The notes under the pieces: model-generated
Database searches by the model: none
Told to the model about the DNA's origin: nothing
The model's input: the letters and a program-made list of their open reading frames with translations, nothing else
Part shown: positions 1-64,000 of the stretch, piece by piece
Position numbering within the stretch: position 1 is the first letter of the stretch
Layout of the letters: each line of letters opens with the position of its first letter
Source of the DNA: Crambe crambe
Lineage: Eukaryota; Porifera; Demospongiae; Poecilosclerida; Crambeidae
Assembly: GCA_963924555.1 (NCBI GenBank)
Contig: OZ004584.1
Span: forward strand, 8,315,753-8,379,752
DNA: 64,000 nt
Reading direction: 5' to 3'
Translations under genes and position numbers: made by a program

Positions 1-900
1 ATAATTTGCATGTACACTCTAACAATATGTAGCTACAGTGCTGTAGCTATAATGAACCAACAATAGTAACCACAACTTGAAAGACTCACCCATTAGCAAT
101 ATTTTGCACCCAATTGGATGCTTGTTAACCTTAACCAGCACTTTAATATCTCAGCAAGGATCCCTTCTGCATTCCTTCATAGCCATTGCAACTGCTTCTG
201 TTAATTTTTTATTCAGAGTTTGAAGGTAAAGGACAGCATGCAATACAAGTTTACCTGCTGGCTTGAGATATTTGAAGTCAATATATACTCTCAGTCAGGA
301 AGGGTGGTACTAGATAAACTGGATGAGGATGAAAGTTGCTGGAAAATTATAGACACCCATATTGGTGTAGTGAACATGGATGTGGTGGGAAAGAAACCTG
401 ATGTTAGAAAGACTACTCACAAGATCGACTGTATACCTGGGAACTAAACATTTCTTAATTGATGTAGTGATCTGATAATTTCCTTCCCTATAGCTAGCAT
501 GTGCATTTCGATACACACTTTACATGCCAGCCCAGCCCATACACTTTTGTAGGAATTTACTAGCTATAACTAGCATGTCCCACTAGCTAGAATTATCCAG
601 CACATTTCCTTCTTTTGTTATTATCTTCTGCATTTGTGTGGGAAGCATATTTCCTACTGTTTGGTGTTTAGATTGCTAAAAACTTTTCCTAGCTATTTCC
701 TTCATAATTAATTGAATAGCTTTTAAACTTCTAGCTTTCAACATTCTCTTACTGAATTGGTTGTATACATCCTCCTGAGTATGCTATTCTAGAAAGTGTA
801 AATCGAAATAGATGCTTAAATTTATCACTGTTTGGCCCTTAGCAAAAACTTTTCCTGAATAGCTTTTAATTGGCTGTAGGTATACAAATGATGTGCATGA
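1..900. other. Intergenic sequence, no convincing gene
   Basis: I see no complete gene here. A 75-codon open stretch at 220-447 (+) has fairly ordinary codon use and could be a stray exon (it reads LEIFEVNIYSQSGRVVLDK near its start), but I do not recognise it and cannot place convincing splice partners. The rest is AT-rich with TAGCTAGC strings. The last part, from about 720, is the conserved upstream flank of the first small-peptide gene and recurs before the other copies. Confidence 0.4.
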
Positions 901-906
901 TGAGCA

Positions 907-943
907 GGGGGTGGGGCTAAAAGTTGAAGCTATCATATAAAAG
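907..943 (+). promoter_or_regulatory. Promoter of peptide copy 1: CACCC/Sp-KLF-type box plus TATA box
   Basis: GGGGGTGGGGC at 907-917 is followed by ATATAAAAG at about 935-943, some 115 bp before the start codon. The same pair at the same spacing recurs before all five copies, while other flanking sequence has drifted. Confidence 0.65.
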
Positions 944-1056
944 TAACAATGAACAGAAGCTACTGGTACAGCAGCAAACACTCACAGACTGATCATTGTC
1001 AAACTTCAAATCATCCTTTTCCTGCAAGCTGTAACAGTCACTCAAGGAGAAAGAAA

Positions 1057-1622
1057 ATGATTGCCATTAAGATTCTTGTCCTGGCATGCCTGGTAGCTGT
1101 GGCTTTCTCCCAGTGCAGCAACCCTTCCTCAGCAGTTTGAAACTGTCTTAATGAAACAGCCAGGGTAAGATATAAATTTGCTATATATAGTTACAGTACT
1201 TGAATACCACCTTGATTCTAAATCTGATTTGCTTTGCTCTGAGTAGTGATGGTAGATAAAACTGTACAATCTCTCATCTTCCCTTGCTCTACAGGGTATC
1301 ACACTGCAGCAGAATATAAATCAAGCAACTCTTTGTAGTAACTGTGCTTCAATTATGAGGGAACATTATAGGTTCTGTCGTGTTTCTACTAAAGTGATAG
1401 ATTGTTGTGAGTATAGTTACATATATAGCTCTAGCTACCAAGATCCAAGCAAAATCATGCACATAGCCATAGCTAAAAGTCTTGTAGCTATAAGCTAGAA
1501 TCGTAATTTTTTCTTTTCTTTCTGTTGTTACAGTTTGTTCTAGTAGTGGAAGTGCAAGCTCTTACAGTTTCTCACTGGCTCTGGTGACGGCTATTCCAGC
1601 TGCTGTAGCAGCACTCTTCTAA
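1057..1622 (+). pseudogene. Small secreted cysteine-rich peptide, copy 1, with a stop codon in exon 1
   Basis: Three exons align with the intact copies: 1057-1164, 1295-1406 and 1534-1622, with the same phases (0, then 1). Exon 1 encodes the family signal peptide starting MIAIKILVLACL. Where the intact copies read A-V-Q-N-C, this copy reads A-V-stop-N-C (TGA at 1138-1140), so translation would end right after the signal peptide. Exons 2 and 3 remain open and keep the cysteines and the hydrophobic C-terminus (ends AAVAALF), and the promoter is intact. Exon 2 is the most divergent in the set (LCSNC instead of LCGSC). It is either a recent pseudogene or it uses a weak alternative donor just before the stop. 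Confidence 0.65.
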
Positions 1623-2538
1623 CTGCCTTGCTAGCATGCATGTGCAGGCATGAACATGCAAACAACAGAGATAACTTTTGTAGCTGTAGATATACTGGTG
1701 CTGTGTTATGTGTCACAAATTACATCATCATTATGTTTGGAGATGTACATGTGAATGTGTTAGTGGCTATATAGACATGCATGCACACAGGACCATGCAC
1801 AAAATTAAAGGACTATAGCTCATGCACAGAGAATAACATCATCATCTACATGTAATGGGTCAGCTAGCTAGCTATTGCTATCTGCAATGATGACACATGC
1901 ATCGATTTCACTGCATAACTTAATTGATTTGTTAGCTATATTGCCTGCATGCTGTGGTTCAATGATAATTAAAAATAGGCTGCAACATCATGCAGTTCAC
2001 TGAGGTAAGCAGATATGAGGTGAGAGTTAGGAAGCACTTTAGTTGTAGTTCTAAGTGCATGCTATTCCCCATTTGGTACCACTGTGTCAAGTTTTGAACT
2101 CAAAAGAACACATACACTAACTACACATGTGTAGTATCTTCACGCAAGTAGTCGTGCAAAAAGAGGAGTTTAGTTAAAACACTTTTTCTTAGAATACACA
2201 ATGACAGACTGAAAGATGAGCATGCTCGGTATATGTAATTTACAAAAGAAGTCAAGATAGCACAACATGCATCAACCCTTTACCCTATGAGCTACATCTT
2301 TCCCTCTATAGTGAGCTCTTCTGTGTTCCCTCATGCATGGAGATGAAGTCTATAACAAGGAGCTGCATAGCATTAGCTACTGATCTAGTCCTTGCTGAAC
2401 CTGACAGCTATAGCTATTCCTTTGGTACATGTTTTGCTCTCATAATTATTTGAATAGTTATACTTTCAACATTCCCTTAAGTTAATATTGACTGTATACA
2501 TCTTCCCAAGCATGCAATAATAATGTGCATGATGAGCA
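1623..2538. other. Spacer of the peptide-gene repeat
   Basis: No gene is visible. The segment after about 1740 matches the 3' flanks of the other copies (ATGCATGC-rich, with a 'gaaatgatgatgcatctatttcact'-like stretch recognisable elsewhere). From about 2080 it matches the flank that follows each Death-domain remnant and leads into the next peptide promoter. It is therefore part of a larger duplicated unit. Confidence 0.5.
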
Positions 2539-2575
2539 GGGGGTGGGGCTAAAAGTTGAAGCTATCATATAAAAG
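2539..2575 (+). promoter_or_regulatory. Promoter of peptide copy 2: CACCC box plus TATA box
   Basis: GGGGGTGGGGC at 2539-2549 and CATATAAAAG at about 2566-2575. This is identical in layout to copy 1, although the gene behind it is broken. Confidence 0.6.
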
Positions 2576-2699
2576 TAACACCGAACAGAAGCTACTGGTA
2601 CAGCAGCAGACACTCACAGACTGATCATCGTTAAACTTCAAATCGCACTTCATCCTTTTCCTGCAAGCTGTAACAGTCACTCAAGGTCAAGGGAAAAAA

Positions 2700-3715
2700 A
2701 TGATTGCCATGGATATCAAGATTCTTGTCCTTGCTGCCTGGTAGCTGTGGCTTTCTCCCAGTGCAGCAACCCTTGGCTTCCTCATGAGTTTAAGCATTTT
2801 AGGTATCTCCAAGCATTGAGCAATTTTTGAGGATTACGTATGGGCCGCTTTTCAGCCAACTCTTCTAGCTAGCTAGAATCTTCATACATTCCTGCTAGAG
2901 CAGTTTGTAGTGGCACTAGCTAGTGTGCACTTGTGCATGCACTCAACAGGAAGGAGTTGCCACTCTTGCACAAGCTGAGGATGTGAGCCCATCAATAGAC
3001 CCCATTGTATGGCGGAAAGATCATGCACACAAGCTTCCACACTGGTCATATAAGTATGCAAGTTCATAAGTTTAATTCAGCCATCTTCAGCCGCAGCTGA
3101 GAGAGTGTTCCAAACACTTTCAACAGCAACCATGCAAGAAAGTGCTACATTCAAACCAGTATAACCATTGTTGAATGATCTATTGAGCAATTTATGGGTA
3201 CTCATTGAAACCATTATGGGTAGTGTGTGAGAGCCTTAGAGAAAGGAATTACAGGATGAATTATTTATCTGCATGCATATTATGCATGCAAAATACCACT
3301 GATCTGCTGGTTCTCTCTAAGTAGGGATGGTAGAACAAACAAAAACTCTCATCTGCCCTTACTCTACATGCTCTCATGCAGAATACAGATCCAGCAACTC
3401 TTTGTGGTTCCTGTGCTTCAATTTTGAGAGGATATTTTTAGGTCCTGTGATCATGCACTTGCTGCTCGGATAGATGAATGTGAGTCTGTAGCTACACTAC
3501 ATGTAAATTATATATACTATAGCTAGTTGCTGTTGCTTTTACAGTGACTAGCAATTTTTTCTTCTTTCCTTTTTCCCCCTTTTCTTTGTTACTTCTTTCC
3601 TTTTTTCCCCCTTTTCTTTGTAACAGATCGTCCCAATAGTGGCAGTCCAAGAACCTACAGTTTCTCACTGGCTCTGGTGATGGCTGTTCCAGCTGCTATA
3701 GCAGCACTCTTCTAA
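2700..3715 (+). pseudogene. Small secreted cysteine-rich peptide, copy 2, frameshifted and interrupted
   Basis: The start and signal-peptide region are recognisable, but there is an extra codon pair after MIA and one base is missing in the CTGGCATGCCTGG stretch. The frame then hits a stop (reads ILVLAAW-stop). About 450-500 bp of unrelated sequence (roughly 2790-3290) separates exon 1 from exon 2. The exon 2 acceptor has decayed (TACATG where intact copies have TACAG). Exon 3 is still well preserved (about 3628-3715, ending AAIAALF-stop). Several independent lesions make this a clear pseudogene. Confidence 0.8.
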
Positions 3716-5833
3716 CTGCTTATAACTTTTGTAGCCACACAGTAGCCATAGAGCTAGTTAGTTAGTATATTATAGTGTATAGGACTGCTGTGTTTTATAT
3801 ATAGGAGATTATTGTCATCATTATAAATGTTTTGTTTGGAGAAAATGTCAGTATATATAGCTTCATCTCTCCTATCCATCATTTAATTTTGTCTGGGAGG
3901 GGGGGAAAGGCATGCATGCATGCATGCAAGCACACACAATTTTCACTAGCTCATGCATGCACAGAGAATATAACATATAGAAGTTCATGCCCATCATCTG
4001 TAGTAATGGACTTAGCTAGCTATCTGAAATGATGATGTATCTATTTCACTGTGTAACTAAAACTTGGTATTAAAAAAAAAGCTATAGCTAGCTAGATATG
4101 GTGTGAAATATTTTGTTACAGTTAGTACCTAGCTATAAATATTATGCTAAGAGATACCAGTTAATATGCAAAATGGTGATGGACTGTCTGCTCTGATGCA
4201 TGCATGTTTAAATAGACAAACTGAAGTATAGCCAAACTGCTACTAGAAAGACATGCTCACTGACCTATGTTGTTGAGTCAATGCTAAGCATCTACATGTA
4301 TGCTAGCTATACATGCATGCTGCAACATGCAGTTATTGCTAATAGCACATCATGTCATGCACGTCAAAATGGAGTCAGCAAGTTGCCAGTGACAAAAATT
4401 CTAGTTATTGCTATAGCTGAATGTTCAAATGATAGCTTTTCTTTGAGAAATAAGCCTCGAACCTGTAGCTATAGCAGACAGCAGGACACATAGCATATAA
4501 AATTGGGTTACAGTGGGCTACAATAATTGCTCAACTAGTGCATGACTAGCCACTGGCTAATTCAGTCTGGACCTAAGGGAACAGCAAACAATTTGCACAT
4601 TGTGGAGTGCTAATTTGAGCTCACTTCTTGCATAGTCTGACCCCTGACTCTAGGATGACCAGCAGAAAAACAGTTGTACAAAAAAGTAATAGCTGCACGT
4701 GCCCGTGAGGCCACATTACCACGCCCACTCGTCTTTAGAGCATCCAGTTCCTGCAGCCTATACTGCAATTCAAGCATTCATTCCCCCAAAACTTGAGTGC
4801 ATCACCAGTTTTTTTGCTGCAATATAAGTAGCTAATTAGCTTAAAAAAACTTGTGTGCATTCACAGAAACTTTCAGTTTTTTTTTTGCTTCTGAATGTAG
4901 CTATTCAACAAAAATTGCTATTATTGGCATCAAATGCAAGTGTATGGTTGCCAATTTACTATAATAATTGCTACTTGTAATGAAATTCCCAAACATTCAA
5001 CTTACATACCCCCAAAACTTGAGTGCATCATCAAAACTTTCTCTTTTTTTTTGTGCTTCTGATTGCTGCAATTCAAACAATTAGCTTAAAACATAATATT
5101 CCCCAAAAACTTGAGTGCATTCACAGAAACTTTGTAAATGTAGCTATTCAACAAAATTTACTATTATTGACATCAAATGGAAGTGTATGGTTGCCAATTT
5201 ACTATAATAGCTACTTGTAATGAAAGCATTCAACTGAGTGCATCACCAAACTTTCAGTTTTTTTTTTGTGCTTCTGAATGCTGCGATTCAAGCAATTAGC
5301 TTAAAACATTCCCCAAAAATTTGAGTGCATTCACAGAAACTTTCAGATTTTTTTTTGCTTCTGAATGTCTATTGCTATTATTGGCATCAAATGCAAGTGT
5401 ATGGTTGCCAATTTACTATAACAATTGCTACTTGTAATTAGCTAATTAGCTAGATCAAGTCTATAGCATACAGGTCAAAGACCTCCACTATATATGCATC
5501 AGATCTAAACATTTGATCACACGAATTTAAAAAAAAATTTATATCAGAAAATTTGGATAATAAGCTGAGCAGGCTAAAATACCCAGGCCAATGAGTGCAA
5601 TAATGCTATATAAATACTGCAGTGTGTTATGCACTATAAAATGGTGATAGCTAGCCACACAAAAATGGTGAGGTTATTATGTATATTATTAGCTCTTTGA
5701 TATTTACTGCTATTATTTGTGATGTTCTCCAATATTATATAGCTAGTATCATAATATAATTATTCAGCTGACAGTAGCTAACTAGCTAAGTGACAAAAAT
5801 CAGATCAAACCAGCCAGTGACTTGAAGTGATAG
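3716..5833. repeat. Peptide-unit 3' flank and degenerate CATTCCCC-type repeats
   Basis: No gene is seen. 3716-4500 is the 3' flank shared with the copy at 29.9-30.6 kb. From about 4780 to 5450 there are at least five degenerate copies of a segment whose core is CCCCAAAACTTGAGTGCATC, followed by an oligo-T run and a GCTTCTGAATG stretch. The same segment reappears at about 9.0-9.2, 31.7-31.9 and 35.7-35.8 kb, so it belongs to the large duplicated unit and has also multiplied locally. Confidence 0.55.
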
Positions 5834-6060
5834 CTAAGAGTTCTCCAAGTCACGGGGTTTCTTCCCACTCCCACTTAGCCACTCTTCAAATATTCTATAG
5901 TTGATGTCATGTGCATTCCTGTTCAGTTCTTTTCCAATTGCTCTCATTCGAGCTCCATTTTTATTGTCCAGGAGAAGCACTCCACATTCAAAATAGTTTG
6001 ATCCAATCTCCTCAGCTAAATTCATTTCACCACATCATATATTCGAGATCGGCATAGTTG
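5834..6060 (-). pseudogene. Death-domain exon remnant
   Basis: On the minus strand the reading starts MNLAEEIGSNYFECG and continues through IFEEWLSGSGKKP, closely matching the Death-domain exons of genes X (9542-9846) and Y (36225-36538). An extra G in the run near 5856-5859 shifts the frame after GKKP, and the last helices (the TW-TLIAVLQK part) are absent. No ZU5, UPA or ankyrin exons accompany it. It is a duplicated, decayed terminal exon lying about 0.5 kb upstream of peptide copy 3. Confidence 0.75.
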
Positions 6061-6414
6061 GTGATTCACAAAGAGCTGTTGATTATTATGGTGGTGTCAA
6101 GTTTTGAAGAACACACACACTAACTACACATGCATCAACCCTTTACCCTATGAGCTACATCTTTCCCCTATAGTGAACTCTTCTGTGATCCCTCATGCAT
6201 GGAGATGATGTCTATAACAAGGAGCTGCATAGCATTACTGATCTAGCTAGCTATATAGTCCTTGCTGAACCTGAGAGCTACAGCTATTCCTTTGGTACAT
6301 GTTTTGCTCTCATAATTATTTGAATAGTTAATGTAGCTTTCAACATTCCCTTAAGTTAATATTGACTATATACATCTTCCCAAGCATGCTATAATATAAT
6401 GTGCATGATGAGCA

Positions 6415-6451
6415 GGGGGTGGGGCTAAGAGTTGAAGCTGTCATATAAAAG
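6415..6451 (+). promoter_or_regulatory. Promoter of peptide copy 3: CACCC box plus TATA box
   Basis: GGGGGTGGGGC at 6415-6425 and CATATAAAAG at about 6442-6451, 120 bp before the ATG. Same layout as in the other four copies. Confidence 0.65.
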
Positions 6452-6571
6452 TAACAACGAACAGAAGCTACAGGTACAGCAGCAGACACTCACAGACTGA
6501 TCATCGTTAAACTTCAAATCGCACTTCATCCTTTTCCTGCAAGCTGTAACAGTCACTCAAGGAGAAAAAAA

Positions 6572-7169
6572 ATGATTGCCATTAAGATTCTTGTCCTGGC
6601 ATGCCTAGCAGCTGTGGCTTTCTCCCAGCAGTGCAACCCTTCCCCAGCAGCTCAAAACTGTCTTAGAGAAGTACAAAGGGTAAGATGTACATTTGCTATA
6701 GCTATTATCATTATAGTTACAGTATGTACATGCAGAATACCACTTGCTTTTTGCTAGTTCTCTCTAAGTCAGGGATGGTAGATAAAACTCTACAAATAAG
6801 TAACTCTCTTCTCTCATCTGCCCTTACTCTACAGGCTCTCAGTCAGGGTATAGATCCATCAACTCTTTGTGGTTCCTGTGCTTCAATTTTGAGGGAATAT
6901 TCTAGGTCCTGTGGTGATTCTTCATCTACTAATCTAATAAATGAACGTGAGTAGTTCCATAGCTTTACTAGCTAACTACATGCTAAATTACATAGCTATG
7001 GTTGATTTGTTGCTGTTGCTGCTAGCTACAGTTGACTAGCAATTTTTTCTTCTTTCATTTTTTCCTTTTTATTGTTACAGATTGTCCCAATAGTGGCAGT
7101 CCAAGCACCTATGGTTTCTCACTTGCTCTGGTGATGGCTGTTCCAGCTGCTATAGCAGCACTCTTCTAA
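6572..7169 (+). CDS. Small secreted cysteine-rich peptide, copy 3 (intact, 102 aa)
   Basis: Three exons, 6572-6679, 6835-6946 and 7081-7169, sum to 309 nt (102 codons plus stop). The donors are GTAAGA and GTGAGT and the acceptors end CAG. Residues 1-19 (MIAIKILVLACLAAVAFSQ) are a signal peptide. The mature part has six cysteines, including a CGSC pair in exon 2 and an HCPNSGS segment at the start of exon 3. The last residues (SLALVMAVPAAIAALF) form an uncharged hydrophobic tail after a small-residue stretch (NSGSPSTYG), the layout of a GPI-anchor signal. I do not recognise the family. I infer a secreted or surface-anchored disulfide-rich peptide; the role is unknown. Confidence 0.75.
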
Positions 7170-7642
7170 CTGCTTATAACTTTTGTAGCCACACAGTAGC
7201 CATAGAGCTAGTTTATTATAGTGAGTAGGACTGCTGTATTTTAGAGGAGGTTGTTATTTGATGTCGCATAGTTTTAATTAAAGTTTTGTTTGGAGAAAGT
7301 GTTCATCTCCGGGAGGGGGAAAAGGCATGCATGCATGCATGCACACAGAACCATGTGTATGCATTAAAAGGATCATTTTTCACTGGCTCATGCATGCACT
7401 AAGAATATAACATAGAAATTGCCCATCATCTGTGAATGAATTGGCTATAGCTATCTGAAATGATGATGCATCTATTTCACTCTGTAACTTTAAGGTTTAG
7501 CTATTTCTGGATTTGTTAGCTATTGCCTGCATGTATGCATAACCATGCAGTGCTCAATAATGGCATTTTAAAAAAGGACGGTGTGCTGAAACATTTTGAG
7601 TGCATGTTAGCTATAGTTTAGTAGCTATCAATCAATATGCTA

Positions 7643-8454
7643 ACAAGTTAGTCTTTTAAAAAGACTAGGAATGCCTCGGCACTTAAGTGCAACCTCTATT
7701 TAATTTTAATTTTAAATGCTTTATAGTGAATACGACGTGACAGTGGTATATAAGAGACGATAAAGATACACTGAGGATCACCGGCTTGAAACCAGAGTCC
7801 TACAAGGATGATTGGCTGAACACTCATGGGCATAATTAATGAAAAATGTGGGGGGTTGTGGGGTCAAATGTTTCTACAAAATGTTGCCAAAATATTTCTC
7901 TCAGCTTCTTTTCTGTGGAGAGTTCCAAATAAAGCACACTGAGCAACATGGCTTATAATTATTGTAAGATTAGTATTTACACACTATTCTTGCTGTTTAA
8001 CTGTCGTTTAATGGTTATTCTCAGCATAGCTTGATTGAAGTATGTGTACTGGATTCTCTCATTGTTTGGAAGCCTCAAAGTCTTAGTTCTGAGATTCTCC
8101 TTCACCATGGCTCTCTCTTTGACACTTCAAACGAAGCACTAGTTCGTGTACCTTGCAATCTCTGTTGTTTTTGTTCACTGCTGTCTTTTAGTCAGTTCTC
8201 TGCATGTGATAATGGGCTTGATTTGTTGGCAAAGACGGCCAAGAATCATCAGTACTAGAGTTATCGCGTAGTAACTGCGAGCTGAGCTGAGCCTGTCTGT
8301 TTGTCCTTAGTACTTTGTCTAGCTAGCCAGAGCTAAATTAATGCACGTGCTCGATACGCATCATCGTGCATCATTGCGCGTGCGCGTGAAACGTACCACC
8401 ATCGCCGATCATAGTCGCTTCCAGCACTGCGCCTCGGCACTTCGGTGCCGAGGC
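7643..8454. mobile_element. Insertion of about 0.8 kb ending in a CCTCGGCAC hairpin
   Basis: The peptide-5 flank reads straight from ...CAATATGCTAA into AAAATACTGACC (about 35120-35135). Here the same two stretches are separated by about 812 bp. The right end is a tight hairpin, GCCTCGGCAC/TTCG/GTGCCGAGGC, and GCCTCGGCACTT recurs near the left end (about 7673). The exact ends and any target duplication are unclear. A 75-codon open frame at 8031-8258 has no recognisable product. This is most likely a non-autonomous transposable element. Confidence 0.5.
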
Positions 8455-9181
8455 AAAAAATACTGACCTATGATGTTGCTGAATTAATGCTAAGCAGCTG
8501 TATGGTAGTTACTATGCATGCTGCAACATAATATATTATGTACATGCTAAAAGCATGTCATGTCATGCATGTCAAAATCAACAAGTTGCCATTGCAGCCA
8601 CCAAAATTCTACCAATATAGCTAGCTATAGCTATAGCTGAATGTTCAAATGATATTTTTGAGAAATTAATCCTGAGATCAAGAATTCTTGGCTGAATTAT
8701 GGATAATGGGAAAAAATTGGACATACTTAATTGACCCCTAGCTGTAACCCACTGCAATGTTTATATACATGTGTCCTGCTGTAAGACTCAGTGTCCTGCT
8801 GTCATGAAGAAGCACAGCTACAGGATAATTTATGATCTGGAATTGAAAGTCATAACTGCTAAGAACTTGGAGGATTTATACACTCTTATCATGATTGTAT
8901 GGAACATACCTTCTAGCTAGTAGCTATTTTCTTTATAACTTTAGTGTCAAAGTGGACACAAGGCGAACCAATTAACCTCTGGCTAATAAAACATTCCCCC
9001 CAAAAAATGGGTGCATTCACCAAGATTTTCAGTTTTTTTTTGGCTTCTTAATGCTGCAATTCAAGCATTCAATTTAGCTGAAAAACTTGAGTGCAATTCA
9101 CCAAAACTTTTGCTGCAACAGCATTCAATTTAATTATACCTTAAACATTCCCTAAAAACTTGAGTGCATTCACTAAAACTT

Positions 9182-9218
<37 letters not shown>

Positions 9219-9541
9219 TCGGAATCTAGCTATATGCTAGCTATTCAACAAAACTTTCAGTTTCTTTGAATGTAGCTATTATTGACATCAAATGATGTTA
9301 GCTATATAGCTAAAAGTAAGTCAATTTAAATTATATATAACCATAATAATACTTGTAATGAAACTCCCAAATGTGGTTAGAGCCTAGCATGCAAGTCAAA
9401 GACCAAGACTACAAAAACAAAAATTTTTTATGTCAAAACACCACAAGGTAAGTCAATGTGAGCACTGAGCAGGCTAAAATAGCTACCCAGGCCAAGGAAT
9501 GCAAAAATACTTCAGTGTGTTATAAAATATATGATAGCTAG
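8455..9541. repeat. Intergenic flank with poly-T tract and CATTCCCC repeats
   Basis: No gene. The segment resembles 35130-36220 nearly throughout, including the CCCCAAAA-ACTTG repeats (about 9000-9180), a run of roughly 29 T near 9187-9215, and the stretch just downstream of the Death-domain exon. It is the shared 3' flank of the X and Y genes. Confidence 0.5.
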
Positions 9542-10818
9542 CTACATTGATATATTTTTAATTACTGCTATTGTTTCTGCTAGATGGGTCATTTGTATCT
9601 TTTGCAGCACAGCAATCAGAGTTTCCCACGTCACGGGTTTCTTCCCACTCCCACTTAGCCACTCTTCAAATATTCTGTAGTTGATGTCACGTGCATTCTT
9701 GTTCAGTTCTTTTTCAATTGCTCTCATTCGGGCTCCAGTTTTATCTTCCAGGAGAAGCACTCCACATTCAAAATATTTTGATCCAATCTCCTCAGCCAAA
9801 TTCCCACAACATATGAGATCCATCATAGTTGGTGATTCACAAAGAGCTGTTAATTATTATGGTGGTGTCAAGTTTTGAAGAACACACACACATGTACATG
9901 TACACACACACACTACACATGCATCGACCCTTTACCCTATGAGTTACATCTTTCCCCTAGTGAGCTCTTCTCTGATCCCTCATGCATGGAGATGAAGTCC
10001 TCCCCATTTCTACGAGCTATGTAGCATTATACCTTGATCTAGTCCTTGCTGTGCCTGAGAGGTGTCAGTGGATGATGATGCCGACTATATAAATAAATGA
10101 ATTCATAGCTATATGTTCATACATGAATATTATCCTATACATACATCACTATTAGTGTCTGCCATTGATGAAACTCCAGAACTGGATGGTGGGACTTGCA
10201 TCTCAACTGTACGCATGCATCAATCTCAGAGTATAACTTGTGATTAGCTATAGCTAAATATATATATACCTGGGATCACGATATTGAAGTAGCACTCTCT
10301 GTCCAATCCTTTCACTTCAAACTTGATACAATTTGAATGTTGAGTTTCCTGATCCTTCACTTTACAAAGTGTCATTGACAACCTAGGAGGATAATCAGGA
10401 CACTTGGAAACTTCTTTATGCAGTGTTTCTGGTAGATGAATAACATTCTTTAGGATCTAAAAATGATGGTAAGACAGAGATGTGTCAAGCAAGCATATAT
10501 ACATGCACACAGGAACTAACAGTAGTAGGCTCCTTATCGAACACAATGTTCCATCCTGCACTTCCCTCAGTCACTGAAATGGTGACTTCGTTTGATGTCA
10601 GTTGAGCAGGAACAAAGGATGGTAAGCCCCAACCTTGCATTCCTTTCATTATTATAGAATCACAGTGCTATGGAAACAGAGGTGATGGAATTATAAACAG
10701 CTAAGACAATTCCATGAATATGACATACTGATGTGTACACTTCTTGTAAGAGACAGACACAGAATACTGCCAGTTTGTTGGATAAATTTCTGTAGAACCT
10801 TGCTGAGTAATAAACTTC
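9542..10818 (-). pseudogene. Gene X, 3' part: UPA-region exons and Death domain, cut off by the transposon
   Basis: Minus-strand exons, 5' to 3': the stranded part of a UPA-region exon (10818-10729), then 10667-10521, 10456-10270, 10206-10145, a 22-nt micro-exon (10054-10033) and the Death-domain exon 9846-9542. Each has a counterpart of the same phase in gene Y. The Death domain reads LAEEIGSKYFECG, then INYRIFEEWL and KKPVTWETLIAVLQK, with the helix pattern and conserved W expected of a DD. The part of the first exon that begins in GAAGTT abuts the transposon end at 10819. All frames are still open, so this half decayed little before or after the insertion. It cannot be joined to the 22.5-27.9 kb half without crossing the element. 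Confidence 0.85.
10813..10818. repeat. Target-site duplication, left copy (AACTTC)
   Basis: AACTTC directly precedes the element start TATGGAAGCC. The same six bases follow the other end (22521-22526). Gene Y has a single AACTTC at the matching place (37522-37527). Confidence 0.85.
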
Positions 10819-12085
10819 TATGGAAGCCGAGAAGGGCACTTTTTTTCAAGTTGAGAGTCGGTGAGTGGCGGCGCCAAGCGGCGACAGTCGGCGACAGTCG
10901 GCGACAGGCGGCGACAGGCGGCGACAGTCGGCGACAGGCGGCGACAGTCGGCGACAGGCGGCGACAGGCGGCGACAGTCGGCGACAGGCGGCGACAGTCG
11001 GCGACAGTCGGCGACAGGCGGCGACAGTGGCGGCGACAGGCGGCGACAGTGGCGGCGACAGGCGGCGACAGGCAGAGAATGGTAGGCGGCGACTGTCGGC
11101 GACTGTCGGCGACAGGCGGCAACAGGTCAGCGACAGTCGGCGACAGGCGGCGACAGGTTAGCGACTGTCGGCGACTGTCGGCGACAGGCGGCGACAGGTC
11201 AGCGACTATCGGCGACAGGCGGCGACAGGTCAGCAACTGTCGGCGACTGTCGGCAACTGTCGGCGACTGTCGGCAACTGTCGGCGACTGTCGGCGACAGG
11301 TCAGCGACTGTCGGCGACTGTCGGCGACTGTCGGCGACAGGCGGCGACAGGTCAGCGACTATCGGCGACAGGCGGCGACAGGTCAGCGACTGTCGGCGAC
11401 TGTCGGCAACTGTCGGCGACAGTCGGCGACAGTCGGCGACAGTCTGCGACAGTTCGGCGACAGTCGGCGACAGTCGGCGACAGTCGGCGACAGTCGGCGA
11501 CAGGCGGCGACAGGCGGCGACAGTCGGCGACTGTCGGCGACTGTCGGCGACAGGCGGCAACAGGTCAGCGACAGTCGGCGACAGGCGGCGACAGGTTAGC
11601 GACTGTCGGCGACTGTCGGCGACAGGCGGCGACAGGTCAGCGACTATCGGCGACAGGCGGCGACAGGTCAGCAACTGTCGGCGACTGTCGGCAACTGTCG
11701 GCGACTGTCGGCGACAGGTCAGCGACTGTCGGCGACAGGCGGCGACAGGTCAGCGACTATCGGCGACAGGCGGCGACAGGTCAGCGACTGTCGGCGACTG
11801 TCGGCAACTGTCGGCGACAGTCGGCGACAGTCGGCGACAGTCTGCGACAGTTCGGCGACAGTCGGCGACAGTCGGCGACAGTCGGCGACAGTCGGCGACA
11901 GTCGGCGACAGTCGGCGACAGTCGGCGACAGGCGGCGACAGGCGGCGACAGGCGGCGACAGGCGGCGACAGGCGGCGACAGTCGGCGACACTCGGCGACA
12001 GGCGGCGACAGGCGGCGACAGGCGGCGACAGGCGGCGACAGGCGGAGAGTGGCAGTGCATGTTAGGAAGGTAAAGGGTCGGCAAA
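10819..12085 (+). repeat. Left terminal inverted repeat with 10-bp minisatellite
   Basis: A unique terminus of about 45 bp is followed by roughly 118 units of a 10-bp repeat, GGCGACAGTC, with variants GGCGACAGGC and GGCGACTGTC and occasional TCAGCGAC or GCAAC units. A short non-repeat inner end (about 12043-12085, ...GGTAAAGGGTCGGCAAA) follows. It matches the right TIR in reverse complement but is about twice as long. Long open frames on both strands here (RRQSATVGD-type and its reverse) are an artefact of the 10-bp period. Confidence 0.9.
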
Positions 12086-12093
12086 GACATTAG

Positions 12094-12275
12094 TATGGAA
12101 GCCGAGAAGGGCAATTTCCGCGCAGAATCTCCGTAGTGAAAGTTCCGCACTGAAGACTCCGCACTGAAGGATCCGCACTGAAAAAGTTCCGCACTGAAGA
12201 TTCCGCACTGAAAAATTTCCGCACTGAAGAGATTCCGCACTGAAAAATCTCCCGCAGTGAAATCTCCGCAGGAAA
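12094..12275 (+). repeat. Internal second element terminus with CCGCACTGAA subterminal repeats
   Basis: TATGGAAGCCGAGAAGGGCA at 12094-12113 repeats the outer terminus exactly. What follows is not the GGCGACAG minisatellite but about nine copies of a short TTCCGCACTGAA-type repeat with variable spacing. This looks like the left end of a sister element that shares terminal bases but has different subterminal repeats. I found no matching right end inside the window. Confidence 0.7.
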
Positions 12276-12296
12276 AAATCATTAAATTTTGTCTCT

Positions 12297-12306
12297 TGCG
12301 CATGCG
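12297..12306. promoter_or_regulatory. NRF1-like palindrome upstream of integrase A
   Basis: TGCGCATGCG lies 72 bp before the integrase A start codon. The same kind of site lies just upstream of the intact kinase (15011) and of genes X (28031) and Y (42091). Confidence 0.5.
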
Positions 12307-12377
12307 TACTGCATACTGGTACGTACGTATGGTGTGTGCTATCCTTTTTAACGCCCAACCACGTGGAACTTGTGAAC

Positions 12378-14226
12378 ATGGACGGTAGGTAATATTTCCT
12401 ATGATAATGGTTTATTAACAACTTTAAAAAGATATTTTAGTCGAGCTATTTGAAAGTTGGAGGCCATATAAAGTGTTACGTGAAATATTGAAGGCCAAGT
12501 ATGGCATCAATAAAAGGTATAATATATTATAGTTTGCTAGTTATTATAGTTTGCTAGAGCCTACTTTCTAGCTTAGCTACTAGCTACATCTTTTCAGTGT
12601 AAGATGGCTGAAGTATCAGTTTAAAAGATTAGGCTTAAAGAGAAGAAAGCCTGACCCTCCAGAGCAGCTGATAAAAAGAATAATTCAGGTCTATAATACT
12701 GTAGCTATAATATAACAGCATAATTATTGCTAGTTTGTCTTTTGAATTGTAGGATGAACTGAAAACTTCCAACTCACTATTAGGCTACAGAGCTATGTGG
12801 AAGCTTTTAAGAGATAAGTATGGATTTGAAGCTAGGAGGTGTGTCAAGTACTGAGCTTAACTAGTATAATTAGTAGCTAACTAGATGCTTTAGGGACACA
12901 GTAATGAAAATTTTGAAATCAGTGGATGCAATTGGCAATGAGCGAAGAAAGAAAAATAAGCTTAAACGAAGGATATACAAGAGTAAAGTAACTTTTTGTT
13001 ATTGACTATGATATTATCAGTAGCTATTAGCTATAATAATACTTAGGGACCAAATCACATCTGGCACATCGATGGGTATGATAAATTGACACCTTATGGA
13101 GTCACTATTCATGGCTGCATTGACGGGTATGTGCATGATATCACTGGTTTATGGTGCAGCTTAACGTTTTTAATTGTGGCAGATTTTCAAGGAAAATAAT
13201 GTGGCTGAAGGTCGCACCTTCAAACAGCAATCCAAAACAAATTTGCTACTATTTTTTGGATAAATTAGAAGAATTATCTGGTATAGAAATCATGCTAGCA
13301 TGTAGTAAGCTAGAGAGAGAACTTAATAATTATTGTGATTACTTTCTGTATAGGGTGTCCAGCTGTTGTAAGGTCTGATTATGGCACTGAAAACTGTAGT
13401 ATAGCTGCAGTGCAAATTGGCCTACGGTATCATCATGATGATGATTTAGCAGGAGGAAAAAGCTACATCTACGGGCCATCAAAGCATAATATTGTAAACT
13501 ATTTTGAATAATTAATAGCTGTGATTAGCTACCAAAATATATACCGGTAATTATAGAGAATAGAAGGGTGGTGGTCTCAGCTAAGAAGAGGAAAAACAGA
13601 GTGGTGGATCAAGTTGTTCAAAGTACATAGCTTCAGTTTCTAGTGTTAGCTATATTTACTATTCTTGCATGCAGACTCTTGAAGAAGATGGAGAACTAGA
13701 CCGCAGAGACCCTTTTCAAAGGTGCAGCTGCATGTGGATACATAGCTAATACCGATATGATGTATCATTATGTACAGGTATTGCTTACTCTATTCAAGTG
13801 TACCGCTAATCAAGAGAGAATTAGCTGAATTTATTGAATACTGGAACTCTCACTTGATTCGCAAGAATAAAATGAGCCAATCACCTAGCGGTGTTCCTAA
13901 TGAAATGCATGAACTTCCTTCTTTATATGGTAATTAGCTAACAACATAATTATAACGAAATAAGCCTTTTGTATCACCTAGGTGCATCTGACCAGCTAAA
14001 ACTGTTCGATAGTAGACTTTGGATAGAGGCAATGACCCATGAAAGTGAACCACCTACTGAATTCTTACCAAATGGGTTTGAGGAGTGGGCAGATTATATT
14101 CTACGCCATGATTTCAACATAACAAGAAATGCTATTGCTGCTCCTATTGTTCGAGACATTTACCGCTACCTTAGCCACCAGGACCCCCCTTCACTTTCAA
14201 GCAATTCATCATCAGAGACTGAGTAA
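12378..14226 (+). CDS. Integrase A: DDE integrase/transposase of the element (12 exons, 393 aa)
   Basis: Exons: 12378-12384, 12441-12516, 12598-12688, 12753-12838, 12894-12987, 13047-13126, 13183-13280, 13354-13493, 13557-13622, 13675-13721, 13778-13929 and 13982-14226. They total 1182 nt (393 codons plus stop) with all phases matching. The N-terminal third is basic and helical (LKRRKPDPPEQL), probably DNA-binding. The catalytic core has HIDGYDKL (first D), RSDYGTEN (second D) and RIEGWW (E), so the triad is present. After the core comes a helical region, a conserved LWIEAM segment and an acidic Ser-rich end. It should cut and join the TATGGAAGCC ends in the nucleus. It looks functional. The gene converges on the truncated kinase at 14281. 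Confidence 0.85.
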
Positions 14227-14280
14227 TGGCAATGTTGTAAAGATATAGAATAACTATAGTCACAGCTAAAATTAATGTCT

Positions 14281-14925
14281 TCAAGGATTCATCGTATCAC
14301 CATCAAAATAACAGAACATTGAAACCACCTGAAATGAAATAATGTGCATGTAGCTATAGCTAGGTAAGACTCCAAATAGTACAGCATACCTCTGCAGAAG
14401 AGGGTCTCTTACTATGGCAACGTAGACATTCTTTCATAATATCATAGAAATTTACGCAATCTTTGTCATCCACTTCACACCTTGGATCTTGGATTTTCTT
14501 AAACCCATCGAAACAGCTTATATCATCTTGAACATGATCAATCTGTGGGCAAATGCTATGCTAATAAACATGTACTGCCAGTAATCATACTATAGTACTC
14601 ACTAATTTCTTATCAGCTCTGCTATCATCGTATGCATGCTGTGAGGTAAATGTCTCCAGCATCACCTTAGTGGATAATAACAGTATGAACAGTTAAGTGA
14701 AGTTCTATGATGTTCTTAAGGGAACTTACAATACCATAGCTATATACATCACTTCTATCACTGAAATGCCCACATGTTACCTCTGAAGGAAAGTACCCCT
14801 CAGTGTGGACTATTGATTTTAGCTAGGTTAGAACTATACTAGAACAGTCACTAGCTAGCTCTTCAAAGCTTACTTCTCTAAAGTCCTTTCCAAATCTGAG
14901 CACAATTTCAAAAATCAAGCAATGC
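14281..14925 (-). pseudogene. Truncated IRAK-like kinase, C-terminal lobe only
   Basis: Minus-strand exons encode a partial activation segment with HTEGYFPSEV, then FSDRSDVYSYGI (the conserved D and G of subdomain IX), HVQDDI, and ECLRCHSKRPSSAE near the end. A last exon stops at 14281. The order and splice points match the intact kinase at 15045-18336 (HTEGYFP vs RTEGYYP, SDRSDVYS in both), but the sequence is clearly divergent. Homology stops near 14925, around the DFG region, so the ATP-binding lobe and catalytic loop are missing. With integrase A it forms one convergent integrase-kinase pair. Confidence 0.8.
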
Positions 14926-15010
14926 GCATGCGTAGCAGTCGGACGCCTGATGACCAATTTTTGCAAGATTCCCTAAAACCTCTGTAGTGTCTACATCACC
15001 CGTAAATGTG

Positions 15011-15020
15011 GCGCATGCGC
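15011..15020. promoter_or_regulatory. NRF1-like palindrome at the kinase promoter
   Basis: GCGCATGCGC is a perfect palindrome 25 bp before the first plausible start codon (15045). A second near-copy, TGCGCATGCG, is at 14923-14932, at the edge of the truncated kinase. Confidence 0.5.
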
Positions 15021-15044
15021 AAGCAGCCTACCAATTCCACGAGA

Positions 15045-18000
15045 ATGGAATCCAGGATTCAGATGTCTAAATCATTTAGAGCTATCGGTAGCTCCGATAT
15101 GATCATTGAATTGAAGAAAATCATCCACCACCTGCAAGGAATATCTACAGGGAGAGTAAGTCTAGCCAGGACTTTAGCCAACAATTCATTATAGGTACTG
15201 TTTTCAATGAAGATTTCATCACAACTTCACAATAGATGGCTGAAGGGAAACTGTAGAACTAAACGTATGTATGTATATGTACGTATGTATGTATGTATGT
15301 ATGTACATATGTATTGCTTACGATTTACTATTAGAGGAACTGGCACTTCGTTCACACTGCATATACTGTATAAGCAACGAAACTACTTTAGCATTCATGG
15401 AAGAACTTGCAAAGGAGTTTTGCAAAGATAGCATGAAGGTAAAGCATGCAGAATTGCTTACCAATATCATTTGTGTATAAACAGACATATAGTTATGTAA
15501 TGAGTGTTCTCATGCCAGAAGCTGTGCGGATACTAGTAAGAAACAAGTATAAGATAAATGATGAAGAGGTAAAATATGAGTATTATTACAGCCCTCATAT
15601 ATAGTTTATATAATAATAGGCTATGGCTGTGATGTTTACCTTTGTGCCATCCTCTGCATCTAGCTCTAATGATGCTGATAGCAAAGATGGTGAGACATTC
15701 ATAAAATCAACCACATGCATGCAGCTAGTTAGCATAATTAACTACGTGAATTGTTCGCTGAGTCAGCAATATTTCTGCTCCTGAGCTAGCTACGGCGGAT
15801 CGAGATAGCTAATGGCTTCTATAAAGAAAGCAAGACTATTGAAATTAAATGATGAAATGCAACATCTTATTACAGATTTGCTTGGAGAGAAGTCAGCAAG
15901 TACTACAGGAATACCAGGTAGTTAGTGACTGCAAAATTAGATTTTTTAGCTAAGTCCATGGTTTTAGATTTAAGTCCAAGGGACATTATTCAGCGAGGAA
16001 AGTTGTTACACAAATCAATGAAAAAAGGTACTAAAAGTTGTGGAAGCAGCAACCTAATCCCAGTAAGTGAATCATATTTTATCTCCGTAGTTTGCTATAG
16101 GTATAGCTTTTGCATTTTTTTCTCTCCAGATAACAGTATCATTAATGATTAAAACAAAAAAAGGATTGTTTGCAAAGGATGGCACTCCAGTGGAATTTAC
16201 CGTTGATCGTTATTCAACATACAATGATTTGATGTCTAAGTGTAGTGATGCCTTGGCCATGCCTCCAATAGCCACTGGCATGAACCGATCTCTGTTCACT
16301 TCAGGAGGGGCTTTAATCAAAGAAAATCCTGACTGGATCTTAGACATATACTTAAAACAAGTGAAAAAAGGCTCCATCAAAATTGGAATTGGAGATATGA
16401 AGGTTAGAAGGTGCATATGGTATGGTATATAACCTCAGAGGAATGATGGAAGGTGCATGCTTGTACTCTATAGGTTTCTATAGCAGAGAAAACCAGAATG
16501 AGTGTCACTTCATTTCCAAGTGAGCTCACATTTTTCATTAGTTTATTACTACTGATCCCAGCATTGATACAGGTAGTGGCTATTCTACTGATGCAGCTAT
16601 GCATGGTACTTCAAAAGGCTTTAGCGTGGTATCATCAGCTGACAATCCTCTTACCATTGTATCTTCTGAAGACAGTGATGAAGATGTTTTCCTCCCACCC
16701 CGTAAAAAGAAATATATACCACCTCCAATTCATCGAGAGTCTAGACAACCAATATTGAAGCCAGTAGCAAGTTTGTTCTAATTATAACACTTTATGATGG
16801 ATATTAGCTATGAGTATAAATTTCTTATCACCAGATCAGTGTATGGAGTTTTGCGCGACGGAACTAGCAGAGGCTACCAGGAATTATTGCAGAAAAACTA
16901 TACTTGGCAAGGGTGGGTATGGAGTAGTATACAAGGGAACGCTTCGTTATAGTGCTGTTGCCATTAAAGTGCTAACTCCAGTGAGTATAATACAATTATT
17001 GTTTCTATCATGTTCTAACTTGTCTTTATAATTATAGGAAGGTAAGGCTGCTCTTTTACGAGAGAAGACAGTCGATCAGTTTCAGGCCGAAGTTTCAGCC
17101 TTGAACCGGTACTAACAATGTGTGCAGTGCTGTTTGCAAATTGTAGTCATCATTAACTTCTTTAATAATAGTTTCCGGCACCCTAATATTTTACAGCTCT
17201 TCGGGTATTGTTCAAAACCTACTGCTATGGTCTTTGAATTTATGACCAATGGAAGTCTTTACCAAAAACTCCATGAGGTATTTTTTTAATGTACAAATTA
17301 GGTGTTATTTATAACTATAGCTTTTAGGAGAGAAATGTGGCACTGACATGGGAGAGGCGGAAGTCTATCATTTTAGATTCCTGTCGGGGAATGGTGTATT
17401 TGCACACTGCTACCCCTCCTACAGTTCACCAGGATATCAAATCGTTAATGAATAAGTTTTAATTTGACTATAATTTTATAATCATATTACTACAGGGCTA
17501 ATATATTATTGGATGAAACTTATAAAGCTAAATTAGGAGATTTTGGATTTGCCATCGAGATGCCACATGTATCTGGTGGTCGAACTATGTTTACTTCTAA
17601 TTTTACCGTCAGAACAGAAGGCTACTACCCCCCAGAAATTAGCATGGGCAAATATTCTGATCGTAGTGATGTCTATTCATTTGGAGTGGCAAGTTTTTAA
17701 ACTATTTTTTTAAACTAGATATGTTTACGGAGGTAGAGCCATTGCTAATAGGTAGTGTGGGAATAGGTGGGTACATTAGTTGTATGGTTTATACAACTAC
17801 ATGGATTGTGTATAGGAATAGGACATGTATCAGGTTTCTTGGTCTAGCTAAACAGTGAAAAATATGCGTACTACTAGTTACTGCATGATATAGTCGTTGC
17901 CTATCATGCAAAGGGAATAATTCATGAGTCGTGTATAATTATGGTGATATTGTAGGTAGTGCTTGAAGTTTGGAGTGGCTTGAAGGCATATGACCCTAAG

Positions 18001-18336
18001 CGAAGTGATCCCAAACTTGTAAGATCTTTGACATGTGAACATTTCCTTTTGTTATTGGCTAAAAATTCTTAAGGTTGAATACGTTCAAGATGATATGAAA
18101 GATGATGAGGCTTTTCAGAAAATATTTGATGGTTTCCTCAAAAAACCCATGCATATTGAAGAAACAGCTGGAAAATATTTTAATGTTGTGTCTGCCTGTC
18201 TTAAGAAACACAGCACCAGGCCACCAGCTGTTGAGGTCAGTATAGATTCAAGCACTTTGAGTACAGAGGAAGTGGGTTTCTACATACTAAATTTAAATAT
18301 CCTATATTATTGCAGGTATTGAAATTACTAGAATGA
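15045..18336 (+). CDS. IRAK/Pelle-like protein kinase carried by the transposon
   Basis: Multi-exon gene; the kinase domain (about 16831-18336) is well supported and the N-terminal exons less so. I start it at 15045 because of the NRF1-like site just upstream. A later ATG at 15812 (MASIKKARLLKLND) is the alternative. The N-terminal part is unrecognised; a middle segment (16138-16400) may be a small beta-rich domain, followed by an acidic/basic linker. The kinase has the glycine loop GKGGYGVVYKG, VAIK lysine, FRHPNI, catalytic loop HQDIKSANILLDE, GDFGFA, SDRSDVYSFG and a C-lobe ending VLKLLE. Lysine, catalytic Asp, Asn and DFG are all present, so it is probably active. The usual HRD arginine is Gln. 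In animals this family relays Toll/IL-1 signals; here it rides on a mobile element. Confidence 0.75.
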
Positions 18337-19211
18337 ACAAACTGATCATTTCTCATCTTTGCTTTATTTTTAGTTATCAGTCCATTCTCCATGAATGTTT
18401 CACTGACCCATAACCTCCACCATGTAACTGCATCCATGCACTTCTGTATAATGTGCTTTTTGCTGCCTCATGCTCAGCATGTAGTAAATGTAGGCATATA
18501 GCATATCACTAATTTCTTTTTGTATAGGTAATACAGTAGTTTGCAGAACAGTTGTCATGCATCAGGCAGGGATAGGTGGTGGCTTTGAAGTATTTGTGGC
18601 TGGGGAACAATAAAATGTTTTCATAGCCCTATTGTTCTTAGCCACTAGCTACTGCAGAGCCGCTGCCTATCTCTGCCTTATGCATGACAACTGTTCTGCA
18701 AACTACTGTAGTTATAAATCCATACTGCCTATTTTACAGCTGACTGGTAATTGTTTACATAGGTACATGCAAGTCTAGAAGGTAACTATGTAACTAGTTG
18801 TATCTAAGCAACCTATTGACGTCTTAGTAAGGTAACTATGCAGCTGCGCGTGCAGTAATAACCATAACCTTCAATTAGACCTGTACTTCACACCAACTGT
18901 CCAGTCTTTGAAATGGCCACAAAGTGTACCTACAGCTGATGGCTTTCCTTTGATGTAGGCTATTTTGCATGTATGCTGCTGAGCTATATTTAAGAAGCTT
19001 CATGATCCTAGCAATACTCTTAGCCATCTGCTGCTGAGGTATGCATGTGTACAGTAGTAGGTATAAAGTTATTAGTGAACTCAATCTTATCAAATTAATT
19101 TGACTGGCCACAAAGTATTACAACACAATATATATCGCATGCATTCTTTCACAGAAAATGTATTTAATCTTGGGTGTAATTAACTAAATACAAATATATA
19201 TCTTTACAACA
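18337..19211. other. Spacer between convergent kinase and integrase B
   Basis: Apart from a small TA-flanked inverted-repeat element (18534-18708) I see no gene. The segment separates the 3' ends of the intact kinase (+) and integrase B (-) and probably holds both polyadenylation sites. Confidence 0.5.
18534..18708. mobile_element. 175-bp MITE with TA target duplication
   Basis: Inverted ends of about 28 bp begin CAGTAGTTTGCAGAACAGTT and are flanked by TA on both sides, the pattern of a Tc1/mariner-type miniature element. It is nested in the larger transposon and has no coding capacity. Confidence 0.75.
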
Positions 19212-21126
19212 TTATGGTGTTATATCTTCTTGTGTAAGACCGATTTCATCTAAAACTGCATCAGACCAGTCCTTGAATTCATCAGAAAAAAATTTCCCAG
19301 GTGACTCAGATTCATTTATCATCGCATTTATCCACACTAATGAATCTATTGGTTTTGAATAATCTGTTGTTCCTATTAAGAGTATTATGGTAACTCTATA
19401 GCTATAAATAAATCTATGATTTTGGCTAACCATGTAATGATGGATAGGTATACAGCTCATTTGGAACACCACATGGGGAATCAGACAATCTATTTTGTCT
19501 TATAAGGTGAGAGTTCCAATTCTTGACAAATTCAGATAAATCTTGAAGTAAAGGGAAGTACATAGTGTATGCCAGACAGCTCCTATTATCATATTATGTC
19601 TTACTGTGATGCTTACACTTGATTAAACTTACATATGGAATCCATCATGAGAATTAAAATGCCCTTCATCAGAGAGAGACTATAATATACATGTAATAAT
19701 GAATATAAGGTTTTTAATTATTGAATGATTAATTACTTTGAAGAGATCAATCCACCAATGTGTCTTTCTTCTTCTTAATTGGGACCACCAGGCTTCAATT
19801 CTCTGTGGAGTTATATTCAGTATAGCTATACACGTGCATGTAGCTAGCTATTATGTTCCTTACAATGTTATGTTTGGAAGGCCCATATATAAAGCTTTTT
19901 TCCCTCGCCATTGAATCATCATGGTAATACCTAAATGCTATGTGTATAGCAGCTAAATTTGAATTTTCAGTTCCATAATCACATCTAAGCACAGATGGAC
20001 ATGCTATCAAGAATAATTATAATAACAGTAATTATACAAAATTAGCATTCATGTTGCATAGCTATACCTGCTAACTTTTCTACCCTCTCCAAGTAGTACC
20101 TTGCAATTATTTTAGGATTGTGATTGGACGGGGCTAGCTGAAGCCACAATATTTTCCTAGAATAACTGTAATGACATTTTAGTAGCTGGTAGCTATTTAT
20201 TTATCATCACAGCTAGCATACCCATCGATGCACCCATGTAAAGTGAAACCGAAAGGGCTCAATTTATCATAACCATCAATGTGCCAGAGGAAGTTAGGTC
20301 CCTATGCAGGTGATAATGCTAGTCAATAATATATGCATCTGCCAATTAATGTACCTTTGATCTATAAATTCTTCTCTTCAGTCTTTTTTTTTCGACTTCT
20401 TTGACAGCCAGTTGGGTCCTCTTCCTTCATAAGTTTCATTAAAGTGTCCCTAATTAAGTAACAGTTATACCTAGAGGGCTTTACAGATATATTGCCTGAT
20501 GCATTAGGACAAGACAAACTGTATTGGGTTTCCTAACCACATCCTAGGTAATATGAATAGTATATCGCTCCTCCCTTATTGGCTCAGTCTATATAAACAA
20601 CAAGTCTGCTGTATGGCATATTAGAAGTAGGGTACTTTGATCTTAACCAGCAACTTAGCTCATTGAATAATGTATCAGTCATTACATACCTTCGAACAAG
20701 GAGATGATACTTTGATCTTAAATGTTGCCACATTAAGCGATATCCAAGTAAGCTGTTTGATGTTGCTAGTTCAATCTAGCAAGATATGGCCTGCTCATTA
20801 AATTATTGTGCTTCCTACTTGCAATCAAAATACCTTCAATATGGAACGGATATGGGATTCTGGGGGATCAGGCTGTCTTCTTGATAAATTAAGACGTTTA
20901 AACTGATTCTTCAACCATTTCAAGCTGGAATTTCAATAACTTCATACCTTAATTGGCATAAGCTACTAACAGTTACCTTTTGATAACTCCATGTCTCTCT
21001 TTTAAAATAGCTAGTAGTACCTTATAAGGTCTCCATGTATAAAATAACTCGATCAGAAGGTCTTATATTATGCCAAAACTACATGTATAAAAAAATTTTA
21101 GTTCCATAATTTAGCTTACCGTCCAT
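19212..21126 (-). CDS. Integrase B: second, divergent DDE integrase, with one frameshift
   Basis: The exon-by-exon layout matches integrase A, starting with the same 7-nt first exon (ATG at 21126, then donor GTAAGC) and ending EDITP-stop. Motifs: HIDGYDKL near 20270, RCDYGTEN near 19975 and RIEAWW near 19795, so the DDE triad is intact. Proteins A and B are clearly different throughout, so this is not a recent copy. In the fifth exon a run of nine A (20384-20392 as T on the plus strand) puts the frame off by one relative to A and leads to an early stop. This may be inactivation or a homopolymer sequencing error. If real, only integrase A is functional. Confidence 0.75.
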
Positions 21127-21908
21127 CTTCCTGATGAGATTACGTGATGACTGATGAGGTTAACTGCTGTCCGGACGCACGCGCGTACGTAATAATGATC
21201 TCGCGCGCGCATACCTGATCTGAATTTCCTCCCTCATGCAGTCTCACCTGATCCCTGTTTTAATTAGCATATGCCCTTTGGGCTTTACATTGCTAAGATT
21301 GATATTGATCTTGATATTGATAATGCATGCATGCATGTGGTTCGTCTAAGGCGCTTATACCAGCCAAAGACATAGCTGACAAGGGGAACCTTCGTCCTAA
21401 CAACTACACTATGGCAACACTATAGTGGCTAGGAAATTCTGGGGCGAGTGCGCAGAGAACAAACTAATTAAAGTAATGAACAAAGTGACAAAATGAAATA
21501 AACAAAATGAAAAGCCCAAGGGCTACAAGGAAAATAATGATTTAGCTATTTACAATAAATAACAATGAAATACAAAACAAGGGGGAGGGTTGCCATAAAG
21601 AGTCAGGAGTAGTAAAGCAGCTAGGTCTCGGAAGGAGTGCCAGTAGTTCACCCAGTTATCATATCCCCTACAACCACATAACATTCAGAGCATATCATAT
21701 ACGTTAGTCCTTCACTACTTATCATAGTTATAGCTATTCATTCATTATCTGTGGGGTCTGCGTGAACAAGTACCTTACCAACTCCCTAGCTATGAGCCAA
21801 TATAGGAGTAACTATGTAGCTAGCTATTATTATTATGTAGAAAATGCAAGTTTTTAAGTATGAGAGAAGTGAGTTGATGGTCAAGTTGCCAAAATAGTAA
21901 TAATAACT
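21127..21908. other. Inner flank of the right end, with a possible small insertion
   Basis: No gene is visible. CpG-containing alternating purine-pyrimidine stretches (about 21177-21215) may serve as the integrase B promoter region. Between about 21271 and 21530 the two ends carry GCCCTTTGGGCTTTACATT and, inverted, a near match (CCCAAGGGCT), suggesting a roughly 260-bp inverted-repeat insertion; this is tentative. Confidence 0.4.
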
Positions 21909-22520
21909 TTTGCCGACCCTTTACCTTCCTAACATGCACTGCCACTCTCTGCCACTCTCCGCCTGTCGCCGACTGTCGCCGACTGTCGCCCCTGTCGCCG
22001 CCTGTCGCCGACAGTCGCCGACAGTCGCCGACAGTCGCTGACCTGTCTCCGCCTGTCGCCGACTGTCGCCGACTGTCGCCCCTGTCGCCGCCTGTCGCCG
22101 ACAGTCGCCGACAGTCGCCGACAGTCGCTGACCTGTCGCCGACAGTCGCCGACAGTTGCCGACAGTCGCCGACAGTTGCTGACCTGTCGCCGCCTGTCGC
22201 CGACAGTCGCCGACAGTCGCCGACAGTCGCTAACCTGTCGCCGCCTGTCGCCGACTGTCGCTGACCTGTTGCCGCCTGTCGCCGACAGTCGCCGACAGTC
22301 GCCGCCTACCATTCTCTGCCTGTCGCCGCCTGTCGCCGCCACTGTCGCCGCCTGTCGCCGACTGTCGCCGACTGTCGCCGCCTGTCGCCGACTGTCGCCG
22401 CCTGTCGCCGACTGTCGCCGCCTGTCGCAGCCTGTCGCCGACTGTCGCCGACTGTCGCCGCTTGGCGCCGCCACTCACCGACTCTCAACTTGAAAAAAAG
22501 TGCCCTTCTCGGCTTCCATA
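21909..22520 (-). repeat. Right terminal inverted repeat with 10-bp minisatellite
   Basis: Reverse complement of the left TIR: inner end ...TTTGCCGACCCTTTACC, about 52 ten-base units (CGCCGACAGT and variants), then the unique terminus ending GGCTTCCATA at 22520. It is about half the length of the left TIR, the difference being repeat number. AACTTC follows at once. Confidence 0.9.
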
Positions 22521-22526
22521 AACTTC
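22521..22526. repeat. Target-site duplication, right copy (AACTTC)
   Basis: AACTTC directly follows the terminal CCATA. With the copy at 10813-10818 it brackets the element. Confidence 0.85.
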
Positions 22527-25500
22527 ATCTTCTTCACTCATATAAAATATCATGTTGTAACTTAATATATACAAAGTTACATGCATGCATGCATATAAAT
22601 TTATACCTTTGAGAGAATGTCTCTTCCGACCTAACTTCACAATACAGAAATGTCTGAGGGTGATTTCTCCTACATGATCACCAGGTTCGAATGCTCCCTT
22701 AGCCTCCTTTATTTCCTTGAAGGTATACACAGGACCGTCCTTCCGTTTTTCTGGAGTGGAGCTGGCAGAGAGAAAAACCATGTCATCACAGTCAGATGTA
22801 CTCTCTAAATGAACATAGTGATGGATCCGAAGTGTTATAGCTACATCTTTTTGAAAGTTCACTTTTCTGTTGCACTTGATGAGATAAGCAGGACTTGCTG
22901 ACACATAATCTTCTGGTAAAAGAAAAGGTCCTCTCAGGCATGGAAAAATCAGCAAAGTCAAGGATTCCTCAACAGAGTTATCAGGAATTGAAAGACAAAT
23001 GCCCATGCCTTCAACAACAGCTCTTACAGGTGTCACATCTTGGATGATTGGTTTCTGATGAAAAACTATTCCAGGAGATTTCGAACGACACTCTAAAAAT
23101 CAAAAAAGTGGGTAGTAAAAATACAACATTCATGCACTTCTATAATAGACTTTACCTATAAGTTCGTGTTCTTGAATGGAGTATTTCTCTAAAAATTCTC
23201 CTGCAGGCAAAGATGAGCACTTTAGTTCTTGGACATAAAATTTAACTACCTCCACTTGGCCCTCACTGGCAGCCCAGAAGATGGGTGTCTTATGATGAGA
23301 GTCTTCACAGAGAGGGTCACAACCCTTTTGAGTAAGGTAGGAGATGACCTCTAAATGTCCATTGAGAGAAGCAAGATGAAGAGGAGTGACTTGACCTGAT
23401 GTTCTTAGTGATGGATCAAAGGAGTGCTCATCGATGAGGTATTTCACTACTTCTAAATGACCCATCATGGCGGCACAATGCAAACATGTGTAGTCATATA
23501 TGAGCCTGGAGTATGGGTCATTGACTTTTCCATTGATAAGGAATTTTATATTTTCTAATTTTCCTTCATAAGCAGCATAGTGAATAGGAAGACACTTTAA
23601 GACATCATGGAGGGATTTTTGATCATGGTCTGAGTTAGCATTGGTGAGATATTTGACAAGTTTTATATCTCCATTTTGAGCAGCATTATGAAGAGGTGTT
23701 GCATTTGTAGCATCTTTGACATATGGATCACAGTGTAAATCTTCCACTAAAAAATTCACAATATTGTAGTGTCCACCACTCGCAGCAAAGTGAATTGGAG
23801 TACGACCTGTTCCATCTCCCTTGATAGCTGCTACTCGATTAATATCCCCCTCTTTCCCAAGAGTGAGGTACTGTACGATAGATAGATGTCCCTCCATTGC
23901 AGCTACATGGATAAGGTTTTGACCATTCTTGCCACAGATATCAGGGGGACAATTCAAATCCTTGATGAAAAAGCGAATAATGTCCAAGTTGTTGAATGCA
24001 GCTGCTAGATGGAGGGGAGTATGACCACGGATATTTTCATGATATGGATCACATCCTTTGTCCAAAGTGAGGTATTTTACAATAGACAGATGTCCGTTAG
24101 CTGCAGCTAGATGTAGTGCTGTCTGCTTGTATTTATCCACATCATGTGGACTGAATTTTTGTTCATCTAGTAAGTACTTGACTATGTCATAGTATCCATC
24201 AATTGCAGCTAAATGAAGTGCATTACGACCATTATTGTTGAGGACTTTATAGGCATTCCTTGATTTTGAGACAAGAAATTTGACAACATCTATGTGCTTA
24301 GCAGCATGAAGGGGAGTTGTACCACTCAAGGTCTTGCATGATACATCACAGTTTTTGTCCAGAGTGAGATATTCCACAACAGGTAAATGTCCATTAGCTG
24401 CAGCTAGATGTAATGGAGTCTGATTGTAATTATCCAAACTGCATGGACTACATCCTCGTTCATTGACCAAATACTTGATTATGTCGAGATGTCCCTCAAT
24501 TGCAGCTGCAGTGACTGCATCACGACCTTCCTTGTTCAATATTTTACACATTTTAAAATCCATGCTGAAATATTGGATAACCTTTAAGTGGCCGTGATGA
24601 GCTGCAAGATGGAAGGAAGTGTCACCGTTAATATTCCTTTCTATCGGATCACATTCTTTGTCTTGAGTGAGGTACTGCACAACAGGTAGATGTCCATTAG
24701 CAGCAGCTAGATGTAATGGAGTCTGTTCATATTTGTCCAAAAAACTTGGAATATATCCTTGTTCATCAACCAAGTACTTGATAATCTCAAGATGTCCATT
24801 CATTGCTGCTAAATGAATTGCATTGCGACCATTTTCATCACTTATTTCGAAAGTATTCTTTAGATTTGAAATGAAGAACTGAACAACCTCCTTGATCCCG
24901 AAAACAGCTGCAAGGCAAAGGGGAGTATTTCCATCGATATTTCTACACATTGGATCACACCCTTTGTCTAGAGTGAGGTACTGCACAATAGGTAAGTGTC
25001 CATTAGCAGCAGCCAAATGCAATGGAGTCTGTTCATATTTGTCCAAAAAACTTGGAATATATCTTTGTTCATCAACCAGGTACTTGATAATCTCAAGATG
25101 TCCATACATTGCTGCTAGATGAACTGCATTGCAGCCATCTTCATTATTTACTTCAAAAGTATTCTTTAAATTTGAAATGAAGAATTGAACCACCTCCTTG
25201 ATGCCGAAAGCAGCTGCAAGACAAAGGGGAGTATTTCCTTTGATATCTTTACACATTGGATCACATCCTTTGTCTAGAGCAAGGTACTGTACAACAGGTA
25301 GATGTCCATAAGCCGCAGCTAGATGCAATGGAGTTCCATAATTGCATTCATTCGATGCGAGTGGGCTAAATCCTTTTTCATCAACCAGATATTTGATAAT
25401 CCTGAGATGTCCTTTCATTGCTGCTCTATGAATAACATTCCAACCATTCTTGTCCACTACTTCAGGGGAACATTTCAGATGTGAGATAAAGAATTTAATG

Positions 25501-27933
25501 ATATATTTGTAGCCTTGATCAGCTGCGAGGTGGAGGGCAGTACTACCATCACTGCTCTTGCACATTGGATCACACTTCTTCTTAAGAGTGAGGTACATTA
25601 TGATAGGTAGCCATCCATGAACTGCTGCTGTATGCAGTGGAGAATACTTGTATTCATTCAGACAACATGGATTCCATCCTTGCTCATCGACTAAGTACTC
25701 AATAATCTTCAAATGTCCCTTGCTTGCTGCTAAGTGAATTAGTGCACTGCGACTATTTTCATCAATTAGCAATGGGTGTTTCTTTGAGTCAAGAAAAAAT
25801 TGAAGAATTTCTTTGTAGCCATAATCAACTACATGGAAGAGAAGTGTATAACCCAACTTGCTTTTGGATAATGGGTCACTTTTTTTTTCCAGAGTGAGGT
25901 ATTGTATAATGGCTAGATGTTCATTACAAGCTGCCATGTGTAACGGAGTCACTCCATCTGCATCCAATATAGATGGATCACATTCCAGCTCATCTACTAA
26001 GTACTTCAAAATAGGCAAATGACCATATCTTGCAGCATGATGTACAGCTGACTGACCGAATTCATCTGTAATACTATTGCAGTGTAACTCAGTTATAATG
26101 AATTTAGCAATATCTAATCGACCAGTCTTAATACCGACATGGAGAAGGATATCCTTACTATACAACTTGCTTGCCTTCTCTAAAGTGAGATACTTGAGGA
26201 CCGATAAGTGACCATATTCTGCAGCTAAATAAATAGGATAAAGATTTATCTCTGTCTCTTTAAATATCACGTCCAACAAATTATATTGCTCCATGTTGTC
26301 TACTAAAAGTTTTACCACTTCAATGTGACCATGGATACAAGCATACTGTAACGGAGTCATATCAAATTCATCTTGATAAACAGCTTCAATACCCAGATCA
26401 AGTAGATATTGTACTACGGATAGATGACCCTTAGCAGCAGCTAAATGAAGGGATGTCCAACCATTTACTCCTGGTCTTCGTGGATTACATTCTAGTTCTG
26501 TAGCAAAGTATTTTACCAGATGCAAATGACCATTCAAGGCAGCACAGTCCAGAGCAGTGTAACCGGACTCGTCTTTGTCCATTGGATTATAACCTCCTTG
26601 TTCTATCATATCTTTGACACCTTTCAGATCTCCTATACTTGCCATCTCATGTATGAGAGAGCCAATGCTAAATGGTGGCAACTGGACTGCTTTATCAAGC
26701 ATTTGCAAGAAAGGTTCCTTAAGATCCCTCACACGACTCTAAAGGAATAACAAATTAGTATCAATGAGAACCAAAGAGGTAGTTTCCTGTCCCATGCACA
26801 TACATTTATTTTTGTTCAGTATAATAATTAATTTTAATACCTTGATGTAATCACTTTGAGCACTAGAAGTAGATGTCATCCCAGCTGTGTTCGTATCAAC
26901 AGAATGAACATTAGCATGAGTCATTATGCCTGAATCAGAGTCCATCTCTTCAGCTCTGTTGTTGGTGCTCAATTTAACATCAGTGCAAGCATTGGTATAT
27001 ATAATTTTGCTTGATTCTATCCTCCCAGCTATGTTTGCTATTGTGGAATGGAGATCAGTACTCTCATTCATCAAGCCTGTCATAATTAAATCATTCTTAG
27101 TACTATTTTTTGTAGAGGCTACGACTAGGGCATGGACTATTAACTATATTCAGTTAGAGGCTTTCACAAAAAATTTTCCAAGCAGGGCAAGCACAAGCAA
27201 GTTTCACTGAAACTCAAAGTGCACTTTTTAGCATCACACCCTCAGACCCCTCCCCTTAGCACAAGGAAGTTTCACTGAAACTCAAGGCACACTTTAAATA
27301 GATATTAGCATCACACCCTCAGACCCCTCCCCCTAAGCATCATTTCTAACGTTGAGTATCAATAGTAGCCCTCCAAAAAAGTCAGAATTTCTGAAGTTAC
27401 CCTGTTAAAAGCCTTTCTCCACTTTATGTAGCTATAATTAAACACTTACTTCCATATGGCCCAGGATTTAATTCCACATCTCCTGCCACTAAGAGTAGTA
27501 GAAAAGATAACCAGCAAGAGAAATGTGCCTTGAAGATATTAAATAAGTTGAAGATCCAGTTTGTTGTCTCAATAGAAGTAGTTTTAAGCTTCAATATTTG
27601 ATCCAGAAAAGGGCATGTTACCATACCGGCACACTTTTGATAAGAAAGTGATATTTTAGAGTTATTACTGGGTTTCGCTGGTACCATTGGATGGAAAATA
27701 GTACTGCTTGGGCCACTCTCCCTCTTCCTTCTTCTCCTCCTTCCCCAGAAGGAGTGGATGGCATAGATGAGAAGCACAAAGCCAAAGACAGCCAGTCCTG
27801 ATTGAGGGAGGGACATAGTCCTCTCCATCTGTAGACTGGTGGTGAGGGGACGTCTCATCTCCCACTGAACCTGCTTCCACAAGTAGCGACCAACAAGTTT
27901 CCCATGCGAGACCAAACGAGATCTTCGTGACAT
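22521..27933 (-). pseudogene. Gene X, 5' part: TM leader with 2A, about 35 ankyrin repeats, ZU5
   Basis: Minus-strand exons: 27933-27450, 27076-26841, 26738-23156, 23092-22607, then the start of a UPA-region exon (22531-22521) cut by the transposon. Exon 1 encodes a basic N-terminus, a TM segment (SGLAVFGFVLLIYAIHSFW) followed by RRRRRKR, and a second hydrophobic stretch ending in GDVELNPGP at residues 151-159, a 2A motif. Exon 2 is a Ser/Thr-rich linker. The 1194-codon exon 3 is nearly all ankyrin repeats (TPLHLAAANGHL type). Exon 4 is a ZU5 domain (GMGICLSIPDNSVEESL to HFCIVKLGRK). Summing these with the 3' exons and removing the insert gives an uninterrupted frame of 1869 codons, so the insertion is the only obvious lesion. 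A truncated product without UPA/DD could still be made. Confidence 0.85.
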
Positions 27934-27959
27934 GATCGAGTCACAAACAAACATTCAAC

Positions 27960-28045
27960 TCCAACAGGATTACACCCACACGCCCAACTGCGCACGCTCA
28001 GAAATAGGCATGGGGCGGGGCCTCATAAAATGCGCATGCGCACCA
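27960..28045 (-). promoter_or_regulatory. Promoter region of gene X with NRF1-like sites
   Basis: A perfect TGCGCATGCGCA lies at 28031-28042, about 100 bp before the start codon, with a weaker relative (CTGCGCACGCTCAG) at about 27988. Gene Y has the matching pair at about 42057 and 42091. No TATA box is obvious. Confidence 0.5.
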
Positions 28046-28059
28046 GGGGTCTAGAATTC

Positions 28060-28160
28060 GTTTGCTTGACTGCCAGAGGTAGGGAAATTAGTAGTCAGCC
28101 AAACAACTTCATCATATGCTTCAAAGTCCCATGGATTGAACTTACCGTCAGCTAGATTAA
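28060..28160 (-). pseudogene. Fragment of the RPA3 last exon
   Basis: On the minus strand the sequence reads FEAYDEVV then LTTNF, matching the last exon of RPA3 (42138-42235), with deletions and no other RPA3 exon. It sits in the same place relative to gene X as the RPA3 end does to gene Y, so it was carried along in the X/Y duplication. Confidence 0.6.
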
Positions 28161-28382
28161 TCATGACTTAATTATGGTTGTTGACTAGCTCATGCACAGA
28201 GAATATTAAACATAGAAATTGCTTGTCATCTAAATGTAATGGGTCAGCTAGCTATCTGAAATGATGATACACTCTATTTCAGATTCACTGAATAGAAATA
28301 TTGAAAAGTGTATGTGTTTAGAGGAGAGTAATAGCCATAAGGTTTATCGCAACACCAAGCCACAATCAAAATATCTCAATAG

Positions 28383-28800
28383 TCATTCAGATTCTCCCTG
28401 TGTGTGTGTTATGGAGTCCACTTTAGCACCAGTTTCATCTCGAAGAAGAAGAGTACCTAACTCCATATAACGGACACAAATTTCTTCAGCAATATCGACA
28501 AGTGAACCATCACAATACATGTACATGTACCTACCTGCCTGTGGCCACAATATCAACCTCAGTATACTAGGTGGTACCATGGCACTGCCACACCTGCAAG
28601 GACATGGTTTTAAACCTGCTTGATAGCTACTGCATGTCTATTTATTTAATATGTAAATCAAAAAATTTTCACTTATGAGACAAGTTCTTTTCCAATTGCA
28701 TTCTCTGGTTTTATCTTCCAGGAGAAGCTTGAGCCAAATTCATTTCAGCCCACTGAGGATCATTGTTGGCAATTCGCAGAGCTGTTAATAATTAGCTATG
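28383..28800 (-). pseudogene. Two decayed Death-domain exon fragments
   Basis: The minus-strand ORF 28383-28580 holds DIAEEICVRYMELGTLLLRDETG, which aligns with the first two helices of the X/Y Death domain but is strongly diverged. A second, more broken piece lies at about 28690-28790 (matching the exon middle and its acceptor flank). Neither is a complete domain. They precede peptide copy 4 as the other remnants precede copies 3 and 5. Confidence 0.5.
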
Positions 28801-29132
28801 GTGGTGTCAAGTTTTGAACTGAAAAGAACACACACACACATATGCATCAACCCTTTACCCTATGAGCTACGTACATCTTTCCCCTATAGTGAGCTCTTCT
28901 GTGATCCCTCATGCATGGAGATGAAGTCTATAACAAGGAGCTGCATAGCATTACTGATCTAGTCCTTGCTGAACCTGACAGCTACAGCTATTCCTTTGGT
29001 ACATGTTTTGCTCTCATGATTATTTGAATAGTTATAGCTACCTAATGTAACTTTCAACATTCCCTTAAGTTAATATTGACTGTATACATCTTCCCAAACA
29101 TGCCACAATTATAATAATGTGCATGATGAGTA

Positions 29133-29169
29133 GGGGGTGGGGCTAAGGGTTGAAGCTGTCATATAAAAG
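29133..29169 (+). promoter_or_regulatory. Promoter of peptide copy 4: CACCC box plus TATA box
   Basis: GGGGGTGGGGC at 29133-29143 and CATATAAAAG at about 29160-29169. Same layout as the other copies. Confidence 0.65.
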
Positions 29170-29289
29170 TAACAACGGACAGAAGCTACAGGTACAGCAG
29201 CAGACACTCACAGACTGATCATCGTTAAACTTCAAATCGCACTTCATCCTTTTCCTGCAAGCTGAAACAGTCACTCAAGAAGAAAGAAA

Positions 29290-29872
29290 ATGATTGCCAT
29301 TAAGATTCTTGTCCTGGTATGCCTTGTAGCTGTGGCTTTCTCCCAGTGCAACAACCCTTCCCCGGCAGTTCAAAACTGTATTACTGAAGTACAAAGGGTA
29401 AGATGCAGCTAATTTGCTATAGCTATTATCATTATAGTTACAGTAGTTATGTACATGCAGAATACCACTTGCTTTTTGCTAGCTCTCTCTAAGTCAGGGA
29501 TGGTAGATAAAACTCTACAAATAAGTAACTCTCTTCTCTCATCTGCCCTTACTCTACAGGCTATCAATCAGGGTACAGGTCTAGCAACTCTTTGTGGTTC
29601 CTGTGCTTCAATTTTGAGGGGATTTTTAGGGTCCTGTGATCATGCACTTGCTGCTCGGATAGATGAATGTGAGTCTGTAGTTACACTACATGCAAATTAT
29701 ATATACTATAGCTAGTTGCTGTTGCTTTTACAGTGACTAGCAATTTTTTCTTCTTTCCTTTTTCCCCCTTTTCTTTGTTACAGTTTGTCCCAATAGTGGC
29801 AGTCCAAGCACCTACAGTTTCTCACTGGCTCTGGTGATGGCTGTTCCAGCTGCTATAGCAGCACTCTTCTAA
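29290..29872 (+). CDS. Small secreted cysteine-rich peptide, copy 4 (intact, 101 aa)
   Basis: Exons 29290-29397, 29560-29668 and 29784-29872 total 306 nt (101 codons plus stop), with the same phases as copy 3. The signal peptide MIAIKILVLVCLVAVAFSQ is followed by six cysteines at family positions (including LCGSCASIL). The middle segment differs from copies 3 and 5 (FLGSCDHALAARIDE instead of YSRSCGD...), one codon shorter, and resembles the remains of copy 2. The C-terminal hydrophobic tail (SLALVMAVPAAIAALF) is identical to copy 3. Probably secreted or GPI-anchored; function unknown. Confidence 0.75.
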
Positions 29873-30654
29873 CTTTTGTAGCCACACAGTAGCCATAGAG
29901 CTAGTTAGTTAGTATATTATAGTGTATAGGACTGCTGTGTTTTAGAGAAGATAATTTTGATGTCACATATTGTCATCATTATTAATGTTTTGTTTGGAGA
30001 AAGTGTCAGTAGCTATAGCTTCATCTCTCCTATCCATTATTTAATTTTGTCTGGGAGGGGGGAAAAGGCATGCATGCATGGCATGCACAGAGAATATAAC
30101 ATGGGAGTTGCATGCCCATCATCTGTAGCTAATGGACTAGCTATAGCTAGCTATCTGAAATGATGATGCATCTATTTCACTAACTTTCTTTATTGACTAG
30201 TTAGCGATATAGCTAGCTATACATGCATGTATAACCACAATAATAAAACTTGGCATTTAAAAAAAGTAGCTAGCTATGGTGTGAAATATTTTGTTACAGT
30301 TAGTACCCATCAATATTATGCTAAGAGATACCAGTTAATATGCAAAATGGTGATGGACTGTCTGCTCTGATGCATGCTGTTTAAATGGACAAACTGAAGT
30401 AGCCAAACTGCTAGCTACTATAGAAAGACATGCTCACTGACCTATGTTGTTGAGTCAATGCTAAGCATCTACATGTATGCTAGCTATACATGCATGCTGC
30501 AACATGCACATCATGTCATGCACGTCTAAATGGAATCAGCAAGTTGCCAGTGACCAAAATTCTACTTATTGCTAGCTAGCTATAGCTGAATGTTCAAATG
30601 ATAGCTTTTCTTTGAGAAATAAGCCTCGAACCTGTAGCTAGCTGTTTCTTCGTG
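29873..30654. other. Peptide-unit 3' flank
   Basis: Non-coding. It matches 3716-4480 nearly base for base in parts (CATCATTAT...GTTTTGTTTGGAGAAA, then ATGCATGC strings), showing that copies 2 and 4 come from a duplication that included several hundred bases downstream. Confidence 0.55.
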
Positions 30655-31372
30655 ACAGCAGGACACTGAGTCTTACAGCAGGACACTGAGTCTTATAGCA
30701 GGACACTGAGTCTTACAGCAGGACACTGAGTCTTACAGCAGGACACTGAGTCTTATAGCAGGACACTGAGTCTTACAGCAGGACACTGAGTCTTACAGCA
30801 GGACACTGAGTCTTATAGCAGCAGGCCCGTACACAGGGGGGGGGGGGGGTGCAGGGGGGTGTCTGTGCACCCCCTTTTCAATTTCATTTAAGTGATAATC
30901 ACTGCTAGTGTACACATAGCTATCCTACTTGCCTAAAATGCAGTTGTCACACTTGCTTGATGGTTGAATAGCTATTACTTTAGCTTTACATTTTGAGTCA
31001 TACATATCTTCATAGGTGTAGGAATGGGGGGCAGGGCATTGCCCACTTTGATGCACCTCTGGAAGCCAAATTTTCAAAATTTCCTGGGGGAGAACCCCCA
31101 GACTATGTATACTAGCATTAATAAACAACCTACACCACCCACAGCTACAGATGAAGCGATAATCCTTGATGTGAATTCCTATGGCTACTAATTTTTCCAC
31201 CCTTCCCCCCCCCCCCCCCCCCCTCCCCTTCACCAGCATTGTACCGAAAATCCATTTTTATCAAAAGTTTTGAACCCCCCTTTTTGAAAGTCTGCGTATA
31301 TATACGGGCCTGAGCAGGACATTGAGTCTTAATTACAGCAGGGGACACTGAGTCTTATAGCAGGACACTGGC
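30655..31372. repeat. 20-bp tandem repeat (AGCAGGACACTGAGTCTTAC) split by a MITE
   Basis: About eight 20-bp units occupy 30655-30820 and a few more occupy about 31313-31372; a 491-bp element sits between them. One or two units of the same repeat are present at about 35625-35655 and 8770-8800, so the array expanded only here. Confidence 0.8.
30822..31312. mobile_element. 491-bp MITE with CAGGCCCGTA ends
   Basis: The ends are CAGGCCCGTA and its exact inverse TACGGGCCTG, flanked by AGCAG on both sides (the flank is itself a repeat, so the duplication length is uncertain). Inside each end lies a homopolymer: about 13 G near 30836-30848 and about 20 C near 31206-31223. The end sequence resembles hAT-type miniature elements. 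No protein is encoded. Confidence 0.7.
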
Positions 31373-32121
31373 ACATATAGCTACATGTATATAAAATTGG
31401 GTTACAGTGGGTTAGCTACAGCTAAATAGGGCTCAATAATTGCTCAACTAGTGCATGATATTCAGCCCATAATTCTTGATCTCAATTTAATCTGCATAGC
31501 TAGCTATAATTATGTATACTTCTGAGCTCCAACTTGCACTCCCTTCCACTCTTATCATGATTGTATGGAACATATCTTCCAGCTAGTAGCTATACACATG
31601 TGTTGTTTTTTTCCTTCTTTATAACTTTAGTGTCAAAGTGGACACAAGGCGAACCAACTAGCCACTGGCTAATACTAAGGCTACCTATACTGCAATTCAA
31701 GCATTCAATTTACATTCCCCCAAAACTTGAGTGCAGCACCAAAACTTTCAGTTTTCTTGTGCTTCTGAATGCTGCAATTCAAGCATTCAATTTAATAGCT
31801 TAAAACATTCCCCAAAAAACTTGCATTCACTCAGTTTTTTATTGCTTCTGAATGTAGCTATTCAACAAAACTTGCACCAAATGCAAGTGATGGTTGCCAA
31901 TTTACTGTAATAGCTAATTGAAATTCCCAAAATGTGGTTAGATCGAGTCTATAGCATGACCTGGGCCTTCTCCTGTGCATTAGCTAGACCTAGCTATGCA
32001 TTTGACCACACACACACACAAAAAAAACTTTACGTCAGAAGATTCGGATAATAAGCTACACAAGGTAAGTCAATGTGAGCAGGCTAAAATACCCAGGCCA
32101 ATGAGTGCAATAATGCTATAT

Positions 32122-32438
32122 AAACAAGTGAGAGTAAAAACATTTCTTCTAAATGAAAGAGTGATGTAGGCTTGAGTACATGACTATAAAAAGTACGGAA
32201 ACAAGGTGCTGGCTATGTACTTCATAAGCTCTACAGAATTGACAAACCCTACAATTGACATAAACCCTACATTGCTGCTGCCATATTATCCTTTTGGCTT
32301 CACCTTGCAGCAATGTAGGGTTTATGTCAATTGTAGGGTTTGTCAATTCTGTAGAACTTATGAAGTACATAGCCAGCACCTTGTTTCCGTACTTTTTATA
32401 GTCATGCACTCAAGCCTACATCACTCTCACTTGTTTGC
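32122..32438. repeat. Long inverted repeat (hairpin) with arms of about 110 bp
   Basis: GATGTAGGCTTGAGT...ACATTGC on the left (32162-32275) is mirrored on the right (about 32311-32424), nearly perfectly, around a loop of some 35-40 bp. Outer parts (ACAAGTGAGAGT / ACTCTCACTTGT) also pair. A transcript would fold into a long hairpin. It is probably a foldback-type element; the paired ORFs here are mirror artefacts. Confidence 0.8.
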
Positions 32439-32639
32439 ATACTTTTTCAAGGGGCGTGGCTAAGGATGGCAAGAACGACCCTTTACCAAATAAGCTTACC
32501 ACGCCCACCGCAACTCAGCAAGACAGTTTTTTTCTCAGTGTATATTGCTAACTGTGTCTACGAAGCGTTCTAGCATTCTAACGTTGTCTACGTAGCGTCT
32601 ACGAAGTGTATAAACTAACTGTGCTGTCTACGAAGCGTT

Positions 32640-32960
32640 CAAGAATTTGAGTCGTCCACGAAGGCATTCGAACGGCAATTGACAGTTAGGACTTGAGCTG
32701 TAATTCAATTTGAACGATACCATTCCTTACCTGAGGTGTAGAGCTTCAAGATGGTACCAAGATCGTAGATATAGGATGAAGCAATCGGGAGTTATGGCTG
32801 TCAAGCGTCCACGAAGGCACTCGAACGGCAAATGACAGCTAAGACTTGAGCTTTACTTTAATTCGAACAAGACCATTCCTTAGATCAGGTGTAGAGCTTC
32901 AATATGGTACCAAGATCGTAGATATAGGATGAAGCAGTCGGGAGTTATGGCTGTCAAGAA
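32640..32960. repeat. Two-copy tandem duplication of about 155 bp
   Basis: The stretch from GTCCACGAAGGCA to GGAGTTATGGCTGTCAAG occurs twice in a row (about 32654-32806 and 32807-32960) with a few substitutions, preceded by short CTGTCTACGAAGCG repeats at 32550-32640. No coding content was recognised. Confidence 0.7.
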
Positions 32961-33319
32961 GAAGATTATTATTATTATTATTATCATTATCTTATTAATG
33001 AGCGTGGGCGTTTTGCGTGTCAAGCCTACATTGAGAGAGTGCTACCGCTGTGCTGATAGCTAGCCACACAAAAATGGTGAGGTTATTATGTATTTTTAGC
33101 TCTTTGATATTTACTTGTGATGTTCTCCAATAGTATCACAATGTAATTAGCTTATTATTCAGTTGACAGTAACTAGCTAAGTGACAAAAATCAGATCAAA
33201 CCAGCCAGTGACTGGAAGTGATAGCTACATAGCTTAAATAAACTAGAGCTAAGAGCTATAGCGCAATACGCTAGCTGGACAAAACACATTACTGAGCATG
33301 CTCATAAAATGTTCCAAAG

Positions 33320-33620
33320 TTACTGTACCATGCACATTATTGTTTCTGCTAGTTGAGTCATTTGTATCTTTTGCAGCACAGTAATAAGAGTTCTCCAAGT
33401 CATGGGTTTCTTCCCACTCCACTCTTCAAATATTCTGTAGTTGATGTCACGTGCATTCTTGTTCAGTTCTTTTCCAATTGCTCTCATTCGGGCTCCATTT
33501 TTATCGTCCAGGAGAAGCACTCCACATTCAAAATAGTTTGATCCAATCTCCTCAGCCGAATTCATTTCACCACATCATATATTCGAGATCCGGCATAGTT
33601 GGTGATTCACAAAGAGCTGT
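33320..33620 (-). pseudogene. Death-domain exon remnant
   Basis: The minus-strand reading runs from SAEEIGSNYFECG to LITVLQKIQMTQLAETI, closest to the gene Y exon. It lacks residues in the EEWLSGSGKKP loop (two codons lost) and has an in-frame stop just upstream of the methionine, and no other exons of the gene are nearby. It lies about 0.46 kb before peptide copy 5. Confidence 0.75.
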
Positions 33621-33946
33621 TGATTATTATGGTGGTGTCAAGTTTTGAAGAACACACACACTAACTACACATGCATCAACCCTTTACCCTATGAGCTACA
33701 TCTTTCCCCTATAGTGAGCTCTTCTGTGATCCCTCATGCATGGAGATGAAGGAGCTGCATAGCATTACTGATCTAGTCCTTGCTGAACCTGACAGCTATA
33801 GCTATTCCTTTGGTACATGTTTTGCTCTCATAATTATTTGAATAGTTAATGTAGCTTTCAACATATTGACTGTATACATCTTCCCAAGCATGCTATAATA
33901 TAATGTGCATGATGAGCAGGAGGTGGGGCTAAGAGTTGAAGCTGTC

Positions 33947-33955
33947 ATATAAAAG
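33947..33955 (+). promoter_or_regulatory. TATA box of peptide copy 5
   Basis: CATATAAAAG lies 125 bp before the ATG. The upstream G-rich box differs by one base from the other copies (GGAGGTGGGGC). Confidence 0.6.
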
Positions 33956-34079
33956 TAACAATGAACAGAAGCTACAGGTACAGCAGCAGACACTCACAGA
34001 CTGATCATCGTTAAACTTCAAATCACACTTCATCCTTTTCCTGCAAGCTGTAGCTAACAGTCACTCAAGAAGAAAGAAA

Positions 34080-34695
34080 ATGATTGCCATTAAGATTCTC
34101 GTCCTGGTATGCCTTGTAACTGTGGCTTTCTCCCAGTGCAGCAACCCTTCCACAGCAGTTCAAAACTGTATTACTGAAGTAACCAGGGTAAGATGTAGTT
34201 AATTTGCTATAGCTATTATTATAGTTACAGTACGTACGTACATGCAGAATGTCACCTTGATTCTAATCTGATTTGCTTTAATTGCTAGCTCTCTCTAAGT
34301 CAGGGATGGTAGATAAAATTCTACAAATAAATAGCTCTCTTCTCTCATCTGCCCTTATTCTACAGGCTGTCAATCAGGATAGAGATCCAGCAACTCTTTG
34401 TGGTTCCTGTGCTTCAATTTTGAGGGAATATTCTAGGTCCTGTGGTGATTCTACATCTACTAATCTAATAAATGAATGTGAGTAGTTCCATACCTTTACT
34501 AGCTAACTACATGCAAAATTACATATTTGTTGCTGTTGCTGCTACAGTTGACTAGCAATTTTTTCTTCTTTCATTTTTTCCCCTTTCTTCCTTTTTATTG
34601 TTACAGATTGTCCCAATAGTGGCAGTCCAAGCACCTATGGTTTCTCACTTGCTCTGGTGATGGCTGCTCCAGCTGCTATAGCAGTACTCTTCTAA
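34080..34695 (+). CDS. Small secreted cysteine-rich peptide, copy 5 (intact, 102 aa)
   Basis: Exons 34080-34187, 34366-34477 and 34607-34695 total 309 nt. The signal peptide is MIAIKILVLVCLVTVAFSQ. Six cysteines are at family positions. Exon 2 matches copy 3 except at a handful of residues (NQDRDPATLCGSC). The hydrophobic end reads MAAPAAIAVLF. The mature N-terminus (CSNPSTAVQNC) differs from copy 3 (QCNPSPAAQNC). The phase pattern (0,1) is as in all copies. Likely secreted or GPI-anchored. Confidence 0.75.
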
Positions 34696-36224
34696 CTGCT
34701 TATAACTTTTGTAGCCACAGTAGCCATAGAGCTAGTTAGTACAGAGAGTTATATTATAATGAATAGGACTGCTGTTTTCTGTGTTTTAGAGAATATTATT
34801 ATTAGATGTCACATAATTTATCATTATTTTTTTGATTAAAGTTTTGTTTGGAGAAAAGTGTTCATCTCTCCTATACATTGTTTTGTCGGGAGGGGGGGAA
34901 AGGCATGCATGAATGCACACAGAACCATACATTCTTCACGCTAGCTATCTGAAATGATGATGCATCTATTTCACTGTGTAACTTTAAGGTTTAGCTATTT
35001 ATTGATTTGTTAGCTATTGGCTGCATGCATGCATAACCATGCAGTGCTCAATAATAGCATTTTTAAAAAGCATGGTGTGCTGAAACATTTTGAGCTATAG
35101 TTTAGTAGCTATCAATCAATATGCTAAAAAATACTGACCTATGATGTTGCTGAGTTAATGCTAAGCAGCTGTATGGTAGTTACATTGCTAGCTATAGCTA
35201 TACATGCATGCAACATGCAGTTAAAAGCACATCATGTCATGCATGTCAAAAAATCAACAAGTTGCCATTGCAGCCACCCCAATATAGCTAGCTATAGCTA
35301 TAGCTGAATGTTCAAATGATATTTATTTTTTTGAGAAATTAATCCTGAGATCAAGAATTCTGAGCTGAATACCTATCAGGCACTAGATTGGGAGAAAATT
35401 TATTGACCCCTAGCTGTATTAGCCAGAGGTTAATTGATTCGCCTTGTGTCCACTTTGACACTAAAATAAAGAAAATATATATAGCTACTAGCTAGAAGGT
35501 ATGTTCCATACAATCATGATAAGAGTGGAAAGGAGTGTATATAAATCCTCCAAGTTCTTAGCAGTCATGACTTTTTCAATTCCAGATCATAAATTATCCT
35601 GTAGCTAGCTGTGCTTCTTCATGACAGCAGGACACCGAGTCTTACAGCAGGACACATGTATATAAACATTGCAGTGGGTTAATAAAACATTCCCCAAAAA
35701 CTTGGGTGTATTCACCAAAACTTTCAGGGCTTCTTAATGCTGCAATTGAAAAACTTGAGTGCAATTCACCAAAACTTTTGCTGCAACAGCATTCAATTTA
35801 ATTATAGCTACCTTAAAACATTCCCTATTCAATTTTTTTTTTTTTTTTTTTTTGCTTCGGAATCTAGCTATAATAGCTAGCTATTCAATAAAACTTTCAG
35901 TTTCTTTGAATGTAGCTATTATTGACATCAAATGATGTTATAGCTACAAGTAAGTCAATTTAAATTATATAATTATAACCATAATAATACTTGTAATGAA
36001 ACTCCCGAATGTGGTTAGAGCCTAGCATGCAAGTCAAAGACCAAGACTACAAAATTTACATCAAAAGATTCAGATAACTAATAAGTCATCACAAGGTAAG
36101 TCAATGTGAACACTGAGCAGGCTAAAATAGCTACCCAGGCCAATGAGTGCAAAAATACTGCAGTGTGTTATGCTCTATAAAAAAAGGTGACAGCTACACA
36201 AAAATGGTGAGGCTATTCTTATTT
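34696..36224. other. Intergenic flank with poly-T tract
   Basis: No gene. It is colinear with 7170-9541 except that the 0.8-kb insertion found there is absent, which makes this the empty-site reference. It contains the oligo-T run near 35829-35853 and CCCCAAAAACTTG repeats near 35690-35790. Confidence 0.5.
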
Positions 36225-39200
36225 TTAGCTCTTTGATACTTTTTTAATTACTGCTATTGTTTCTGCTAGTTGGGTCATTTGGATCTTTTGCAGCACAGCA
36301 ATCAGAGTTCCCCAAGTCACGGGTTTCTTCCCACTCCCACTTAGCCACTCCTCAAATATTCTGTAGTTGATGTCACGTGCATTCCTGTTCAGTTCTTTTC
36401 CAATTGCTCTCATTCGGGCTCCATTTTTATCTTCCAGGAGAAACACTCCACATTCAAAATAGTTTGATCCGATCTCCTCAGCCAAATTCATTTCACCACA
36501 CCATAGGAGATCCATCATAGTTGGTGGTTTGTAAAGAGCTGTTAATATAGTGATGTTTTGACTCACACACATTAACCATCATGCACACATGCATCAACTC
36601 TATGAGCTACATGCATCTTTCCCCTATACATATAGCTAGTGAGCTCTTCAATCCCTCATGCATACATGGAGATGAAGTACTTCCTATATTTCTATAACAA
36701 GGAACTGCATAGCGATATACCTTGATCTAGTCCTTGCTGAACCTGAGAGGTATCAGTGGATGATGATGATGATGCTGACTATATAAATAAATTAATTCAT
36801 AGCTGCATGTTCATACATGAATATTATTCTATACATACATCACTATTAGTGTCTGCCATTGATGAAACTCCAGAACTGGATGGTGGGACTTGTACCTCAA
36901 CTGTATACACAATTTTTCATGCATCAATCTTGGAGTATAACTATAGTGATCATGCATGGATCTGTATATACCTGGGATCACGATGTTGAAGTAACACTCT
37001 CTGTCCAATCCTTTCACTTCAAACTTGATACAATTTGATGAGTGTTGAGTTCCCTGATCCTCCACTTTACAAAGTGTTATTGACAACCTAGGAGGATAAT
37101 CCGGACACTTGGAAACCTTTTTATGCAGTGTTTCCGGTAGGTGAATATCACTATTTGAGATCTGGAATGATGCATGCATATAGATAGAGATGTGTCACAG
37201 TATAGGAAGCATACATGCATGCAGCTAGAAATAGAAACTAACAATAGTAGGCTCCTTATCGAAAAAAACGCTCCATCCTGCACTTCCCTCAGTCACTGAA
37301 ATGGTGACTTTATCTGCTGTCAGTTGAGCAGTAAAAGTAGATAACTCGCAATCTTCCATTCTTTTCATTATTACAGAATCACAGTGCTATAGATTGAAGC
37401 AGAGAATTAAACAGCTAAGCATTATCATGCATATATGACGTACTGATGTGTACACTTCTTGTAAGAGACAGACACAGAATACTGCCTTGGATAAAAATCT
37501 GTAGAACCTTGCTGAGTAATAAACTTCATTTTCTGAAATATCATTTAGCAATTAATTTTAATATACACAAAATTTAGTGCATGCATAGATCTATACCTTT
37601 GGGCTTCTTTGTTGCTGGAGAATGTGATGCCCTTCTTCTCTTTCGACCTAACTTCACGATGCAGAAATGTCTGAGGGTGATTTCTCCTACATGGTCACCA
37701 GGTTCGAATGTTCCCTTAGGCTCCTCTATTTCCTTGAAGATATACACAGGACCATCCTTCCGTTTTTCTGGAGTAGAGCTGGCAGAGAGAAAAACCATCT
37801 CACCACAGTCTGATGTACTCTCTAGATAAGCATAGTGATGGATCCGAAGTGCTATATCTTTTTGAAAGTTCACTTTTCTGTTGCACTTGATGAGATAAGC
37901 AGGACTTGCTGACACATAATCTTCTGGTAAAAGAAAAGGTCCCCTCAGGCATGGAAAAATCAACAAAGTCAAAGATTCCTCAACAGAGTTATCAGGAATT
38001 GAAAGACGAATACCCATGCCTTCAATAATAGCTCCTTCGGGTGTCACATCTTGGATGATTGGTTTCTGATGGAAAACTATTCCAGGAGATTTCGAACGAC
38101 ACTCTAAAAATCAAAAAAGTGGGTAAAATACAACATTCATGCAATTCATGCACTTCTATAATAGACTTTACCTTTAAGTTCGTGTTCTTGAATAGAGTAT
38201 TTCTCTAAAAATTCTCCTGCAGGCAAAGGTGAGCACTTCAGTTCCTGGACATAAAACTTAACTACCTCCTTTTGGCCCTCACTGGTAGCCCAGAAGATGG
38301 GTGTCTTATGATGAGAGTCTTCACAGAGAGGGTCGCAACCCTTTTCAAGAGTAAGGTAGGAGACGACCTCTAAATGTCCGTTGAGAGAAGCAAGATGAAG
38401 AGGAGTGACTTGACCTGATGTTCCTAGTGATGGATCGAAAGAGTGTTCATCGATGAAGTATTTCACTACTTCTAAATGACCCATCATGGCGGCACAATGC
38501 AAACACGTGTAGTCATATCTGAGCCTGGAGCATGGATCATTGACTATTTCATCGATAAGGAATTTAATATTTTCTAATTTCCCTCCATAAGCAGCATAGT
38601 GAATAGGAAGACACTTTAAGACATCATGGAGGGATTTTTTATCATGGTCTGAGATAGCATTAGTGAGATATTTGATAACCTTTATGTCTCCATTTTGAGC
38701 AGCAAGATGAAGAGGTGTTGCATTTGCAGCATCTCTGACATATGGATCACAGTGTAAATCTTCCACTAAAAACTTCACAATATCATAGTGTCCACCATTC
38801 GCAGCAAAGTGGATTGGAGTAAGACCCATTCCATCTCCCTTGATAGCTGCTACTCGATTAATATCCCCCTCTTTCCCAAGAGTGAGGTACTGTACGATAG
38901 ATAGATGTCCCTCCATTGCAGCTACATGGATAAGGTTTTGACCATTCTTGCCACAGATATCAGGGGGACAATTCAAATCCTTGATGAAAAAGCGAATAAT
39001 GTCCAAGTTGTTGAATGCAGCTGCTAGATGAAGGGGAGTATGACCATGGATATTTTCATGATATGGATCACATCCTTTGTCCAGAGTGAGGTATTTTACA
39101 ATCGACAAATGTCCGTTACCTGCAGCTAGATGTAGTGCTGTCTGCTCGTATTTATCCACATCATGTGGACTGAATTTTTGTTCATCTAGCAAGTACTTGA

Positions 39201-42003
39201 CTATGTCATAGAGTCCATGAATTGCAGCTATGTGAAGAGCATTACGATCATCATTGTCGAGGATTTCATGAGCATTTCTCAACTTCGAGATCAAAAATTT
39301 GATAACATCTATGTGACCTTTTAAAAATGCGGCATGAAGGGGAGTTGAACCACTGATGTTCTTGCATAATACATCACAATTTTTGTCCAGAGTGAGATAT
39401 TGTACAATGGATAAATGTCCATTAGCTGCAGCTAGGAGTAATGGAGTCTGTTTATATTTATCCAAACTGCTTGGATTACACTGTCGTTCATCAACCAAAT
39501 ACTTGATGATATTGAGATGTCCCTTTATTGCAGCTGCATGGATTGCATCACGACCTTTCTTGTTCAATATTGTACACAGACTTTTAAAATTCATAGCAAA
39601 ATATTGGACAACTTCTAATTGGCCGTTCTGAGCTGCAAGGTGGAAGGGAGTACTACCATCAATATTCCCTTTCATTGGATCACATTGTTTGTTTCGAATG
39701 AGGTAGTCTACAACAGGTAGATGTCCATTCGCTGCAGCTAGATATAATGGAGTCTGTTCATATTTATCCAGAACATATGGACTATATCCTCCTTCATCAA
39801 TTAAGTACATGACAATATTAGAATGTCCCTTACTTGCTGCAACATGAAGTGCATTCCTTCCATTCTTATCAACTGGAATACTGTGAGAAATGGACATCAA
39901 AAATGGAATAATAAACATTTGTCCATATTCAGCTGCAAGGTGTAGGGGAGTACTGCCATTAATATTCTTGCACATTGGATCACACAGTTTCCTATTAATA
40001 AGGTATATTACAACACGTATATGTCTATTTGCTGCAGCGAGATGAAGTAGAGTTTGTTCATACTTATCCAAGGAACAAGGATTACATCCCTGTTCTTCAA
40101 TCAAGTAATGCATGATATTTAAATGTCCTCGAATAGCTGCTATCTGAATAGGACTGCGGCCATCTCCATTGACTATGTCAGGAGAACATTTTAGATTTAA
40201 GATCACGAATTTAACAACATCAATGTGGCCATGGAATACTGCAAGGTGGAGCATATTACTGCCAGTAGAGTTTTTATTTGCAGGATCACACCCTTTGTCC
40301 AGGGAAAGATACTTCACAATAGTTAGGTGACCGTTGGCTGCAGCTAATAATACAGGACTATTCTTGAGGTTATCCAAACAAAATGGACTGTGTTTTTTAT
40401 CATCAATCAAATACTTCAAAATATCTAGACGTCCTTCAATAGCTGCTATATGAATTGGATTGTGACCATCTTCATCTGCAGACAGAGCACATCCCAGTTT
40501 ATCGATAAAAAATTTCAGGATATCTAAGCATCCTTGCTTCACTGCATGATGTAATACTGACTGACCGACTTCATCTTCATCCGTATAGTCACAATGCAAT
40601 TCAGTTATCAAAAACTTAACAATATCTAATTTACCAGTTTTGATTGCAGCACATAATAGTTCACTATTATTGATCTTTGCTATATTGTAGGTCATCCTTG
40701 CTTTAAGATATTCAATGGTGGCCATATCCCCACCTACAATAGCTAATGTCAAAGGATGCTGATAGATTTCTGTCCCTCTAAAAACTTCATCCAATGGTAC
40801 ATACTCTGCCATTTTTCTTACCAAAAGTTTAACCACATCGATACAACCCATTCTGCAGGCATACTGCAATGGAGTGAGATTATAATCATCATGACGAAGA
40901 GGTTCAACACCTTGATCCAGAAGGTACTGTACAATAGATACCTGGCCCCAGTAAGCCGCAATATGAAGGGGTGTACAATTTTTAAATCCTTTAATATCAG
41001 GATTAGTGCACAATTCCTTGACAAAGTACTTAACTATATGCAAATGACCATTTCTAGCTGCACAGTCCAGAGCAGTGAAACCGTGCATTCTGTCCAATGG
41101 ACTTTTACCATCTTTTATCATACTTTTAACACCTTCCAAATCACCTTCGCTTGCCATTTGATGTAGGAGAGAGTCGAGAACCAAATGTTCCTTCCCAAGA
41201 CCCCTTCTACCACATAATCTAATCTGTAGAATGTACACAGTCAACAGTATGAAAATTCAATTATATTTTCCATACCTCTATACGCTTAGACACAGTTTGG
41301 GCACAAGATAATTCCCCAGCTGTTTTTATAGCTGTGTTTGTGTGAGTACCTATTCCAGAATCTGAGCCAACTATCAAAATATTAATTGTCAGATAAATAC
41401 ACGATTATTAGCCTTATTTCAAACTTACTCATGTCATCACTAGGTAAAACCCCCTTCACTGGAGCTAATGACATCATCTCTGTATTGATCCCTGTATTAC
41501 GAAAAGTTCATTTGAGTTGGTAAAGGGTCAGCAGTTACCCTACACATACATGCGCAGCTAGCTAGCTTACCATACGTGTATGGTCCTGGATTTAGTTCTA
41601 CGTCCCCTGACAGTAATAACTGTAGAAAAGTCGACCAGATGGAAATGTATGCTTTAAATGAGGTGAAGATCCAGTATACACCACGCTGGGTTGTGTTATC
41701 TACACTCTCCTTTATAGGCTTAGGTACTTCAAAATCACAACATGGCTTCACTCTTGGATGGCAAAGAGGCTGGGTCAGGTATGGGCCCCTCTCCCTCCTC
41801 CTCCCCCTTCCCCAGAAGGAGTGGATGGCATAGAGGAGGAGCACAAAGCCAAAGACAGCCAGTCCTGATTGAGGGAGGGACATGGTCCTCTCCATCTGTA
41901 GACTGGTGGTGAGGGGACGTCTCATCTCCCACTGAACCTGCTTCCATAAGTAGCGACCAACAAGTCTCCCATGCGAGACGAAAGCTCGAGATCTTTGTGA
42001 CAT
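36225..42003 (-). CDS. Gene Y: TM leader/2A/ankyrin-ZU5-UPA-Death domain protein (11 exons, about 1656 aa)
   Basis: Exons: 42003-41571, 41491-41429, 41370-41276, 41223-38172, 38103-37597, 37532-37444, 37386-37243, 37161-36972, 36900-36839, 36742-36721 and 36538-36225. They total 4971 nt in one frame. Residues 1-45 are basic. A TM segment (about 46-64) is followed by GRGRRRER, and a second hydrophobic stretch (about 110-132) leads into SGDVELNPGP. The 2A break would fall after G140. Then come an acidic linker, about 30 ankyrin repeats, ZU5 (GMGIRLSIPDNSVEESL to LRHFCIVKLGRK), a UPA-like region over four exons, and a Death domain (MNLAEEIGSNYF, IFEEWLSGSGKK, PVTWGTLIAVLQK). ZU5-UPA-DD is the supramodule of ankyrins, UNC5 and PIDD. 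I infer a death-fold signalling adaptor; its ligand is unknown. An upstream ATG at 42048 is possible, but 42003 is the one shared with gene X. Confidence 0.88.
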
Positions 42004-42049
42004 GATACTGATCGATTCACAAAAACAATTAATTATGGTCCCACCCATA

Positions 42050-42105
42050 CGCCCAACTGCGCATGCTCAGAAATAGGAGCCTAAGAAAACGCGCATGCGT
42101 ATTAG
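42050..42105 (-). promoter_or_regulatory. Promoter region of gene Y with NRF1-like sites
   Basis: GCGCATGCGT at 42091-42100 and CTGCGCATGCTCAG at about 42057-42070, in only 135 bp between the RPA3 stop and the gene Y start. The pair is conserved at gene X. Confidence 0.5.
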
Positions 42106-42137
42106 GGGATTCGGTTGATGATGAGGAAAATAACTAC

Positions 42138-42729
42138 TTAGAATTCCATTTTAGTATTTGCGTGATTGCCAGAGGTGGAGAAAATCTCAGGGAAGTTAGT
42201 AGTTAGCCGAACAACTTCATCATATGCTTCAAGATCTAAAATTAAGAAATTAATTCACAAGATTTTAGGGATTTGATAGAACTCACCGAAGTCAGTCCCA
42301 AAATTGACGACTCTGTGGACACTGAGGGAGCAGTTATGCTCCACTCTCCCTAGTAGCTCTACATAAGGATCCAAGGAGTCATGCTGTATTGGTAAAGGTC
42401 GTCACATCCACGTACATATTTTAGGTAGAGGTCGTCACACTCACGAACTCTTACACGTACGTACACATACATACGAATTAACAGTGCTTACGAAAGGTTG
42501 AGGGAAACTAGCTTCTATTTTCTGTCCATCACTTGTCTCCACTGATATGGTTAAACCGTTTGATGACAACTACACAAAGAGAAGTCCGAAATAATTAACA
42601 CAGCTAGATTGGTGGCAAATCGTATAGACTTCTCACTCCTAGATTCTTTCCTACTACGCAGACATATTGTCCTATGCGACTGGAGAGCATGGATCCGTTA
42701 ACTCTTTGTTTGGATGATTCAGTATCCAT
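42138..42729 (-). CDS. RPA3: Replication protein A 14-kDa subunit (4 exons, 118 aa)
   Basis: Exons 42729-42637, 42569-42492, 42383-42296 and 42235-42138 total 357 nt. The product is a small OB-fold protein: RVNGSMLSSRIGQYVCVVGK at the start, then GLTISVETSDG, YVELLGRVEHNCSLSV and a final helix FDLEAYDEVVRLTTNFPEIF. The order and length (human RPA3 is 121 aa) fit RPA3 well, including V-C-x-V-G and the ELLGRV strand. It forms the RPA heterotrimer core with RPA1 and RPA2, which binds single-stranded DNA in replication and repair. The gene is head to head with the adaptor gene at 42965, 236 bp apart, and its 3' end lies 135 bp from gene Y. Confidence 0.85.
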
Positions 42730-42867
42730 CACATCACTCCTCTAATTCAAAATTCTTCCCTCCTCTATAGTTTATTCGTATAAATAGATCGGCTAGTAAG
42801 GAATTGGGAATTTTTGCGCATGCTCAATCGCTGTTTGCTCAATTATTATTTTTTGTGGGAAACTTTC

Positions 42868-42878
42868 ATTATAAAAGG
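42868..42878 (+). promoter_or_regulatory. TATA box of the PH-PTB adaptor gene
   Basis: ATTATAAAAGG lies about 90 bp before the start codon at 42965, inside the 236-bp divergent interval shared with RPA3. Confidence 0.5.
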
Positions 42879-42964
42879 ACAATCCTACATTTAGAACAGA
42901 AAAAGAACTTGGTTTAACAGTCTTTCAAAGTAGTGATACGATCTCGTCGAAAGAGAACCTAGAA

Positions 42965-45900
42965 ATGAGCGTGACTTCTCAAAGTTCATCTCCTCTGGAA
43001 TCCTCGGGGGCAGAGTCGCCATGCAGTAGCGAAGCACCACCAGCCTTCGGAGTGGCTGAAGGTGCAGAGGTGATTCTGTTTGAAAGCTATCTCTACAAGA
43101 TGCCTCCACTCAAGAAGAGCCTTCTAATGGTGAGCTATTAAAAAATCCAAATCTCCAGTGATATTATATAGGTCGTGTAGGCAAGCACCATAGCTGGTTA
43201 GCTAATAACTTTAACTAGCTGCAAGCCTAGTTGCAAGGTAATCACTGCATTCATTTCTTCTTCCTTCAGAAATGGTCAAAGAGATGGTTCACTCTCAGGA
43301 AAAAAGATGTGGTGAGTTTAACATCAATAGTGTTTAGCTACAGTAAAGTACTGTTGAGGGTGGGGATTCCTCGTCATTATAATTTACTTCCAAATTGAAT
43401 TATTAAAGCAGCTTGCTTTGAAATAATCCTTTTGATACCGGCACTATAAAAGAGTGAGTGTCCTTTGCAGACGATAAGAGCCCCGTGGAAACACTCCATT
43501 CAGCTTAATGTAGATGCAATACTCAGCACCCACTGCCCACACAACAGTCTAAGTAGATGCTTACATCGTCATGTATTAAACCAAATCCCACATTTCACTT
43601 AAAGCCCATTCACACTACATTACGTGATACTCTACTTACAGTTCAAGATCTTATTCAAATCAAAGTCAGCTAATGTCAAAGTCATCTTGTTTGGACTTCC
43701 TGAAATCAACAACCTAACCCATTCAAGTTGTGAGGTACCTTATTCCTTGTTTTCCATTAACTAAAACGATTTTTCAGGAACTAAAATTTGGTACCAACGG
43801 TTCCTTTCTTTGACTAATGATAGAAATTTTCCAGCTGGTTCAACGGCATGCACCCACCGGTGTGGTGTGTCTGTGTAGATCTCCCCATACAATACAATAC
43901 ACTCCCGTCCATATTATTCTGAAAGTGAAAAACTTACATGTTCATAAACATAAACTGTCGGTAGATGAAAATAAGCTGAAGTGTCATGCTAATGTGTTCA
44001 CAACTGGAGGAAGGAAGTTAACACGGCGAGTGATTGTGAGCAAAACTAGAAATAAAAACATTGTCCCAGACATCACATCACGTAGCATGAGAGTTTTAAC
44101 TGCTTTCACACATTTATTATAGGGGATTGGTTTGTTTCTACCAAGGGATGAGTCCTTTGGACTTTCTGTTAATGCCAGCTTTGTGTGTTTTTCTTAGAAA
44201 ATCCTGTGCAGATTTGTCCCCAATAACCAATCCCAATGATTGACCACTCATGGACAAATTTATTAACTTAGCCAGTGTGTACCCTAATTAAAAGAATTAG
44301 TAACTTTAATAGGTCTTCACTGCATGAAGACGTCCTTTCAAAATGCAACACAAACACACACAAAATGGCCGCTTATGATAACATTCATAATACTGCGTAT
44401 TATTCCGTGTACACTCTGTTCTTCATGTTTGGTTGTTGAGAGAGGCATCCATCTGCTCTTCCGTGTCTTCCGTGTATTCTGTTCTTCATGTTTGGTTGTT
44501 GAGAGAGGCATTGCGTGGCACTCTTAGCCCTTCAGCAACAACTTCACTGTCCATCATGCTGTACATGTGTACCAATTAATTAATAAGAATTTTCTATTAG
44601 GAACATGATCATTAGTGGAAGTCACATTCTTTGATCTTCTAGTCTTGCATGCAGCCATGAAGTAATACCGGTTTCTCTGCACAGACTGAAGTAGTCATAA
44701 GAAGGCTCTGCACACCTATAGCTCTTTCTCAAGAAAACCATTAACAAATTCTCACACCTCACCCACCCACCTATGCTGATCACCAAGGAGTTCTTTAGAA
44801 CGGTTCTCCAATTATAACCAAAACACATCCTCCAATGGTACTCTTTTTATATAGCAGAATGGTTCTGTTGCTGACTTCCTTCTGTTACAGAGTCAATGGT
44901 AACCTGGGATGCTAGTTATAAATCCCGTGGATTGAACTTACCGTCACTTTGTCGTACATGGCTTGTTGTGTCCTGATAGTAATAGCAATTGGGGGCATCC
45001 CATAATATTGGTGACATTCATGGCGCAGACATGCCACCTTTGTCCGTGTGTGGCCTCAAGAGTGGGGTGTTAAGAATCACACCATTCCAAAGTATGATTG
45101 TGTGATAGTTAGTCCAGTTATAACCATCCACCAATGTTATCCCCCAATCATAGCATGTGCCTAGAACCATCTACTGCATCTTTTTGAATAGATGGAGCTG
45201 TATTCTTCCATGGAGCCCTTTAGTTTCAGCCACTGGAAAGAATTTGGATCCTCAGAATTGACTGAAATTGTTGCCAAATAAACCATCCACCCAATCATAT
45301 AACCATTCACCCAATCATAGCTGTGTTATAACCATCCACCCCTGCTCATTCTAGCTGTAGTCACCCTTGCCACAACCATCCACCCTTGTTAATGTATCTC
45401 TGTCCTAAATCCTGGAGTTAAACTCTACCCGCTCCTTTTCTCTCCCCCTGCAGTCCGACCTTGAGAGCATTGAGCTGTGCTACTACAAAGATGGCGCCAA
45501 AAAGGAGAAGAAGACTGTCATAGACTTGTCCAAGATCACTGGCATCAGACCTACCCCAAAGATTGGTTCCAGCGATCACATCTTTGCCATAGAAACGGAA
45601 GAAAAGAAGTACATTCTGAAGGCAGCTGACCACAACACAAAGAACATCTGGCTAGCAAAGCTCTGTGAATATTGTGGACAAGGTAACTAATGATGGAGTC
45701 ATTTTGGGGCCAGGAAGATCAGAGAGAGTATGTATGAGCCATGCAGGGGGTAGTGTGTTCACTCTCTTGCCCACAACAGATGACCCTACACCTTCTTTTT
45801 CAAATATTTGAATGGGAAGGAGATATTTTATCAGAAATCAGAGTTTGAACTGACCATCTTGTGGCAGCTTGCCAGACATTGTGGTCTCAACAAATTTAGA

Positions 45901-47277
45901 TAACCTTAGCCCCAAAGAGCTATCCATCTAAGCTAGAACTAACCGACCTCTTAGGACTTAAGTAAACTATAAACTATAATATTATCACAACAACAACAAT
46001 AACAACAACAACAACAACAACTGAATAAGAAGTTTCAGTATTTTGAAAGCAGATAGACTCTGAGACACTCATTATCCCAAATACTCAAAATTACATAATT
46101 GGACAGTGTCATAGAGTATGCAGTCTAAGGGTGAATCTACAATACATGCTCATCTTTCTTGCTATTTCAATTTGCAGAGACGGTGTATCATGTGACAGTG
46201 CCCTACCAGCCTCCAGTCACCACCTACAACGAAGCCATCCTCAAGTTGTCCTCCACCAACGACGTCATGATCGTCCTCCCTTCAACAAGCGAGCAACTCC
46301 TGTCAATCCAGTTTGGCGACATTCGCAGGATGGGCTACATGGACACATACAGCACTGACGTCATTTGGTTCGAGACTTGCAAGAACTCGAGATCCGACAG
46401 ATTCTTCTTCTTCATCGTACCTTCAGGATTCGAAACAGCAAAACAGGTCCTCCAAGAGTTGAAGACGGCCATCCAGACACACACTGCTTCTCTCCTAATA
46501 CTCGAAGACTCGAGCAGTGTGGATATATCGTACATTGCAAGACAGCATTATGGTTGTGCTGAATTCTCCACAGAGGCAAGGAATCAGATACTCCAGTCGG
46601 GGTTGCATCGTCTCCCACCTTTATCGTGGCGCTCCTTTGTCACGTCAGAGAGAGTAAGAAGAGAATCAGCATCACACCCACCCAGCAGTTCGTTGGAGAA
46701 CTCCATTGGAGGCGGAGTCTCGTTGGAGGAATGGGGACGCCGGAAGAATACCAAGATCTCAAGAGGTCCTCCGCCTGCCTCTATGACTCGGAGACCAACT
46801 TTGGATAAATTTGTCAGGCAAACCAGTGTATCCTCATTCGATCGTCAAGCAAGTGTGTCTTCGTTCGATCGGCAAGCGAGTATCTCTTCCTTTGACCGGA
46901 GTCTTCTGAGTACTCCTTCGCTGGATAGAGACATGACATCTCCATCCCTTCATGAATTAGGAGATGGACATTCCTCATCAGGGTCAGGGAGTGATGTGTT
47001 CGAATCTCCTTTCTCATCAAACACAACAGTCCATAGAAACCTCTCGCTTCAGACTTCCATGTCAAGTCAGGGCTCTTCTAACGGCTCCATCTTGCACAGC
47101 CATGCGCTCATGGAGGAGAAAACTGATGAGAGATTCAGCTTTGACGCTGTGGCAACGCATCAGGGACGTAGCTTCTCCTGCTCGGGGATCAGTGGACCAA
47201 CCGTGCCACCTCGTTCTGTGGTTTCACTCCAACACGATGCTTCTTACTTCACTAACAAAATGGCAGCTGCACACTAG
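42965..47277 (+). CDS. PH-PTB adaptor, DOK/IRS type (4 exons, 511 aa)
   Basis: Exons 42965-43129, 43270-43311, 45454-45682 and 46178-47277 total 1536 nt in frame. After a Ser-rich N-terminus, a PH domain starts at about residue 38 (LFESYLYKMPPL, then KWSKRWFTLRKKDV, ending NIWLAKLCEYCGQ). An IRS-type PTB domain follows (VYHVTVPY to LQELKTAI, about 148-255), with IQFGDIRRMGYM in the middle. The last 230 residues are low-complexity, Ser-rich and contain a tandem RQxSxSSFD motif. DOK/IRS proteins bind phosphotyrosine NPXY motifs of receptor kinases at the membrane. Unusually, the tail has almost no tyrosine. The 2.1-kb third intron (43312-45453) holds open frames I do not recognise, for example 43817-44122, and a short duplicated segment near 44410-44510. 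Confidence 0.82.
45990..46021. repeat. CAA trinucleotide run in an adaptor-gene intron
   Basis: About ten ACA/CAA units with one interruption, inside the intron before the PTB exon. Confidence 0.8.
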
Positions 47278-50200
47278 CATCTTCACCTTCATCGTTGTAT
47301 ACATAACCACATCTCAGACTTATCAGCAACATGTTTTTGTTTATCATTTCGTTGAACTTTCAACATTTTTTTTTCAAAGTAGCTAACCCGGTGCTCCTCG
47401 ACTTTTTAGATTTTGTCCGTATGAAGTATAAAAATGTCTGTATTTTCTCCTTTTCTTCGTCCTTCATTCGTGCATTTTCTCCTCTTCATTCGTTCCAACA
47501 TTTCAAGAGTGTGAATCATGCAACAGTGAAAAGATCGACACAATTATCACTTGTCTTCTCCCAGGGCAATAAATACCATGGAACTTATTACATCTCCACA
47601 CGACATTGACTTCATTCCCATCCACATGCTGTCCTCATTGGTTGATTATAATTATCATGTCCATTCATTCCGTTAAACTGCATTAAAGAAACTCACTCTC
47701 ATTAGTTAAACTAGTGATGTGACTCGGTCATTAATTTTGTAATAATAATGCTACCATCTTCTTGTATCACTGCTAGCTACTCATGGCAATTCTTGTATGG
47801 CATACTCTCCTACATATCAACATGTGTGTGTGTGTGTTTATATTTTCAATAATAACAAAAAAAAAGTTTTTGCTCAATTTATCAATATCATCGTAACTAT
47901 GGAAGGTGCATAATGTGTTCCTTAAAAGGAAAAGTTTCCTTTGGGGTTTGCTGGACCTAGCTGTTAAAACATCAAGAGGAACCTCTGCCCCAAGTAGACA
48001 CTTCGGGGACTTACTAGAGCGTTAGAGATGTCCAGATCTAGAGGTCACCCTTTTACAGTCTCTTGGATTTTTTGATTTTTTTTGTAGTTTGGGGAGCTCA
48101 GATACACGTATATTGACTGCCTGTACTGCACCATCTCTATAGCATGCACAATAAGTGAGCGTGCTCATCAAGAGTGATCCAGACGGGGAGTATGGGAAAT
48201 TCTCAAAGGCTTTTTTGCCCACTATCATTAATAAATCCATTACAAGTCATTAGTAACAACAATACAAGTGGTCCTGATAACGTCTCTGAGCTGACTGGCC
48301 AGGCAATGTGCCAAAAGTTAAGTTCTTCTTCTATATACAGTACGAGCTATTTGGTCTTTCAGTGCCACACCACGTGAACCACATGGTGACCATAGTCTAT
48401 ATGATGATATGACCACCTTGACATTTGAGGTGAGTCTCCATTGGATCTGGCCACGGTCTGCTCGCACTCTCTGTGGATGTGATTAGAACAAGCATAGGCC
48501 AGTCCATTAGGGAAATGTTCCCACAATAATGTTCAATTTCATATATTATGAAAATAGCCTCTAGTTTCCTGATTGTGGTCAGTCTGAAAGTTATCGCACT
48601 AAAATGAAGTTGTAACTGAAATGCTGGCCATTCCTCCTTCTATAACGGCCAACAATTAGCAAGTTTAATAATAGGAACAGGAGATGTGACAGTCATCTCT
48701 GACCTAAAGATACCCTGTTTTCATATCCAGGGTGTATCAGTAAGTAAACTTTCAGTATGCTATTGTATACAGCCTGCTACAAACATGATAGAATGTCATG
48801 CAATGGAAGCTCATATTTTCTAGCTACTAAACGAGTCATCAGTGTGATCTGACTGATGAGAGGTGTTAAATAGATGTGATCATAATGATAAACATATTTT
48901 TTGACCTTTGAATCTCATATTCTAGAGGTTGCATGCAGTGTGGATACAGCAATTCCAGTGTCCCAGCAATAAGAGTATGGTATGGGTCAGAGTATGGTAG
49001 GGTCAGATTAGATCTGGTGCATTAAGTTGAACAGGGTATTGCATGTCTTGCACTATTTAGCTGCAATTTGTAGAGAAAATTGGCATGTTTTTGAGTATTA
49101 GCTCTGTGGTTTCCTTGGAAACCACACAGGTCTGTGTACATGGCTAATCAGCTTTTTATCAAGAGATTTCATGCTATCTTGTTTTTGAACAGATTCTAAG
49201 CACAACATCGTAGCAAGCTATTACTAATTTCCAGCTTGCTGGAATCACTGTACTGTGCATCGTATTGTCTACTCAAAAGTTGCTTCTATTTCTCAACAGC
49301 CAAGAAGTGCAGATGGCCATGGACTCACATGCACAGGATATTCATTTTCAGCTTGCCACCATCACTGTTGCTCAATTCCTCCAGTGCAGATGGCCATGCT
49401 ATACCATTTGGATAACAATGACTTGTGTACACTGAATATAATAACACTAACAGATGCATGGTACGATACAATGAAGTAATGTATACTTATGCACTGGTAT
49501 GTACCTTATTAGAATGAATCCTGAGGGAGAGCTCTCCCAATGACACACAGGTGTCTTGAACTAACAATTCTTGTTATGAAGTGTGGATGTCACAGTTTAC
49601 CTGATGCTCAAGAGCATGTGCAATGGCTTAAGAATATAGTTAACCCATAATTACTTCATGGAACATTTCAGCTCTAAGAGAAGAAGCCTTCATATTGCTT
49701 CTTCTCTCCATATTGTTACCTTTCAGAAAATTGTGTTAGTGAAAAGTGATGCTCATTAGTTCCAAGAGATATGACTGCAATATTGACACACACACAAACA
49801 CATACTATGACTTTGTTCTGACATGAGATTTTTCCTGGTGTAAATTGACCTTTGAACTCATCACCTCCTGCTAGTAGTGACCTAGAGAATGAGAAACTGC
49901 ATAATCAGCAAAATTACAGTATAAGAAAAGAAAAAAATGCTTCTAAATTGAATTCCATTCCTATTTCTATTTTCTAAAGTTCCATTCCCCCAATTTTCCA
50001 ATTCTTATTATCCTTCGCCTGAAAAGGACACATACACACACACACACCAGACCAGGATGCGTGCATGTCCAGAGACTGGTTAACAATTTGTCCCACATTA
50101 GGAGCAGCAACAAACCACATGCAGTAAGCTAAAGGATCAAACACAATACTCCAACCAAACCACAAACTATATCATTCGAGTTTCTCTAATGACGACACCA

Positions 50201-50996
50201 GAAGTGAACATACATCACCGAGGAAAATAAACCACAAAAGATATCATTCGGTACATCACAGAGAAATAAAGCCAAAAACAAACTTAAAGTCCATCCATTA
50301 GCTATGTCACGAGTAATGTGCAACCTATCCCCTTAAGTATCATAGCCAGTCCCTACCCACGGAACACTCGTACAGATCACAAGTTCATGCACCACACTGC
50401 TACAAAAGACACAAAGAATTACCATATATAGTCAAGAGTGAGCTAGCTAGCTTGCTCCACCAACAGAAGCAAAGCTATAGACGAAACACCCTTGACCTCA
50501 AGATGCTCCACCCATGAAGTGTATTGTCTTCCCAAACTTGCTGAGAAGCAGAGTTTGAGAAATCTCCCGTTGAGACTAAACAGAGAGATACCTCTGAAAT
50601 GTGTTTGGTTGGCTTTCCATTCACAGAACGAATAAAAATACTTTATATTGATGCAATGATAGAGAATGGTCAGAGCTTAATTTGATGGAATGGAATGGAG
50701 AATAGGAGAAATGGAAGCACAGGAATGGAATTTTAGGAAAGAAATAGAGTTATAGGAATGGAAATTACAGGAATTGGAATGAGAGATATCAAATCATTCT
50801 CAATTTTTTGAAATAAAAAATAAATAATTGAGCAGTGGTTGAGCAGTGCCAAGTGGAATAAATTAATGTCAGGATTTCTTTTTAGAAAGAATGAAAATTG
50901 ATTGTGTAAAAATAATATTAAAAAGCACTCATGATTCAACAGAAAGAGCCACACACGTCATGTTTCTGAGTCGGCTATAAAAATGTGTAGGGAGTT
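47278..50996. other. Intergenic region between the adaptor and kinesin genes
   Basis: No gene is supported. The adaptor 3' UTR probably ends near CAATAAATACC (about 47568) or CATTAAAG (about 47681). The rest is AT-rich without long or conserved-looking open frames. The two genes converge here, so the right part would hold the kinesin 3' UTR. Confidence 0.5.
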
Positions 50997-53714
50997 TTAA
51001 AGAGCAGCATAAAGGATAGCACAGAGAAGCGCCAGCAGGGCCAGGCACAGACAAGCACACTTACTTGGCCTCTTGTGACTGAGAGTCCGTTGTTCATGCT
51101 CGCCTCTACACAAAAAATAAAATAACAAAACATGATGATCACAAACAAAGAGTGATACCAGTGCTTATGATAAGAAATTGATAATGATGTCCCCACAAAG
51201 TACAGTTTGTCCCTGGACATTGCATCAGTGTGCATTTTGACCAGTACTTTCGTCCTGACAAACCAATAATGACCAGACATATGCCAATATTGGCCGGAAA
51301 ATGTCAGGCTGTTATCATAAGCTCTGTGATAAGCAAGTTAGCATTGTCTATGAGAGCTTGAACCAACTAATCCACCATTATTACATAAACTAGCATAATA
51401 ACGTATCATTCAGGGACATAGACTACTTAAAGATACATAGTACATCTTTTATAAAGAGCAGAACTTGAACCCTGACACAGCATCATTCAGGAATATGCCA
51501 TCATAAGGGACTAAATACTTAAGATACTCAGTTTATGCGGTACATTTTTTTTAAAAGAGGAGAATGCGGAGTTTAACAGTACCTGTTACAATTAAGGACC
51601 AGAAACAAGACCGTGCCCAAGGATAACTGTTATTAAAAACTGTAATTACATTCTCCTGCACCTAATCAGAAGCAAAGAAGTAGCGTTATATGCATGAGTT
51701 CAGAGGTAGTGCGTATTGGTGGCTGACTAGTAACTGGAAATGCAAGTTAATTGGAACTGGTTGGTCCTACAAGAACCGGAAAAACTAAATGCTTATTCAG
51801 AACTTGTAGTGCAGAACTTTTAAAGTGCTCAAGAGCTGCAAGGAAACGTAGAGGTTAAGTAATACTTGTCTTTGAACACGAGACAAAGATTGCTCCGATA
51901 TCAGTCTCATGAAGCACACACACCTTTATGCAGTTTATATGTGGCAAGTACACTAAAGATATGTTGGGACGATTAATGCCCAACACATGTATTTAAGTAT
52001 GCTCTTGCCCACTTACCAGGCATTAGTTTCATACCAAATCCATACTATTTTGTGGATGCATTTAGGAAGCATATAGTTTGGAATTGAGTCAAGTGAAAGA
52101 GAAAAAAAATCACATGCAAGTAGATGGAAGGGGAGGGAAGGAGAGTGATGAGGAGAGGAGAGAGAGACGGGAGAAAGACACCCACACAACCAATAGAAAG
52201 TGTCATACTAATGTGGAGAACTTTTCCATCCAAAGAAAACATTCACCCACCCACCCACCAAGGACAATATGAAATGTGAATATAATCATTATAGGGATAC
52301 ATACATTCACTATGTGACCTTATATCTTCAGTATGGAGGTCAGGGAGAGATTTGGATTGTGTGGTGAATATAGCTTAGTGGGAAGCATCACTAAAGAACA
52401 ATCCAACTCGTAAAAAAAAACCTCAAAAAGATTCTGAAACTCCACAAGGACTATATTATTATTAAGCACTAATCAATGGATACTTTCATAATAATTATTT
52501 GAATTAGTTGTCATTATCTTCAAAGGAATCCTTCAGATGTAATTAGAAGATTCATTGCTTCTGACTTACAGAGGGTCAAATTCGGTTGGTTTGGGTCGCT
52601 GACCGATGAGAGACACGCCTGCTCCTGCCATCAGTTTCTCTCTGGAGGTACAGCTAGCAGTAGTGCTGGAGTCTGAGCTCCGCCGAGGGACAGGGCGTCC
52701 TGAAGGGGGAGGAGGGGGAGGGAGGGGGAGTAACAAGTACTGTAATACTAAATAGATAGAAAGTCACTAGTACTGAATACATGTCGACATAATCGCCACA
52801 CACATGACATGTACCACAAGACAAAGAACCAGACTTTGAGCACGCCACATTGACAAGCCAACCAATGTAGACATTCAATTGCTCAGACTCAGTCCTTCAC
52901 CACACTTACATGCCATGGCTGACCCGACCATGAATAGTCATAAAGCACTCACCAACTTCAACAGTCTCGCTCAGCCACATTCCTCACACAACTTACCACA
53001 CCACCCACCAAAAATAACAGATACTAATTCTTGATAAAGAGAACCTGCTAACTACCAGCTCCGACCGTGCCCACACATCTGCCCTCAGGAAACCCCTACG
53101 CCCACCACATCACACTCATACTAATGGTGTCCACAATGAGATGAGTGGGCGGGCTATTATGTATCAAAACATGATTTAAGCCTCAGGATTTTATGCCATA
53201 GAATTGGGAAAAGAAGAGGGAGGGAGAGAGAAAGAGAGAGTGTTAATGAATGTGTTGGCTGTATCAATATGAATGGTTCCAACCACAGGATCTTATTGGG
53301 GCCCCATTCAAAAACTTAGATGAACCTTTGCACTGCTTATAGACAATAACTCTCTTTTTGATGTGGTAAATGAAAGAACTAGTATACATCCACTAAATCT
53401 CGTTCTGCACGAAAAAACCAACATACTTACCAAATAAAGTTCCTCCTCCTTGCCTTTTGGAGGAGGATCTGCTCTCAAACATGCCTCCACGAGATGGATT
53501 ATCTGCGGGGAATAGAAATGATCTTATGATTAGGACTGGAGGTCATATGACAGCAAATTGCCATCATGTGATTAAAATTGGAGGGTCATATGACAGCAAA
53601 TTGTGATTAGGACTGTGAGGTCATTGCTACATGTGACAAGGATGATAGTTAGCTGACCTGGTTCTCTCAGACGTGTGGTGGAAAGACCTGTCAGTGGATC
53701 AACTGTATGCAGAG

Positions 53715-53787
<73 letters not shown>

Positions 53788-54899
53788 ATTAAAATTAGTT
53801 TCTACTCCAGACCATTAAAATTAGTTTCTACTCCATGTCGTGGCTCTTCTACCACACTGCACTATATGAACACATGAAAGTGAGGTGTCCTGATTAGAGG
53901 TATCCTAATTAAAGGTGTCCTGATTAGAGATGTCCTAATTAAAGGTGTCCTGATTAGAGGTGCTTTGATTAGAGGTGTCCTGATTAGAGATGAGATTAGA
54001 GTGGTGTCCCCATGAGGAAGTTGGTATCGAGAGGTAGTGCTTACTTGTGGCTCGTCTGCCTTGCATTTGAATGGGGTGGGGGCGTGTGAGACCTGTCAAC
54101 TGGTCCACATAAGCTGCAGATATAATTACATAAATGAACAACATAAAAATATTTAAAAAATGAGATTCGGATGTCTGCATGATGAGGGAATGTGAGTACA
54201 AACTCACTGATAGAGTGTCCGTGTCTTGGCTGGGGTGCAGAGGCCAGCTGACCTACACCGGAAAAAATAATAACAATCACATTGACAGCTTATTTTCACA
54301 TCATCAACTGTATAAAAAGTTCAAAGGTAAAAGTTATCATAACATTCTCCATTACTGAAGACATTCTTGGAGAACCCTCTCTTGAACCTTTTCTCAGCTT
54401 GTACATGTAGTAGGTATCATTATAGATGGTGATTTGTTTATGCAGACAGACTTGTGACTATTACAACTCCATCACACTAGTTACTTTAATAGGGGGGAGA
54501 TAGAGTTTACCCCTGTCATTATAGAGGTAGCTAGCCTGAGAGATACATGGAGAGATCTTAATCACCTCCCCACAGGGGGCAGGAAGTAAGACCAGTTGCC
54601 AAGCAACGTCCCTCCCCTCGCTCTGATAAGCTTGCCAGCAAGCAGCTGACCACAGACAGACAGACAGGCCAACTGATACAGTCTTCAGATAAACCTCCAA
54701 ACCTGACTCTCAAACGGTTCAAACTTCAAAAGGGAGTTCCAGGAAGCAATACACTTATCCATTAACTACAAACCAAAGTCCTGACCAGTACAAGAGATCA
54801 CCTCCAATTATGGAATGCAGAAAGTAAATTTAATGGTCAGCAATTTCACCTCGTGATTGTTATTATTTTATTGCATGGCCTTGCAGGTTATACACTTAA

Positions 54900-54963
<64 letters not shown>

Positions 54964-57313
54964 CCCCACTCACTCTGACGCTCCTTGTCCCTTAGCTTAG
55001 CCTGGTAGTTCTGCTTCGTTTGGTCCAATTCTGAGCGTAACTTTTCAAACTCAGTATTAGCAGCATCCTTAGTTTCGCCAATCATGTGCTCCAAGTGACC
55101 AATCCGCTTGCTCTTAGTGGCAAGGATAGTCCGGAGGCGGGGAATTTCCCTAGCCATCTCCACATTCTCAGAAACTGCCTATAAAGTTTTTTTTCACGGA
55201 ACAAATGGTGGTATGAAAAGGTTTTTTGATAAGCCATCTATCCTTTACCTTTTTGTGGGCATGGTCTAGTTCTTCCAGATTCCGTTCCAGGAATTGGAAT
55301 TCCTTTAGTGGACGTACTTCCAGAGCAGAACTGTCGTCCAGAGACTTGCCCTTTACATGAGAGGACATGAACTCAAGGTACCTCTCTCGCACTTCATTCA
55401 GACGCTCCATCTCTCGAGACTATGGGAGGAGGGGGTGAGGAGGGGGAGGGGAAGGAAGGGGTGAGGGAGAGGGGAGGTAAGGAGGGGAGGGAAGGGGTGA
55501 GGAAGGGGAGGGGAAGGAAGGGGAGGGAGGGGTAAGGAGGGGGAAGGGAAGGAAGGGGAGGGAGGGGTAAGGAGGGGGAAGGGGTGAGGGAGAGGGGAGG
55601 TAAGGAGGGGAGGGAAGGGGTGAGGGGGGAGAGGGAAGGGGTGAGGAAGGGGAGGGGAGGGAAGGGGTGAGGGGGGAGAGGGAAGGGGTGAGGAAGGGGA
55701 GGGGAGGGAAGGGGTGGGGAAGGGAGGGAAGGGGTGAGGAAGGGAGGGAAGGGGTGAGGAAGGGGAGGGGAGGGAAGGGGTGAGGAAGGGGAAGGGGAGG
55801 GAGGGGTAAGGAGGAGAGGGAAGGGGAAGGGGAAGGGAGAGAGGGGTAAGGAGGGGAGGGAAGGGGTGAGGGAGAGGGGAGGTAAGGAGGGGAGGGAAGG
55901 GGTGAGGGGGAGAGGGAAGGGGTGAGGAAGGGGAAGGGGAGGGAGGGGTAAGGAGGGGAGGGAAGGGGTGAGAAAGGGGAAGGGAGGGAGGGGTAAGGAG
56001 GGGAGGGAGGGGTAAGGAGGAGGAAAGGGGTGAGGGGAGAGGGAAGGGATAAGAAAAGGGAAGGGGTAGGGGAAAGGGGAGGGGTAAGGAGAGATGAAAG
56101 GTACATGGTAAAAAGCAATTTTACTGAACATCTATCCTTTGCCACACAACATTAGAGTCACTCACCACAGTGTCAGTGAAGCCACCCAGGTCCTGCTGCA
56201 ATCTCTCCCTGACCTTAGCTTGCAACTCCATGTCCTTGAACTGCTGCTTCTCCAAGGAATACTTCCGATGCATATCCTGCAAGGATGCAACCACCTTGTT
56301 CATTGCAACAAGCTGTTCCTGGTGTTGCCTGCACAGAACAAAAATTAAACAGTCAAGACAGAGACAGAACTTGTCAAAGATATTTCTCTAATGAGTAAAA
56401 TTTCAGGGTCTCATTAAAAAAAAATTGTCCAAGTGGGGGCAAACACAACTGTGGAGGGACATCATCTACAACTTGTGTTGTAAGAGTGATAGACTTCCAA
56501 ATGAACCCAAGGGGAAATTCCCCTCCCTGCCTTCCCTAAATGAAACCCTATAGATATCTCATATTTATACTGACTGAGTGATGGAGGCGATATCTTCCTC
56601 CTTCTTGGAGATCTGTTCTTGGAGTTGTTGCACTTCCTTCACATGCAGAGCGTCTTTCTCGTCCATTTCTGCTTTGAAGGCTTTCTTCGTCATCCCAGGA
56701 GGAGGTGTCCCCTTCCCCTTTTGAATGAGGGTCTTTTCCCGTTTGCGAAGGTCTTCCAACTGTTCTTTGAGTTCTGATAATGCTGCCTCCATCATCTGTT
56801 TATTCTGCTCCATCTTGCGAAGGCTCGAGATCAGAAAGTTGTTCTGTGTCTCAAACTACAAGGGGAATTGGTGATGAGTAGTTGCTCCAAAATTGTTATT
56901 GAATTGGTAAAGGCACTCACTTCAAAAAGCTCTATATGCCATCAGGTTGGTAAAGGGTAGTCACTCTTAAAAACTCACTTCACTTAGCTTATTCTTGCAA
57001 GTGGTGAGTTCCACAGCAGCTGCCTGTGCCTTGTCTCTGGCCTCTTTCTCCGCTTTCTCTAGCACCTCTCGTTGCTTGGCCAACATGCGGACCTCACAGC
57101 GGAGGTTGGACACATGGATTCGTGCCTTGGTGTAGTCCTCGTCGGTCAGGTCTGCCGTGGGATCCACCTTACGCAGCTGGTCGTCCAATTTGGTGCCCAA
57201 TATCACCCCCACCTCGTGCAGTTCTCGGAAGAGAGTGGTCACTCTCTCCTGGTGTTTGCGCTTCTCTGCAGCAGTAGTGTCATGGAGGTGGTGCAGCTCC
57301 TTGGACTTGCTCT
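50997..57313 (-). CDS. Kinesin-1 heavy chain, stalk and tail exons (partial; motor lies beyond 64000)
   Basis: Minus-strand exons: 57313-56979, 56855-56575, 56328-56166, 55419-55249, 55178-54974, then 54252-54208, 54113-54045, 53702-53658, 53502-53431, 52699-52570 and 51105-50997. The first five encode coiled coil. VTTLFRELHEVGVILG, DYTKARIHVSNLRCEVRML and ELTTCKNKLSE line up with the KIF5 stalk segment around its VARLYISKIKSEV. FQFLERNLEELDHAHKK matches the KIF5 FLENNLEQLTKVHKQ. Tail exons encode VDQLTGLTRP, IDPLTGLSTT and a Ser-rich stretch. I see no IAK-type autoinhibitory motif. The last exon adds a hydrophobic C-terminal anchor (CACLCLALLALLCAILYAAL). If the preceding intron is retained, the protein ends ...FDPL at 52566. 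Kinesin-1 moves cargo along microtubules. Confidence 0.75.
53715..53784. repeat. (GA)n microsatellite
   Basis: About 33 uninterrupted AG units in a kinesin tail intron, just upstream (gene sense) of the exon at 53702-53658. Confidence 0.95.
53880..54005. repeat. Short tandem repeat GGTGTCCTGATTAGA
   Basis: Around eight imperfect 15-bp units (AGGTGTCCTGATTAG and the variant with CTAATTAA) in a kinesin intron. Confidence 0.75.
54901..54960. repeat. (CT)n microsatellite right after an exon donor
   Basis: About 30 CT units. On the gene strand this is (GA)n directly after the donor GTGAGTGGGGG of the exon ending at 54974. If unspliced it would read RERERE in frame. Confidence 0.95.
55420..56090. 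repeat. G-rich minisatellite (GGGGAGGGAAGGGGTGAGG) filling an intron
   Basis: About 670 bp of almost pure purine on the plus strand, built of GGGGAGGGAAGGGGTGAGGAA-like units. On the gene strand it is a polypyrimidine tract running straight into the acceptor CCCATAG before the exon at 55419. Long proline/serine/leucine ORFs on the minus strand are artefacts of composition. Confidence 0.9.
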
Positions 57314-60300
57314 CTATTGATTGCTGGTTTAATGAGAGGGGTAAACTCATAATATACCAGTATATGTGTATAGTTTGCCCTTGCTCTCTATTGATTGCTG
57401 GTTTAATGAGAGGGGCGAACTCATAATACTACCAGCACATCTATAGTTCATTGGTCTCTATTGATTGGTGATTAATGAGAAGCTGGTCTTTATTGATTAA
57501 CGAGAGGGGCAAAAGAATATGCCCTTGGGCTGGTCTTTTTTGATTTTTGATTAATGAGAGGGGGTCACTCGTATATGCCGTCTCTATTGATTAGTGAGAG
57601 GAGCAAAAGAGAGTCACTCATAATACTACCGGGCCGGTCTTTATTGATTGCTGATTAATGAGAGGGGCAAAAGAGAGTCACTCATAATACTACCGGGCCG
57701 GTCTTTATTGATTGCTGATTAATGAGAGGGGCAAAAGAGAGTCACTCATAATACTACCGGGCCGGTCTTTATTGATTGCTGATTAATGAGAGGGGCAAAA
57801 GAGAGTCACTCATAATACTACCGGGCCGGTCTTTATTGATTGCTGATTAATGAGAGGGGCAAAAGAGAGTCACTCATAATACTACCGGGCCGGTCTTTAT
57901 TGATTGCTGATTAATGAGAGGGGCAAAAGAGAGTCACTCATAATACTACCGGGCCGGTCTTTATTGATTGCTGATTAATGAGAGGGGCAAAAGAGAGTCA
58001 CTCATAATACTACCGGGCCGGTCTTTATTGATTGCTGATTAATGAGAGGGGCAAAAGAGAGTCACTCATAATACTACCGGGCCGGTCTTTATTGATTGCT
58101 GATTAATGAGAGGGGCAAAAGAGAGTCACTCATAATACTACCGGGCCGGTCTTTATTGATTGCTGATTAATGAGAGGGGCAAAAGAGAGTCACTCATAAT
58201 ACTACCGGGCCGGTCTTTATTGATTGCTGATTAATGAGAGGGGCAAAAGAGAGTCACTCATAATACTACCGGGCCGGTCTTTATTGATTGCTGATTAATG
58301 AGAGGGGCAAAAGAGAGTCACTCATAATACTACCGGGCCGGTCTTTATTGATTGCTGATTAATGAGAGGGGCAAAAGAGAGTCACTCATAATACTACCGG
58401 GCCGGTCTTTATTGATTGCTGATTAATGAGAGGGGCAAAAGAGAGTCACTCATAATACTACCGGGCCGGTCTTTATTGATTGCTGATTAATGAGAGGGGC
58501 AAAAGAGAGTCACTCATAATACTACCGGGCCGGTCTTTATTGATTGCTGATTAATGAGAGGGGCAAAAGAGAGTCACTCATAATACTACCGGGCCGGTCT
58601 TTATTGATTGCTGATTAATGAGAGGGGCAAAAGAGAGTCACTCATAATACTACCGGGCCGGTCTTTATTGATTGCTGATTAATGAGAGGGGCAAAAGAGA
58701 GTCACTCATAATACTACCGGGCCGGTCTTTATTGATTGCTGATTAATGAGAGGGGCAAAAGAGAGTCACTCATAATACTACCGGGCCGGTCTTTATTGAT
58801 TGCTGATTAATGAGAGGGGCAAAAGAGAGTCACTCATAATACTACCGGGCCGGTCTTTATTGATTGCTGATTAATGAGAGGGGCAAAAGAGAGTCACTCA
58901 TAATACTACCGGGCCGGTCTTTATTGATTGCTGATTAATGAGAGGGGCAAAAGAGAGTCACTCATAATACTACCGGGCCGGTCTTTATTGATTGCTGATT
59001 AATGAGAGGGGCAAAAGAGAGTCACTCATAATACTACCGGGCCGGTCTTTATTGATTGCTGATTAATGAGAGGGGCAAAAGAGAGTCACTCATAATACTA
59101 CCGGGCCGGTCTTTATTGATTGCTGATTAATGAGAGGGGCAAAAGAGAGTCACTCATAATACTACCGGGCCGGTCTTTATTGATTGCTGATTAATGAGAG
59201 GGGCAAAAGAGAGTCACTCATAATACTACCGGGCCGGTCTTTATTGATTGCTGATTAATGAGAGGGGCAAAAGAGAGTCACTCATAATACTACCGGGCCG
59301 GTCTTTATTGATTGCTGATTAATGAGAGGGGCAAAAGAGAGTCACTCATAATACTACCGGGCCGGTCTTTATTGATTGCTGATTAATGAGAGGGGCAAAA
59401 GAGAGTCACTCATAATACTACCGGGCCGGTCTTTATTGATTGCTGATTAATGAGAGGGGCAAAAGAGAGTCACTCATAATACTACCGGGCCGGTCTTTAT
59501 TGATTGCTGATTAATGAGAGGGGCAAAAGAGAGTCACTCATAATACTACCGGGCCGGTCTTTATTGATTGCTGATTAATGAGAGGGGCAAAAGAGAGTCA
59601 CTCATAATACTACCGGGCCGGTCTTTATTGATTGCTGATTAATGAGAGGGGCAAAAGAGAGTCACTCATAATACTACCGGGCCGGTCTTTATTGATTGCT
59701 GATTAATGAGAGGGGCAAAAGAGAGTCACTCATAATACTACCGGGCCGGTCTTTATTGATTGCTGATTAATGAGAGGGGCAAAAGAGAGTCACTCATAAT
59801 ACTACCGGGCCGGTCTTTATTGATTGCTGATTAATGAGAGGGGCAAAAGAGAGTCACTCATAATACTACCGGGCCGGTCTTTATTGATTGCTGATTAATG
59901 AGAGGGGCAAAAGAGAGTCACTCATAATACTACCGGGCCGGTCTTTATTGATTGCTGATTAATGAGAGGGGCAAAAGAGAGTCACTCATAATACTACCGG
60001 GCCGGTCTTTATTGATTGCTGATTAATGAGAGGGGCAAAAGAGAGTCACTCATAATACTACCGGGCCAGTCTTTATTGATTGCTGATTAATGAGAGGGGC
60101 AAAAGAGAGTCACTCATAATACTACCGGGCCGGTCTTTATTGATTGCTGATTAATGAGAGGGGCAAAAGAGAGTCACTCATAATACTACCGGGCCGGTCT
60201 TTATTGATTGCTGATTAATGAGAGGGGCAAAAGAGAGTCACTCATAATACTACCGGGCCGGTCTTTATTGATTGCTGATTAATGAGAGGGGCAAAAGAGA

Positions 60301-63300
60301 GTCACTCATAATACTACCGGGCGGTCTTTATTGATTGCTGATTAATGAGAGGGGCAAAAGAGAGTCACTCATAATACTACCGGGCCGGTCTTTATTGATT
60401 GCTGATTAATGAGAGGGGCAAAAGAGAGTCACTCATAATACTACCGGGCCGGTCTTTATTGATTGCTGATTAATGAGAGGGGCAAAAGAGAGTCACTCAT
60501 AATACTACCGGGCCGGTCTTTATTGATTGCTGATTAATGAGAGGGGCAAAAGAGAGTCACTCATAATACTACCGGGCCGGTCTTTATTGATTGCTGATTA
60601 ATGAGAGGGGCAAAAGAGAGTCACTCATAATACTACCGGGCCAGTCTTTATTGATTGCTGATTAATGAGAGGGGCAAAAGAGAGTCACTCATAATACTAC
60701 CGGGCCGGTCTTTATTGATTGCTGATTAATGAGAGGGGCAAAAGAGAGTCACTCATAATACTACCGGGCCGGTCTTTATTGATTGCTGATTAATGAGAGG
60801 GGCAAAAGAGAGTCACTCATAATACTACCGGGCCGGTCTTTATTGATTGCTGATTAATGAGAGGGGCAAAAGAGAGTCACTCATAATACTACCGGGCGGT
60901 CTTTATTGATTGCTGATTAATGAGAGGGGCAAAAGAGAGTCACTCATAATACTACCGGGCCGGTCTTTATTGATTGCTGATTAATGAGAGGGGCAAAAGA
61001 GAGTCACTCATAATACTACCGGGCCGGTCTTTATTGATTGCTGATTAATGAGAGGGGCAAAAGAGAGTCACTCATAATACTACCGGGCCGGTCTTTATTG
61101 ATTGTTGATTAATGAGAGGGGCAAAAGAGAGTCACTCATAATACTACCAGGCCGGTCTTTATTGATTGCTGATTAATGAGAGGGGCAAAAGAGAGTCACT
61201 CATAATACTACTGGGCCGGTCTTTATTGATTGCTGATTAATGAGAGGGGCAAAAGAGAGTCACTCATAATACTACCGGGCCGGTCTTTATTGATTGCTGA
61301 TTAATGAGAGGGGCAAAAGAGAGTCACTCATAATACTACCGGGCCGGTCTTTATTGATTGCTGATTAATGAGAGGGGCAAAAGAGAGTCACTCATAATAC
61401 TACCGGGCCGGTCTTTATTGATTGCTGATTAATGAGAGGGGCAAAAGAGAGTCACTCATAATACTACTGGGCCGGTCTTTATTGATTGCTGATTAATGAG
61501 AGGGGCAAAAGAGAGTCACTCATGATACTACCGGGCCGGTCTTTATTGATTGCTGATTAATGAGAGGGGCAAAAGAGAGTCACTCATAATACTACCGGGC
61601 CGGTCTTTATTGATTGCTGATTAATGAGAGGGGCAAAAGAGAGTCACTCATAATACTACCGGGCCGGTCTTTATTGATTGCTGATTAATGAGAGGGGCAA
61701 AAGAGAGTCACTCATAATACTACTGGGCCGGTCTTTATTGATTGTTGATTAATGAGAGGGGCAAAAGAGAGTCACTCATAATACTACCAGGCCGGTCTTT
61801 ATTGATTGCTGATTAATGAGAGGGGCAAAAGAGAGTCACTCATAATACTACTGGGCCGGTCTTTATTGATTGCTGATTAATGAGAGGGGCAAAAGAGAGT
61901 CACTCATAATACTACTGGGCCGGTCTTTATTGATTGCTGATTAATGAGAGGGGCAAAAGAGAGTCACTCATAATACTACCGGGCCGGTCTTTATTGATTG
62001 CTGATTAATGAGAGGGGCAAAAGAGAGTCACTCATAATACTACCGGGCGGTCTTTATTGATTGCTGATTAATGAGAGGGGCAAAAGAGAGTCACTCATAA
62101 TACTACCGGGCCGGTCTTTATTGATTGCTGATTAATGAGAGGGGCAAAAGAGAGTCACTCATAATACTACCGGGCCGGTCTTTATTGATTGCTGATTAAT
62201 GAGAGGGGCAAAAGAGAGTCACTCATAATACTACCGGGCCAGTCTTTATTGATTGCTGATTAATGAGAGGGGCAAAAGAGAGTCACTCATAATACTACCG
62301 GGCCGGTCTTTATTGATTGCTGATTAATGAGAGGGGCAAAAGAGAGTCACTCATAATACTACTGGGCCGGTCTTTATTGATTGTTGATTAATGAGAGGGG
62401 CAAAAGAGAGTCACTCATAATACTACCAGGCCGGTCTTTATTGATTGCTGATTAATGAGAGGGGCAAAAGAGAGTCACTCATAATACTACTGGGCCGGTC
62501 TTTATTGATTGCTGATTAATGAGAGGGGCAAAAGAGAGTCACTCATAATACTACTGGGCCGGTCTTTATTGATTGCTGATTAATGAGAGGGGCAAAAGAG
62601 AGTCACTCATAATACTACTGGGCCGGTCTTTATTGATTGCTGATTAATGAGAGGGGCAAAAGAGAGTCACTCATAATACTACTGGGCCGGTCTTTATTGA
62701 TTGCTGATTAATGAGAGGGGCAAAAGAGAGTCACTCATAATACTACTGGGCCGGTCTTTATTGATTGCTGATTAATGAGAGGGGCAAAAGAGAGTCACTC
62801 ATAATACTACTGGGCCGGTCTTTATTGATTGCTGATTAATGAGAGGGGCAAAAGAGAGTCACTCATAATACTACTGGGCCGGTCTTTATTGATTGCTGAT
62901 TAATGAGAGGGGCAAAAGAGAGTCACTCATAATACTACTGGGCCGGTCTTTATTGATTGCTGATTAATGAGAGGGGCAAAAGAGAGTCACTCATAATACT
63001 ACTGGGCCGGTCTTTATTGATTGCTGATTAATGAGAGGGGCAAAAGAGAGTCACTCATAATACTACTGGGCCGGTCTTTATTGATTGCTGATTAATGAGA
63101 GGGGCAAAAGAGAGTCACTCATAATACTACTGGGCCGGTCTTTATTGATTGCTGATTAATGAGAGGGGCAAAAGAGAGTCACTCATAATACTACTGGGCC
63201 GGTCTTTATTGATTGCTGATTAATGAGAGGGGCAAAAGAGAGTCACTCATAATACTACTGGGCCGGTCTTTATTGATTGCTGATTAATGAGAGGGGCAAA

Positions 63301-64000
63301 AGAGAGTCACTCATAATACTACTGGGCCGGTCTTTATTGATTGCTGATTAATGAGAGGGGCAAAAGAGAGTCACTCATAATACTACTGGGCCGGTCTTTA
63401 TTGATTGCTGATTAATGAGAGGGGCAAAAGAGAGTCACTCATAATACTACTGGGCCGGTCTTTATTGATTGCTGATTAATGAGAGGGGCAAAAGAGAGTC
63501 ACTCATAATACTACTGGGCCGGTCTTTATTGATTGCTGATTAATGAGAGGGGCAAAAGAGAGTCACTCATAATACTACTGGGCCGGTCTTTATTGATTGC
63601 TGATTAATGAGAGGGGCAAAAGAGAGTCACTCATAATACTACTGGGCCGGTCTTTATTGATTGCTGATTAATGAGAGGGGCAAAAGAGAGTCACTCATAA
63701 TACTACTGGGCCGGTCTTTATTGATTGCTGATTAATGAGAGGGGCAAAAGAGAGTCACTCATAATACTACTGGGCCGGTCTTTATTGATTGCTGATTAAT
63801 GAGAGGGGCAAAAGAGAGTCACTCATAATACTACTGGGCCGGTCTTTATTGATTGCTGATTAATGAGAGGGGCAAAAGAGAGTCACTCATAATACTACTG
63901 GGCCGGTCTTTATTGATTGCTGATTAATGAGAGGGGCAAAAGAGAGTCACTCATAATACTACTGGGCCGGTCTTTATTGATTGCTGATTAATGAGAGGGG
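57314..64000. repeat. 64-bp satellite array, about 99 copies, inside a kinesin intron
   Basis: From 57636 to the window end a 64-bp unit (starting GGTCTTTATTGATTGCTGAT) repeats with almost no change; 57314-57635 holds five or six degenerate, length-variable precursors. Differences are few: CCGGGCC or CTGGGCC, CCAGTC, GTTGATT and 63-bp units lacking one C. Variants recur at fixed intervals of 9 or 10 units, so blocks were copied together. From about 62440 nearly all units are the CTGGGCC type. The array continues beyond the window. On the kinesin sense strand each unit contains AATAAA. Confidence 0.97.

Follow-up and report, generated by a model that had tools for sequence, protein, structure and literature searches.

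A DNA transposon of the sponge Crambe crambe that encodes a Pelle/IRAK-related kinase

In most descriptions, a DNA transposon encodes a transposase and, beyond it, no more than a DNA-binding helper. Elements of the IS3EU superfamily, as characterized in excerpts of two papers, have TA..TA termini (TAYGG..CCRTA in fungal families), 6-bp duplications and an integrase-like DDE transposase (PMC10045372, PMC12730594). A kinase gene has already been reported in fungal members, although of another type than the one described here: according to the same excerpts, in the TET+ families an alpha-kinase gene is oriented opposite to that of the transposase, the two being separated by a TET/JBP gene (PMC12730594). 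Styx of Zymoseptoria resembles the sponge element in being IS3EU-derived with extra coding sequences, and its proposed ancestor encoded two proteins; the difference is that the excerpted text names a protein kinase only among the duplicated genes near the copies and not as a gene of Styx (PMC10853768). Our literature search, covering the titles and abstract openings among the records listed as well as full texts searched by term, with Repbase reports outside its scope, retrieved no DNA transposon with an IRAK/Pelle-type kinase. The preliminary description of the locus, which knew of no cut-and-paste element with a Toll-pathway-type kinase, agrees with what we found in print, but the fungal alpha-kinase is a precedent for a kinase gene in IS3EU elements as such.

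The window analyzed here is a stretch of 64,000 nucleotides of the Crambe crambe genome (GCA_963924555.1, contig OZ004584.1, positions 8,315,753 to 8,379,752 of the forward strand). Positions 10819-22520 form an 11.7-kb insertion with inverted ends and a 6-bp duplication, AACTTC. Both outer ends read TATGGAAGCCGAGAAGGGCACTTTTTTTCAAGTTGAGAGTCGGTG, with 45 of 45 compared bases identical, and the two 180-nt arms (10819-10998 and 22341-22520) show 99% complementarity. A query made of the two flanks joined by one AACTTC matched, apart from these flanks themselves, a single place across the junction, C6:8353055-8353485 (window 37303-37733; 77% along the full 428 nt). The alignment with this place shows no gap at the junction, and 17 more matches are partial. 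The perfect inverted repeats, the 6-bp duplication and the uninterrupted paralogous copy, from which the boundaries had originally been drawn, are all borne out by these data. The end sequence is also repeated elsewhere: TATGGAAGCC occurs 447 times genome-wide versus 39 times for the reversed control, and the 19-base end with at most one mismatch 130 times versus none. The boundary features are as follows.

10813-10818, no strand: left copy of the target-site duplication AACTTC
10819-12093, + strand: left terminal inverted repeat (outer element), consisting largely of a minisatellite of about 10 bp (10867-12045)
21959-22520, - strand: right terminal inverted repeat (outer element), with the matching minisatellite
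22521-22526, no strand: right copy of AACTTC, which is single at the empty paralogous site
37303-37733, no strand: paralogous empty site, insertion absent, one AACTTC

The window element is an IS3EU-like DNA transposon, having TATGG..CCATA ends, a 6-bp duplication and an integrase-type DDE transposase, the features which it shares with the superfamily as excerpted above; the assignment rests on termini, duplication and transposase type, compared by their described features. It differs from the superfamily in its Pelle/IRAK-related kinase gene, and the ends of the window copy run into long minisatellites. The integrases which had been reported between the inverted repeats are indeed two, but they do not belong to one element. 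The window contains two of them because a second, truncated element is nested inside the outer one, marked by a third TATGGAAGCC end at 12094, and a single element with two transposases was rejected on this ground. Both transposases retain the D, D and E residues, 58 and 40 residues apart.

12094-14819, + strand: nested truncated element of the same kind as the outer one, with its own TATGGAAGCC left end
13047-14226, + strand: TPaseA, transposase exons of the nested element, integrase core PF24764
14250-14819, - strand: 3' part of the kinase gene belonging to the nested element itself, convergent with TPaseA
14824-14986, no strand: MITE-like repeat of about 163 bp, with dispersed matches in the genome
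19212-20301, - strand: TPaseB, transposase exons of the outer element, tail-to-tail with its kinase

The nested remnant measures 2.7 kb, and a right end for it was looked for and not found; the outer copy amounts to 8809 bp when 12094-14986 is left out. The TPaseA match to PF24764 has an E value of 7.7e-35, and the transposase and kinase parts of the nested element match elements on C21, C11, C17 and C16: the TPaseA exon matches there are mostly 85-96% identical (one 68%), and the copies of the kinase 3' part, which adjoin these TPaseA relatives, are 98-100% identical. The upstream exons of TPaseB may reach about 21130, as judged by eye. With 40 of 207 candidates scored, the MITE-like repeat shows at least 36 dispersed matches at 88-99% identity.

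The kinase of the outer element could be modeled by hand as an open gene, in which all predicted acceptors are AG and all donors GT apart from one GC.

15045-18336, + strand: outer-element kinase gene, modeled with 17 exons and 632 aa
16130-16402, + strand: N-terminal domain exon, whose matches within this genome all belong to these elements
16573-16770, + strand: linker exon; its basic stretch PPRKKKY resembles an NLS (judged by eye)
16835-18336, + strand: kinase domain exons with GKGGYG, VAIK, HQDIKSAN, DFG and PPE

The kinase had been called apparently intact with all catalytic residues. This is correct for the open 632-aa frame, the VAIK lysine, the catalytic aspartate and DFG, but not for the arginine of HRD, which is replaced by glutamine (HQD). 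The kinase domain matches PF00069 and PF07714, with no PF02816 among the matches listed, and basic stretches precede it in the window protein, in L042 and in P0001. All 21 of the 21 genome matches to the N-terminal domain are at such transposon loci (placed by eye), the protein database yielded no relative of it at E up to 10 (65 candidates), and its fold model is unusable (mean pLDDT 47.6). Residues 49-104 gave an RTC4-like Pfam match which we leave as a hint: E was 5.1e-3 for the whole protein and 1.6e-4 for a 71-aa piece, whose 22.2 bits fall short of the cut-off of 23.7, and L042 scored only 12.7 bits. A genome search with the RTC4-like family returned one sub-threshold match, located elsewhere.

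The association of kinase and transposase recurs among the long members of the transposon clade. Among the genome matches listed, the transposase clade and the kinase occur together at 26 loci at least, in every case tail-to-tail; 23 convergent pairs were found among the listed matches, compared with a mean of 0.8 and a maximum of 5 in 1000 random placements, and three more are added by the kinase of the nested element. The preliminary description had regarded full-length copies lacking any kinase as evidence against its proposal, and mostly the opposite was observed: among listed ends, 17 of 19 distinct inverted-repeat pairs longer than 5 kb hold a kinase match, and for the other two (C3:5115514-5122162 and C6:4570198-4582102) none is listed. 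Short pairs of 0.4-3.0 kb (8 of 28) hold neither transposase nor kinase, thus the kinase is not needed in cis. No transposase is listed within 5 kb of 11 of the 34 kinase loci with at least 45% identity, and two of these 11 lie inside inverted-repeat pairs.

A sister lineage is represented by dispersed copies. Transposase and kinase matches are present at each of the nine fetched loci, eight of which have both ends; of these eight, four are flanked by exact 6-bp duplications, one by a 7-bp duplication, one by a duplication matching at 5 of 6 positions and two by none. The eight copies are 98.2-99.9% identical (gaps left out), and at eight of the nine loci the kinase is free of stops in all eight tested stretches. 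The closest relatives of the window lineage are fragments with 81-96% DNA identity, and no complete further copy of this lineage was found around the three of them (L048-L054); these seven loci gave no transposase match and a single terminal inverted repeat, in L051.

C6:4067461-4068821, C3:711156-711620 and C3:1782572-1784460: fragments related to the window lineage

The window kinase shares 65.0% of its amino acids with the sister-lineage kinase of L042 (pS 0.84, pN 0.25) and 54.7% with that of L055 (pS 0.80, pN 0.29); dN/dS between lineages is not quoted because dS is saturated. Our data strongly support a DNA transposon encoding a Pelle/IRAK-related kinase, and the kinase is almost certainly an integral gene of the transposon clade. 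The notion of cargo needs correction in this respect: the gene is inherited within the clade and not captured by the window element. The kinase would have entered the clade before the lineages split, and selection may have kept it because it helps the element. Taken as a whole, we consider it probable that this is an old, selectively maintained gene of the transposon clade, whatever its role.

The label under which the kinase was introduced, IRAK-like and of the Toll pathway, is upheld in part. The best PDB matches of the kinase domain are mixed, IRAK4 appearing at E about 2e-41 and the best plant receptor-like kinase at 2.8e-43. The element kinases make up a separate clade in a tree of 28 rows: with midpoint rooting they stand next to animal IRAK/Pelle and not inside it, and with the tree unrooted they group with animal IRAK/Pelle against plant kinases with a support of 91/97. 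The Pfam scan listed no Death domain in the 632-aa model at E up to 5, where HMMER filters drop most matches above about 0.1. Likeness to IRAK/Pelle kinases lies in the catalytic domain, whereas the missing Death domain match, HQD in place of HRD and the private N-terminal domain set the element kinase apart; judging from the sequence, the kinship would concern the catalytic domain only and the Toll-pathway label appears weaker. One would argue that the kinase feeds into host innate immunity of the Toll/IL-1R-like type and dampens or mis-wires the response to by-products of transposition such as cytosolic DNA. A kinase domain that resembles IRAK4 and plant receptor-like kinases to about the same degree, and that groups with animal IRAK/Pelle against the plant kinases, would suit this explanation. 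However, the unlisted Death domain and an N-terminal domain matched in this genome solely in these elements speak against it. The reported occurrence of a kinase of another family in fungal IS3EU elements, as excerpted (PMC12730594), likewise favors a requirement of the transposon over one of Toll signaling. We regard a role in host immunity as unlikely.

It could also be that the kinase controls dose and represses the transposase at high copy number, like some transposon-encoded repressors. A second gene that is separate from the transposase and inherited along with it is in keeping with a regulator, but the eight near-identical sister copies suggest recent bursts, and such a function seems improbable to us. 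DNA transposons are well known to capture genes, and a host kinase acquired by chance and useless to the element has to be weighed as well; the stop in the kinase of L045 and the fragmentary state of the closest relatives of the window lineage are in line with it. Nevertheless, amino acids have been kept though silent sites are saturated, one gene order is found at 26 loci and the N-terminal domain is private, which makes a useless passenger very unlikely. Finally, three end motifs and two transposases in one window might suggest an older host gene trapped between two independent insertions, a possibility raised in the preliminary description, but AACTTC at the outer ends, the empty paralogous site and the dispersed, near-identical sister elements, which share this gene set and mostly have duplications of their own, contradict it and we reject it.

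Returning to the kinase as a maintained gene of the transposon clade, its retention suggests that phosphorylation may serve the life cycle of the element itself. Tentatively, we favor a nuclear role related to transposition: the kinase would most likely be nuclear and act on the element's transposase or on a host factor involved in the cell cycle, in silencing or in DNA repair, thereby licensing transposition. The arrangement resembles that of the fungal TET+ families as excerpted, in which the kinase likewise opposes the transposase, here convergently at every paired locus; a difference is in the kinase itself, an alpha-kinase (PF02816) there and PF00069/PF07714 here (PMC12730594). Seven alpha-kinase matches were found in this genome (C20, C9, C17), none of them, by eye, at a listed transposase. 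It is conceivable, if speculative, that on two or more independent occasions IS3EU-type transposons recruited a kinase as their second gene, facing the opposite way, an alpha-kinase in fungi and a Pelle/IRAK-type kinase in sponges, as phosphorylation licenses transposition. They would then form a kinase-assisted class of cut-and-paste elements, and the sponge kinase would be a mobile branch of the animal IRAK/Pelle radiation owned by the element.

A clade which keeps a signaling kinase until silent sites are saturated would indicate that phosphorylation matters to the element, and the fungal alpha-kinases together with the sponge kinase would point to a shared need met twice by different kinases. 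Additionally, kinase counts in such genomes include genes borne by elements, which in this sponge amount to at least 26 loci.

Our analysis shows a transposon clade whose long members bear facing transposase and kinase genes. In the window (C6:8315753-8379752), the outer element (10819-22520) has ends whose outermost 45 bases are identical and inverted, its terminal arms are 99% complementary over 180 nt, and AACTTC flanks the element on either side as a 6-bp duplication. The joined flanks with a single AACTTC match 37303-37733 of the window (77%, all 428 nt covered), and the alignment has no gap where the junction is crossed. Therefore, the insertion is real and its ends are exact, which confirms the preliminary description of inverted ends, a target duplication and an uninterrupted paralogous site. 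A third terminal inverted repeat (TIR), at 12094, is the start of a truncated nested element.

Features of the outer element and of the element nested in it
10867-12045: minisatellite at the left end, ~10-bp unit, 115 copies
13047-14226, plus strand: TPaseA, transposase of the nested element (PF24764, 7.7e-35)
14250-14819, minus strand: kinase gene of the nested element, 3' part only, tail-to-tail with TPaseA
14824-14986: ~163-bp MITE-like repeat after the nested kinase fragment, with at least 36 dispersed matches of 88-99% identity
15045-18336, plus strand: kinase gene of the outer element, 17 exons, 632-aa open frame, hand-made splice model
~20301 to 19212, minus strand: TPaseB, transposase of the outer element, upstream exons perhaps to ~21130, tail-to-tail with the kinase gene
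21959-22460: minisatellite at the right end, ~10-bp unit, 49 copies

Once 12094-14986 is removed, the outer element measures 8809 bp, comparable to the 8.2-8.3-kb elements on contigs C8, C13 and C16. The splice acceptors of the hand-made kinase model are all AG and the donors all GT but one GC. The kinase domain occupies residues 360-627 (PF07714, 2.7e-38; PF00069, 5.1e-38) and contains the motifs GKGGYG, VAIK, HQDIKSAN, DFG and PPE. Copies of the nested kinase fragment, 98-100% identical, adjoin TPaseA relatives at C21, C11, C17 and C16. Among named proteins, the transposase is closest to one from the sponge Dysidea avara (54%), followed by Em0022g461a (43%), whose prefix presumably denotes the sponge Ephydatia muelleri. 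The minisatellites into which both ends run are common to both, inverted; L042, a locus of a ~6-kb lineage, has short CTCCGCAAG-type repeats at the corresponding position.

The pairing of the two genes was assessed across the 143-Mb genome with the best 150 of at least 170 kinase matches and the best 150 of at least 188 transposase matches, merged into at least 119 and at least 97 loci, respectively. Among these matches, at least 23 kinase loci lie in convergent order with a transposase at most 5 kb away, and the sole other relation joins the nested transposase to the kinase of the window; 1000 random placements yielded a mean of 0.8 pairs, with a maximum of 5. Among the matches listed, 23 of the 34 kinase loci at 45% identity or more are paired and 0 of the 85 below; for the transposase, 24 of the 37 loci at 42% identity or more are paired and 0 of the 60 below. 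Both limits were chosen after the lists had been seen. The 11 unpaired closer kinase loci (among the matches listed) weigh against a kinase owned by the element; two of them sit within TIR pairs. With the nested kinase as query, C11, C16 and C17 show further convergent pairs, giving at least 26 in total.

Counting inward pairs of less than 13 kb among 100 of 130 TIRs, we found 28, of which 20 exceed 5 kb; two of these are the window's nested pair, leaving 19 distinct. A kinase match lies inside 17 of the 19, so that full-length copies without a kinase, which the preliminary description had regarded as counter-evidence, are a minority among the matches listed. Within the same matches, C3:5115514-5122162 holds neither gene, C6:4570198-4582102 holds a transposase and no kinase, and none of the eight short pairs (0.4-3.0 kb) holds either gene, as non-autonomous derivatives would. 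Among the element ends listed, C11 carries 22 plus-strand and 3 minus-strand copies at ~1.59-3.84 Mb; the plus-strand ends, ~39-400 kb apart, form a mostly solitary, single-orientation series. At C3 9098860-9126310, eight plus-strand TATGGAAGCC motifs with spacings alternating between ~2.2-2.6 and 5.7-6.5 kb look like a tandemly repeated unit holding two such motifs.

When the kinase gene was searched at the DNA level, nine dispersed sites matched part of it with 65-68% identity. All nine loci (L039-L047) contain kinase and transposase, and eight contain both TIRs; the right end of L041 was looked for and not found. The 6-bp duplication is exact in L040, L042, L043 and L046, it measures 7 bp in L044 and matches at 5 of 6 positions in L047, and the ends of L039 and L045 have no target duplication. 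The eight copies with both TIRs are 98.2-99.9% identical over ~6 kb (gaps excluded), and the kinase, tested in eight stretches of the gene, is stop-free in 8 of 9 loci, with one stop in L045. A second point against an element-owned kinase is that these near-identical copies belong to a sister lineage of the window's own element. The nearest relatives of the window's kinase are fragments of 81-96% DNA identity (C6:4067461-4068821, C3:711156-711620 and C3:1782572-1784460); the seven loci around them (L048-L054) gave no transposase match and a single TIR, in L051.

In a midpoint-rooted tree of 28 kinases, the three element kinases and their relatives P0001, P0004, P0005 and P0008 form one clade (100/99); animal IRAK/Pelle kinases join this clade, apart from plant and other kinases (91/97). 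HQD replaces HRD in all of these relatives as well as in the window's kinase, L042 and the third-lineage kinase L055. Within the clade, P0001 and the L055 lineage are each other's closest relatives (100/99); therefore, this lineage is present in another assembly. The Pfam scan of the 632-aa model listed no Death domain, so by architecture the protein is not an IRAK; the IRAK-like, Toll-pathway-type identity proposed earlier is a kinship of the catalytic domain, with the element kinases in a clade of their own beside IRAK/Pelle.

The ends, the duplication length and the transposase type agree with the superfamily IS3EU as described in PMC10045372 and PMC12730594. On these features, a categorically new transposon is rejected, and we read the clade as IS3EU-like, with a Pelle/IRAK-type kinase that belongs to the element. 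We found no published report of such a kinase in a DNA transposon in the literature outside Repbase notes and most subscription papers.

We propose that the transposase would cut the element out and insert it at 6-bp targets, while the kinase would be expressed from the opposite strand. The kinase may enter the nucleus, because the proteins of the window, L042 and P0001 have basic stretches, identified by eye, ahead of the kinase domain. It could phosphorylate either the transposase or some host factor, and transposition would thereby be licensed or silencing eased. A less likely alternative is that the kinase interferes with Toll signalling in host immunity. Alpha-kinases are a family different from IRAK. 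Fungal TET+ IS3EU families are reported to carry an alpha-kinase gene, in orientation opposite to the transposase (PMC12730594), and since the fungal kinase is of a non-IRAK family, service to the element's own need appears more likely and interference with Toll signalling less so. Among the matches listed, no alpha-kinase of the sponge genome lies at any transposase, which fits separate recruitment.

The window's kinase and L042 share 65.0% amino-acid identity over 260 aligned codons (pS 0.84, pN 0.25); for L055 the values are 54.7% over 212 codons (pS 0.80, pN 0.29). Since the protein is conserved despite saturated silent sites, purifying selection has acted on the kinase; the near-identical copies differ too little from one another for selection to be judged. 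The exon of the N-terminal domain (16130-16402) has 21 genome matches, all 21 at loci with a kinase of the element type (placed by eye). At the sensitivity of the search, therefore, this protein architecture occurs in the element alone. Incidental capture of the kinase, which the preliminary description called cargo, is unlikely in view of the gene order, the selection on the kinase and its private domain.

At 15337-15689 (N-terminal residues 49-104 of the kinase protein), Pfam gives a match below threshold to an RTC4-like domain, and the L042 counterpart of this stretch is 41% identical. Some 87 kb left of the window, C6 8121890-8228502 holds a cluster of eight kinase matches (among those listed) with open frames of 430-535 aa and 36-39% identity to the element kinase. 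Within the window, GDVELNPGP, a 2A-like translational-skipping motif, occurs at 27457-27480 and 41581-41604 on the minus strand, near the ends of two paralogous ORFs that sit upstream of ankyrin-repeat ORFs.
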